Source of the DNA: Crocinitomicaceae bacterium
GTDB taxonomy: Bacteria > Bacteroidota > Bacteroidia > Flavobacteriales_D > Parvicellaceae
NCBI GenBank assembly: GCA_002713405.1
Contig: PAST01000038.1
Location: forward strand, 32,560 to 73,556
Length of the DNA stretch: 40,997 nucleotides
Direction: 5' to 3'
In this document: piece after piece, positions 1 through 40,997 of the stretch
How the letters are laid out: each line of letters begins with the position of its first letter
Numbering within the stretch: position 1 is the stretch's first letter
The notes under the pieces: model-generated
Database searches by the model: none
What the model was told of the DNA's origin: nothing
The model's input: only the letters and a program-made list of their open reading frames with translations
Program-made: the position numbers and the translations under genes

Positions 1-509
1 ATAGCAATTGTAGCTCCAGATCTTGAAATACCAGGTAAAATTGCAATAGCCTGGGCAATACCTATAAGGAAACTTTGTAATGTACTTATTATGTTATTAG
101 TTGGCTTTGCTCTATCTGCAAAAAAGAGAAGTAATCCTGTGATTATAAGCATAAAGCCAACTAAGACTAATTGGGCATCAAATAGGGATTCAATAATATC
201 ATTAAAAAAAACACCTACAACAATAGCAGGAATCATAGAAACAACAATATTTAATGAAAAAACTCTCGCTTTAGATGATTTTTTTGAAAAAACATTAATT
301 AATATTTGAAGAATATCTTTTCGAAAGATAAAAATTGTGCTTAATGCAGTTGCAAAATGCAATACTACAGTCATAATTAGACTCTCTTTTGGGTTAAAAT
401 TAGTGGGAAATATTCCTTTTAAAATTTCTAAATGTCCACTACTACTAACAGGCAAAAATTCGGTTAACCCCTGAACAATTCCTAAAACTAAAGCTATTAA
501 AAAATCCAA
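1..509 (-). CDS. uppP: Undecaprenyl-diphosphatase UppP/BacA (partial, C-terminus beyond window)
   Basis: Integral membrane phosphatase that recycles undecaprenyl diphosphate to the monophosphate lipid carrier for peptidoglycan synthesis. About 169 N-terminal residues are present. The first family signature (QGLTEFLPVSSSGHLE, with its acidic residues and Ser-Ser-Ser-Gly-His) lies right at the N-terminus, and the second (PGISRSGATIA) lies at the window edge. No in-frame ATG exists near the start. An in-frame TAG at 516-518 leaves TTG at 507-509 as the likely start, giving MDFLIALVLG, which fits the family N-terminus. The start lies 6 bases after the stop of the DUF3098 gene, so it is the third gene of the ftsX operon. 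The identification is firm. The exact start is inferred, and ATT at 513-515 is the only other option. Confidence 0.93.
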   Translation of the reverse strand, partial: MDFLIALVLGIVQGLTEFLPVSSSGHLEILKGIFPTNFNPKESLIMTVVLHFATALSTIFIFRKDILQILINVFSKKSSKARVFSLNIVVSMIPAIVVGVFFNDIIESLFDAQLVLVGFMLIITGLLLFFADRAKPTNNIISTLQSFLIGIAQAIAILPGISRSGATIA

Positions 510-515
510 AAAAAT

Positions 516-743
516 CTATTGCTTTTTCATTATTCCAAAAAGGACTAATCCGTATCCTGACATAACTAAAAATGGAGCAAGAGTAATTCTTCTAAATGAA
601 AAGATTTCTTCTTCATTAAAAACATTAGGGTCTTGAGACCCACCGCCAGACATTAAAATAAATCCTAATAGAACAACTACACAACCCATAATTATGAAGG
701 TATAATTTTTTCTTCCAAGTACCATTTTAGTTTTTTGATCCAT
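516..743 (-). CDS. DUF3098 small membrane protein
   Basis: A 75-residue protein with two hydrophobic segments (about residues 14-31 and 54-72) joined by a polar loop containing SGGGSQDPNVFNEEEIFSFRR-type sequence. This layout is characteristic of the DUF3098 family, which is confined to Bacteroidota and commonly sits between ftsX and uppP, as here. An open frame extends upstream to an ATG at 809, but that would overlap the end of ftsX by over 60 bases. The ATG at 741-743 starts 1 base after the ftsX stop and gives a family-like N-terminus. The function is unknown. Its place between a divisome component and a cell-wall lipid recycler suggests an envelope role (inference). Confidence 0.85.
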   Translation of the reverse strand: MDQKTKMVLGRKNYTFIIMGCVVVLLGFILMSGGGSQDPNVFNEEEIFSFRRITLAPFLVMSGYGLVLFGIMKKQ

Positions 744-744
744 A

Positions 745-1647
745 TTAATATAGTTTTTCTGATTTAATCCAAATAAATTTATTGAGTGCAAAATATGTTG
801 ATACAACACTTATTAAAATGCCTGTAATAAGAATTCCTAAAGCAATTACGGAAAATTCAAATATTTTATTGTTTAAAAAAAATTTATCAGTGCTTAGTTC
901 CAATATGATATTTGGGTTTATAATTGTAAATGAATACCATAAGGTTAACAAGAATAAAACTGCTAAAGTTGAAGAAATCAGTCCTTGATAAAATGCTTTT
1001 AAAAGAAATGGTTTTCTTATAAAAAATGATTTTGCACCAACAAGTTGCATAGTTCGAATCATAAGTCTTTTTGAAAAAACAGCTAATCTTATAGTATTGT
1101 AAATAAGTAATACTGCAATTATTAATAAGACACCTGCAATAAATAGCATTATTAATTCAAAATTTTTAAATACTGTTCCTACTTCTAAGAATTGAGCTTC
1201 ATTGTAAGCAACTTCAGAAATAATATGTTTGTTTCCTTTGGATATGTGGGCTGCGAAATTTGCAGCACTATCAGGATTTACATAATTTGAACTAAGATTT
1301 ACATGAATTGAGGACGGCAATGGATTAACACCATCTAAAATTTCAAAAGCATCTTTCCCAACGTGTTTCATCATTAATTTTCGTGCGTCTTCTTTAGAGA
1401 CATACAGTGCTTTTCTAACAATACCATCCATAGATTTTAGCTTTTTTTCTAGCATTCTAACTATAGATTCATCTACAGTTTCATGAAAAAGAATGTCTAA
1501 ACTTAATTGTTCTTTAATTTCGGATGACTTTTTGTTTGCAGTCCACATGAAATAAACAAAAGCTCCAAATAATGTAAGTAGCAAAGTCATTCCAAATATT
1601 GTTGAAAGTTCAGCTAATGAATTTGATTTATGAATTTTAGAATGCAT
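745..1647 (-). CDS. ftsX: Cell division protein FtsX (ABC transporter-like permease)
   Basis: A 300-residue protein with the FtsX plan. It has a short cytoplasmic N-terminus, TM1 (about 19-36), an extracytoplasmic domain (about 37-160), then three TM segments near 163-185, 213-238 and 265-288. FtsX pairs with the ATPase FtsE (not in this window) and activates cell-wall hydrolases at the septum. The Leu-Val-Gly-Ala-Lys motif after TM2 (MQLVGAKSFFIRKPF) is the typical coupling region of these permeases. The next two genes, DUF3098 and uppP, follow within 1 and 6 bases, so the three are almost certainly co-transcribed. No clear promoter was recognised in the region above the start. Confidence 0.92.
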   Translation of the reverse strand: MHSKIHKSNSLAELSTIFGMTLLLTLFGAFVYFMWTANKKSSEIKEQLSLDILFHETVDESIVRMLEKKLKSMDGIVRKALYVSKEDARKLMMKHVGKDAFEILDGVNPLPSSIHVNLSSNYVNPDSAANFAAHISKGNKHIISEVAYNEAQFLEVGTVFKNFELIMLFIAGVLLIIAVLLIYNTIRLAVFSKRLMIRTMQLVGAKSFFIRKPFLLKAFYQGLISSTLAVLFLLTLWYSFTIINPNIILELSTDKFFLNNKIFEFSVIALGILITGILISVVSTYFALNKFIWIKSEKLY

Positions 1648-1812
1648 ATTTGCTAATTTATAAAGAAATTGAAAACGTTTTTTATTAATTGTATAATATA
1701 ACTCAAAATAATTTTATTTAATTTAATTGAATATACATGTAATGACTTACTCAAATCATACTCAATAGTGTTTGATGGATTTAAAAATGTAAAATTTATT
1801 TATTTTTGGAAA

Positions 1813-4221
1813 ATGAAAAAGTACAGTTTTATAATATTATTTTTTTACTCATTTATTTATCAATTACACTTTGGTCAATGTGATAACTCTGGCACAGATA
1901 ATCAATTAGCTTGTGACTCTTACACATGGATTGACGGCGTTACTTATACAACGAATAATAATTCAGCCACACATACTCTAACTAATATTGCTGGATGTGA
2001 TAGTGTGGTAACCTTAAATTTAACTATTAACAGTTCCAGCACAGGAACTGATACCCAAATTGCTTGTGACTCTTACACATGGATCGATGGTGTTACCTAC
2101 ACAACAAGTAATAATTCAGCCACGCACACTTTAACTAATTCAGCTGGATGTGATAGTGTGGTAACTCTAAACCTGCAAATAAAAGTTAGCTCGTTAAATC
2201 CATCTGGAGTTACAAGTTCTGATTCAATAATTTGTGAAAATAATAACTTATTATTAAATGTAAATGGTGGCCTTTTAGGAACTAATAGTCAATGGGTGTG
2301 GTATAAAGATTCATGCTCAGGCAGTCCAATTGATAGCGGAATATCAATTGTTGTAACCCAAACATCTAATACTACTTATTTTGTAAGAGCTGAAGGAGAT
2401 TGTAATAACACAATTTGTGAAGATATAACAGTTAATAATTTTCCATATTTTATTAACCTTGATTCAATAAGTATAGATTCAACTTTTGATTCTAATAATA
2501 ATACTTGGTCAATTTTAGATACTGTTTGCCCTCAAACTGCTGTAAAATTATTTGCTCATTTTTCTAGTCCATTTCCTCAGGGTTATTCAGTAACTTGGTA
2601 TGAAAATTCATGTGGTGCTACATCTATAGGTAGTGGTGATTCAATTATTGTGTTTCCTGATTCCAGCACTACTTATTACGCCAGAGTAACCGGCACCTGT
2701 GGTGCATCACTTTGCAAACAAATTACTATAACTACAAAAGATGGCTCTATATCACCCACCGGAATCCAAACTAGCTTAAATAATTTTTGTGCTGGTGGAT
2801 CAACTAATTTAAGTATTATTGGGGGGCAACTAGGAACTGGAGCAGTATGGAATTGGTATGAAAGTACATGTGATTCTAATTCTATTGGCTCTGGACCAAC
2901 AATAAATGTTACTCCAAATGCAACTACTATGTATTATGTTAGAGCAAATGGCGGTTCTTGTGGATCAACCTCTTGTGAAGAAATTTTAATTAATATTTAT
3001 GAGTTAAATGTTTACCATTCTGAAATTGATTCTACTTGTGAGTCTTCATCATTTATTCTTCAAGGTGGATTCCCTCAAGGCGGGATTTATTCTGGTTCTG
3101 GGGTTCTAGATAGTATATTTGATCCAAACTCTTCAGGAATAGGTTCACATACTGTGACTTATATTTATACAGATAGTAATAATTGTACTGATTCAACACA
3201 ATTTCAGGTTGTAGTTTTAGAACCAAATATAGACCCTTTAGTAATTGATGCTAGTCTTTACGAGATTTGTAATGGAAATTCAACAACGATAAATTTGAAT
3301 AATTCTAACCAACTAATAACTGGAAGTCAATGGGTTTGGTATCAAGGTAGTTGTGGTACTGGTCAGGTAATTGGTACTAGTACTACAAATAATCAGATTA
3401 CGGTGTCCCCGTCAACAACTTCAAATTATTATGTTAGAGCTGAGGGAGGGCTTTGCCCTGCAAGTAATTGTATTGGAGTTACTATAGATGTTTATACTCT
3501 AGAAACTCATTTAAGTGAGTTGGAAGATATTTGTGGAGATGATTATCCCATTTTTGAACTTGAAGGGGGAAGTCCCTCAGGCGGGATTTATTCAGGTAAT
3601 GGGGTAGAAAATGGTATTTTCCACCCGAAACTAGCTGGAGTTGGTATTCATAACATTACCTACACATATAGCTTAGGACCATGTGTTGCAACAGATGTTG
3701 AGACAATTAATATTGAAAGTAGTCCTTTAAGTGTTTATTATTCTATTGAGCAAGAAACATGTTCTGAAGGAGGAATTATGATCCACGCCCACACAATAAA
3801 TGGAAGTGGATACTACGAATATCAATGGTCAGATGGATCTTATAATAACCCTTTAACTTATGCAAACAATGATATTTATAATGTTTTAGTTTCTGATGCA
3901 GATAATTGCTTCAAACTTTTAGATAGTATATCCTTTGACAATGATTTGGAATGTATTGAAATGGTGAATACTTTTACTCCGAACGGAGACGGAATAAATG
4001 ACAAATGGAATCCTGATTTTTCCAATTATGATAAAGTTTCATTAATTGTTTTTAATAAGTGGGGGAATGAAATAATTCAGTTTGACAGTTCAACTATAGA
4101 ATGGGATGGAAAAACTAAAGACGGAGTAGATCTTCCAAGCGGCACATATTACTACTTTCTAGAGTTAACTAAAAATTTAGATGAAATAACTCAAAGTGGT
4201 CCAATAACAATTATAAGATAA
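1813..4221 (+). CDS. Large repeat-rich surface protein with type B T9SS C-terminal domain (gliding-motility-associated CTD)
   Basis: Predicted secreted, surface-attached protein of 802 residues. ATG at 1813 is preferred over ATG at 1768 because it puts the signal peptide (MKKYSFIILFFYSF...HFGQ) at the terminus. The mature protein begins with two near-identical 51-residue repeats containing ACDSYTWIDGVTYTT and GCDSVVTLNL. Four Ig-like modules follow, each built on a W.W/TWY...C...YY.RA.G..C pattern. Two GG.P.GG.YSG.GV modules are interleaved with these, followed by a SprB-like module. The last 85 residues start NTFTPNGDGINDKW and contain FNKWGNEI and SGTYYYFLEL, the TIGR04131/CHU_C-type tail. 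The next gene is a PorP/SprF protein, the usual partner for type B cargo. An adhesin or motility role is inferred from the family. Confidence 0.85.
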   Translation: MKKYSFIILFFYSFIYQLHFGQCDNSGTDNQLACDSYTWIDGVTYTTNNNSATHTLTNIAGCDSVVTLNLTINSSSTGTDTQIACDSYTWIDGVTYTTSNNSATHTLTNSAGCDSVVTLNLQIKVSSLNPSGVTSSDSIICENNNLLLNVNGGLLGTNSQWVWYKDSCSGSPIDSGISIVVTQTSNTTYFVRAEGDCNNTICEDITVNNFPYFINLDSISIDSTFDSNNNTWSILDTVCPQTAVKLFAHFSSPFPQGYSVTWYENSCGATSIGSGDSIIVFPDSSTTYYARVTGTCGASLCKQITITTKDGSISPTGIQTSLNNFCAGGSTNLSIIGGQLGTGAVWNWYESTCDSNSIGSGPTINVTPNATTMYYVRANGGSCGSTSCEEILINIYELNVYHSEIDSTCESSSFILQGGFPQGGIYSGSGVLDSIFDPNSSGIGSHTVTYIYTDSNNCTDSTQFQVVVLEPNIDPLVIDASLYEICNGNSTTINLNNSNQLITGSQWVWYQGSCGTGQVIGTSTTNNQITVSPSTTSNYYVRAEGGLCPASNCIGVTIDVYTLETHLSELEDICGDDYPIFELEGGSPSGGIYSGNGVENGIFHPKLAGVGIHNITYTYSLGPCVATDVETINIESSPLSVYYSIEQETCSEGGIMIHAHTINGSGYYEYQWSDGSYNNPLTYANNDIYNVLVSDADNCFKLLDSISFDNDLECIEMVNTFTPNGDGINDKWNPDFSNYDKVSLIVFNKWGNEIIQFDSSTIEWDGKTKDGVDLPSGTYYYFLELTKNLDEITQSGPITIIR
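1891..2180 (+). repeat. Tandem direct repeat, about 153 bp period, inside the surface-protein gene
   Basis: Two head-to-tail copies begin near 1891 and 2044. Each encodes 51 residues with ACDSYTWIDGVTYTT and AGCDSVVTLNL. Two stretches of over 20 bases (starting near 1909/2062 and 1990/2143) are identical between copies. The remaining differences are mostly at third codon positions, so the duplication is maintained at protein level. Similarity fades after about 2180. Confidence 0.85.
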
Positions 4222-4226
4222 GTGAT

Positions 4227-5168
4227 ATGAAAAATATTTTAACCTTTACACTACTTTTATTAGCTTTTTCTACTTTTAAGAGTCAACAGATTGGAATAAC
4301 AAGTCAATATCTTTTAAATGATTTTTCAATAAATCCTGCTGTTGCTGGAACAAAGACTTATTCCCCTTTATCTGTAAGTTTTAGGAGGCAATGGACTGGA
4401 ATTGACGAGGCGCCTGTAACTCAAAATTTAATGTATCACACTTCATTAGGAGAAAGCTCTGGCTTTGGAGGGCATGTTTTTAATGATGCTTCAGGACCGT
4501 CGAGAAGAACTGGCTTTAATACAACATTTGCATATAACATCAAAACAAGTAAAAAAACGAATCTTTCTTTTGGACTTTCTGGTTCTTTAACCCAGTTTTC
4601 TATAAATAGAGATCGATTAATTACAGAAATTCCTAATGATATAGCTATTGTAAATTTGAACAATTCGCTAATTGCAGATTGTAATTTTGGAATTTACTGG
4701 TCGGGGGTTAGACATTTCGCAGGGTTTTCTGCTTACAATTTGTTTGAAAATAAAACAGATATAACTTCCTTAACTTCACCTATAACGAATACTTTAAATA
4801 GAGTTTTTTATACTTATGGAGGTTATAATTTTAAGATTGGGGCAATAATTGAACTACAACCCTCTATGATTATTAGAACAATGAATAATATAATTCAATT
4901 TGATGCTAATTTAAAACTAGCAGTAAAAAATACGTATTCATTAGCGATTTCTTATAGAAATAAGGACGCTGTTGCTTTTATAGGTGGGATCAATTTAGGT
5001 ACAACCACTGTAGGCTATTCTTATGATTTAGGAGTATCAAAAATGAAGACATACAGTTCTGGAAGTCATGAGATTTTCCTATGTTATAAACTTAAAAAAG
5101 ATAATAAATCTAAAACCCCGTGGAAAAGTAGAAATAGAGTTTACTCAAGTAATAGTTTAGAGAACTAA
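4227..5168 (+). CDS. PorP/SprF family type IX secretion outer-membrane protein
   Basis: A 313-residue protein with a signal peptide (MKNILTFTLLLLAFSTFKSQ). The family N-terminal core is present: YLLNDFSINPAVAGTKTY, followed by FRRQWTGIDEAPVTQNL. The rest alternates as amphipathic strands expected of an outer-membrane beta-barrel. SprF of Flavobacterium johnsoniae and its paralogues help secrete or anchor type B CTD proteins. The gene starts 5 bases after a type B CTD protein and is followed 12 bases later by a PorE-like gene, so it is probably the dedicated partner of the upstream cargo (inference). Identification by family motif is strong. Confidence 0.92.
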   Translation: MKNILTFTLLLLAFSTFKSQQIGITSQYLLNDFSINPAVAGTKTYSPLSVSFRRQWTGIDEAPVTQNLMYHTSLGESSGFGGHVFNDASGPSRRTGFNTTFAYNIKTSKKTNLSFGLSGSLTQFSINRDRLITEIPNDIAIVNLNNSLIADCNFGIYWSGVRHFAGFSAYNLFENKTDITSLTSPITNTLNRVFYTYGGYNFKIGAIIELQPSMIIRTMNNIIQFDANLKLAVKNTYSLAISYRNKDAVAFIGGINLGTTTVGYSYDLGVSKMKTYSSGSHEIFLCYKLKKDNKSKTPWKSRNRVYSSNSLEN

Positions 5169-5180
5169 TCTCAAATAAAA

Positions 5181-7973
5181 ATGAGAAAAATTAACCTTTT
5201 TATTTTATTCCTATTTTATTTTGGGGGCCTACATAGTCAATTAAAATTAGCCGATATCCTTTTCAACAACTTTGAATACAAAACAGCTGCAAAAATATAC
5301 AGTGAATCTAGTTCTTTATCCCAAAAACAATTAGAAAAATATGCACTCTGCTACTTTTACACCAATGATTTTAAAAAGTCTATACCTATTTTTAAAAAAG
5401 CATTATTAAATAAGCCAAATGACTTTATTCTTAATTATCGTTACGGTACTTCTTTAAAAAATACGGGCAAATATAATAGCGCAAAAAAAATTTTCTCTGA
5501 TTTGCATATTGAAGATTCCTTAAATAAACGTATTGCTCTTGATCTTGAAAGTATTAATTATCTTGAAAAGAAAGATTCCACCAAGGCTTTTAAAAAGTTA
5601 GCCAACTTTGACAAAATAAACTCTCCATCTTCTGAATTTGCACCATCTTTTTTTGATGAAGGAATATATTACATTGCCGAGAAAGGAAATAAAAAAGCAA
5701 TAACTAACAATATAAGTTTAGTTTCAAATAACGACTCTTTAACTATAAAAGAGAAAAAAGAATTTACCGAAAAATTAAATTCCTTGCTATCTTTTGGAAA
5801 TACTATCTCTACTAGGACATTCGTAAATAAAGTAGATCTAAATATCCCCATGCTTTTCACAACTTTAAATAACCCTATTCCCGACTCAACAGTTATAAGA
5901 AATGAAGAAATAATTTCACATAAAAGTTTTAATGTAACTAGTTTTAATATTGAAAATTCTAATGATAAAATATTTTACACTAGACACCCATACCTAACAA
6001 ATTCTAATGCTGGTGTATCATTAAATCCTTTAATATATAGGGGGAAAATAGACGCTGAAAAGAAAAAAATTATTTTTAGAAGGCGTATTCCAGTAAGATT
6101 CTTGTCTAGTTCCGCAGGATCTGGAGAAGTTTGTGTAACTGCAGATGGGGAAACAATTTATTTTGTTTCTGACAAGAAAAAAGGTTTTGGACAAACAGAT
6201 ATTTATATGTCTCATAAAACAAAATCCGGAAAATGGGGAAGAGCTATTAATCTTGGACCATTAGTAAATTCGCCTTACAGAGAAGAGTCTCCAAGAATTT
6301 ACGATGATAGTATTCTTTACTTTTCTTCAAACGGATTTCCTGGATATGGGGGAGCAGATATATTTAAATGTAAAATTATTAAAGACAGCATATATGATGT
6401 TAAACACTTGCCTTATCCTATTAATTCTAATGGAGACGATATTCATTTTGTCCTACATCCATTTGACGAAAGTATTGCAATACTGAATTCTAATAGATCT
6501 ACAGGCAAAGGAGAGGAAGATATTTATTTTGCACATATGGTTCCTATTTCACCTTATGTAAAAGGATATGTTAGATTAAATAGCGACAGTAGCCTTCAAA
6601 AAAACACTACTGTTAGACTTTTAAACCAAGATAATGAAGAAATAAAACAGATTCAAACTGGAGCTTCTGGGAAATATAGGTTTAGTCTCAAAAAAAACAG
6701 ACTTTATAAGGTAGTTGCTACTAAGAAAAATTTTTATGGAGATACACTTGTAATTTCTGATTCAACTCTCTTTAGGCATGAAAGAAGAGATATAACTTTA
6801 AAAGGAGATAAAACAATTCAAGGCTATACAGTAAAAAGAAGTAATAATGAAAGAGTACCAAATGTTAAAATAGAAATTAATACAGGAATTAGATCTAAAA
6901 AATTATCCATTTATTCTGATGAGAATGGTTTCTACCAGTTTGCTTTTAACAAAGATTCAATGTTATTATTAGAGGGGTTGAGTGATAGTTTGTGGGGTTC
7001 TAAAGAGTTTTTTATAGATTCTAATTATTTATTTAAAAAACAACACAACTTAAAACTTGATCCACTTTACAAAGAATTCAAGGTCAAAGTCCTAGATCAA
7101 GAAACTAAAGAAATTCAGGCTGATGCTATTGTTTATTTAATAAATATAGATGGAAATAAAATTGATTCTTCACTTACTGATTCTACTGGACATGTATACT
7201 TCAATTTGAAAACAGCAGAAGATTACGAGATGCATGCATTTAAAGGGAAAGCAGATGGTGTAGCTAATATTCATACTAGTCTATTAGCAAAAAACACTAA
7301 AGATATCGACTTATATATCACAACTAACTATATATCTACTATTGGTAAAATTATTGACACTGACACTAAAAAATCTTTAGATTTAGTGAAAATCACCATT
7401 GTAGATTCAACTACTAATTTTAAAGATTTAAGCTACACCAATGATTCTGGAAGTTTTGAATTACACGTTCATGAAAATAATATTTACTACTTAATTATTG
7501 AAAAAAGCAATTATTTCACCAAGACTTTAATTCTAAACATTGGAGATTCTGTTCCTAATGTTATTGACTTAAATATGAAATATAATCTAAGTTTAAAAAA
7601 ATCAGGGTTTCTAATTGAACCTATTTATTTTGACTTTAAAAGTCATAAAATTACAAAAGAGTCAAAATTGGAATTAGACAAATTAGCCTCATTTTTAAAA
7701 AATAATAGAACTGAGTCAATTACAATATTTGGCTACACAGATTGCCAAGGGACTAAAGAGTACTTATCAAAAAACTATAATAAAATTCTAGGGAAAAATA
7801 GAGGGATTTCTGTAAGAAGATATTTACATGCAAAAGGGATTCCAAATTCAAGAGTTACAGTAATCGGAAGAGGAAGTGTAAACTTTCTGAATTCTTGTTT
7901 TACGTCTGAAAGTTGTACAGATCAAGAACATAGAGAAAATAGAAGGTGTGAATTTCAGTTAAATGATCAATAG
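5181..7973 (+). CDS. PorE-like OmpA-family protein with TPR, PD40 beta-propeller and carboxypeptidase-regulatory-like domains
   Basis: A 930-residue exported protein. After a signal peptide (1-20) come TPR-like helices (about 25-130). PD40-type propeller repeats follow, with VTADGETIYFVSDK near residue 318 and SILYFSSNGFPGYGGADI near 377. Several carboxypeptidase-regulatory-like beta domains follow (about 465-790). The C-terminal OmpA peptidoglycan-binding domain (about 805-930) contains IFGYTDCQG, the NYNKILGKNRGISVRRYL helix and ENRRCEF. This order matches PorE/PD40-OmpA proteins, which in the T9SS anchor the PorK/N ring to peptidoglycan. Together with the preceding cargo and PorP/SprF genes it forms a compact secretion/anchoring operon. 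It could instead be a paralogue specific to this cargo rather than the core PorE. Confidence 0.85.
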   Translation: MRKINLFILFLFYFGGLHSQLKLADILFNNFEYKTAAKIYSESSSLSQKQLEKYALCYFYTNDFKKSIPIFKKALLNKPNDFILNYRYGTSLKNTGKYNSAKKIFSDLHIEDSLNKRIALDLESINYLEKKDSTKAFKKLANFDKINSPSSEFAPSFFDEGIYYIAEKGNKKAITNNISLVSNNDSLTIKEKKEFTEKLNSLLSFGNTISTRTFVNKVDLNIPMLFTTLNNPIPDSTVIRNEEIISHKSFNVTSFNIENSNDKIFYTRHPYLTNSNAGVSLNPLIYRGKIDAEKKKIIFRRRIPVRFLSSSAGSGEVCVTADGETIYFVSDKKKGFGQTDIYMSHKTKSGKWGRAINLGPLVNSPYREESPRIYDDSILYFSSNGFPGYGGADIFKCKIIKDSIYDVKHLPYPINSNGDDIHFVLHPFDESIAILNSNRSTGKGEEDIYFAHMVPISPYVKGYVRLNSDSSLQKNTTVRLLNQDNEEIKQIQTGASGKYRFSLKKNRLYKVVATKKNFYGDTLVISDSTLFRHERRDITLKGDKTIQGYTVKRSNNERVPNVKIEINTGIRSKKLSIYSDENGFYQFAFNKDSMLLLEGLSDSLWGSKEFFIDSNYLFKKQHNLKLDPLYKEFKVKVLDQETKEIQADAIVYLINIDGNKIDSSLTDSTGHVYFNLKTAEDYEMHAFKGKADGVANIHTSLLAKNTKDIDLYITTNYISTIGKIIDTDTKKSLDLVKITIVDSTTNFKDLSYTNDSGSFELHVHENNIYYLIIEKSNYFTKTLILNIGDSVPNVIDLNMKYNLSLKKSGFLIEPIYFDFKSHKITKESKLELDKLASFLKNNRTESITIFGYTDCQGTKEYLSKNYNKILGKNRGISVRRYLHAKGIPNSRVTVIGRGSVNFLNSCFTSESCTDQEHRENRRCEFQLNDQ

Positions 7974-8029
7974 TAACTAAGATTTAATAAAAAAAATTAA
8001 AATGTATTTTCCATTCTAAGGATATACAT

Positions 8030-8037
8030 TACTTTCG
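8030..8037 (+). promoter_or_regulatory. Possible -7 element of gltX-folB promoter
   Basis: TACTTTCG differs at one base from the Bacteroidota -7 consensus TAnnTTTG. A TTT triplet, one mismatch from TTG, lies 19 bases upstream. The element is 22 bases before the gltX ATG. Confidence 0.4.
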
Positions 8038-8059
8038 CTTTCAAATTCTTCTAATTACT

Positions 8060-9604
8060 ATGTCAAAAAGAAAAGTTCGTGTAAGGTTTGCTCCAAGTCC
8101 AACTGGTCCATTACATATGGGTGGTATAAGAACTGCTTTGTATAACTATCTGTTCGCTAAAAAAAACAATGGTGATTTTATTTTAAGAATTGAAGACACT
8201 GATCAAAGCAGATATGTAAAGGGCGCTGAAAAATACATTATAAATGCTTTAAAATGGTGTAATCTTGAAGTAGATGAAGGTCCTGAATCCAATTCTTCTA
8301 AAGGCCCATACAGACAATCGGAGAGAAAATCATTTTATAAAAAATATGTAGACCAACTTATTAAATCAGGAAATGCATATTATGCTTTTGATAAAAGTGA
8401 AGAATTAGAACGTATGAGGGAATTGGCTAAGCAAGCCAAAATGCCTAATTGGCAATACAATTCTATCACTAGAAACTCTATGAAAAACTCTTTAACTCTT
8501 TCTAAAGAGGAATTAGAAAGCAGATTTTCTAAAAATGAACCTTGTGCTGTAAGAATAAAAATGCCAAGAAATGAGGAAATAAGATTTTATGATGAGATTC
8601 GAGGATGGATAGTGGTAAATACCAACAACATGGACGACAAAGTAATTTTTAAAGCCGATGGGATGCCAACTTACCATCTAGCCAACGTGGTCGACGATTA
8701 CCTTATGGATATTTCTCATGTTATAAGGGGAGAAGAATGGCTTCCTTCTGCTCCATTACATGTCTTGCTATATAGATATTTAGACTGGGAAAATGTTATG
8801 CCAAAATTTGCTCATTTACCATTAATATTAAAACCAGATGGTAATGGGAAATTAAGTAAAAGAGATGGAGATAGACTTGGATTTCCAGTTTTTCCATTAG
8901 AATGGACCGATCCACAATCCAAAGAAATTTCGTCTGGGTATAAAGAGAAAGGATATTTTTCTGAATCATTTGTCAACATATTGGCGTTTTTAGGTTGGAA
9001 TCCAGGTAATTCTAAAGAGCTTTTTACAATGGATGAATTAATTAAAGAGTTTTCTTTAGAAAGAGTTGGAAAAAGTGGTGCAAAATTTGATCCTGAAAAA
9101 GCCAAATGGTTTAATCAGCAACATCTTAGAAACAAATCTAATTCAGAACTTTCCTCTTTAATGTTGGAAAATTGCAAATATGACGTTGGCAATGAATACC
9201 TTGAGAAAGTTGCAGAGCTAATGAAAGAGAGAGCAACTTTTCACCACGAATTGCTATCGGAAGATTACTTTTTTAAGTCATTTGAAGATTACGATCAAAG
9301 AACATTTAGAAAAAAATGGAAGAGCAATTCTATTTCTCTAGTTAATGAATTCTTTTCAGAGTTAAATTCCATTGAATCTTTCAATGCCGAAACTATTGAA
9401 AATACTTTTAAGTCTTTTGTTGAAAGAAAAGAAATTGGTATGGGGGCTTTACTGCCGTGTTTGAGACTTATTTTAACTGGCAAAGGAATGGGGCCATCCT
9501 TATTCTCTATAATGGAATTAATTGGTGAAGAAGAAGTAATGAATAGGTTTAAAGAAAAATCTATTTTCTTTGAAAATCTTTTTTTAGAAAAATCAGACTT
9601 ATAA
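8060..9604 (+). CDS. gltX: Glutamate--tRNA ligase
   Basis: Class I aminoacyl-tRNA synthetase that charges tRNA-Glu in the cytoplasm. Its 514 residues match the family length. The HIGH-type signature is seen at the N-terminus (FAPSPTGPLHMGGIRTALYN), followed by the RIEDTD motif, and the KMSKS-type loop near residue 268 (KLSKRDGDR). The start MSKRKVRVRFAPSPTG is typical. A near-consensus -7 element (TACTTTCG, 8030-8037) precedes it. The stop overlaps the start of folB by one base (TAATG), indicating coupled translation. Whether it also misacylates tRNA-Gln (non-discriminating type) cannot be judged from the window. Confidence 0.97.
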   Translation: MSKRKVRVRFAPSPTGPLHMGGIRTALYNYLFAKKNNGDFILRIEDTDQSRYVKGAEKYIINALKWCNLEVDEGPESNSSKGPYRQSERKSFYKKYVDQLIKSGNAYYAFDKSEELERMRELAKQAKMPNWQYNSITRNSMKNSLTLSKEELESRFSKNEPCAVRIKMPRNEEIRFYDEIRGWIVVNTNNMDDKVIFKADGMPTYHLANVVDDYLMDISHVIRGEEWLPSAPLHVLLYRYLDWENVMPKFAHLPLILKPDGNGKLSKRDGDRLGFPVFPLEWTDPQSKEISSGYKEKGYFSESFVNILAFLGWNPGNSKELFTMDELIKEFSLERVGKSGAKFDPEKAKWFNQQHLRNKSNSELSSLMLENCKYDVGNEYLEKVAELMKERATFHHELLSEDYFFKSFEDYDQRTFRKKWKSNSISLVNEFFSELNSIESFNAETIENTFKSFVERKEIGMGALLPCLRLILTGKGMGPSLFSIMELIGEEEVMNRFKEKSIFFENLFLEKSDL

Positions 9605-9954
9605 TGAATAGTATTAAAGTACATGGTATAAGAACATTTTCCTTTCATGGTTGCTTAGAAGAAGAGAAAATTGTTGGAGGAAATTACATCGTGAATGTGG
9701 AAATAGATTGTGATTTTAAACCTGCTGCTTTAGAAGACGACTTATCAAAAACTATTGACTATGTTGCAGTAAAAGAAATTATTGTAAAACAAATGAGTAT
9801 CAGTAGTAAGTTAATTGAGTCTGTTGCTTATAAAATTATTAATGAAATAAAAAAAAACTTCTCCATGGCGAATAACTGTAGAGTAGAAATTAAAAAAATA
9901 AATCCTCCAATTGATGGAGATATTGACTATGTATCGGTACTAGTAGAAGAATAA
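9604..9954 (+). CDS. folB: Dihydroneopterin aldolase
   Basis: A 116-residue cytoplasmic enzyme of folate synthesis that converts dihydroneopterin to 6-hydroxymethyl-dihydropterin and glycolaldehyde. Family landmarks are the FHGCLEEEKIVGGNYIVNVE segment with the conserved Glu, the TIDYVAV motif, the SKLIESVA segment with its pterin-binding Glu, and the catalytic-Lys region EIKKINPPI near the C-terminus. Length is normal for the family. It overlaps the gltX stop by one base. A strong promoter for tRNA-Cys begins 2 bases after its stop. Confidence 0.95.
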   Translation: MNSIKVHGIRTFSFHGCLEEEKIVGGNYIVNVEIDCDFKPAALEDDLSKTIDYVAVKEIIVKQMSISSKLIESVAYKIINEIKKNFSMANNCRVEIKKINPPIDGDIDYVSVLVEE

Positions 9955-9955
9955 A

Positions 9956-9985
9956 TTGTTTTTTTGACTGGAAATTGTACTTTTG
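9956..9985 (+). promoter_or_regulatory. Consensus Bacteroidota promoter of tRNA-Cys
   Basis: TTG at 9956-9958, a spacer of exactly 19 bases, then TACTTTTG at 9978-9985, a perfect TTG-N19-TAnnTTTG match. The tRNA begins 15 bases further on, which leaves room for a start site about 7 bases after the -7 box. Confidence 0.8.
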
Positions 9986-10000
9986 TTTTTCTTATAAAAA

Positions 10001-10071
10001 GGTCTCGTGGCCGAGTGGCTAGGCAGTGGTCTGCAAAACCATCTACATCGGTTCGAATCCGATCGAGACCT
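10001..10071 (+). tRNA. tRNA-Cys (GCA)
   Basis: Cloverleaf of 71 bases. The acceptor stem GGTCTCG pairs with CGAGACC at 10064-10070, followed by discriminator T, the expected U73 identity base of tRNA-Cys. The anticodon loop CTGCAAA reads GCA, and the T-arm contains GGTTCGAATCC. CCA is not encoded. Confidence 0.95.
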
Positions 10072-10195
10072 CTTCTTTTAAAACTTATCTAATTAAACTA
10101 GATTCACAATATGTCATGTAACATAATGGCATTTAGAAATATTTTATATTTTAGACATATTACACTTTAAAAAGAAGTTTTAATTTACATTTTTT

Positions 10196-10873
10196 TTGAA
10201 AAGAACAATCATAAAAAGATTCTTTTGGATTCTAGTCTTTAATCCACTTTATTTGATTTCTCAATATCAAATATGTTTTAATCATAAATTTCAAAATAAT
10301 GAATTGATAATTAACGAAGAAAAAATAATTCGTGATGATACTATTAGTATTTCTTCACTGAATTATTATATTTCAATGATAAGATTGCATAACAACTCAA
10401 AAATAGTTTATGTTGATAATCAATTAGGTCATTTAATTTCACATGAAAATCACCAAAGTTCTTGCATAGTTTTAGATTGTAAAAAAATAAAATTCAATTC
10501 AATTCATTTTAAATTAGGAATTGATAGTATAACTCATAATAAAGGTGTCTTAGGAGAAGATTTAGATCCTTCAAAAGGAATGTACTGGACATGGAGAAGT
10601 GGATATATTAATCTAAAAGTTGAAGGATTTTCTTCAATGTGTGCAGCTAAAAATCATTTTTTTCAATTTCATATTGGTGGATATCAACATCCGAATAATA
10701 CATCACACAATATAGATTTACAAACAAAAAAAAACTCAACAATTAATATTTCTTTTGACTTGTTTAAACTTATGAATAAAATTGATCTTTCTAAAACATT
10801 TCAAGTAATGAGTCCAAGTAAAACAGCTGTTGAAATATCAAATTATTGGAAAAATTCATTTTATATAGAATGA
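10196..10873 (+). CDS. MbnP-like copper-binding family periplasmic protein
   Basis: A 225-residue exported protein with signal peptide about 1-22. The MbnP family core is recognised by DLDPSKGMYWTWRSGYINLKVEG (about residues 122-144), preceded by the beta-strand segment FNSIHFKLGID and followed by FQFHIGG. MbnP is known from methanobactin operons, where a partner di-heme enzyme (MbnH) oxidises a Trp to kynurenine to build a copper site. Here W131 and W133 are candidate targets. No ATG suits the start, and TTG at 10196 gives a proper signal peptide. The stop overlaps the next start in an ATGA, so the two genes are translationally coupled. Copper binding is inferred from family and context. Confidence 0.82.
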   Translation: MKRTIIKRFFWILVFNPLYLISQYQICFNHKFQNNELIINEEKIIRDDTISISSLNYYISMIRLHNNSKIVYVDNQLGHLISHENHQSSCIVLDCKKIKFNSIHFKLGIDSITHNKGVLGEDLDPSKGMYWTWRSGYINLKVEGFSSMCAAKNHFFQFHIGGYQHPNNTSHNIDLQTKKNSTINISFDLFKLMNKIDLSKTFQVMSPSKTAVEISNYWKNSFYIE

Positions 10874-11898
10874 AAAAAAAAAATCTTCAACTTATATTGG
10901 TTCTAATTTTATTTTCTGGTTTTAATTTAAAAAAAATCAAATATTTTACATACCCTAAATACTTTCCAAAGCCAGTTTATAATTTTAAAAATAATTTTTT
11001 AGATAGCAATAAAATAAAATTAGGTAGATTTTTGTTTTATGACCCAATTTTATCATCTAACAATACTATTTCTTGTGCATCTTGCCATTCTCCTTATAAT
11101 GCTTTTTCACATTCTGACCATGCATTGAGTCATGGAATTAATGATCAAATAGGAACTAGAAATGCTCCTGCTCTATTTAATCTTGCATGGCAAAAAGATT
11201 TTATGTGGGATGGTGCTGTTAAGCATCTTGATTTCCAACCACTTTCTCCTATTTCACATCCGAAAGAGATGAATGAAAATTTTAAAAACATTATACTAAA
11301 ACTTTCTAAATCTAAATTTTATAAAAAATGGTATTTTAAATCCTTTGGGGATAGTATTATTAGTGGTGAAAGGACACTAAAAGCATTGTCTCAATTTCAA
11401 ATTACATTAGTTTCAACCAACTCAAAATATGACAGAGTCAAAAAGGGAAATGAAATATTTAATTTAAAAGAAAAAAAAGGCTATGAAATATTTTTAAAAA
11501 AATGCAATAGCTGTCACAGAGAACCACTTTTCTCTAATTATCAATTTTCTAAAAATGGACTACCAATTGACAAAACGTTAAATGACTACGGGAGAGTTGT
11601 TATTACAAAAAATCCTGAGGATAGTTTATCATTTAAAATTCCTTCCCTGAGAAATTTAAGTTATTCTTCTCCTTACATGCACGATGGAAGATTTAAAACT
11701 TTACACGAAGTAATTAATCACTATAATTTTGATTTATATAAAAATAGAAATATTTCACCTGAACTTATGAGTTTTATTCCACTAAATAACAAGGAAACTG
11801 TTGATTTAATAAGCTTTCTTAAAACATTAAATGATTCATCTTTTATTTATAATACCAAAAGCAAATTTCCTAAGGAATTAATTTTGAATTTAAAGTAA
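10870..11898 (+). CDS. Di-heme cytochrome c peroxidase / MbnH-MauG family protein
   Basis: A 342-residue exported di-heme enzyme. Two c-type heme motifs are seen, CASCH (69-73) and CNSCH (212-216), with the family segments LGRFLFYDP, GTRNAPALFN, MWDGAVKHL and the C-terminal SPYMHDGRFKTLHEV that holds candidate axial ligands (M270, H271). ATG at 10870 is chosen over one at 10846. It forms an ATGA overlap with the MbnP-like gene and gives a clean N-terminal hydrophobic anchor (NLQLILVLILFSGF). By analogy to MbnP/MbnH, it probably modifies its neighbour (inference). A plain hydrogen-peroxide-reducing cytochrome c peroxidase is the alternative. Confidence 0.88.
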   Translation: MKKKNLQLILVLILFSGFNLKKIKYFTYPKYFPKPVYNFKNNFLDSNKIKLGRFLFYDPILSSNNTISCASCHSPYNAFSHSDHALSHGINDQIGTRNAPALFNLAWQKDFMWDGAVKHLDFQPLSPISHPKEMNENFKNIILKLSKSKFYKKWYFKSFGDSIISGERTLKALSQFQITLVSTNSKYDRVKKGNEIFNLKEKKGYEIFLKKCNSCHREPLFSNYQFSKNGLPIDKTLNDYGRVVITKNPEDSLSFKIPSLRNLSYSSPYMHDGRFKTLHEVINHYNFDLYKNRNISPELMSFIPLNNKETVDLISFLKTLNDSSFIYNTKSKFPKELILNLK

Positions 11899-11948
11899 TT
11901 ATTTTAACTTTAAAGAGATAAAATTCAATCTTCAATTAAAAAATCAAC

Positions 11949-13313
11949 ATGTTTACAAAAAACTTTATCTTTCTATTATTTATCTCTTTGACGTCGAATT
12001 TGTTTTCTCAAAGTCCAGCAATTACTTCTTGGTTGCAAAATACAACTTTAACAGGCACTTATTATAATTCTGGGAGTTCAACCGCAATTGGAAATGGAGA
12101 ATTAGTTAATTGTCAAAAAGTAGAATACTCAAATGATTATGTTTATGTTACTGCGACTGGAATACCTTCTTTTACAACTGGTCCTTTCCTTGACGGAAAT
12201 CCCTCTCAAGCTCAAAATCAAAATGCTATTTATAAATTCCCATTAAATCCCCAGCCAAATACTGGAGTTCCTACTAATACGACTATGGGGACAATAGGCG
12301 TTTTTATAAATGGAACATCACTATTTAATTATGCAGATGGAGTAGCTTGGGATAATAATACAAATGCTCTTTGTGGTGGCCCAGGAAATTCTCCCTGTAC
12401 AGGGAATACGGAATGGAATAGAGATGCTATTCCAGCTGAAATGGCAGGTTTTGACTGTTCTAAAGGGCATCCAGCTAATGGAAATTATCATCATCACCAA
12501 AACCCATCAGCATTTAAATTAGATTTAAATGTAGTTTCAACAATTTGTAATTTATATGATGCTGACGGTCTTTACCTTATTGACAGTACTCAACATTCTC
12601 CATTAATCGGATATGCATATGATGGATATCCCATATATGGAGCTTATGGATATAAAAACTCTGATGGATCAGGTGGCATAGCAAGAATAAAATCAAGTTA
12701 TCAATTAAAAAATATTACTACAAGACCAAATGGCCCTGATGTAGATCATGTCATTACAACAACTGGTCCAAACGGAGGCCAGCAGACTTTATTTTTAGGA
12801 TATTTTAAGGAAGATTACGAATATATAGTAAGTAATGATGAAGACTATCTGGACGAACACAACGGAAGAATATGTGTAACTCCTGAATACCCTAATGGTA
12901 CATATGCTTATTTTGCAACTGTTGATGAAAATTGGAATTCTGCTTATCCATACGCTGTAAATACTTTTTATGGTGTTTATTCTAATGCTTTGGTAAATAG
13001 TGTAAGTGAGCCTACTACAATTTATACTTCAACTGTAAGTAATGAATTAATAGATATAAATAAGTTAAATATTAATGTTTTCCCAAATCCATCAACAGAC
13101 TTAATTGCTATTCAAATTGGTCAATTAAGTAAAATTAACTATAACATCGAATTAACTAATTCAGATGGAAAACTAATTGAGAAAAAACAAATAAACGCAG
13201 GAAGTACAATAGCTTATTTTAATACAGAAACTCTATATAATGGAATTTATTTGATAAAAATTTCTCATCTCAACGGAGAATCTGTAATAAAAAAAGTGGT
13301 TATTAATAGATAA
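11949..13313 (+). CDS. YHYH domain-containing protein with type A T9SS sorting domain
   Basis: A 454-residue secreted protein with signal peptide 1-20. The YHYH domain is recognised by GHPANGNYHHHQNP (YHHH at 180-183, one change from the YHYH signature), a preceding FDC, and GYAYDGYPIYGAYGY further on. The histidine cluster suggests metal binding, but the family has no proven biochemical role. The last 80 or so residues, beginning NVFPNPSTDLIAIQI and ending VIKKVVINR, are a type A C-terminal sorting domain, so the protein should cross the outer membrane through the T9SS and be surface-attached or released. It lies 50 bases after the MbnH-like gene and 31 before the copper monooxygenase-like gene, which points to a shared copper-related function (inference). 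Confidence 0.85.
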   Translation: MFTKNFIFLLFISLTSNLFSQSPAITSWLQNTTLTGTYYNSGSSTAIGNGELVNCQKVEYSNDYVYVTATGIPSFTTGPFLDGNPSQAQNQNAIYKFPLNPQPNTGVPTNTTMGTIGVFINGTSLFNYADGVAWDNNTNALCGGPGNSPCTGNTEWNRDAIPAEMAGFDCSKGHPANGNYHHHQNPSAFKLDLNVVSTICNLYDADGLYLIDSTQHSPLIGYAYDGYPIYGAYGYKNSDGSGGIARIKSSYQLKNITTRPNGPDVDHVITTTGPNGGQQTLFLGYFKEDYEYIVSNDEDYLDEHNGRICVTPEYPNGTYAYFATVDENWNSAYPYAVNTFYGVYSNALVNSVSEPTTIYTSTVSNELIDINKLNINVFPNPSTDLIAIQIGQLSKINYNIELTNSDGKLIEKKQINAGSTIAYFNTETLYNGIYLIKISHLNGESVIKKVVINR

Positions 13314-13344
13314 CTTTCTTTAAATTAAGCTATATCTATTTTAT

Positions 13345-14982
13345 TTGGAAAAACAAAATGTTAAATTGCAAACTCCAAAATATAATTTTTACATTATTAG
13401 AAATTTTTTTTCATCCATAGTTTTATTACTATTTTGCTGCTCATTTATTTTGGAAAATGACACCAGATCTAATAGAGCAATAACTTTTAGTGAGCATATT
13501 GCTCCAATTTTTTATAGCAACTGTACAGGTTGCCACCATAGTGGTGGAGTAGGTCCATTTTCATTAATTGATTTTCAAAGTGCCTATAATAATAGAAATG
13601 CCATTCAAGGATCTGTTTTAAGTGGATATATGCCTCCTTGGCCACCAGATACCAACTATTCTAATTTTAGACACGAGAGAATATTATCCAATCAGGAAAT
13701 TAATTTAATTAATACCTGGGTAGGACTTGGAGCTCCTGAAGGAAATTCTAATTTAACACCAACAGCTCCAAATTACAATATAAGTGGGCCTCAATTAGGA
13801 ATGCCAGATCTAACTTTATCGGCACCTATTTACTCAAGTAATGCCTTTCAAAACGATGATTATGTTTGCTTTACTATTCCAAGTAATTTATTAACAGATA
13901 AGAAGATCAGAGCGGTAGAGGTTGTTCCTGGAAACTTAGCTATTGTACATCATTGTTTAGTTTATATTGATCCTTCTGGAAATTCTTCTGTAGGAATTCA
14001 AAATAACTGTATGGGACCTACTAATGGGAATTTAGTTGGAGAATTTGCACCTGGTTCTTTACCTATTGCTTATCCTGGAGATGATAATATGGCATTTGGG
14101 ATGAGTTTTCCTGCAAATAGTAATGTAATATTGGCAATGCATTATCCTGTCGGGTCATTAGGAATGATGGACAGTACAAAAGTTCACTTTTATTTTTATC
14201 CAGATCAAGTAAATCAATTTAGAGAAATTGAAATTAATCCAATTATACAAAATCTTAGTTTTTGTGTTCCTCCAAATCAGACAAAAACTGTAAATGACTC
14301 TTACCAAATTCCAAATTCTTCACCAGTGTTATCTCTTTTTGGTGTATTCCCTCACATGCATTTAATTGGTAAATCTATTGAAACTTACGGTCTAAACTCA
14401 AATGGCGACACAAGTAAATTTATAAGGGTTCCTAACTGGGATTTTGAATGGCAAGGAGCTTATCATTTTAGAAAAATGCCAAAACTTGATCCTGGAAGTA
14501 CTATAAAGGCTTCCGCATTTTATGACAACACATCAGCAAATTTACACAATCCAAACACTCCTCCTCAGACTATTTGTGGTGGTTTAAACACAACTGATGA
14601 AATGTTTGTAATCTACTATCTATTTACAGAGTACATGAGTGGTGATGAGAGTCTAGACTTGGACTCCTTAAGTCAAAATGGGATGACTAATATTGAAAAT
14701 AATTATTTATACAATAATCCAATAAAAATATTTCCAAATCCGGTTGAAAAGAAGTTTACTGTAGAATCTAATTGGCAAAAAAGAGAGATCGATAAAATTG
14801 AATTTTATAATCTTGGTGGAAATTTGATTTATTCAGAAAAAATTAATGACTTAACAAATCTTCACTTTAAAAAAAATTATGATAAAAGTAAAATCTTTAC
14901 CAGCTCATCTAATAAAGTTGGTTTAATTAGGATTTACCATAAAAATGGAGATGTTCAGTACGGTAAAGTTATAGCCAAATAA
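13345..14982 (+). CDS. Cytochrome c - copper type II (PHM/DBH-like) monooxygenase fusion with type A T9SS tail
   Basis: A 545-residue exported protein in three parts. Residues 45-130 are a single c-type heme domain (CTGCH at 60-64, probable axial Met in GYMPPWPPD). Residues 150-430 carry the ligand set of peptidylglycine/dopamine monooxygenases: H202-H203 (VHHCLVYID), H266 (AMHYPVG), H337 and H339 (FPHMHLIG) and M420 (TTDEMFVIYYLF). Their spacing resembles that of dopamine beta-hydroxylase. The C-terminus from about 455 (IKIFPNPVEKKF) is a type A T9SS sorting domain. The start is uncertain. No ATG is in frame, and TTG at 13345 gives an N-terminal signal sequence with some extra residues. The substrate is unknown, and the heme may supply electrons to copper (inference). 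Confidence 0.8.
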   Translation: MEKQNVKLQTPKYNFYIIRNFFSSIVLLLFCCSFILENDTRSNRAITFSEHIAPIFYSNCTGCHHSGGVGPFSLIDFQSAYNNRNAIQGSVLSGYMPPWPPDTNYSNFRHERILSNQEINLINTWVGLGAPEGNSNLTPTAPNYNISGPQLGMPDLTLSAPIYSSNAFQNDDYVCFTIPSNLLTDKKIRAVEVVPGNLAIVHHCLVYIDPSGNSSVGIQNNCMGPTNGNLVGEFAPGSLPIAYPGDDNMAFGMSFPANSNVILAMHYPVGSLGMMDSTKVHFYFYPDQVNQFREIEINPIIQNLSFCVPPNQTKTVNDSYQIPNSSPVLSLFGVFPHMHLIGKSIETYGLNSNGDTSKFIRVPNWDFEWQGAYHFRKMPKLDPGSTIKASAFYDNTSANLHNPNTPPQTICGGLNTTDEMFVIYYLFTEYMSGDESLDLDSLSQNGMTNIENNYLYNNPIKIFPNPVEKKFTVESNWQKREIDKIEFYNLGGNLIYSEKINDLTNLHFKKNYDKSKIFTSSSNKVGLIRIYHKNGDVQYGKVIAK

Positions 14983-15005
14983 TTTTTTTTTCAATTAATA
15001 GTTTT

Positions 15006-15024
15006 TCGTTTTTAACGATTTTTT
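15006..15024 (+). terminator. Possible weak terminator between convergent genes
   Basis: A 5-bp stem TCGTT/AACGA with a TTT loop followed by six T. It sits 24 bases after the monooxygenase-like gene and before the convergent protease gene. The stem is short, so support is limited. Confidence 0.35.
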
Positions 15025-15129
15025 CCAGTTGAAAAAATAAATAGTTGAAGTTTTGGACCAATATATTCTTCGTCCTATAATGTAGCAAAATAGATTTATC
15101 AGGCCATTACCAAATAGCCTTAAAAGCAA

Positions 15130-16362
15130 TTATTTATTAAGAGCAGATAATCTTTTTAAAAGTGGGGGATGAGAATAGTGAATAAATGTATAAAATGGGT
15201 GAGGATATAAATTGGAGAGACTATCCACCGAAAGTTTTTTAAGTGCTAACTCCAAGGCTGCTCCGTTATAAGTAGTTTTAGCATAATTATCTGCTTCAAA
15301 CTCATTTTTTCTGCTGTTAATATTCATTAGAATACTTAGCATGATGCCAATAGGACTGTAGAGAATTCCAAAAGCAACTAGTCCAAGATGAAATCCCATT
15401 TCTTTACCACCTAAAGCTTGGGATATTTCCCCAACTTTTAGGCAAACCTCTAATAAAAAACACATCAATCCCAATTGAAAAATTGTTAAAAATAAAGAAG
15501 TGAGTACATGCTTTTTTTTATAGTGGCCCACTTCGTGAGCTAAAACAGCCACTAATTCTTCTTCAGTGTGTTTCTCCACTAAAGTGTCGTATAGAGCAAT
15601 GGTTTTTCTTGGTCCTAATCCACTAAAAAAAGCATTGGCTTTGGTAGAGCGTTTAGAGCCGTCTATGATGTAAATATTTTTAAGTGAATAACCTACTTTC
15701 TTTGTGTAAGATTCTATTTTTTCTCTTAAACTGCCTGCTTCTAAGGGGGTTAACTTATTAAAAATAGGGACTATTAAGTCTGCATAAAACATATTTACTA
15801 ATAGCATTATAACTGAGAGAGAGATCCATAGCCAAAGCCAAAATCCATTTTCTAAAATGGAAACAATATAGGTTGCCCCAAGTAAAAGAATTCCACCAAT
15901 TATTATTGTAAATAGATAACCTTTTATCTTGTCTAGAATAAAAGTTTTAACTGTCGTTTTATTAAATCCATATTTTTCTTCAATGACAAAGGTGTTATAG
16001 CAACTAAATGGAATGCTAATAAAGTCATTCAAAACAAAAAGGGCTAGAAAAAAAATCCCTGATTTTAAAAATGGAATATCATAATAAATAGAAACAAAAT
16101 TATCTAGCCAACCATAACCTTCAAAGACTAAAAAGAATATAGTTATTAAAGTGCTTAGTGTACTTGAAATTAGACTGATTTTCCCTTTTTCAATAGAATA
16201 GTTTTTTGCCTTTAGATATTTATCTTCATCGTAATAATCTTCCATAACCGGAGGAATTTCTGTTCTCCAATTTTTGCCATTAACAAAATCTAAAACCGTT
16301 GAAAATAGATAGTTAAAAACAACCAATCCGATAATTAAATAAAGCCAGTTTTCACTTGTCAT
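15130..16362 (-). CDS. M48 family CAAX prenyl protease (Ste24-like) membrane metallopeptidase
   Basis: A 410-residue integral membrane zinc protease. The catalytic motif HEVGH (AVLAHEVGHYKKKH) and the third zinc ligand in KNEFEADNYA are present. Multiple TM segments (near 5-22, 62-82, 95-115, 145-168, 175-195, and two flanking the zinc motif region) match the Ste24 fold. The segment SKRSTKANAFFSGLG is also family-specific. In bacteria these enzymes act in membrane protein quality control, as CAAX prenylation itself is absent. The pfkB-like gene ends 6 bases upstream, so the two are likely co-transcribed. Confidence 0.92.
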   Translation of the reverse strand: MTSENWLYLIIGLVVFNYLFSTVLDFVNGKNWRTEIPPVMEDYYDEDKYLKAKNYSIEKGKISLISSTLSTLITIFFLVFEGYGWLDNFVSIYYDIPFLKSGIFFLALFVLNDFISIPFSCYNTFVIEEKYGFNKTTVKTFILDKIKGYLFTIIIGGILLLGATYIVSILENGFWLWLWISLSVIMLLVNMFYADLIVPIFNKLTPLEAGSLREKIESYTKKVGYSLKNIYIIDGSKRSTKANAFFSGLGPRKTIALYDTLVEKHTEEELVAVLAHEVGHYKKKHVLTSLFLTIFQLGLMCFLLEVCLKVGEISQALGGKEMGFHLGLVAFGILYSPIGIMLSILMNINSRKNEFEADNYAKTTYNGAALELALKKLSVDSLSNLYPHPFYTFIHYSHPPLLKRLSALNK

Positions 16363-16368
16363 TTGAAA

Positions 16369-17280
16369 TTAATTAAAACTCACTAGATTTTTAAAGTCGT
16401 TAATTCTTTCTTCAATTTGAGATTTATCTAGCTCTATTAACTTCTCAATCCCAAATTTTTCTACTGTAAATGATGCCATTGCAGAGCCAACAATAATTGC
16501 TTTTTTCATGGCTTCCCAATTTATGGTATCACAACTAGAAAGATGGCCAACAAAACCACCAGCAAATGTATCTCCTGCTCCAGTTGGATCAAAAACTTCT
16601 TCTAATGGAAGCGCAGGTGCATAAAAAATATTGTCGTCACCAAATAATAAAGCACCATGTTCTCCTTTTTTGATAATGAGGTATTTAGGTCCCATTTCAA
16701 GAATTATTTTAGCAGCTTTTCTAAGAGAGTGAACTCCAGAAAGTAGTCTTGCTTCTTCATCATTAATTGTTAATATATCTATTTCTTTAATTACCTTCTT
16801 CAAATCCTCCATAGCAATTTCCATCCAAAAATTCATGGTGTCTAGGACAATTAATTTTGGACGAGTTTGCATTTGCTGAATAACTTTGATTTGAACTGAA
16901 GGAGTAAGATTTCCAAGCATTAGAATATCACAGTCTTGGTAACTATCAGGCACTATAGGGTCAAATGATTCTATAACGTTGAGTTGTGTATCTAAAGTAT
17001 CTCTTGTATTCATGTCTTGATGGTATTTTCCAGACCAAAAGAAAGTTTTTTCACCATTTTTTATTTGGAGTCCTTCGGTATTAATTCCTCTCTCTTTAAA
17101 AAGGGCTATGATTTCTTTAGGAAAATCTTCTCCAACTACAGAAATTAAGTGAGGAGAATTATTAAAATAAGCTGCGGAAAGACTTATATAGGTACATGCT
17201 CCTCCAACAATTTTATCAGTTTTTCCAAATGGAGTTTCAATGGCATCAAAAGCAACAGTTCCAACACTAACAATTTTCAT
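16369..17280 (-). CDS. PfkB family carbohydrate/nucleoside kinase
   Basis: A 303-residue cytoplasmic kinase of the ribokinase/PfkB superfamily. The N-terminal glycine motif (VGGACTYISLSAAYF) and the C-terminal anion-hole/catalytic signature DPTGAGDTFAGG, with its catalytic Asp, are present, as is the ATP-site lysine region (YLIIKKGEHGALLF). The substrate cannot be read from sequence. A -7 element lies 17 bases upstream. It is followed at 6 bases by the M48 protease gene. Confidence 0.9.
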   Translation of the reverse strand: MKIVSVGTVAFDAIETPFGKTDKIVGGACTYISLSAAYFNNSPHLISVVGEDFPKEIIALFKERGINTEGLQIKNGEKTFFWSGKYHQDMNTRDTLDTQLNVIESFDPIVPDSYQDCDILMLGNLTPSVQIKVIQQMQTRPKLIVLDTMNFWMEIAMEDLKKVIKEIDILTINDEEARLLSGVHSLRKAAKIILEMGPKYLIIKKGEHGALLFGDDNIFYAPALPLEEVFDPTGAGDTFAGGFVGHLSSCDTINWEAMKKAIIVGSAMASFTVEKFGIEKLIELDKSQIEERINDFKNLVSFN

Positions 17281-17296
17281 AATTAAATTTTTCAGA

Positions 17297-17304
17297 CAAA
17301 TATA
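17297..17304 (-). promoter_or_regulatory. -7 promoter element for the PfkB kinase - M48 protease operon
   Basis: On the minus strand it reads TATATTTG, an exact match to TAnnTTTG, 17 bases before the ATG. No clear TTG is found 19 bases upstream. Confidence 0.5.
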
Positions 17305-17366
17305 ACATTTGAAATAGGTCTTGAAAATATATTTATCTAAATTGATAAAATAAAAAATAAGAGGTA

Positions 17367-17397
17367 TTGCATAAATTCAAACTTTGATGTAATATTG
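17367..17397 (+). promoter_or_regulatory. Probable tRNA-Asn promoter
   Basis: TTG at 17367-17369, a 20-base spacer and TAATATTG at 17390-17397, one mismatch from TAnnTTTG. The tRNA starts 12 bases later. Confidence 0.5.
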
Positions 17398-17409
17398 CAA
17401 ACCAAATTT

Positions 17410-17483
17410 GCTTCTTTAGCTCAGTTGGTTAGAGCATCTGACTGTTAATCAGAGGGTCCTAGGTTCGAGCCCTAGAAGAAGCG
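17410..17483 (+). tRNA. tRNA-Asn (GTT)
   Basis: A 74-base cloverleaf. The acceptor stem GCTTCTT pairs with AAGAAGC at 17476-17482, followed by discriminator G. The anticodon stem TCTGA/TCAGA encloses CTGTTAA, giving anticodon GTT. The T-arm contains GGTTCGAGCC. CCA is not encoded. Confidence 0.95.
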
Positions 17484-17493
17484 CACTGAGAAC

Positions 17494-17533
17494 GAGAGAG
17501 TTACGACTAAAACAGTTGTAGCTCTCTTTTTTT
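17494..17533 (+). terminator. Rho-independent terminator after tRNA-Asn
   Basis: A 13-bp stem (AGAGAGTTACGAC at 17495-17507 against GTTGTAGCTCTCT at 17515-17527, with two G-T pairs) and a 7-base loop, followed directly by a run of T to 17533. It begins about 11 bases after the tRNA. Confidence 0.8.
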
Positions 17534-17638
17534 AATTAACATTAATTGAAATTGAAAGTTGGCCCTATTTTTTGGGTGTTTTGCTGCTTTCCAGGATCTT
17601 CTATTTTTTTATTAACTTAATGGTTTAAAACTTACAAA

Positions 17639-18049
17639 ATGAAAATAAAATATATAAACTGGATAACAGGGATAGTTGTCTTACTACAAACTTTAGCTTC
17701 CTGGACAGTATTTATATCTCCAGATGTTGCTACTCAAATGGCGGCTCAAATGATGGGTAAAGAAATTTCAGGTGATGATGCATTTCTTATCCTAAAAACG
17801 TTTATGTCAGTTTTTGGATATTTTGGTTTGGGAGTATTTGTCTTAATAATGGGAATAAATAAAATAAAGGATTTGGAAACTGCTCAAAAGCTGTGTCTTT
17901 ATTTAGGTTTATTTATGATCTTCTTTGCTTTGCCTGACATTGTTCATATGGTGACAGGGACATTACCACATCAACCAATAATTGCTATATTAATTAATTT
18001 AACTGTCGCAGGGTTATTATTATTTGGGTGGAAAAAAGGAACTGTGTAG
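17639..18049 (+). CDS. Small four-helix membrane protein, unknown function
   Basis: A 136-residue protein with four predicted TM segments (about 7-27, 50-75, 83-103, 112-132) and short connecting loops. No family was recognised with confidence. The loop after TM1 (PDVATQMAAQMMGKEISGDDA) is mildly amphipathic. It stands alone between the tRNA-Asn terminator and an SRPBCC gene. The ATG at 17639 is the only sensible start. The hydrophobicity pattern and intact frame support a real gene, but no function is proposed. Confidence 0.75.
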   Translation: MKIKYINWITGIVVLLQTLASWTVFISPDVATQMAAQMMGKEISGDDAFLILKTFMSVFGYFGLGVFVLIMGINKIKDLETAQKLCLYLGLFMIFFALPDIVHMVTGTLPHQPIIAILINLTVAGLLLFGWKKGTV

Positions 18050-18056
18050 CAACTAA

Positions 18057-18092
18057 CCTCTCTTTTCTTTCAGCAACTAAGAGATTTTTTTT
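18057..18092 (+). terminator. Probable terminator after the small membrane protein gene
   Basis: A 6-bp stem TCTCTT (18059-18064) / AAGAGA (18079-18084) with a 14-base loop, followed by eight T. The long loop lowers confidence. Confidence 0.4.
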
Positions 18093-18185
18093 GTTATTTT
18101 TCAATTTAAGTATCAATTTCTATTTTACTTTTGACTTATAAAAAAAACTGATTATTATTTTTATAACTAAACTTAAGTATAAAAT

Positions 18186-18608
18186 ATGCATTTAATTGAG
18201 CATCTATTACATATTAACGCGCCACTAAATAAAGTATATGAAGCTATTAAAGAAGTAGAAAATGTTAAACAGTGGTATACCACTGATATTGTGGAGAACT
18301 CGGATAAAACCAAAACCTTTAAATGGGGTGAAATGTTTCTTATTGTAAAATGTAATGAAATTGAGAATAAGAAAATTACTTGGGAATTTATAAAATCTTC
18401 TATGCCTATAGAATCGCTTTTTATGACTTACGAACTTAGTGAGAATGAAGGCAAAACTCGTGTAAGATTTTCTTACGGTAATTTTACTGAAAAGTCCGAT
18501 TTTTATGCCAACCAAAATTTTAGTTCTGCAAAATATTTAGAAAGTTTAAGACAATTTTGTCAAACTGGAAAAGGAGAAGCATTTGGATCTGATTCTTACA
18601 GGTCATAA
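18186..18608 (+). CDS. SRPBCC/START-like domain protein (AHSA1-type)
   Basis: A 140-residue cytoplasmic protein with the helix-grip pattern of the SRPBCC superfamily. The first strand is IEHLLHINAPLNKVYEAI, followed by VENVKQWYTTDIVENS and ITWEFI. The C-terminal helix is KYLESLRQFCQTGKGEAF. Such proteins bind small hydrophobic ligands or act as activators of chaperones, but the ligand is unknown here. It is monocistronic, with the next gene convergent 29 bases away. Confidence 0.8.
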   Translation: MHLIEHLLHINAPLNKVYEAIKEVENVKQWYTTDIVENSDKTKTFKWGEMFLIVKCNEIENKKITWEFIKSSMPIESLFMTYELSENEGKTRVRFSYGNFTEKSDFYANQNFSSAKYLESLRQFCQTGKGEAFGSDSYRS

Positions 18609-18637
18609 CCAGTTATTTCTATATCTACTTGGCATTC

Positions 18638-20188
18638 TTATTTTAAGACCACTCTATCTTTTATAAATTCCAAATTCTTTTTCTTGAGAGAGCTTCTATT
18701 ATTGATAGAATATTCTGTAAAAAAATGATGGCTTTTTAGAAATTTAATCTGTATTTGGTCCCAATCATTTTTATTTTTTACCATCCTATATTCCTTTAAT
18801 TCTTTATAGAAATCAGATGAAATACTAATAAAATCTTCACGCCCTAGATAATCTAAATCTGCGTCACATATTATTCTTTCTAAATGGTTATTCGGCTTTT
18901 GAGGAACTCTCGTTGCCATTACTAAGTCACATACTTTATTTACTTGAAATGTATTAAACCCATAGTTGGGAAGTATTTCACGTGCATAATCTACACCAAT
19001 TTTTTCATTGTCTAGATATTTATCTATATAGCCAAAGTCATGAAATAAAGCAGCTGCTCTTAATAAAATAAACTCTTCTGGACTAACCTTCTCATTAAAT
19101 GCGATTTTTTCTACAGCATTTAAAACATCTTTTGTATGATGAGTGCCATGGTAATATAGGTTTTTTGCTAACTTTTTAGTTAGAAAACCAAGACCATATT
19201 CTTCCAGTCCATAAATATCAATTTTGGATTTTACAGAAAACACTTTGTATTCCTTAAACCAATTACTAAAACTATAAGCTTCGTTAGAAGAAAACGCAAA
19301 ATCGACTCCATTTACATAAAACATATAAATTTCACCCGTATTTTTAGTAGCTATTTTACCTCTTGAAGAGCAATCAAAAAAAGTTTTGACTACTTTGTAG
19401 GTAGATTCAGAAATATTTACTTTTCCAGGCACTGAATTGCTTTCTATTCTTTTAGCAATATTTACTGTGTTGCCAAAAATATCATAGGCAATTCTCTTTG
19501 TTCCTAGAACTCCTGCAATGACATCTCCGTTATGTATACCTATTCGTACTTCCCAAAATTCTTCATTTTTAGATTCAGCAATATCCTTTAACTTATTCAT
19601 TAGCAATTGAATCTCTAAAGCTGCAGAAACACAGTTTATAGAGCTTAATTCAGGGTGATCTCCAAACCCTCCAACAGCTAAATAGGCATCACCAATAGTC
19701 TTGATTTTTTCTAAATTGTTTTTTTCACTAATTGAATCAAACTCGGAGAATAAATCATTTAATTTATTTACTAAGTAAGTAGGGTTGTTACGCTCAGCAA
19801 TTTTAGTAAATCCAACAATATCTATAAAAATCACAGAAACATTTTTATAAGATTTAATTTCTACTTGCCCTTTGATCTTTAATTCCTGTACAATATTTTG
19901 TGGCAAAACATTTGAAAGAAGTTTATCAGATTTATCTCGTTCTAGCCTAACTAGTCTGTTTTGCTTCGCAATCTGGTCTTTCTGTTTCGAGATTGTCTTA
20001 GTTCTTTTTTCTACTAAAAAAGCTAGTTTTCTCTTAATAGACTTAATTTGTTTAACTCTTATAATATAACCTATTATTAGAATCAGTAAACAAAAAATGA
20101 TAAATGGAAAATAATACTCTAAAGATTTAATAAAACTAAAGATTTGGGGGAAAGTAATTTTGTCTAAAATAGATGCTATGTAAAGCAT
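18638..20188 (-). CDS. Membrane-anchored class III adenylate cyclase fused to a C-terminal HD domain
   Basis: A 516-residue protein. One TM segment (about 26-44) is followed by a coiled coil (about 48-90) and the class III cyclase domain (about 110-295). Catalytic residues are complete: metal Asp D123 (FIDIVGFT) and D167 (TIGDAY), adenine-selecting K163 and D236 (AYDIFGN), N243 and R247 (TVNIAKR), and a late Lys near 282. It should therefore make cAMP rather than cGMP. Residues 330-500 form an HD domain, with HGTHHTKDVL (H351), FHDFGY (H383-D384) and CDADLDYLG supplying the later Asp. It is the last gene of the YfiR/TPR/SpoIIE operon, 6 bases after the phosphatase. The HD domain's substrate is unknown, and it may act as a sensor or phosphohydrolase. 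Confidence 0.9.
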   Translation of the reverse strand: MLYIASILDKITFPQIFSFIKSLEYYFPFIIFCLLILIIGYIIRVKQIKSIKRKLAFLVEKRTKTISKQKDQIAKQNRLVRLERDKSDKLLSNVLPQNIVQELKIKGQVEIKSYKNVSVIFIDIVGFTKIAERNNPTYLVNKLNDLFSEFDSISEKNNLEKIKTIGDAYLAVGGFGDHPELSSINCVSAALEIQLLMNKLKDIAESKNEEFWEVRIGIHNGDVIAGVLGTKRIAYDIFGNTVNIAKRIESNSVPGKVNISESTYKVVKTFFDCSSRGKIATKNTGEIYMFYVNGVDFAFSSNEAYSFSNWFKEYKVFSVKSKIDIYGLEEYGLGFLTKKLAKNLYYHGTHHTKDVLNAVEKIAFNEKVSPEEFILLRAAALFHDFGYIDKYLDNEKIGVDYAREILPNYGFNTFQVNKVCDLVMATRVPQKPNNHLERIICDADLDYLGREDFISISSDFYKELKEYRMVKNKNDWDQIQIKFLKSHHFFTEYSINNRSSLKKKNLEFIKDRVVLK

Positions 20189-20194
20189 ATTAAA

Positions 20195-21991
20195 TTACTC
20201 AATTTCTACTGCAAATATTACTATATCATCAACCTGTTCATGTTCTTCTCCCATCCATTTGGCTAACCTTTCTTCAAGTAACTTTTTTTGATTTTCCATA
20301 GAATTATTCACTGTCTCAACTAGAAGTTCTTTAAACTTTTTATACATAAATTTCTTTCCTCTTGGCCCTCCAAATTGGTCTGGATATCCATCTGAAAAAG
20401 CATAAATTTTATCTCCTTTTTTTAAGTCCAATTCATAATTATCATAATTATGTTCACCATAAGTAAATGAGCCAATAGCAAATCTGTTTGTTTTATGTAT
20501 TTCTAATTCTCCATCTCTTATTAAATAGACTGGATTGTTAGCTCCAGCAAATCTTAACTTCATTTGTTTAGTATTAATAGAGCATAAGGTAATATCCATT
20601 CCATCTCTTATTGAGTCATTATTACTTTTATTTAATGAATCGTTAGCATATTTATTCAGACTATCTAAAATAAGTCCAGGTTTTAATAATTTATGATCTT
20701 TAAAAGCACTAGTAAGTCCATTTGCACCAACTAAACTCATAAAAGCCCCTGGAACTCCGTGCCCAGTGCAATCCACTGCTGCAAACATATACTCATCATT
20801 TTGATGGCCAACCCAATAAAAATCACCAGAGACTATATCCTTTGGCTTAAAAAGCACAAAGGAAGATGGAAAATATTCTTTAACTAGATTTTCATTAGGA
20901 AGAATTGAGTCTTGTAATCTTTTTGCGTATCTAATACTATCTGTTACATCAGTGTAAAGTTCTTCCAGCTTAGATCTTTGAGAATCTATTTCATCTTTTT
21001 GTTTTACTACTTCTTCTGTCCTTTCCTTTACTTTTTGCTCTAGAATTCTTTCAGTTTCTGCAAGTTCATCCTTCATCTTTAATAATGCGTGTCCTAAAAC
21101 ATCCTCATCGCTAAGTGGCTGGTATTGGTAATCAAAATTACTTTGTCCTATTTCGTGTGCAAACTGAGTAGTTTCTGTTAATCCAGCAACTAAGCTATTC
21201 ATAGCCTCAGACATTTCTCCAATTTCATCATTACTTGGCTTCAACTGACTTTTTGGGAATATTCCTTTACCAAGACCTAGAAGTATGGACTTAAGTCTTT
21301 GTACAGGTGTGGTTATACTTATTGTGGTAAATATCGCAATAGCTATTGTTCCTATAACTATTATTATTGAAATAAATATGATACTATTAATTAAGTTGGA
21401 GAACCTATTGTTGGTTTTAATCTGTTGAGCATCTGCTATATGCGTTCTTATTTTAGTTAATTGATTAATTTCCTCAATTAGTATTTCATAGCTAGTGCTT
21501 ATTTCTTCGAACATAAAATCAGCATTAAAAATTAAAGCCTCATCTTGGTAACTATCAACATCTACAAAAACGTTTCTTACTTCCAAATTGTAATTTTCAA
21601 TTAATAAAGAAACTTTGGAAGAGATATTTTTAAACTCCTTTAACCCATTGTCAAGAGAATCTTCAATTGATACCCATTTAGATGAAAGTTTTTCAAGGGT
21701 ATCTAAATCTAATTTTAAAGTCTGGTCTAATAAAATTTCTGCTTCAACTTTCCACTGTTCGTCAGGCCTAGATTCTTCGATTACCCATTGCTGCATGTAG
21801 GTGTGCGTTTTTGCTATATCTTCTTTAAGATGGTTGATTAGAAACAAGGACGGTTGATCGACTTTTAAGAATTTATCGTTAGATTTAATAGCTACATTTA
21901 CAACAGAAAAGGTATACAGGAAAACAATAAGTAATAATATTACAACTACGCTAAAACCACCACCAATTTTTTTCCCTACGGTAAATCTCAA
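20195..21991 (-). CDS. Transmembrane HAMP sensor with SpoIIE/PP2C-type serine phosphatase
   Basis: A 598-residue signal transducer. TM1 is about 12-33, a helical periplasmic domain is about 34-198, and TM2 is about 201-224. A HAMP linker starts at SITTPVQRLK (about 225-280), followed by a coiled coil (about 305-345) and a SpoIIE-type PP2C phosphatase domain (about 355-598). Metal-binding acidic residues are all present: SGDFYWVG (D390), AAVDCTGHGVPGAFMS (D407), FSDGYPDQ and the final VDDIVIF. Phosphatases of this type usually dephosphorylate anti-sigma-factor antagonists. No STAS or anti-sigma gene lies nearby. It is 15 bases downstream of the TPR gene and 6 upstream of the cyclase-HD gene. 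Confidence 0.92.
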   Translation of the reverse strand: MRFTVGKKIGGGFSVVVILLLIVFLYTFSVVNVAIKSNDKFLKVDQPSLFLINHLKEDIAKTHTYMQQWVIEESRPDEQWKVEAEILLDQTLKLDLDTLEKLSSKWVSIEDSLDNGLKEFKNISSKVSLLIENYNLEVRNVFVDVDSYQDEALIFNADFMFEEISTSYEILIEEINQLTKIRTHIADAQQIKTNNRFSNLINSIIFISIIIVIGTIAIAIFTTISITTPVQRLKSILLGLGKGIFPKSQLKPSNDEIGEMSEAMNSLVAGLTETTQFAHEIGQSNFDYQYQPLSDEDVLGHALLKMKDELAETERILEQKVKERTEEVVKQKDEIDSQRSKLEELYTDVTDSIRYAKRLQDSILPNENLVKEYFPSSFVLFKPKDIVSGDFYWVGHQNDEYMFAAVDCTGHGVPGAFMSLVGANGLTSAFKDHKLLKPGLILDSLNKYANDSLNKSNNDSIRDGMDITLCSINTKQMKLRFAGANNPVYLIRDGELEIHKTNRFAIGSFTYGEHNYDNYELDLKKGDKIYAFSDGYPDQFGGPRGKKFMYKKFKELLVETVNNSMENQKKLLEERLAKWMGEEHEQVDDIVIFAVEIE

Positions 21992-22006
21992 AATATTATA
22001 ATTGAT

Positions 22007-22924
22007 TTATTCTTCTGAATTTGACTCTAACCCTTTAAGAATATTCATATATTCTACATGCTTTTCCATATCATTCAAGCTGTAATAAACTGCTGCAATA
22101 CCCTGAACAATAGAACTTTCTTGAGGTTTCATCTGATATACTTTCTTAAGGTAAGGAAGTGATTTAGAAAAATAATTAACTGCTTGTTCTTGCATTAATA
22201 TAACCATTTCTAAATCTGCATCAACATCTAATTCTTCCATGATAAGATCTACTCCAAGATTGTGATACATAATACCTAAATTATAATTGGAAGAATATTG
22301 ATCTGGATCAATTTCTAAGGATTTATTAAAATAATTTATAGAAGAATCTAATAAACTCTTATTAGTTTTATCCTTTTCATATCTCATTTTGTAAAGGTTT
22401 CCAATTCCATAATAAAAATCTAAGTCTTTCTCACTGAAATCATAATCTTCATAAGCTATTCCTTTAAGTTTCTTAAAAGAATCATAATAGGAAATAGCAT
22501 TGTCTTGATTTTTCATATCAAACTTTTGAAGAATTTTGACAGCATCATTGTAATAAAAAGTTGAAATGTAATCTAGCAACTTGTTATTTAAATCAAAGTA
22601 CTTTTTCTCCGCATCTAGATTAATGGACTTAATAAAGCAATCGGCAGCTTTTAATTTTGTTATTGATCCGGATTCTTTGTTTTCAATAAACTTGAATATA
22701 TCTAAATTTATAAATCCACAAACATGCCAAAAGTAAGCATCTTGGTTCTGGCCAGGGCACTGAGATAAGACTGTATCAATATATCCAAAAGCATTTTCAT
22801 ATGCTTTTGATTTATATTTTTGAAGTAAAAGCATTTTCTCAGGACAATAGGTAGATTGAGATATTGAGTTGTAAAAAACTCCAAAAATTAAAACAATTGA
22901 CAATATGTTTTTAGGGGTCCTCAT
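22007..22924 (-). CDS. Exported TPR-repeat protein of the signalling operon
   Basis: A 305-residue protein with a signal peptide (about 1-22, ending YNSISQ). Helical tetratricopeptide-like repeats fill the rest, the clearest being YFNKSLEIDPDQYSSNYNLG (about 195-215) and VNYFSKSLPYLKKVYQMKPQ near 250. The mature protein should be periplasmic. Its ATG overlaps the stop of the YfiR-like gene by four bases (ATGA), so the two are translationally coupled and may form a complex (inference). No enzymatic motif is visible. Confidence 0.85.
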   Translation of the reverse strand: MRTPKNILSIVLIFGVFYNSISQSTYCPEKMLLLQKYKSKAYENAFGYIDTVLSQCPGQNQDAYFWHVCGFINLDIFKFIENKESGSITKLKAADCFIKSINLDAEKKYFDLNNKLLDYISTFYYNDAVKILQKFDMKNQDNAISYYDSFKKLKGIAYEDYDFSEKDLDFYYGIGNLYKMRYEKDKTNKSLLDSSINYFNKSLEIDPDQYSSNYNLGIMYHNLGVDLIMEELDVDADLEMVILMQEQAVNYFSKSLPYLKKVYQMKPQESSIVQGIAAVYYSLNDMEKHVEYMNILKGLESNSEE

Positions 22925-23460
22925 ATTTTGGAATAAGCTAAATCGGCAAACTTCTGTTTAAACTTGAAATTATTTTTTTCAGATTCAGATTTATTCAATT
23001 GATACCTTAGTCTACTATTAACATAAAGCAAGTTAATCATAGAGCTTGATGAATTAGATATATCTGCTAACTCGGTGACTAATAAAGTTTTTTGTTTTAT
23101 TAATTTCGTAACTTTTGAAATCATATTTGTTTCTTCTTTGCAAACAAAAAGCAAATGACAATCTTTAATATCTGAAGCAGTTTCGTAAAAATCCCATACT
23201 ATTTTTTGACTCCCCGTCACTTTATCTTTAAAAGTGGTGTTAAGTAAATTAAATAAGTCTTTACTGCCAAAAATTCCAACTGAGAAATCTCCCGTGTTGT
23301 AATCACTTGGCCAATATACGTTTTTTGCAAACTGGTAAAGATACATTCCCTTCATCTTCATTTTTAATGCTTTTGCAGGATCCATTTGGGAGAATGTAAT
23401 TGAAGACTTGAAAAGTATAACTAAGCCAAGTAAAAATGATATTTTAAATTTGTTGTACAC
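22921..23460 (-). CDS. YfiR-like (DUF4154) periplasmic protein
   Basis: A 179-residue protein with signal peptide about 1-24. The family pattern KMKGMYLYQFAKNVYWP (N-terminal helix) is followed by FSVGIFGSKDLFNLLNT, CHLLFVCKEE, LLVTELADIS and SSMINLLYVNSRLRYQLN. In Pseudomonas, YfiR is a periplasmic repressor of the HAMP-containing diguanylate cyclase YfiN. Here the HAMP partner in the operon is a SpoIIE phosphatase, not a GGDEF protein. The start is GTG at 23458-23460, as no ATG fits. The coupled TPR gene follows directly. Confidence 0.85.
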   Translation of the reverse strand: MYNKFKISFLLGLVILFKSSITFSQMDPAKALKMKMKGMYLYQFAKNVYWPSDYNTGDFSVGIFGSKDLFNLLNTTFKDKVTGSQKIVWDFYETASDIKDCHLLFVCKEETNMISKVTKLIKQKTLLVTELADISNSSSSMINLLYVNSRLRYQLNKSESEKNNFKFKQKFADLAYSKI

Positions 23461-23517
23461 AATATAAAGTTAATGTAAAAATAGTAAAGAATTATGTACT
23501 CTCATAAAACTTTACAA

Positions 23518-23889
23518 TTATTTCATTTTTTTAAAATGTTTCTTTCTACTTTTAAGAGCTTTTTTCTTAAGAATTCGCTTGTTATATTTGTAGCTGTAGG
23601 CCATTTTCCTGTGTTTTGTTGTGAAGCTATCTTCCTCAATACCTGTAGGTTTATAGATGTTTTTTTTATTGGCCCTGAATGGATCATGATCTAAGCCATA
23701 TATCCCATTATTATTTTTTACACTTGAAAATAAATTCTTTGTTTTTTTAGAAATTATTTTATTCCTTTTTTTAATATTAATTCCTTTTGTTTTTTCAATG
23801 AAGGGATCTCTATATTGAGAAATTAGATTTTGTTTTTGAAAAAAGAAAAGAAAAAAGGATACGAATATGAGAGATATTCTACGGATCAT
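23518..23889 (-). CDS. Small, very basic secreted protein, unknown
   Basis: A 123-residue protein with an N-terminal signal peptide (MIRRISLIFVSFFLFFF..., cleavage likely after ISQ at about 25). The mature part is rich in Lys/Arg, especially the last 35 residues (RILKKKALKSRKKHFKKMK). No known domain was recognised. It begins 5 bases after the ferritin stop and ends 57 bases before the YfiR-like gene, so it is probably co-transcribed with both. The intact signal peptide and tight spacing support a real gene. The basic tail may bind nucleic acid, polyanionic polysaccharide or the membrane (speculative). Confidence 0.65.
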   Translation of the reverse strand: MIRRISLIFVSFFLFFFQKQNLISQYRDPFIEKTKGINIKKRNKIISKKTKNLFSSVKNNNGIYGLDHDPFRANKKNIYKPTGIEEDSFTTKHRKMAYSYKYNKRILKKKALKSRKKHFKKMK

Positions 23890-23894
23890 AAAAC

Positions 23895-24404
23895 TTATTC
23901 AAGTTGTGGCTCATGTTGCATTTCATTTGATAAATCTCTATCAAAGAGATATAATCCAGCTTTGTCGTTGCCAATCATATTAAGCCTATCAATAATTGTT
24001 CTGGCCAAGGCTTCTTCTTCTAATTGCTCTGCAACATACCACTGCATGAAATTATGGGTTGTAAAATCTTTTTCTTGCAGGCAAAGTCCTACAATATTAT
24101 TTATGCTCTCTGTAACATTTAACTCATGTTCTAGCAAAGATTCAAAAACATGGGTCAATGATTTAAAAGTCTTAGGTGGCTGAATTAACGCTGGAATTAA
24201 GGCTTTACCTCCTCTTTCGTTAATGAATTTTACCAGCTTCAACATATGTTCTCTCTCTTCATCACTGTGTTGGTATAAAAATGAAGATGAACCACTTAGC
24301 CCTTGTATTTCTGTCCAAGAAGCCATAGATAAGTAAAATTGAGATGAAGATGCTTCTAACTCAATTTGCTTATTTAATGCTTTTTCAATAACTGCTTTTA
24401 ACAT
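23895..24404 (-). CDS. Ferritin (non-heme, FtnA-type)
   Basis: A 169-residue cytoplasmic iron-storage protein. Ferroxidase-site residues are seen in the helical pattern NKQIELEASSSQFYLSMASW (E of the first helix), SDEEREHMLKLVKFINERGG (ExxH pair), HVFESLLEHELNVTESI and FMQWYVAEQLEEE. A longer frame reaches ATG at 24470. ATG at 24404 gives the normal ferritin N-terminus (MLKAVIEKALNKQ), and a -7 promoter box lies inside the extension, which argues against the longer form. It is the first gene of a possible operon with the basic protein and the signalling genes. Confidence 0.93.
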   Translation of the reverse strand: MLKAVIEKALNKQIELEASSSQFYLSMASWTEIQGLSGSSSFLYQHSDEEREHMLKLVKFINERGGKALIPALIQPPKTFKSLTHVFESLLEHELNVTESINNIVGLCLQEKDFTTHNFMQWYVAEQLEEEALARTIIDRLNMIGNDKAGLYLFDRDLSNEMQHEPQLE

Positions 24405-24416
24405 AATTGTTTTTTG

Positions 24417-24424
24417 CAAATATA
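24417..24424 (-). promoter_or_regulatory. -7 promoter element upstream of ferritin
   Basis: On the minus strand it reads TATATTTG, an exact TAnnTTTG match, 13 bases before the ferritin ATG at 24404. Its position downstream of the alternative ATG at 24470 decides the start. No TTG is found at the ideal distance. Confidence 0.55.
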
Positions 24425-24511
24425 ACTCTTTTAAAATTCTTATAAAATTGTATTTAAAAACAACCCCCATTCAATTATAATTTATAGAATTAATTTATAC
24501 TTTAGTCAAAT

Positions 24512-27373
24512 ATGTCATATATTTCACATGTGATTAAACATCCTTTCATACTGTTTTTAATAGCTAATTTTTTAGTACTTAATGTCTTTTCTCAAACAAA
24601 TATTAATGGCAAAATATTTGATGTGGAAACCAATGAAGAACTTATTGGTGCATCTGTTAAAATAGTTAATTCTAATTATGGATGTGTGACAGACTTTAAT
24701 GGTGATTTTGTAATTAAAACAAATATTCCTTTGCCATTTAGCATCGAAGTTTCCTACATTGGTTACGATTCTAAAGTCATTGATTTAATAGACAAACAAA
24801 GACTTAAAGTTGGTTTAAAAAGCAAAGATTTACAGCTCAAGGCAGTTGAAGTAATTTCTGGAATAAGTAAAAAACTTAAAGAATCTCCTTTAAGTATAGA
24901 GTCTATGGATATTAACGATATTAAGCAGACCTCCGCAACCAACTTTTATGAAGGTTTAAGCCATATGAAAGGTGTTGATATGACTTCTGCAAGTCTTGGT
25001 TTTAGAGTGATAAATACGCGAGGATTTAACAGTACGTCTCCAGTAAGGTCACTTCAAATAATTGATGGTGTTGACAACGCTTCCCCTGGGTTAAATTTTG
25101 CTTTAGGCAATTTCCTTGGAGCCTCTGAGCTAGACTTAATGAAAGTCGAAATTATTTCTGGTGCAAGTTCTGCTTTTTATGGTCCTAATGCATTTAATGG
25201 AGTTATTAGTATGGAGACTAAAAATCCATTTTTATTTCCAGGATTATCCGCTAGTGTTAAACTAGGAGAACGGTTTTTAAATGAGTATGCTATTAGATAC
25301 GCTAAAGTAATAAAGGATAAAAAAGGAAAAGACAGGTTTGCTTATAAGTTTAATATCTATTACATGAATGCTGACGATTGGGTTGCAGATAATTCTGCAA
25401 GTGTAGCAGACTTAGAAACTAACGAACTTAGTCCTGGTGGTTACGATGCTGTAAACCGATACGGAGATGAAAACCTAAACCCTATTTTAAATCAAATGAT
25501 TTATGGCTTAGACGGTGAAGCTGATACTGCTAGTATAATGGCCTATCCTGGACTTGAAAGATGGCACAGAAAGGGTTATTGGGAGCAAGATTTAGTAGAC
25601 TACAATACTGAAAATCTTAAAACAAGTCTGGGCATGCATTACATGTTTGACAATTCTATGGAGTTTTTTTCCTCAACAAATTTTTCTACAGGAACTACAG
25701 TTTATCAAGGAGACAACCGCTTTAGTTTAAAAAACATTAGATTTTTCCAAAACAAACTAGAGCTTAAAAAAGACAATGATTTTTTCATTAGGCTTTATGC
25801 AACTCACGAAAATGCAGGAGATAGTTACGATGCTGTTTTAACAGCATTTCAATTACAGAATGCTGCGGCAACAGATGTTGACTACCATGAATTATATAAA
25901 ACCTATTGGAGAGATAATATTTCTCCAAAAGTAGAAAGCTTAGATCCATCTGTAAATTGGCAACCTGCTTTTATTAATGGAGTAGCTTATCCTGTAAATT
26001 TTACAGATATTTTCAATTTAATTGATGGTATTCCTGTAGATTCTCTAATTAATTGGCATGAAGAAAGTGCTAACAACGCCAATAATTCACATCCAAACAT
26101 GGGAGTGACTTCTTTTTATGAAGTTGGTACTCCCCGATTTGACTCATTATTTAATGACATCATTTCTACTACATCTGTTCTTGACGGAGGATCAAAAATA
26201 GTAGACAAGTCTGCACTTTATCATGGACATGGAGAAAAAATTTGGGAAAATGACTTTTGGAAAATTACTCTAGGTAGCAACTTCAGAATTTATACTCCAA
26301 AATCAGGAGGATCTTTATTTAGCGATACTATCTCGATAAGTGCAAATGGAGACACCGTAAATAATACAATAGTAAATAAAGAAGCTGGTAGTTACCTAGG
26401 AGTCGAAAAAAGCTTCTTAAGTGATCAATTAATTTTAAAAGGGTCTATAAGATTGGATAAAAACCAAAATTTTAACCTTATTCCTACTCAAGCAATTTCT
26501 GGAATTTATAACATTAACGAAAATCATACTGTTAGATCGACATTTACTTCTGCAATAAGAAACCCAACATTACTTAACCAGTACCAGTATTATAATGTTG
26601 GAAGAGCAAAATTAGTAGGGAATATTAACGGATACGAGAATCTTTACACCATAGAATCTATTTATTCATATTCAACGTCGGGAAGAAATACAGATTCATT
26701 AGTTAGTTTCAACTTAGATCCTATCCGACCAGAAGAAGTAAAATGTCTGGAATTTGGATATCGAGGAGTGCTTGGTGGTAAGTTGTTTATAGATGCTAAC
26801 TATTACTATAATTGGTATACCAATTTTATTGGATTCATAACTGGCGCAGAAATTTATGTAGACGCTCTTGGATTAGAGATTTTGGATGTTTACAGAGTAG
26901 CTACTAACTCAGAAAAAATTATCACTACTCAAGGGTTTTCAACTGGATTAAATTATTACTTAAATAATCAATTTACTGTTAATGGAAATTATTCTTGGAA
27001 TGTATTGAATAAACAAAATGATGACCCTATTATCCCTGCATACAATACTCCAGAACATAAGTTTAATTTAGGCTTTTCTGGGAAAGAGATTGACCTAAAA
27101 TTGTTTGATAAATCACTGTTGAAAAATATATCCTTTAACTTAAACTATAAATGGGTAAAAGGGTTTGAGTTTGAGGGCTCTCCACAGTTTACAGGATATG
27201 TGCCAACCTATGGTTTATTAGATTTTCAAATGACTAAAAACTTAACCAAACAAAATCTTTCTATAAAGGTAGGCGGTTCAAATATTTTAAATAATAAGAT
27301 TCTTCAAGTTTATGGAGGACCATACGTTGGGAGAATGATTTACCTGTCTTTGACATTCGATTTTAAAGATTAA
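24512..27373 (+). CDS. TonB-dependent outer-membrane receptor with carboxypeptidase-regulatory-like N-terminal domain
   Basis: A 953-residue outer-membrane transporter. Signal peptide is about 1-28. A CarboxypepD_reg-like beta domain (about 30-110; INGKIFDVETNEELIGASVKI) leads into a plug domain (about 120-240) with RVINTRGFNSTSPVRSLQIIDGVD and SGASSAFYGPNAFNGVISMETK. The remainder is a beta-barrel ending in strand IYLSLTFDFKD, with a C-terminal aromatic-rich strand. No SusD-like gene is adjacent, so it is not a standard SusCD polysaccharide-utilisation pair. The ligand is unknown. The next gene starts 80 bases downstream and encodes a T9SS-exported hydrolase-like protein. Confidence 0.93.
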   Translation: MSYISHVIKHPFILFLIANFLVLNVFSQTNINGKIFDVETNEELIGASVKIVNSNYGCVTDFNGDFVIKTNIPLPFSIEVSYIGYDSKVIDLIDKQRLKVGLKSKDLQLKAVEVISGISKKLKESPLSIESMDINDIKQTSATNFYEGLSHMKGVDMTSASLGFRVINTRGFNSTSPVRSLQIIDGVDNASPGLNFALGNFLGASELDLMKVEIISGASSAFYGPNAFNGVISMETKNPFLFPGLSASVKLGERFLNEYAIRYAKVIKDKKGKDRFAYKFNIYYMNADDWVADNSASVADLETNELSPGGYDAVNRYGDENLNPILNQMIYGLDGEADTASIMAYPGLERWHRKGYWEQDLVDYNTENLKTSLGMHYMFDNSMEFFSSTNFSTGTTVYQGDNRFSLKNIRFFQNKLELKKDNDFFIRLYATHENAGDSYDAVLTAFQLQNAAATDVDYHELYKTYWRDNISPKVESLDPSVNWQPAFINGVAYPVNFTDIFNLIDGIPVDSLINWHEESANNANNSHPNMGVTSFYEVGTPRFDSLFNDIISTTSVLDGGSKIVDKSALYHGHGEKIWENDFWKITLGSNFRIYTPKSGGSLFSDTISISANGDTVNNTIVNKEAGSYLGVEKSFLSDQLILKGSIRLDKNQNFNLIPTQAISGIYNINENHTVRSTFTSAIRNPTLLNQYQYYNVGRAKLVGNINGYENLYTIESIYSYSTSGRNTDSLVSFNLDPIRPEEVKCLEFGYRGVLGGKLFIDANYYYNWYTNFIGFITGAEIYVDALGLEILDVYRVATNSEKIITTQGFSTGLNYYLNNQFTVNGNYSWNVLNKQNDDPIIPAYNTPEHKFNLGFSGKEIDLKLFDKSLLKNISFNLNYKWVKGFEFEGSPQFTGYVPTYGLLDFQMTKNLTKQNLSIKVGGSNILNNKILQVYGGPYVGRMIYLSLTFDFKD

Positions 27374-27453
27374 AATAGATTTTTAATACTTAAAATTTAC
27401 TATTATTTAATTTTTACGTAAATTGTACTAAAATTATTCACAAAAACAACCTT

Positions 27454-29067
27454 ATGAAAAAAATTACTTTTAGCTTTCTATTTGTTTTGACATTTATTTG
27501 TTCATCAATTTCTATTGGACAAACAAGATATCTAGACCCAGTGTTTCCTACGATAGACACTACTAATAATATAGTATATGCAGTTAATCAATCTGTCTTA
27601 CTTGGTGAGGCTTTGCCAGTTGCAACTGGAGCTACAGTTCCTATTGGGCTTGACTCTACAACAACTCCTCCAACACCCATCTTATTCACAATGCCAGCAT
27701 TAGAGATGGATATTTTTCAACCTTCTGGTGATACAGTTTCCGAAAGACCAGTAATTATCTATTTGCATACAGGAACATTTGCTCCAATAATTAGAAATGG
27801 AAATGCTACTGGTTCTAGGACATTTGATTATGCTACCCAGGTTTTTTGTAATCAATATGCTGCCAGAGGATATGTAGTTGCTAATACTGATTACAGAGCA
27901 GGATGGAATCCTCAACTGCCAACTGAGCCAGAAAGAGCAGCTAGCTTAATGAAAGCCGCCTATAGAGGAATTCAAGATGTTAAAGCTGCTATAAGATATT
28001 TAAGAATGGATTATGAGAATGGAAATACATATGGAATTGATACTTCTAGAATTATTATTGTTGGTCAGGGGACTGGCGGATGGATTGCTACTTGTTTAAA
28101 TTCCGTTGATAAATTATCTGAAATTCAATTGCCTAAATTTCTTGACCCTGTTACTGCCTTGCCTTTAATAGATACAGCCGTAATGGGTGACTGGTTTGGT
28201 TATGGTGGAAACCCTGCTTACAATACTACAAACCATGCTGGCTATTCTAGTGAACACGATATGATATTAAACATGGGGGGTGCTATAGGAGACCTTTCTT
28301 GGCTAGAAGCTGGTGACAAGCCAACTGCAGCAGTTCATGGAAACTTAGATGCAATTGCAAGATATACTACAGGTAATCTTTCTGTATCGGGAGTAAATAT
28401 TGTTTCTGATATTAGTGGTTCTTATGATGTAGTTGCAAAAGCAAATATGTTAGGAAATAATGATGATATACCTACTCTTTTTGATGCTTATACATTAGCT
28501 GCTAGAGCAGCTTCAAATAGTATTGCTGGAACTTTAGATTTTAGTGGTGATACAATTGGGCCATCTGTAGATAACGTATTTCCATTTGTTACTGGAAATC
28601 CTGGCGAAGGCGCTCCATGGGATTTTTTCGATTCTTTAACTACAATTGCATTAGCAGTTGGCCAAGGACTTCCTGCAAGTGTAGGTACTGATGCTTACAT
28701 GAGTAGTCTTGCTACTAACCCCGATGTTAGTGTGGCTAAAGCTACTGCTTATATAGATTCAACTCTTGGATTCTTTTGCCCAAGAATTGTAAACACTTTG
28801 ATGTTGCCTGGTAATACTGTTGGAATTCAAAGTGAAAAAATATCTGTAAATGTTTTCCCTAACCCAACGAGTGATTATATTTCTTTTAATTCATCTAGTA
28901 ATATTAAATCCATTTCAATTTTTGATAATAACGGAAAGCTTATTGAGCAAATTAATCCTAATAGATTTACTTTTACAATGGATCTAAGATCTTATGCTAA
29001 AGGAATTTATTATGCAGAGATTTCTAATGATAACCAAATTAAAACAGAAAAAATTATTTTAAAATAA
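27454..29067 (+). CDS. Secreted alpha/beta-hydrolase-fold protein lacking the nucleophile serine, with type A T9SS tail
   Basis: A 537-residue protein with signal peptide 1-22. Residues 95-300 follow the carboxylesterase/alpha-beta hydrolase pattern: RPVIIYLHTGTFAP (oxyanion region), ARGYVVANTDYRAGWNP, a helix with RGIQDVKAAIRYLR, and the nucleophile elbow IIIVGQGTGGWIA. In active relatives the elbow reads G-x-S-x-G. Here Gly206 replaces Ser, so the canonical mechanism is lost. The C-terminus (NVFPNPTSDYISFNS to the end) is a type A T9SS sorting domain. A strong terminator follows. It may be a binding protein, a pseudoenzyme, or an enzyme with a different nucleophile such as T207. Confidence 0.8.
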   Translation: MKKITFSFLFVLTFICSSISIGQTRYLDPVFPTIDTTNNIVYAVNQSVLLGEALPVATGATVPIGLDSTTTPPTPILFTMPALEMDIFQPSGDTVSERPVIIYLHTGTFAPIIRNGNATGSRTFDYATQVFCNQYAARGYVVANTDYRAGWNPQLPTEPERAASLMKAAYRGIQDVKAAIRYLRMDYENGNTYGIDTSRIIIVGQGTGGWIATCLNSVDKLSEIQLPKFLDPVTALPLIDTAVMGDWFGYGGNPAYNTTNHAGYSSEHDMILNMGGAIGDLSWLEAGDKPTAAVHGNLDAIARYTTGNLSVSGVNIVSDISGSYDVVAKANMLGNNDDIPTLFDAYTLAARAASNSIAGTLDFSGDTIGPSVDNVFPFVTGNPGEGAPWDFFDSLTTIALAVGQGLPASVGTDAYMSSLATNPDVSVAKATAYIDSTLGFFCPRIVNTLMLPGNTVGIQSEKISVNVFPNPTSDYISFNSSSNIKSISIFDNNGKLIEQINPNRFTFTMDLRSYAKGIYYAEISNDNQIKTEKIILK

Positions 29068-29088
29068 TTTTTTCTACTTAATAATATT

Positions 29089-29114
29089 AAAAGCCCCTTT
29101 TGGGGCTTTTTTTT
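29089..29114 (+). terminator. Rho-independent terminator
   Basis: A 9-bp stem AAAAGCCCC (29089-29097) / GGGGCTTTT (29102-29110) with a TTTT loop and a following T run. It lies 21 bases after the hydrolase-like gene. This is the clearest GC-rich hairpin in the window. Confidence 0.88.
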
Positions 29115-29159
29115 GTTCTAATATTTTAAACTATTTATATGGGTCATTCATAATTAATA

Positions 29160-29167
29160 TATATTTG
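29160..29167 (+). promoter_or_regulatory. -7 promoter element of rseP
   Basis: TATATTTG, an exact TAnnTTTG match, 20 bases before the ATG at 29188 and after the upstream terminator. No TTG is found at 19 bases upstream. Confidence 0.5.
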
Positions 29168-29187
29168 CCAACTAATTTCAATTTTCG

Positions 29188-30513
29188 ATGGAAATAATAA
29201 TTCAAATATCTCAATTTATAATGAGTCTCTCGTTATTGATTGTCCTTCATGAACTTGGGCATTTTATACCTGCAAAACTATTTAAAACAAAAGTTGAAAA
29301 GTTTTATCTATTTTTTGATTGGCCATTTTCTATTTTCAAAAAAAAGTTTGGAAATACTGAGTACGGAATTGGAATATTACCTTTAGGTGGCTATGTAAAA
29401 ATAGCTGGAATGATTGATGAAAGTATGGACCAAGATCAGCTTAACAAAGAGCCAGAAGAATGGGAATTTAGATCAAAACCAACTTGGCAAAGATTAATTA
29501 TTATGGTTGGAGGGGTAACTGTAAATCTAATATTAGGATTTCTAATCTACATAATGATGCTTTTTGTCTGGGGAGATGGATACATATCTAATGACAAGGT
29601 TCCATATGGAGCACATCTAAGTAGTCCTGTTTATGAATCTTATGGATTTCAAGATGGTGATTTAATCGTTGAAGTTGGTGATGAAAAAATTATAGAATTT
29701 GGAAGTGCAGAAAAAAGAATTTTAATAGATGGAGAAAGAAATATAAAAATTAAAAGAAATCAAGAAATTATTTCTTTAACTCTCCCAGAGAATATTATTG
29801 ATGAATTGCTTAAAAATAAAGGGGCAGGAATTTTAAGTGAATTAAGGATTTACAATACAATTGATTCACTTATTGAAGGAAATAATGCATTAAATGCAGG
29901 ATTTGAAGTTGGAGATAGTATAGTCGGTATTAATGGATTAAGCATTCCTTTTTATAGAGATTTCAGAAATGAACTTCAAAAACATAAATCTCAGGAAGTT
30001 GAAATCTCTTTTTTTAGAAACAATTTATTAAAAACTATTAAAGTAAATACTAACAAAAATGGTACAATTGGGTACTTTAAATCCAATAAGTTAGAGAGAT
30101 CTGTTATTGAATTTAAAAAATATTCTATTGTAGAAGCTATTCCTAGTGGAATAATAAAAGGTAATCAAATCTTAACTAATTATGTGAAATCTCTTTCATT
30201 AATTTTCAATAAAGAGGGGGCAAAGCAAATAGGTGGATTTGGATCTATTGGAAGTATGTTTTCAAACACATGGGATTGGCAAAGATTTTGGGCCATGACA
30301 GCTTTACTATCTATAATCTTAGCATTCATGAATATACTTCCAATACCTGCCCTAGATGGCGGGCATGTAATGTTTTTAATTTATGAAATGATTGCTGGTA
30401 AACCACCTACTGACCAGTTTTTAACAAGAGCTCAAGTAGTAGGAATGGTATTGCTATTTTCTTTGCTGATTTATGCAAATGGAATGGATCTATACAGGTT
30501 CATTAGTGGCTAA
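29188..30513 (+). CDS. rseP: RseP-type site-2 zinc metalloprotease
   Basis: A 441-residue intramembrane protease. The zinc motif HELGH lies in the first TM segment (LIVLHELGHFIPAKLF). A second TM segment is near 105-125. Two PDZ-like domains (about 135-220 and 225-300) contain GFQDGDLIVEVGD and GFEVGDSIVGING. The third-ligand motif NILPIPALDGGH (about 386-397) lies in a C-terminal TM region. In Bacteroidota it is essential-like and cleaves anti-sigma factors or remnant signal peptides. Length is normal. It has its own promoter and is followed by an unrelated gene. Confidence 0.95.
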   Translation: MEIIIQISQFIMSLSLLIVLHELGHFIPAKLFKTKVEKFYLFFDWPFSIFKKKFGNTEYGIGILPLGGYVKIAGMIDESMDQDQLNKEPEEWEFRSKPTWQRLIIMVGGVTVNLILGFLIYIMMLFVWGDGYISNDKVPYGAHLSSPVYESYGFQDGDLIVEVGDEKIIEFGSAEKRILIDGERNIKIKRNQEIISLTLPENIIDELLKNKGAGILSELRIYNTIDSLIEGNNALNAGFEVGDSIVGINGLSIPFYRDFRNELQKHKSQEVEISFFRNNLLKTIKVNTNKNGTIGYFKSNKLERSVIEFKKYSIVEAIPSGIIKGNQILTNYVKSLSLIFNKEGAKQIGGFGSIGSMFSNTWDWQRFWAMTALLSIILAFMNILPIPALDGGHVMFLIYEMIAGKPPTDQFLTRAQVVGMVLLFSLLIYANGMDLYRFISG

Positions 30514-30584
30514 ATTGCTACTTTTAAACATCCGTTTGGGCATAATCTTATGATATATAAAATATTATCATGATACTTACCATT

Positions 30585-30592
30585 TACTTTTG
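30585..30592 (+). promoter_or_regulatory. -7 promoter element of the 30608 gene
   Basis: TACTTTTG, an exact TAnnTTTG match, 15 bases before the ATG at 30608. No TTG is found at the ideal distance. Confidence 0.45.
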
Positions 30593-30607
30593 TAAAAACA
30601 AAAAGAA

Positions 30608-31522
30608 ATGGTTAAAAATATTTTTTTCTCTTTATTTTTTCTCTTTAAGTTCTTTAATTACTTCGCTCAAAGTATTCCAGAATACGAGCAGTTTGAAGTT
30701 TACAAACAGGACAAAAACAATAAAATATTAATCATTCCTTTTGAGAATAAAATGTATTCCTCTTCTATCGATAATGAAATTGCAGAATATAATAGGCTAA
30801 ATTATTCATCCATAAAAGAAGAGATGAAAAAAGGGATTTCTGAGCAAATACTTCTCTCTATTAGCAATAAAACTCCTGCAATTTCTTTAGAACATCATAA
30901 AGAATCTAATTCACAGATTTTGAATTACATATATAACAGTATTGGTTTAAAATATGAGAAAGTAAAATCTAAAGATACAGTTGAAGTGACAACTAAAAAA
31001 ACTGATTTAATTAAAGAAAGATTAAATAAATTTGTTCACCAAACAAACCAGCTTCATGAAAAAGCAAAATACGACAGAGGAAATTTAAATAATGGAGAAA
31101 TCCATACTTTCAATTATAACGAAGAAAGATTTATGAATGTTATTATTCAAAATCCAAATCTATTGGAAGAGTTGAATAATAAGTACAGAACGAATTACTA
31201 TATTTTCATTAATGAATTTCATATTGGAAGAGCATTAGCAATCCCAGGAAATGTATATCTTAAAAAAAGACAAATAAGTACCCATTACACCGTTTTTAAT
31301 CAAAGAGGAAAAGAAGTAGATGCAGGAGTTATTAGGGTTCAAATGCCGGAAGATGTCTACAGTATTAAAAAAATAGAAAGAGATTACATTTCTTTAATCG
31401 CTAGAGAATTGTGTTCATTTATCCCTGAACCAAAAGTAGAGAAAGCTACTCTTGTTAAAGAGGCAAAAGACAATAAAAACTCAAAAAACCAAAGGAAAAT
31501 TATTTATGGTGTTTTAGAGTAG
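30608..31522 (+). CDS. Exported protein of unknown function, possibly CsgG/TolB-N-like fold
   Basis: A 304-residue protein with signal peptide about 1-20 (ending NYFAQ). Two parts alternate strands and helices. The first is NKILIIPFENKMY followed by an amphipathic helix (EEMKKGISEQILLSI). The second is NYYIFINEFHIG, ISTHYTVFNQRGKEVDAG and a helix IERDYISLIARELCSF. The strand IIPFENK followed by a helix loosely recalls CsgG-type proteins, but similarity is too weak for a firm call. A Lys-rich C-terminal tail (about 275-298) follows. It has its own -7 box and no operon partner. Confidence 0.75.
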   Translation: MVKNIFFSLFFLFKFFNYFAQSIPEYEQFEVYKQDKNNKILIIPFENKMYSSSIDNEIAEYNRLNYSSIKEEMKKGISEQILLSISNKTPAISLEHHKESNSQILNYIYNSIGLKYEKVKSKDTVEVTTKKTDLIKERLNKFVHQTNQLHEKAKYDRGNLNNGEIHTFNYNEERFMNVIIQNPNLLEELNNKYRTNYYIFINEFHIGRALAIPGNVYLKKRQISTHYTVFNQRGKEVDAGVIRVQMPEDVYSIKKIERDYISLIARELCSFIPEPKVEKATLVKEAKDNKNSKNQRKIIYGVLE

Positions 31523-31719
31523 TAAACTACTATCCAACATTAGTGAATTCTTTTTCTTTACAATCGTCTTACCATTTATGAGTTCATACAAGTTTTGTAA
31601 CTCTTTTGAAAGAGTTGGAAATATTTTCTAATGAAATTAAACTAATTTAAAGTTGATTTTGAAAACAGTATCCACAGCGAAATAAATTAAAAAATGGAGA
31701 AAAACTTAAAGCTTAGAAA

Positions 31720-33285
31720 TCATTCATCTATGTTTTGAAATACTTCACTTATTGGATTACCAGTGCAAGCATTAGGAAAAGCTGATTTAAGTAAAATAGA
31801 TAATGTTGGTGCAATATCTGTAATTTTAATATTTCTATAAATTTGTTTAGGTTGAATATTGTATCCATAGAAAAGTAAAGGGACGTGGGAATCGTAATTA
31901 TAGTGGGTTCCATGAGTTGTCCCTGTCTTTGTTGACCATTCAATATATCCAGGATTAAGTGTTAGAAAAATATCACCAGATCTTTTGGGGTAAATTCCAT
32001 TTATTATTCTTCTAATTTTTAATGAAATTAAAGAGTTAGAAAGAGTGTTTATAGAATAAACCTCATCCACAGAAGATTGTTTTTTCAACCAATTTCTAGC
32101 TTCTTCAAAAACATCTTTTTTTGAAATATTAAGAGAATCTAATTTTTGATAATTAATATAAAATTGCATATTGGAGTATCTTGCCAAAATATTAGGGACT
32201 CCAAATTTTAGTTCTAACTGACTATTAAGCTCAGGAAATATTTCTCTTGAAACGAAATTGCCGCCCTTTAGTCTTTTTCTCTCTAATTCAATGGGTGAGG
32301 TGCCTGCTCCGTGATCCGAAGTTAAAGAAATTATAAATTCTTTGGAGCCACAATGGTTTTCAAGGAATTGTATAAGATCGGCAATTTGTTGATCTAAATT
32401 CAAATACATACTCTTCACTTCTTCTGCATCGGGTCCATATTTATGCCCTACATAGTCTGTAGAGGAAAAAGAGATTACTAATAAGTCAGTATGTTCGTCT
32501 GTCCCTAAGTCTTCATTTTTGATAAGTTCTTTAGAAAAGTCTAATGTATAGTTATTCCCTTTTGGAGAGGACTTAATTGAAGATGGGCCTGTTTCTAATA
32601 ATATTTTATTTAAATCATATTCAAAAGTAGTTCCCATCCAGCTTTTGTTCATGTAGGATTCAATAGAATAGTTTTTATGAAATCTAACAACCCATTCCGG
32701 TAGATTATTTCGGTAAAATGAGCTGGTTATCCATTTTGATTCATGGTTTAGCCAATAAGCTCCATCTGCTAAAGCTCCAGTAGATAAAATGGCTCCTCTA
32801 TCCTTTATGGAAACTCCAAAAACTTTTGATAAGGAATCTTTAATTTTAAGTTGATCTCCTACGGTGTTACATAATAATGAGATAGGCGACATTTGACCAC
32901 TTCCTGGGTTGATATTTTCATGAGGCTTCTTACATAGGCATACTGTTTGAGATGCCCCATCACCTGCACAATATACAGGTGAAAAGTCGTCTCTTTTGTA
33001 CCAATTGTTTCCAATAATTCCATGTACTGAAGGAGTGGTTCCTGTAAAAATACTCGCATGGCCTGGTCCAGTATATGTTGGAATGTAATTGTAATGAGTA
33101 TTTCTGCAAAAAACACCTTCATTTACTAGCTTTTTAAAGCCATTATTCCCAAAATCTTCCCAAAATCTATCTACGAATTCATATTTCATTTGATCTACCA
33201 CAACACACACTAAAATTTTAGGATTTTGTTGTGAAATCACTGCAAAAGGGAGTGAAATTAAAATAATATATAAAAGATTTTTCAT
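31720..33285 (-). CDS. PafA-like alkaline phosphatase (alkaline phosphatase superfamily)
   Basis: A 521-residue periplasmic phosphatase with signal peptide about 1-19. The metal ligand D31 (VVVDQMKYEF) and nucleophile Thr72 (TYTGPGHASIF) are seen, along with N93 (IIGNNWY) and the K161-x-R163 pair (SIKDRGAIL). These correspond to the residues that make Elizabethkingia PafA a phosphate monoesterase. Further metal ligands are in SLTSDHGAGTSP and the late TTHGTHYNYDSHVPL histidines. It likely releases phosphate from organic esters, independent of calcium. It is monocistronic. The 197-base gap to the convergent gene on its 3' side holds only a weak hairpin (31599-31616). Confidence 0.9.
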   Translation of the reverse strand: MKNLLYIILISLPFAVISQQNPKILVCVVVDQMKYEFVDRFWEDFGNNGFKKLVNEGVFCRNTHYNYIPTYTGPGHASIFTGTTPSVHGIIGNNWYKRDDFSPVYCAGDGASQTVCLCKKPHENINPGSGQMSPISLLCNTVGDQLKIKDSLSKVFGVSIKDRGAILSTGALADGAYWLNHESKWITSSFYRNNLPEWVVRFHKNYSIESYMNKSWMGTTFEYDLNKILLETGPSSIKSSPKGNNYTLDFSKELIKNEDLGTDEHTDLLVISFSSTDYVGHKYGPDAEEVKSMYLNLDQQIADLIQFLENHCGSKEFIISLTSDHGAGTSPIELERKRLKGGNFVSREIFPELNSQLELKFGVPNILARYSNMQFYINYQKLDSLNISKKDVFEEARNWLKKQSSVDEVYSINTLSNSLISLKIRRIINGIYPKRSGDIFLTLNPGYIEWSTKTGTTHGTHYNYDSHVPLLFYGYNIQPKQIYRNIKITDIAPTLSILLKSAFPNACTGNPISEVFQNIDE

Positions 33286-33373
33286 TTGTAATTAACTTAT
33301 ATAAAAGTAGTTAATTACGACAGAATTTAAGAGTTATAAAGCAAATATTTAAGAGATTAAAAAATTAGGAGAA

Positions 33374-35167
33374 TTATTTTTGTGCTCTTTTTCTTTCATG
33401 TTCTTTCAAAAAAACTTTTCTAAGTCTTATTTTAGATGGCGTCACTTCCACATATTCGTCAGATTGAATATATTCTAATGCTTGTTCTAAAGAAAATCTG
33501 ATTGCAGGTGCAATTTTTACTTTCTCATCTGCCCCAGAAGATCTCATATTAGACATCTTTTTAGTTTTGGTAATATTTACTACCAAATCGTTACATCTTG
33601 AGTTTTCACCAATAACCTGGCCCTCATAAATATCTTCATTTGGGTCAACAAAAAACTTGCCTCTTTCTTGTAGGTTATTCAAACTAAATGGGATTGACTT
33701 CCCTTTTTCCATAGAGATTAAAGAGCCATTTTGTCTTTGTGGAATATCTCCTTTATACGGCTGAAATTCAATAAATCTGTGAGACATTATTGCCTCACCC
33801 GAAGTAACTGTAAGTAAATAGTTTCTTAATCCTATTATTCCTCTTGATGGGATGTTAAATTCCAATAACATTCTATCACCTTTATTAACCATACTTAGCA
33901 TCTCCCCTTTTTTAATTGCAACAAGCTCTATTGCTTTTCCAGAATGGCTTTCTGGCAAATCTATGGTAAGTTCCTCAATTGGCTCACATTTAATTCCATC
34001 TATCTCTTTAATGATTACTTGCGGCTGACCAACTTGTAGTTCGTATCCCTCTCTTCGCATAGTTTCAATTAAAACAGATAAATGAAGCACTCCTCTTCCA
34101 AAAACATTAAAAGAATCTGAAGAATCGGTAGATTCTAACTTTAAGGCCAAATTTCGTTCCAGTTCTTTTTCCAACCTTTCATTTAAATGTCTAGATGTAA
34201 CAAATTTTCCTTCCTGTCCAAAAAATGGAGAGTCGTTGATAGTAAATAACATAGACATAGTAGGTTCATCAATTTTGATGGTTGGTAAAGCTTCTGGGAA
34301 TTCTATGTCTGCAACTGTATCTCCAATTTCAAACCCTTCTAGCCCTACAAGGGCGCATAAATCTCCTGCTTTTACTTCCTCTACTTTTGATTTGCCTAAT
34401 CCTTCAAATAAGTAAAGTTCTTTAATTCTACATTTTTTAATATCTCCATCCCTTTTAACTAAAGAAATTTGTTGATTTTGCTTTAGTGCTCCCCTTTGTA
34501 ATCTCCCTATTGCAATTCTTCCTATAAAAGTAGAAAAGTCAAGAGATGTTATTAGTAACTGGGTATTTCCTTCCTCTACTTTGGGAGGTGGAATAAAATT
34601 AATTACGGCATCTAATAATGGGAAAATATTATCATTTGGAGTCTTGTAATCGCTATCCATCCATCCAAACTTTGCAGATCCATAAATTGTTGGAAAGTCT
34701 AACTGATTTTCACTAGCATCCAAGTTAAACATTAAATCAAAAACTTTTTCTTGTACCTCCTCTGGTCTGCAGTTCTCTTTATCTACTTTGTTAATTACAA
34801 CTAAGGGCTTTAAACCCAACTCAATGGCTTTTTGTAAAACAAATCTAGTTTGAGGCATTGGTCCTTCAAAAGCATCTACCAATAATAAAACCCCATCTGC
34901 CATATTTAATACCCTTTCAACTTCTCCTCCAAAGTCAGCGTGCCCTGGAGTGTCAATAATATTAATTTTATGTTCTTTATACTGAACAGAAACATTTTTT
35001 GAAAGAATAGTTATTCCTCTTTCTTTCTCTAAATCGTTGTTATCTAGAATTAATTCTTTTTGTTCTTTTCTTTCATCAATTGCTTTACAGGCGTAAATAA
35101 TTTTATCTACTAGAGTTGTTTTTCCGTGGTCAACGTGGGCAATGATAGCTATGTTTCTAATATTCAT
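33374..35167 (-). CDS. typA: Translational GTPase TypA/BipA
   Basis: A 597-residue ribosome-associated GTPase of the EF-G family. G1 ([12 protein letters not shown]), the switch I region ([13 protein letters not shown]), G3 ([15 protein letters not shown]) and G4 ([13 protein letters not shown]) are all intact. Domain II and EF-G-like domains follow, with the TypA-specific C-terminus ([14 protein letters not shown] to the end). It assists ribosome biogenesis and stress adaptation. A -7 box precedes the ATG. Confidence 0.96.
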
Positions 35168-35183
35168 AGTTTAAAATAAGTTG

Positions 35184-35191
35184 CAAATGTA
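35184..35191 (-). promoter_or_regulatory. -7 promoter element of typA
   Basis: On the minus strand it reads TACATTTG, an exact TAnnTTTG match, 17 bases before the ATG at 35167. Confidence 0.5.
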
Positions 35192-35270
35192 TAATTCTTA
35201 TTGAGCAAATAACATTTATTTTCAAAAGGCATTAAATTGTAAAGAATAATTATTTATTTACAATAAATTT

Positions 35271-35278
35271 TATATTTG
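35271..35278 (+). promoter_or_regulatory. -7 promoter element of the lipoprotein gene
   Basis: TATATTTG, an exact TAnnTTTG match, 22 bases before the ATG at 35300. It is divergent from the typA promoter. Confidence 0.5.
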
Positions 35279-35299
35279 AAATATTAAATAAAAAAATCA

Positions 35300-35725
35300 A
35301 TGAAAACTTTAAAATACACATTACTATCAATTATTATTCTTTCGATTTATTCTTGCGGAAAATATGAAGAAGGTCCTGCGTTTACTTTGAGGTCTAAAAG
35401 CTCAAGAATGTGTCAAAAATGGAGGCCAATACAATCTGTTGATGGATCTACTGAAGTGATTACTAATATTGACAGCGATGGTAGTTATATTGAGTTTATT
35501 AAAGATGGAAGTATTCAATATTATAATAAGGATCAAATGAGTTTTTTAGGAATAGATGCTGTAAGTGGAACCTGGGAGTTTTCAGAGGATAAAACCCAAG
35601 TAACCTACTCTTACAATGTTTTGACAGTCAATACAACGAAGTTAAAAACTATTAAAAAATTAAAAATTAATAGCTTAGCTCTAGAGGACAATAACGGCAA
35701 TAGAATTTATTACGAAAATTACTAA
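35300..35725 (+). CDS. Lipocalin-like lipoprotein
   Basis: A 141-residue protein with a lipoprotein signal (hydrophobic core, then IYSC with Cys at about 19). The mature part GKYEEGPAFTLRSKSSRMCQKW, then strands SYIEFIKDGSIQYY, GTWEFSEDKTQVTYSY and TIKKLKINSLALEDNNG, fits the small lipocalin-like lipoprotein families common in Bacteroidota (W at the end of the first motif, GTWEF in the middle). Likely outer-membrane anchored, ligand unknown. Its stop abuts the stop of the convergent gene with no gap. Confidence 0.8.
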   Translation: MKTLKYTLLSIIILSIYSCGKYEEGPAFTLRSKSSRMCQKWRPIQSVDGSTEVITNIDSDGSYIEFIKDGSIQYYNKDQMSFLGIDAVSGTWEFSEDKTQVTYSYNVLTVNTTKLKTIKKLKINSLALEDNNGNRIYYENY

Positions 35726-37219
35726 TTATTTCAATGAATGGTACTCATTGAGAAGTATATTATAGGTTTTCTTATTTGTATATTTAGACTTTATCCAAGA
35801 AAAAAACATAATCAATCTTGGGTCACGAAAAACTTTTTCTTTCTTAAAATTTAATTCCTTTAAAATATAATTTAACTCCTCTATACGTGCTCTTTCAGGT
35901 TCATTTATAAATTTCTCTAATGCTTTAATAAATGGGACTACCATTTTATACTGCTTGGTTGGAAATAGATCAAGATATTTATTTTTAATAGATCTAATGT
36001 TTTTTTCTGCTAAATCAATATGAGTTAAATCAATTAGAATTAATGTTCTTATCATCTCTTTTCTCAATAACCACTCTCTACCCATATTTTCTTGATAATA
36101 AACGTCTGATTTATTTAATTTATTAATTACTTGATTGGATTTTTTAATGTTTTGGTTTACTAATAAGAGAGCTGATAGATTCAATAATAAGTTTAACTCT
36201 TCCCTTAAGTTTAAAACTGCATAGTGATTCTCAAGAGTATTTTTAATAGAATCAATTCCCTCAATAATTTGGTTGTCAAATACCTTTACAAAACTGTCTA
36301 TTCCCGTATATCTTCCCAAATATGAATAAAATATTTTATCCTCTTGATCCATCAAAAGTTTTAATTTATTAAGATGTTTTTTTGATTTCACAAAGTCTCT
36401 TACTTCTAAATAGGTATAAGACATTATATACTCAATATTAGCGTAATATTTTAAATGATTTATATTATTATTCTCTATTTTTAATTGCTCATAATAATTC
36501 TCAAGAATAATTACTAAGTCGTTGTAGTTCTTCTCAATTGCATATTGAACTCTTATTATTTCAATATTTTTTAAGTGTATTTCAGGATCAATAATTTCAT
36601 GTTTTAAATTCTCAAAATCTTCAAACCCACTTATGAAATCTTTTTCAGAAAAACTGACGTCTCCATTTTTTATTTTTTCTATAAGTAGATTTTTCATTTG
36701 AATAAAGTAAAGCTGGAATTCATCTACCTTAGCTTGTTTTTTTTGAAGCTTAAGAATGTTTTTTTTTATTAATGTAAAATCTCCATTGGTGTAATATGGA
36801 AGAATATTTAATTTTAACCTTTGGATTTTTAAGCCAGTCAAATAATCATTGGAGTTACTAGCTTTTTTTTCTTCCTTGGTTAGTAAGGCCCAAGCTTCAG
36901 AATACTTTTTAAAATCAACAAAATATTTTGCCAAAATAAGCATTCCATCAGTTGACTTAGATTTTACTTTGTCTTCTTTATTCTCTAAAATTAGGAAATT
37001 AATTAGCTCTTTTGTTATTCTTTTTCTAATCGCATGATAATTAGGATCTCCTTTATAGGTTAACTTTTTATAAGAATTGGAGTTATAATGTATAATAAGC
37101 TCCTCAAATAGCTTTACATCTTTTCTAAAGCTAGAAGGTCTTTTTCTTGTGAAGAATTTAATGAAATTTTTCTGTGTTTTTTTTGAAAATGTATTTGATA
37201 TTTCTTTTATTAAATCCAA
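35726..37219 (-). CDS. Helical-repeat (TPR-like) protein of about 500 residues, unknown function
   Basis: A 497-residue protein from the TTG at 37217-37219, or 519 residues if ATG at 37285 is used. The shorter form is preferred because a -7 box (37261-37268) lies inside the extension. LDLIKEISNTFSKKTQKNFIKF followed by RKDVKLFEELI also resembles the opening of a Bacteroidota-specific family of roughly 500-residue helical proteins (recalled, not searched). The rest is almost entirely amphipathic helices with TPR-like spacing (for example DFVKSKKHLNKLKLLMDQ). It has no signal peptide and is probably cytoplasmic. No catalytic motif is seen. Confidence 0.8.
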   Translation of the reverse strand: MDLIKEISNTFSKKTQKNFIKFFTRKRPSSFRKDVKLFEELIIHYNSNSYKKLTYKGDPNYHAIRKRITKELINFLILENKEDKVKSKSTDGMLILAKYFVDFKKYSEAWALLTKEEKKASNSNDYLTGLKIQRLKLNILPYYTNGDFTLIKKNILKLQKKQAKVDEFQLYFIQMKNLLIEKIKNGDVSFSEKDFISGFEDFENLKHEIIDPEIHLKNIEIIRVQYAIEKNYNDLVIILENYYEQLKIENNNINHLKYYANIEYIMSYTYLEVRDFVKSKKHLNKLKLLMDQEDKIFYSYLGRYTGIDSFVKVFDNQIIEGIDSIKNTLENHYAVLNLREELNLLLNLSALLLVNQNIKKSNQVINKLNKSDVYYQENMGREWLLRKEMIRTLILIDLTHIDLAEKNIRSIKNKYLDLFPTKQYKMVVPFIKALEKFINEPERARIEELNYILKELNFKKEKVFRDPRLIMFFSWIKSKYTNKKTYNILLNEYHSLK

Positions 37220-37260
37220 TTGTATAAACGTTAAATAATTAATATCTATAGATAATGTTA

Positions 37261-37268
37261 CAAAAATA
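37261..37268 (-). promoter_or_regulatory. -7 element that supports the downstream TTG start
   Basis: On the minus strand it reads TATTTTTG, an exact TAnnTTTG match. Transcription from it would begin near 37254, downstream of the ATG at 37285 and about 35 bases before the TTG at 37219. Confidence 0.4.
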
Positions 37269-37302
37269 AATAATGTTACATACATTAGGGGACAATTTTG
37301 AT

Positions 37303-38088
37303 ATGAAATACACTCTTATTACAGGTGCAAGTCAAGGAATGGGGCTAGAAATGGCTAGAGAATGTGCTAGTTTAGGCAGAAATGTATTACTTATTTCTTT
37401 GCCAAAAGAGAATTTGAAAGACTTGTCATTAAAGATTTCTAAGGAATTTAACGTTCAGACTGATTTTTATGAAGTTGATCTGACTGAAAATACAAGTGCT
37501 AAAGAAATTTTTAACTGGGTTATGAAAAACAATTATTCTATTAACTTTCTAATTAATAATGCTGGTTTTGGAGGTGTTGGGGCGTTTGAGGACTATACTT
37601 TAGAGTATTTGGAGACAATGATTGACTTAAACATCAAAGCTACCACCAGAATGACTCACTATTTTATTCCTGAGTTAAAAAAAAATTCTCCGGCTTTTAT
37701 CCTTAACAATGCAAGTATGATTGCTAATTTCCCATGTCCATACAAGTCTGTTTATGCTGCTTCGAAAGTATATGTAAAATACTTTACTGAGGCTCTAAGA
37801 ATAGAATTAGAAAGTTTTGGAATTAGTGTAAGTCTTCTACAGCCAGGAGCAACACCAACTAATGATATTGTAAAAAGTCAAATTCAAAAAGGTGGTTTTA
37901 TTGCTAGAGTTTCTGTAACTGAAGCTCATAAAGTTGCTAGAAAAGCTGTTAGAAATACTTTAAAGGGAAAACATGTAATTGTGCCAGGGTGGAAAAACAG
38001 AATGTCTTTAAGGTTTTTAAAAGTATTACCCTACAGCTTACTTCAAATAGCTATTTTGCGAAGCTATAAGTCCATGCAAAAAAATTAA
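37303..38088 (+). CDS. Short-chain dehydrogenase/reductase (SDR family)
   Basis: A 261-residue NAD(P)-dependent oxidoreductase of the classical SDR type. The cofactor motif TGASQGMG is at about 6-13, the structural NNAG motif is in LINNAGFGG, and the catalytic triad is a Ser in NNASMIANF and Y-x-x-x-K in YAASKVYVKYF. ATG at 37303 gives the standard MKYTLITGAS start, unlike the ATG at 37273. The substrate is unknown. It is divergent from the helical-repeat gene. Confidence 0.92.
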   Translation: MKYTLITGASQGMGLEMARECASLGRNVLLISLPKENLKDLSLKISKEFNVQTDFYEVDLTENTSAKEIFNWVMKNNYSINFLINNAGFGGVGAFEDYTLEYLETMIDLNIKATTRMTHYFIPELKKNSPAFILNNASMIANFPCPYKSVYAASKVYVKYFTEALRIELESFGISVSLLQPGATPTNDIVKSQIQKGGFIARVSVTEAHKVARKAVRNTLKGKHVIVPGWKNRMSLRFLKVLPYSLLQIAILRSYKSMQKN

Positions 38089-38206
38089 ATTATTGTCCTT
38101 TTTTAACTTTAAAAAGTGTTGATTTTCAGTGTTTTAATAATTAAAAACACTATTTAAAATATCTTTAATTTAAATTTTTTCAATGCTTTTATTTTTAGTT
38201 TATTTT

Positions 38207-38214
38207 TAGTTTTG
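38207..38214 (+). promoter_or_regulatory. Possible -7 promoter element of the CsgG/FlgO-like gene
   Basis: TAGTTTTG, an exact TAnnTTTG match, 16 bases before the ATG at 38231. It sits in an AT-rich stretch with a short repeated TTATTTTTAGTT unit, so chance occurrence is possible. Confidence 0.35.
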
Positions 38215-38230
38215 GTTTAAATTAATAATT

Positions 38231-39352
38231 ATGAAAAACTTATTTAATTACATAACCATTATACTTCTTAGCATTACATCACTAAGTTTCAATGCTCAAT
38301 CCCAGTCTGCTGCAGTTTTAAGCGTATATACTCAAAGCGCAAAGATTAGCCCTGAAATGGCTGAGAGCGTTCTTAGAGTTGAAATGACAAAAACAGAACA
38401 ATTCAATGTCATAGATAAATTAGACATGATTGAGATTTTAGAAGAAAATGAAATTGATGTAACCAATTGTTATGGGAAAAAGTGTTTGTTAAAAGTTGGA
38501 AAAAGTGCTGGAGTTGATAAAGTAATAACTGGATCTATAGAGAATTTAGGAAAAAAAATAGTAGTCACTGTGAAAATCCTAGATGTTGAGTCTGAAAGCT
38601 ATGACAAAGTTGCCATTGAAGAGTTTATAAATCTTGATTCAGAAATACAAAGCATGGTCAAAATTGTAGTTAACAAAGCCTTGGGAATTGAAAATAGCCA
38701 AGAAATATTAAATACTCTTGTTTATTTCAACCAACCACCACTAACCCCAAAAACTTATTTAAAAAACAACGGTCCTAGGATGGGGCTGTCATATGTTATC
38801 GGAAATACTGCTAAAATATTATCTGCTACAAAGGCCGACGGTGGTCTTGGAATAAATAGCCCTGTTGTAATGTCACAAATTGGTTATCAATTTGAAGGGT
38901 CTTATTTAAGTGCGGGAGATTTTCAGGCATTACTAGAAGGTTTAATTTTTATTACAGGTGTAGAAAAAGGATTATTTAGTCCATCTATTGCTTTGCTAAA
39001 CGGTTTTAGAAGTTCTAAAAATGGTTGGGAGTTTGGTTTTGGTCCTACTTTTAGAGTTTCTTCTACTGCTGAAGGGTATTATAAAGTGGACGCCAATGGA
39101 GAGTACGATGTAATTGATGATTGGAATTATAGAGCTGATGGTAATTGGCAGGGAACCACTCCAGTTTTTGAGTACAGAACTGATTTTTCAGGATATAGTA
39201 ATCCTAGAATTAAAACCGGATGGGTTTGGGCACTTGGAAAAACCTTTCACTCTGGTTATTTAAATATTCCCGTAAATCTTTTTTATTCAAGTGGAAGCGA
39301 AGGAGGGTACCTTGGTCTTTCAATGGGATTTAATATAGCTAAAAAAGATTAA
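38231..39352 (+). CDS. Exported protein with CsgG/FlgO-like N-terminal domain and probable outer-membrane beta-barrel
   Basis: A 373-residue protein with signal peptide about 1-22 (ending FNAQ). Residues 25-150 show the alternating fold of CsgG/FlgO/TolB-N-like proteins: AAVLSVYTQSAKISPEMAESV, FNVIDKLDMIEILEE, a Cys pair NCYGKKCLLKVGKSAGVDKVITGSI, and IVVTVKILDVESESYD. Residues 180-373 are aromatic-rich strands (GLSYVIGNTAK, MSQIGYQFEGSYLS, WEFGFGPTFRVS, LGLSMGFNIAKKD) that look like a small outer-membrane barrel or sandwich. Function is unknown. The next gene starts 3 bases after its stop. Confidence 0.78.
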   Translation: MKNLFNYITIILLSITSLSFNAQSQSAAVLSVYTQSAKISPEMAESVLRVEMTKTEQFNVIDKLDMIEILEENEIDVTNCYGKKCLLKVGKSAGVDKVITGSIENLGKKIVVTVKILDVESESYDKVAIEEFINLDSEIQSMVKIVVNKALGIENSQEILNTLVYFNQPPLTPKTYLKNNGPRMGLSYVIGNTAKILSATKADGGLGINSPVVMSQIGYQFEGSYLSAGDFQALLEGLIFITGVEKGLFSPSIALLNGFRSSKNGWEFGFGPTFRVSSTAEGYYKVDANGEYDVIDDWNYRADGNWQGTTPVFEYRTDFSGYSNPRIKTGWVWALGKTFHSGYLNIPVNLFYSSGSEGGYLGLSMGFNIAKKD

Positions 39353-39355
39353 TTT

Positions 39356-39877
39356 TTGAAAAAATTAATTTGGTTACTAACCTTAATTCCCATTGTGAAT
39401 TTAGGGCAAAAAGCTGGAGATTCTATAAGTTTTAAAACAATTTATAATAGTGTTTATCATGGCACTATTGAAAAAATAGACTCTGATGGTTATTTTTTTA
39501 AAAATAGAAAAGACAGAATACTTTATTTAAAGAATTCCGAAATAAATAGCTTTCAAATATTTCCAGATTCTTTAAATAATTCTGCTGAAAATAACTCGAG
39601 TTTAAAGAATCAAGAAAATGATGTTGCAAAAAGAATTCTAAATGTTGTAAAAGAACCCGAAATCAACTTGATTGACATCAGCAAGTTAAGTTCAAAAGTT
39701 GGTGATGAAATTATAATTTTTCTAAAAGACGGCCGAGAACTAAAAGGGAAAATTATTAAGATTTCTTATAAAATTGATGTGTTTGGTGATCAGCATGAAG
39801 TTATTAAATTTCTAAATTCAAATAATAAAATGAATATATTAACAACCGAAATAAAAAAGGCTCAACAAATAAAATAG
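39356..39877 (+). CDS. Small exported protein, unknown function
   Basis: A 173-residue protein with signal peptide about 1-18 (ending NLGQ). TTG at 39356 is the start, as no in-frame ATG is near. Two similar strand-rich segments, YHGTIEKIDSDGYFFKNRKDRILYL (about 34-58) and ELKGKIIKISYKIDVFGDQHEVIKFL (about 129-154), suggest duplicated SH3-like or Sm-like barrels joined by a polar linker. It follows the CsgG/FlgO-like gene within 3 bases and is probably co-transcribed and functionally linked. Confidence 0.72.
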   Translation: MKKLIWLLTLIPIVNLGQKAGDSISFKTIYNSVYHGTIEKIDSDGYFFKNRKDRILYLKNSEINSFQIFPDSLNNSAENNSSLKNQENDVAKRILNVVKEPEINLIDISKLSSKVGDEIIIFLKDGRELKGKIIKISYKIDVFGDQHEVIKFLNSNNKMNILTTEIKKAQQIK

Positions 39878-39940
39878 TCTTTTATCTGATTTTAATTGTA
39901 TAAAAATATTTAAAATCCCATCTTTATTAAAACTATAATT

Positions 39941-40997
39941 ATGTATAAATTATCCAATATATTTTTTTTAATAATACTTACTTTTAGTCTTTTTTCATGT
40001 GCTAACAAGAATGCTAACAAAAAAACAAACGAAATAGTGATTGCCAAGCAAATTCCTCTGAAGGATTTTTTCAAAAATCCTGAAAAAACTAGTTATAAGA
40101 TATCTCCTGACGGAAGCTTTTATTCTTTCATGGCTCCTTACAAAAACAGAATGAATATATTCATTCAAAAAATTGGTGATTCTTCTTCCACTCAATTAAC
40201 TTTTGAAGAAGCCAGAGATATTGCAGGATATTTTTGGCCCAATAATGAACAAATTGTCTTTTTAAAGGATGAAGCAGGAGATGAAAATTTTCATTTATTT
40301 GGTGTAAATATTGATGGCTCTAATCTTATTGGTTTTACAGATTTTGACGGAGTAAGAGCTCAAATTATTGACGATCTTCCAGACCAAAAAGATTTTGTAG
40401 TAATTGGGCTTAATAAGCGAAATAAACAAGTTTTCGACCCATACAGATTAAACCTTAAAACAGGTAAAATATCTATGCTGGCAGAGAATCCAGGAAATAT
40501 TCAAGGATGGATGTTTGACCATGACGGAAAACTAAGAATAGCTACTGCAATTGTGGATGGTGTGAATCAAAGCATTCTTTATAGAGAAACCGAAGAAGAT
40601 GAATTCAAAACAATTATTACTACAAATTTTAAGGAAGGTTTTAATCCTCAGTTTTTTACATTTGACAACAAAAATATCATTGGCTCTTCAAATTTAGGAA
40701 GAGATAAATATGCAATTGTTGAATTTAATCCCATTACTGCTAAAGAAGTAAAAGTACTTTATTCTAATGATGATTATGACGTTAATGGAGCGGGATATTC
40801 AAGAAAAAGAAAGGTAATTACTGCTGCTTACTTTGAAAGTTGGAAAAGTGAAAGATATTATTTTGATTCTACTTCGAAAGCAACATTTGAAAAAATTCAA
40901 AAGCAGCTTCCGAAATATGAAATAGGAATTACAGGTGTTAATAAGGAAGAAAATATCCTTATTTTAAGAACCTATAGTGATAAATCTTTAGGAGCAT
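39941..40997 (+). CDS. S9 family prolyl oligopeptidase-like serine peptidase, lipoprotein (partial, N-terminal part)
   Basis: The first 352 residues of an exported peptidase. A lipoprotein signal ends in LFSCANKN. The following sequence is the beta-propeller domain of S9 peptidases: FFKNPEKTSYKISPDGSFYSFMAPYKNRMNIF, QLTFEEARDIAGYFWPNNEQIVFLKDEAGDENFHLF, and blades with YRLNLKTGKISML and WMFDHDGKLRIA. The catalytic alpha/beta-hydrolase domain would lie beyond the window. The sequence-based call rests on the propeller pattern only. Confidence 0.85.
   Translation, partial: MYKLSNIFFLIILTFSLFSCANKNANKKTNEIVIAKQIPLKDFFKNPEKTSYKISPDGSFYSFMAPYKNRMNIFIQKIGDSSSTQLTFEEARDIAGYFWPNNEQIVFLKDEAGDENFHLFGVNIDGSNLIGFTDFDGVRAQIIDDLPDQKDFVVIGLNKRNKQVFDPYRLNLKTGKISMLAENPGNIQGWMFDHDGKLRIATAIVDGVNQSILYRETEEDEFKTIITTNFKEGFNPQFFTFDNKNIIGSSNLGRDKYAIVEFNPITAKEVKVLYSNDDYDVNGAGYSRKRKVITAAYFESWKSERYYFDSTSKATFEKIQKQLPKYEIGITGVNKEENILILRTYSDKSLGA

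Follow-up and report, generated by a model that had tools for sequence, protein, structure and literature searches.

Four genes in a row on one strand of a Crocinitomicaceae genome raise the question of which of them belong together and what they do. They lie at 10196-10873, 10870-11898, 11949-13313 and 13345-14982 of the window, by which is meant the whole stretch of 40,997 nucleotides that was analysed, and encode an MbnP-like protein, a di-heme protein of the MbnH type, a protein with a YHYH domain and a copper monooxygenase. The four open reading frames of the first-pass annotation were confirmed, including the ATGA at which the MbnH start codon (ATG at 10870) overlaps the MbnP stop codon TGA, and its four gene assignments are backed by Pfam and NCBIfam profile matches. 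MbnP, MbnH and YHYH, here called the triad, are probably a copper-handling unit found across Bacteroidota, whilst the monooxygenase is an older resident beside which the triad landed by insertion. No link of the locus to a defence system was found. The features are as follows.

10001..10072, + strand: tRNA-Cys (gca), left flank of the insertion site; adjoins folB in eight relatives too
10122..13380, no strand: inserted segment of about 3.26 kb holding the triad only; left edge 10105-10121, right edge about 13381
10196..10873, + strand: MbnP, 225 aa, signal peptide by eye; PF20243; predicted fold matches 7l6g MbnP only
10586..10594, + strand: WxW motif W131-T-W133 of MbnP, W131 the predicted kynurenine site; both Trp invariant in 53 sequences
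10670..10672, + strand: His159 of MbnP, predicted copper ligand; invariant in 53 sequences
10808..10810, + strand: Met205 of MbnP, candidate copper ligand; at least 90% conserved in 53 sequences
10870..11898, + strand: MbnH, 342 aa, di-heme MauG-type enzyme; PF03150, best PDB match of its profile 6e1c
11074..11088, + strand: MbnH heme site 1, C69-x-x-C72-H73; invariant in 35 sequences
11503..11517, + strand: MbnH heme site 2, C212-x-x-C215-H216; invariant in 35 sequences
11722..11724, + strand: MbnH Tyr285, predicted axial heme ligand; invariant, Tyr in 6e1c and Met in 1iqc/3o5c
11949..13313, + strand: YHYH protein, 454 aa; PF14240, E=1e-55
12468..12497, + strand: predicted metal site of YHYH, H174 and the YHHH motif Y180-H183, joined by H216 at 12594-12596
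13077..13304, + strand: YHYH T9SS type A C-terminal sorting domain; PF18962/TIGR04183, over cut-off
13345..14982, + strand: cytochrome c and Cu type II monooxygenase; resident neighbour, outside the module

The three proteins of the triad

MbnP matches PF20243 with E=1e-37 and 130 bits against a curated cut-off of 27, and scores 28.3 bits against the cut-off of 140 for the NCBIfam equivalog TIGR04052, it is a member of the wider Pfam family and not of that equivalog. Searches of PDB sequences with the single protein or its profile gave no match, and the relationship to known structures is seen by fold search only. The AF2 model (pLDDT 91.5) has Methylosinus MbnP 7l6g as its best Foldseek match (probability 1.00, E 1.5e-7), with all six matches at E<=0.001 being 7l6g chains. 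W131, W133 and H159 are invariant and M205 is kept in at least 90% of the 53 sequences. Methylosinus MbnP is said to bind one Cu(I) through His and Met ligands once the first Trp of its WxW motif has become kynurenine, and following that example we take W131, the first Trp of the motif here, to be the kynurenine site. The same genome holds a second, stand-alone MbnP/MbnH pair on another contig (C5, L003 9865-10692 and 8801-9859), in whose MbnP the first Trp is kept and Met replaces the second (HWQM).

MbnH carries a CCP_MauG domain (PF03150, E=3e-51) and a second heme domain. Its best NCBIfam match is TIGR04039, at 181.5 bits below the cut-off of 362.85. Both CXXCH sites and Tyr285 are invariant, and Tyr285 aligns with the Tyr of 6e1c and with the Met of the peroxidases 1iqc and 3o5c, the alignment predicting a heme coordination in which Tyr replaces the axial Met of the peroxidases. 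The MbnH proteins of triads form one clade against stand-alone MbnH, with support of 100/99, and the profile scores of triad pairs and stand-alone MbnP/MbnH pairs do not overlap. That such a pair occurs here without methanobactin agrees with a search of the genome, in which no gene of the MbnB family (PF05114) was found and matches were obtained in control genomes, therefore a methanobactin context is not supported.

Conservation is highest in YHYH, with a mean column identity of 69%, compared to 55% for MbnH and 35% for MbnP. All 116 triad-type proteins share H174, H181, H183 and H216, of which the first three recur in the 16 distant YHYH proteins as well (16/16). The model of YHYH has a pLDDT of 55 and is too poor for use. 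The protein carries a T9SS tail (PF18962), and the genome encodes the T9SS component SprA. Elsewhere in the window, at 5181-7973, is a large OmpA/PD40 protein related to the PorE/CHU_0125 families, below their cut-offs.

Most distant YHYH proteins lie among other genes. In one neighbourhood that recurs without MbnP and MbnH, a distant YHYH precedes a protein of some 500-560 aa that looks secreted (L118, L128, L137, L140, L144, L116, L145, L110), and two short YHYH genes (L111 and L112, of genomes G050 and G108) adjoin desaturase-like genes that are CrtI-like by eye. YHYH-like domains also occur in viral contigs (L233-L236) and in phage virion and baseplate families (PHROGs 2885, 4406 and 701), the His motif being absent from all four aligned viral domains. 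Almost no literature on the YHYH domain was found.

The conservation of YHYH, and its tie to a specific MbnH clade, could be taken to mean that YHYH is itself the second or even the main substrate of MbnH, which would mature it in the periplasm into a surface enzyme that bears a modified residue, with MbnP as an accessory donor of metal. In the YHYH of triads W134 and W156 vary little or not at all; in YHYH outside triads W134 is mostly Tyr. However, neither is a clean mark of MbnH, as W134 is Tyr in 4 of the 116 triad-type proteins and W156 is kept where MbnH is missing, and no Trp of YHYH is more invariant than the WxW motif of MbnP. We think this maturation of YHYH unlikely.

Linkage across genomes and regulators of related triads

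For 120 sampled genomes of the order, regions around MbnP, YHYH and monooxygenase genes were scanned with profiles; 109 of the genomes have MbnP, 52 have YHYH and about half have a complete monooxygenase. When loci cut by contig ends are left out, MbnH lies directly upstream, on the same strand, of YHYH of the window type at 28 of 31 loci, and at these MbnP precedes MbnH where the contig allows. The exceptions (L148, L150, L152) have a triad-type YHYH without MbnP and MbnH. In a second and independent scan 80 loci from named GTDB species were picked by YHYH similarity, so that the linkage is measured for this type of YHYH only; MbnH was present in 74 and MbnP in 71, and the monooxygenase in none within 6 kb. 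These loci come from Saprospiraceae, Lewinellaceae, Crocinitomicaceae, Flavobacteriaceae, Chitinophagaceae, Sphingobacteriaceae, Ignavibacteria and Kapaibacteria. The co-localisation of MbnP, MbnH and YHYH is far above chance. In their respective trees the MbnH and the YHYH of the window each pair with those of G114, which belongs to another genus of the family, thus the triad genes travel together. In three Lewinella relatives (L177, L179, L189) extra open reading frames of 89-385 aa lie between MbnP and MbnH. Of these, L177 is from Neolewinella agarilytica and L179 from N. persica, both culturable, and L179 has the regulators described next as well.

Beside 28 of the 80 triads are an ECF sigma factor, a small anti-sigma-like protein that has a single hydrophobic stretch, and a sensor-like protein of about 150 aa, with a CnrX/Spy-like sensor called beside 36. 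In the sensors one His is invariant and one Cys nearly so, and 9 of 21 sensors match Metal_resist weakly, whilst the anti-sigma-like proteins match no family. As the module stands behind such a set in many relatives, its normal setting is probably a periplasmic metal response. The set is absent beside the triad of the window, and no sensor of this type was found in the host genome. The triads of G114 and G087, its sisters, lack such a sensor as well; the positive controls, from other genomes, gave matches. A very distant YHYH without MbnP and MbnH (L123, 2715-3713) has the sigma, anti-sigma and sensor set directly upstream, which is an independent link between YHYH and this sensor type.

These regulators may also be read in another way, with MbnH as an ordinary cytochrome c peroxidase that scavenges peroxide and the cluster as an operon for oxidative or envelope stress and not for copper. 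MbnH does fall in the CCP_MauG superfamily, ECF and Spy-like regulators can report envelope stress, and two of the sensors match LTXXQ. Set against this are the Tyr that MbnH has in place of the Met ligand of the peroxidases, and its tight pairing with a protein of the MbnP fold that has an invariant WxW and His, making a stress operon of this kind improbable.

The monooxygenase and the inserted segment

The fourth gene encodes a protein with Cu2_monoox_C (PF03712, E=6e-9), a CXXCH domain and a weak T9SS tail. The full copper-monooxygenase ligand set claimed for it (HH, H, HxH and Met) is present and conserved in 14 homologues, as H202 H203, H266/H281, H337 H339 and M420, with heme C60-C63-H64. 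It had been proposed that a single surface pathway of copper loading unites all four genes, with MbnP feeding this PHM/DBH-like enzyme, and a conserved neighbourhood was to be the test of it. MbnP, MbnH and the T9SS-exported YHYH, which are consistently linked, pass that test, and the monooxygenase, absent within 6 kb of all 80 triad loci, fails it.

The surroundings of the gene in relatives lead to the same view. The order gltX-folB-tRNA-Cys-monooxygenase is found in five congeners (G072, G117, G029, G057, G090) and in the related G050 and G108, with a gap of 33-70 bp between the tRNA and the monooxygenase in these seven genomes and the insertion site empty. Homology of the window to the two loci L093/L094 ends at 10121/10104 and restarts at 13395/13381; the flanking homology breaks off and then resumes, therefore about 3.26 kb with the triad alone is extra in the window. 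The five congeners keep the monooxygenase in the same place while lacking YHYH and the triad; G072 and G117 have no MbnP at all. In three other genomes (G114, G087, G010) the triad and the monooxygenase are on separate contigs. In favour of the proposal, the monooxygenase is on the same strand as YHYH and 31 bp off, and it is somewhat commoner in genomes with the triad (22/32 compared to 40/88, Fisher p=0.04, uncorrected for relatedness). The triad may now be co-transcribed with it, yet nothing indicates a shared ancestral function, and a pathway of all four genes is very improbable.

The start of the resident gene differs from that in congeners. The ATG of the monooxygenase in congeners (L093, L094) is ATT at 13396 of the window, some 15 bp from the insert's right edge, so that translation has to begin at another codon, such as the TTG at 13345, or use a rare start codon. 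A spacer duplicated at both ends of the insert (13322 versus the empty site) was considered and dropped as weak, with a shuffle p of 0.04, and base composition is not decisive as a mark of foreign origin, with MbnP and MbnH slightly AT-richer (24-26% GC versus 30%). That the three genes adjoin through chance or an assembly artefact of this genome, as the absence of YHYH from all 8 sampled congeners might suggest, is scarcely credible, with the same gene order in dozens of independent genomes and with synteny to congeners, on one contig, to either side of the insert.

A proposed copper pathway and known systems

The explanation that we favour, at somewhat better than even confidence, is an acquired copper module of MbnP, MbnH and YHYH, with a kynurenine Cu(I) site made by MbnH and with YHYH in the same pathway. 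The module would have been acquired as a unit by this lineage. MbnP and MbnH would be secreted to the periplasm, where MbnH, as a Tyr-ligated di-heme enzyme, may oxidise W131 of MbnP to kynurenine, which, together with His159 and probably Met205, would then make up a Cu(I) site. YHYH, with its invariant cluster of four His, would be exported to the cell surface by the T9SS and there bind or process copper, the simplest role being that of an outer copper-binding partner of MbnP. In this lineage the regulator set is missing and the module fronts an unrelated copper monooxygenase. Copper is assumed to be the metal by homology, and no experiment on any member of the triad was found in the literature.

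Pairs of MbnP and MbnH are already known and reach far beyond methanobactin producers (PMC3621798). The pair of Methylosinus trichosporium (7l6g, 6e1c) is alike in the fold and WxW of MbnP, in the di-heme MauG-type partner with its Tyr and in having adjacent and overlapping genes, but the pair here is from Bacteroidota, has no MbnB-family gene in its genome, is linked to YHYH, scores below the NCBIfam equivalog cut-offs and has Cnr-like regulators in relatives. Kynurenine copper sites have been published for CorA/MopE (PMC3912023), and in the CorA/CorB and MopE/SACCP systems of methanotrophs a di-heme protein also lies beside a protein with a kynurenine-Trp copper site, and the copper protein is surface-exposed. 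However, CorA and MopE are themselves surface-located and are copper-repressed, whereas here the extra surface protein is the separate YHYH product and the type of regulator in relatives of the triad suggests metal induction. According to a passage of a further report (PMC9426467), genes like MbnP and MbnH sit outside methanobactin operons in the copper operons of other bacteria, with OprC, ScoC, PcuAC and CopC and a part in copper homeostasis, and that passage names no YHYH partner.

The regulators resemble CnrYXH of Cupriavidus metallidurans, which also combines an ECF sigma factor, a small anti-sigma and a periplasmic sensor (as at 28-36 of the 80 triad loci), and of which the anti-sigma CnrY is recognised as a separate class (PMC7406223). 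They differ in that the anti-sigmas of the relatives match no family and their sensors match Metal_resist weakly, as well as in their absence beside the triad of the window. New in this analysis are the link to YHYH and the Cnr-like regulation. In the literature searched, to which the 2021 survey of MbnP neighbourhoods does not belong, no paper was found that connects YHYH with MbnP and MbnH, so that priority for the YHYH link is not claimed.

A wider possibility, which we hold to be doubtful, is that PF14240 YHYH proteins of this type are new surface copper proteins or enzymes of Bacteroidota, loaded or matured by a dedicated MbnP/MbnH pair with a kynurenine-copper site and induced through a Cnr-like sigma, anti-sigma and metal sensor. 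Through a constant third partner that carries a T9SS signal and has an invariant His cluster, and through regulators that are metal-sensor-like, the widespread MbnP/MbnH pairs gain a context that is testable. For a large phylum this would mean a pathway for copper at the cell surface, and it may provide the first functional lead for the YHYH domain.
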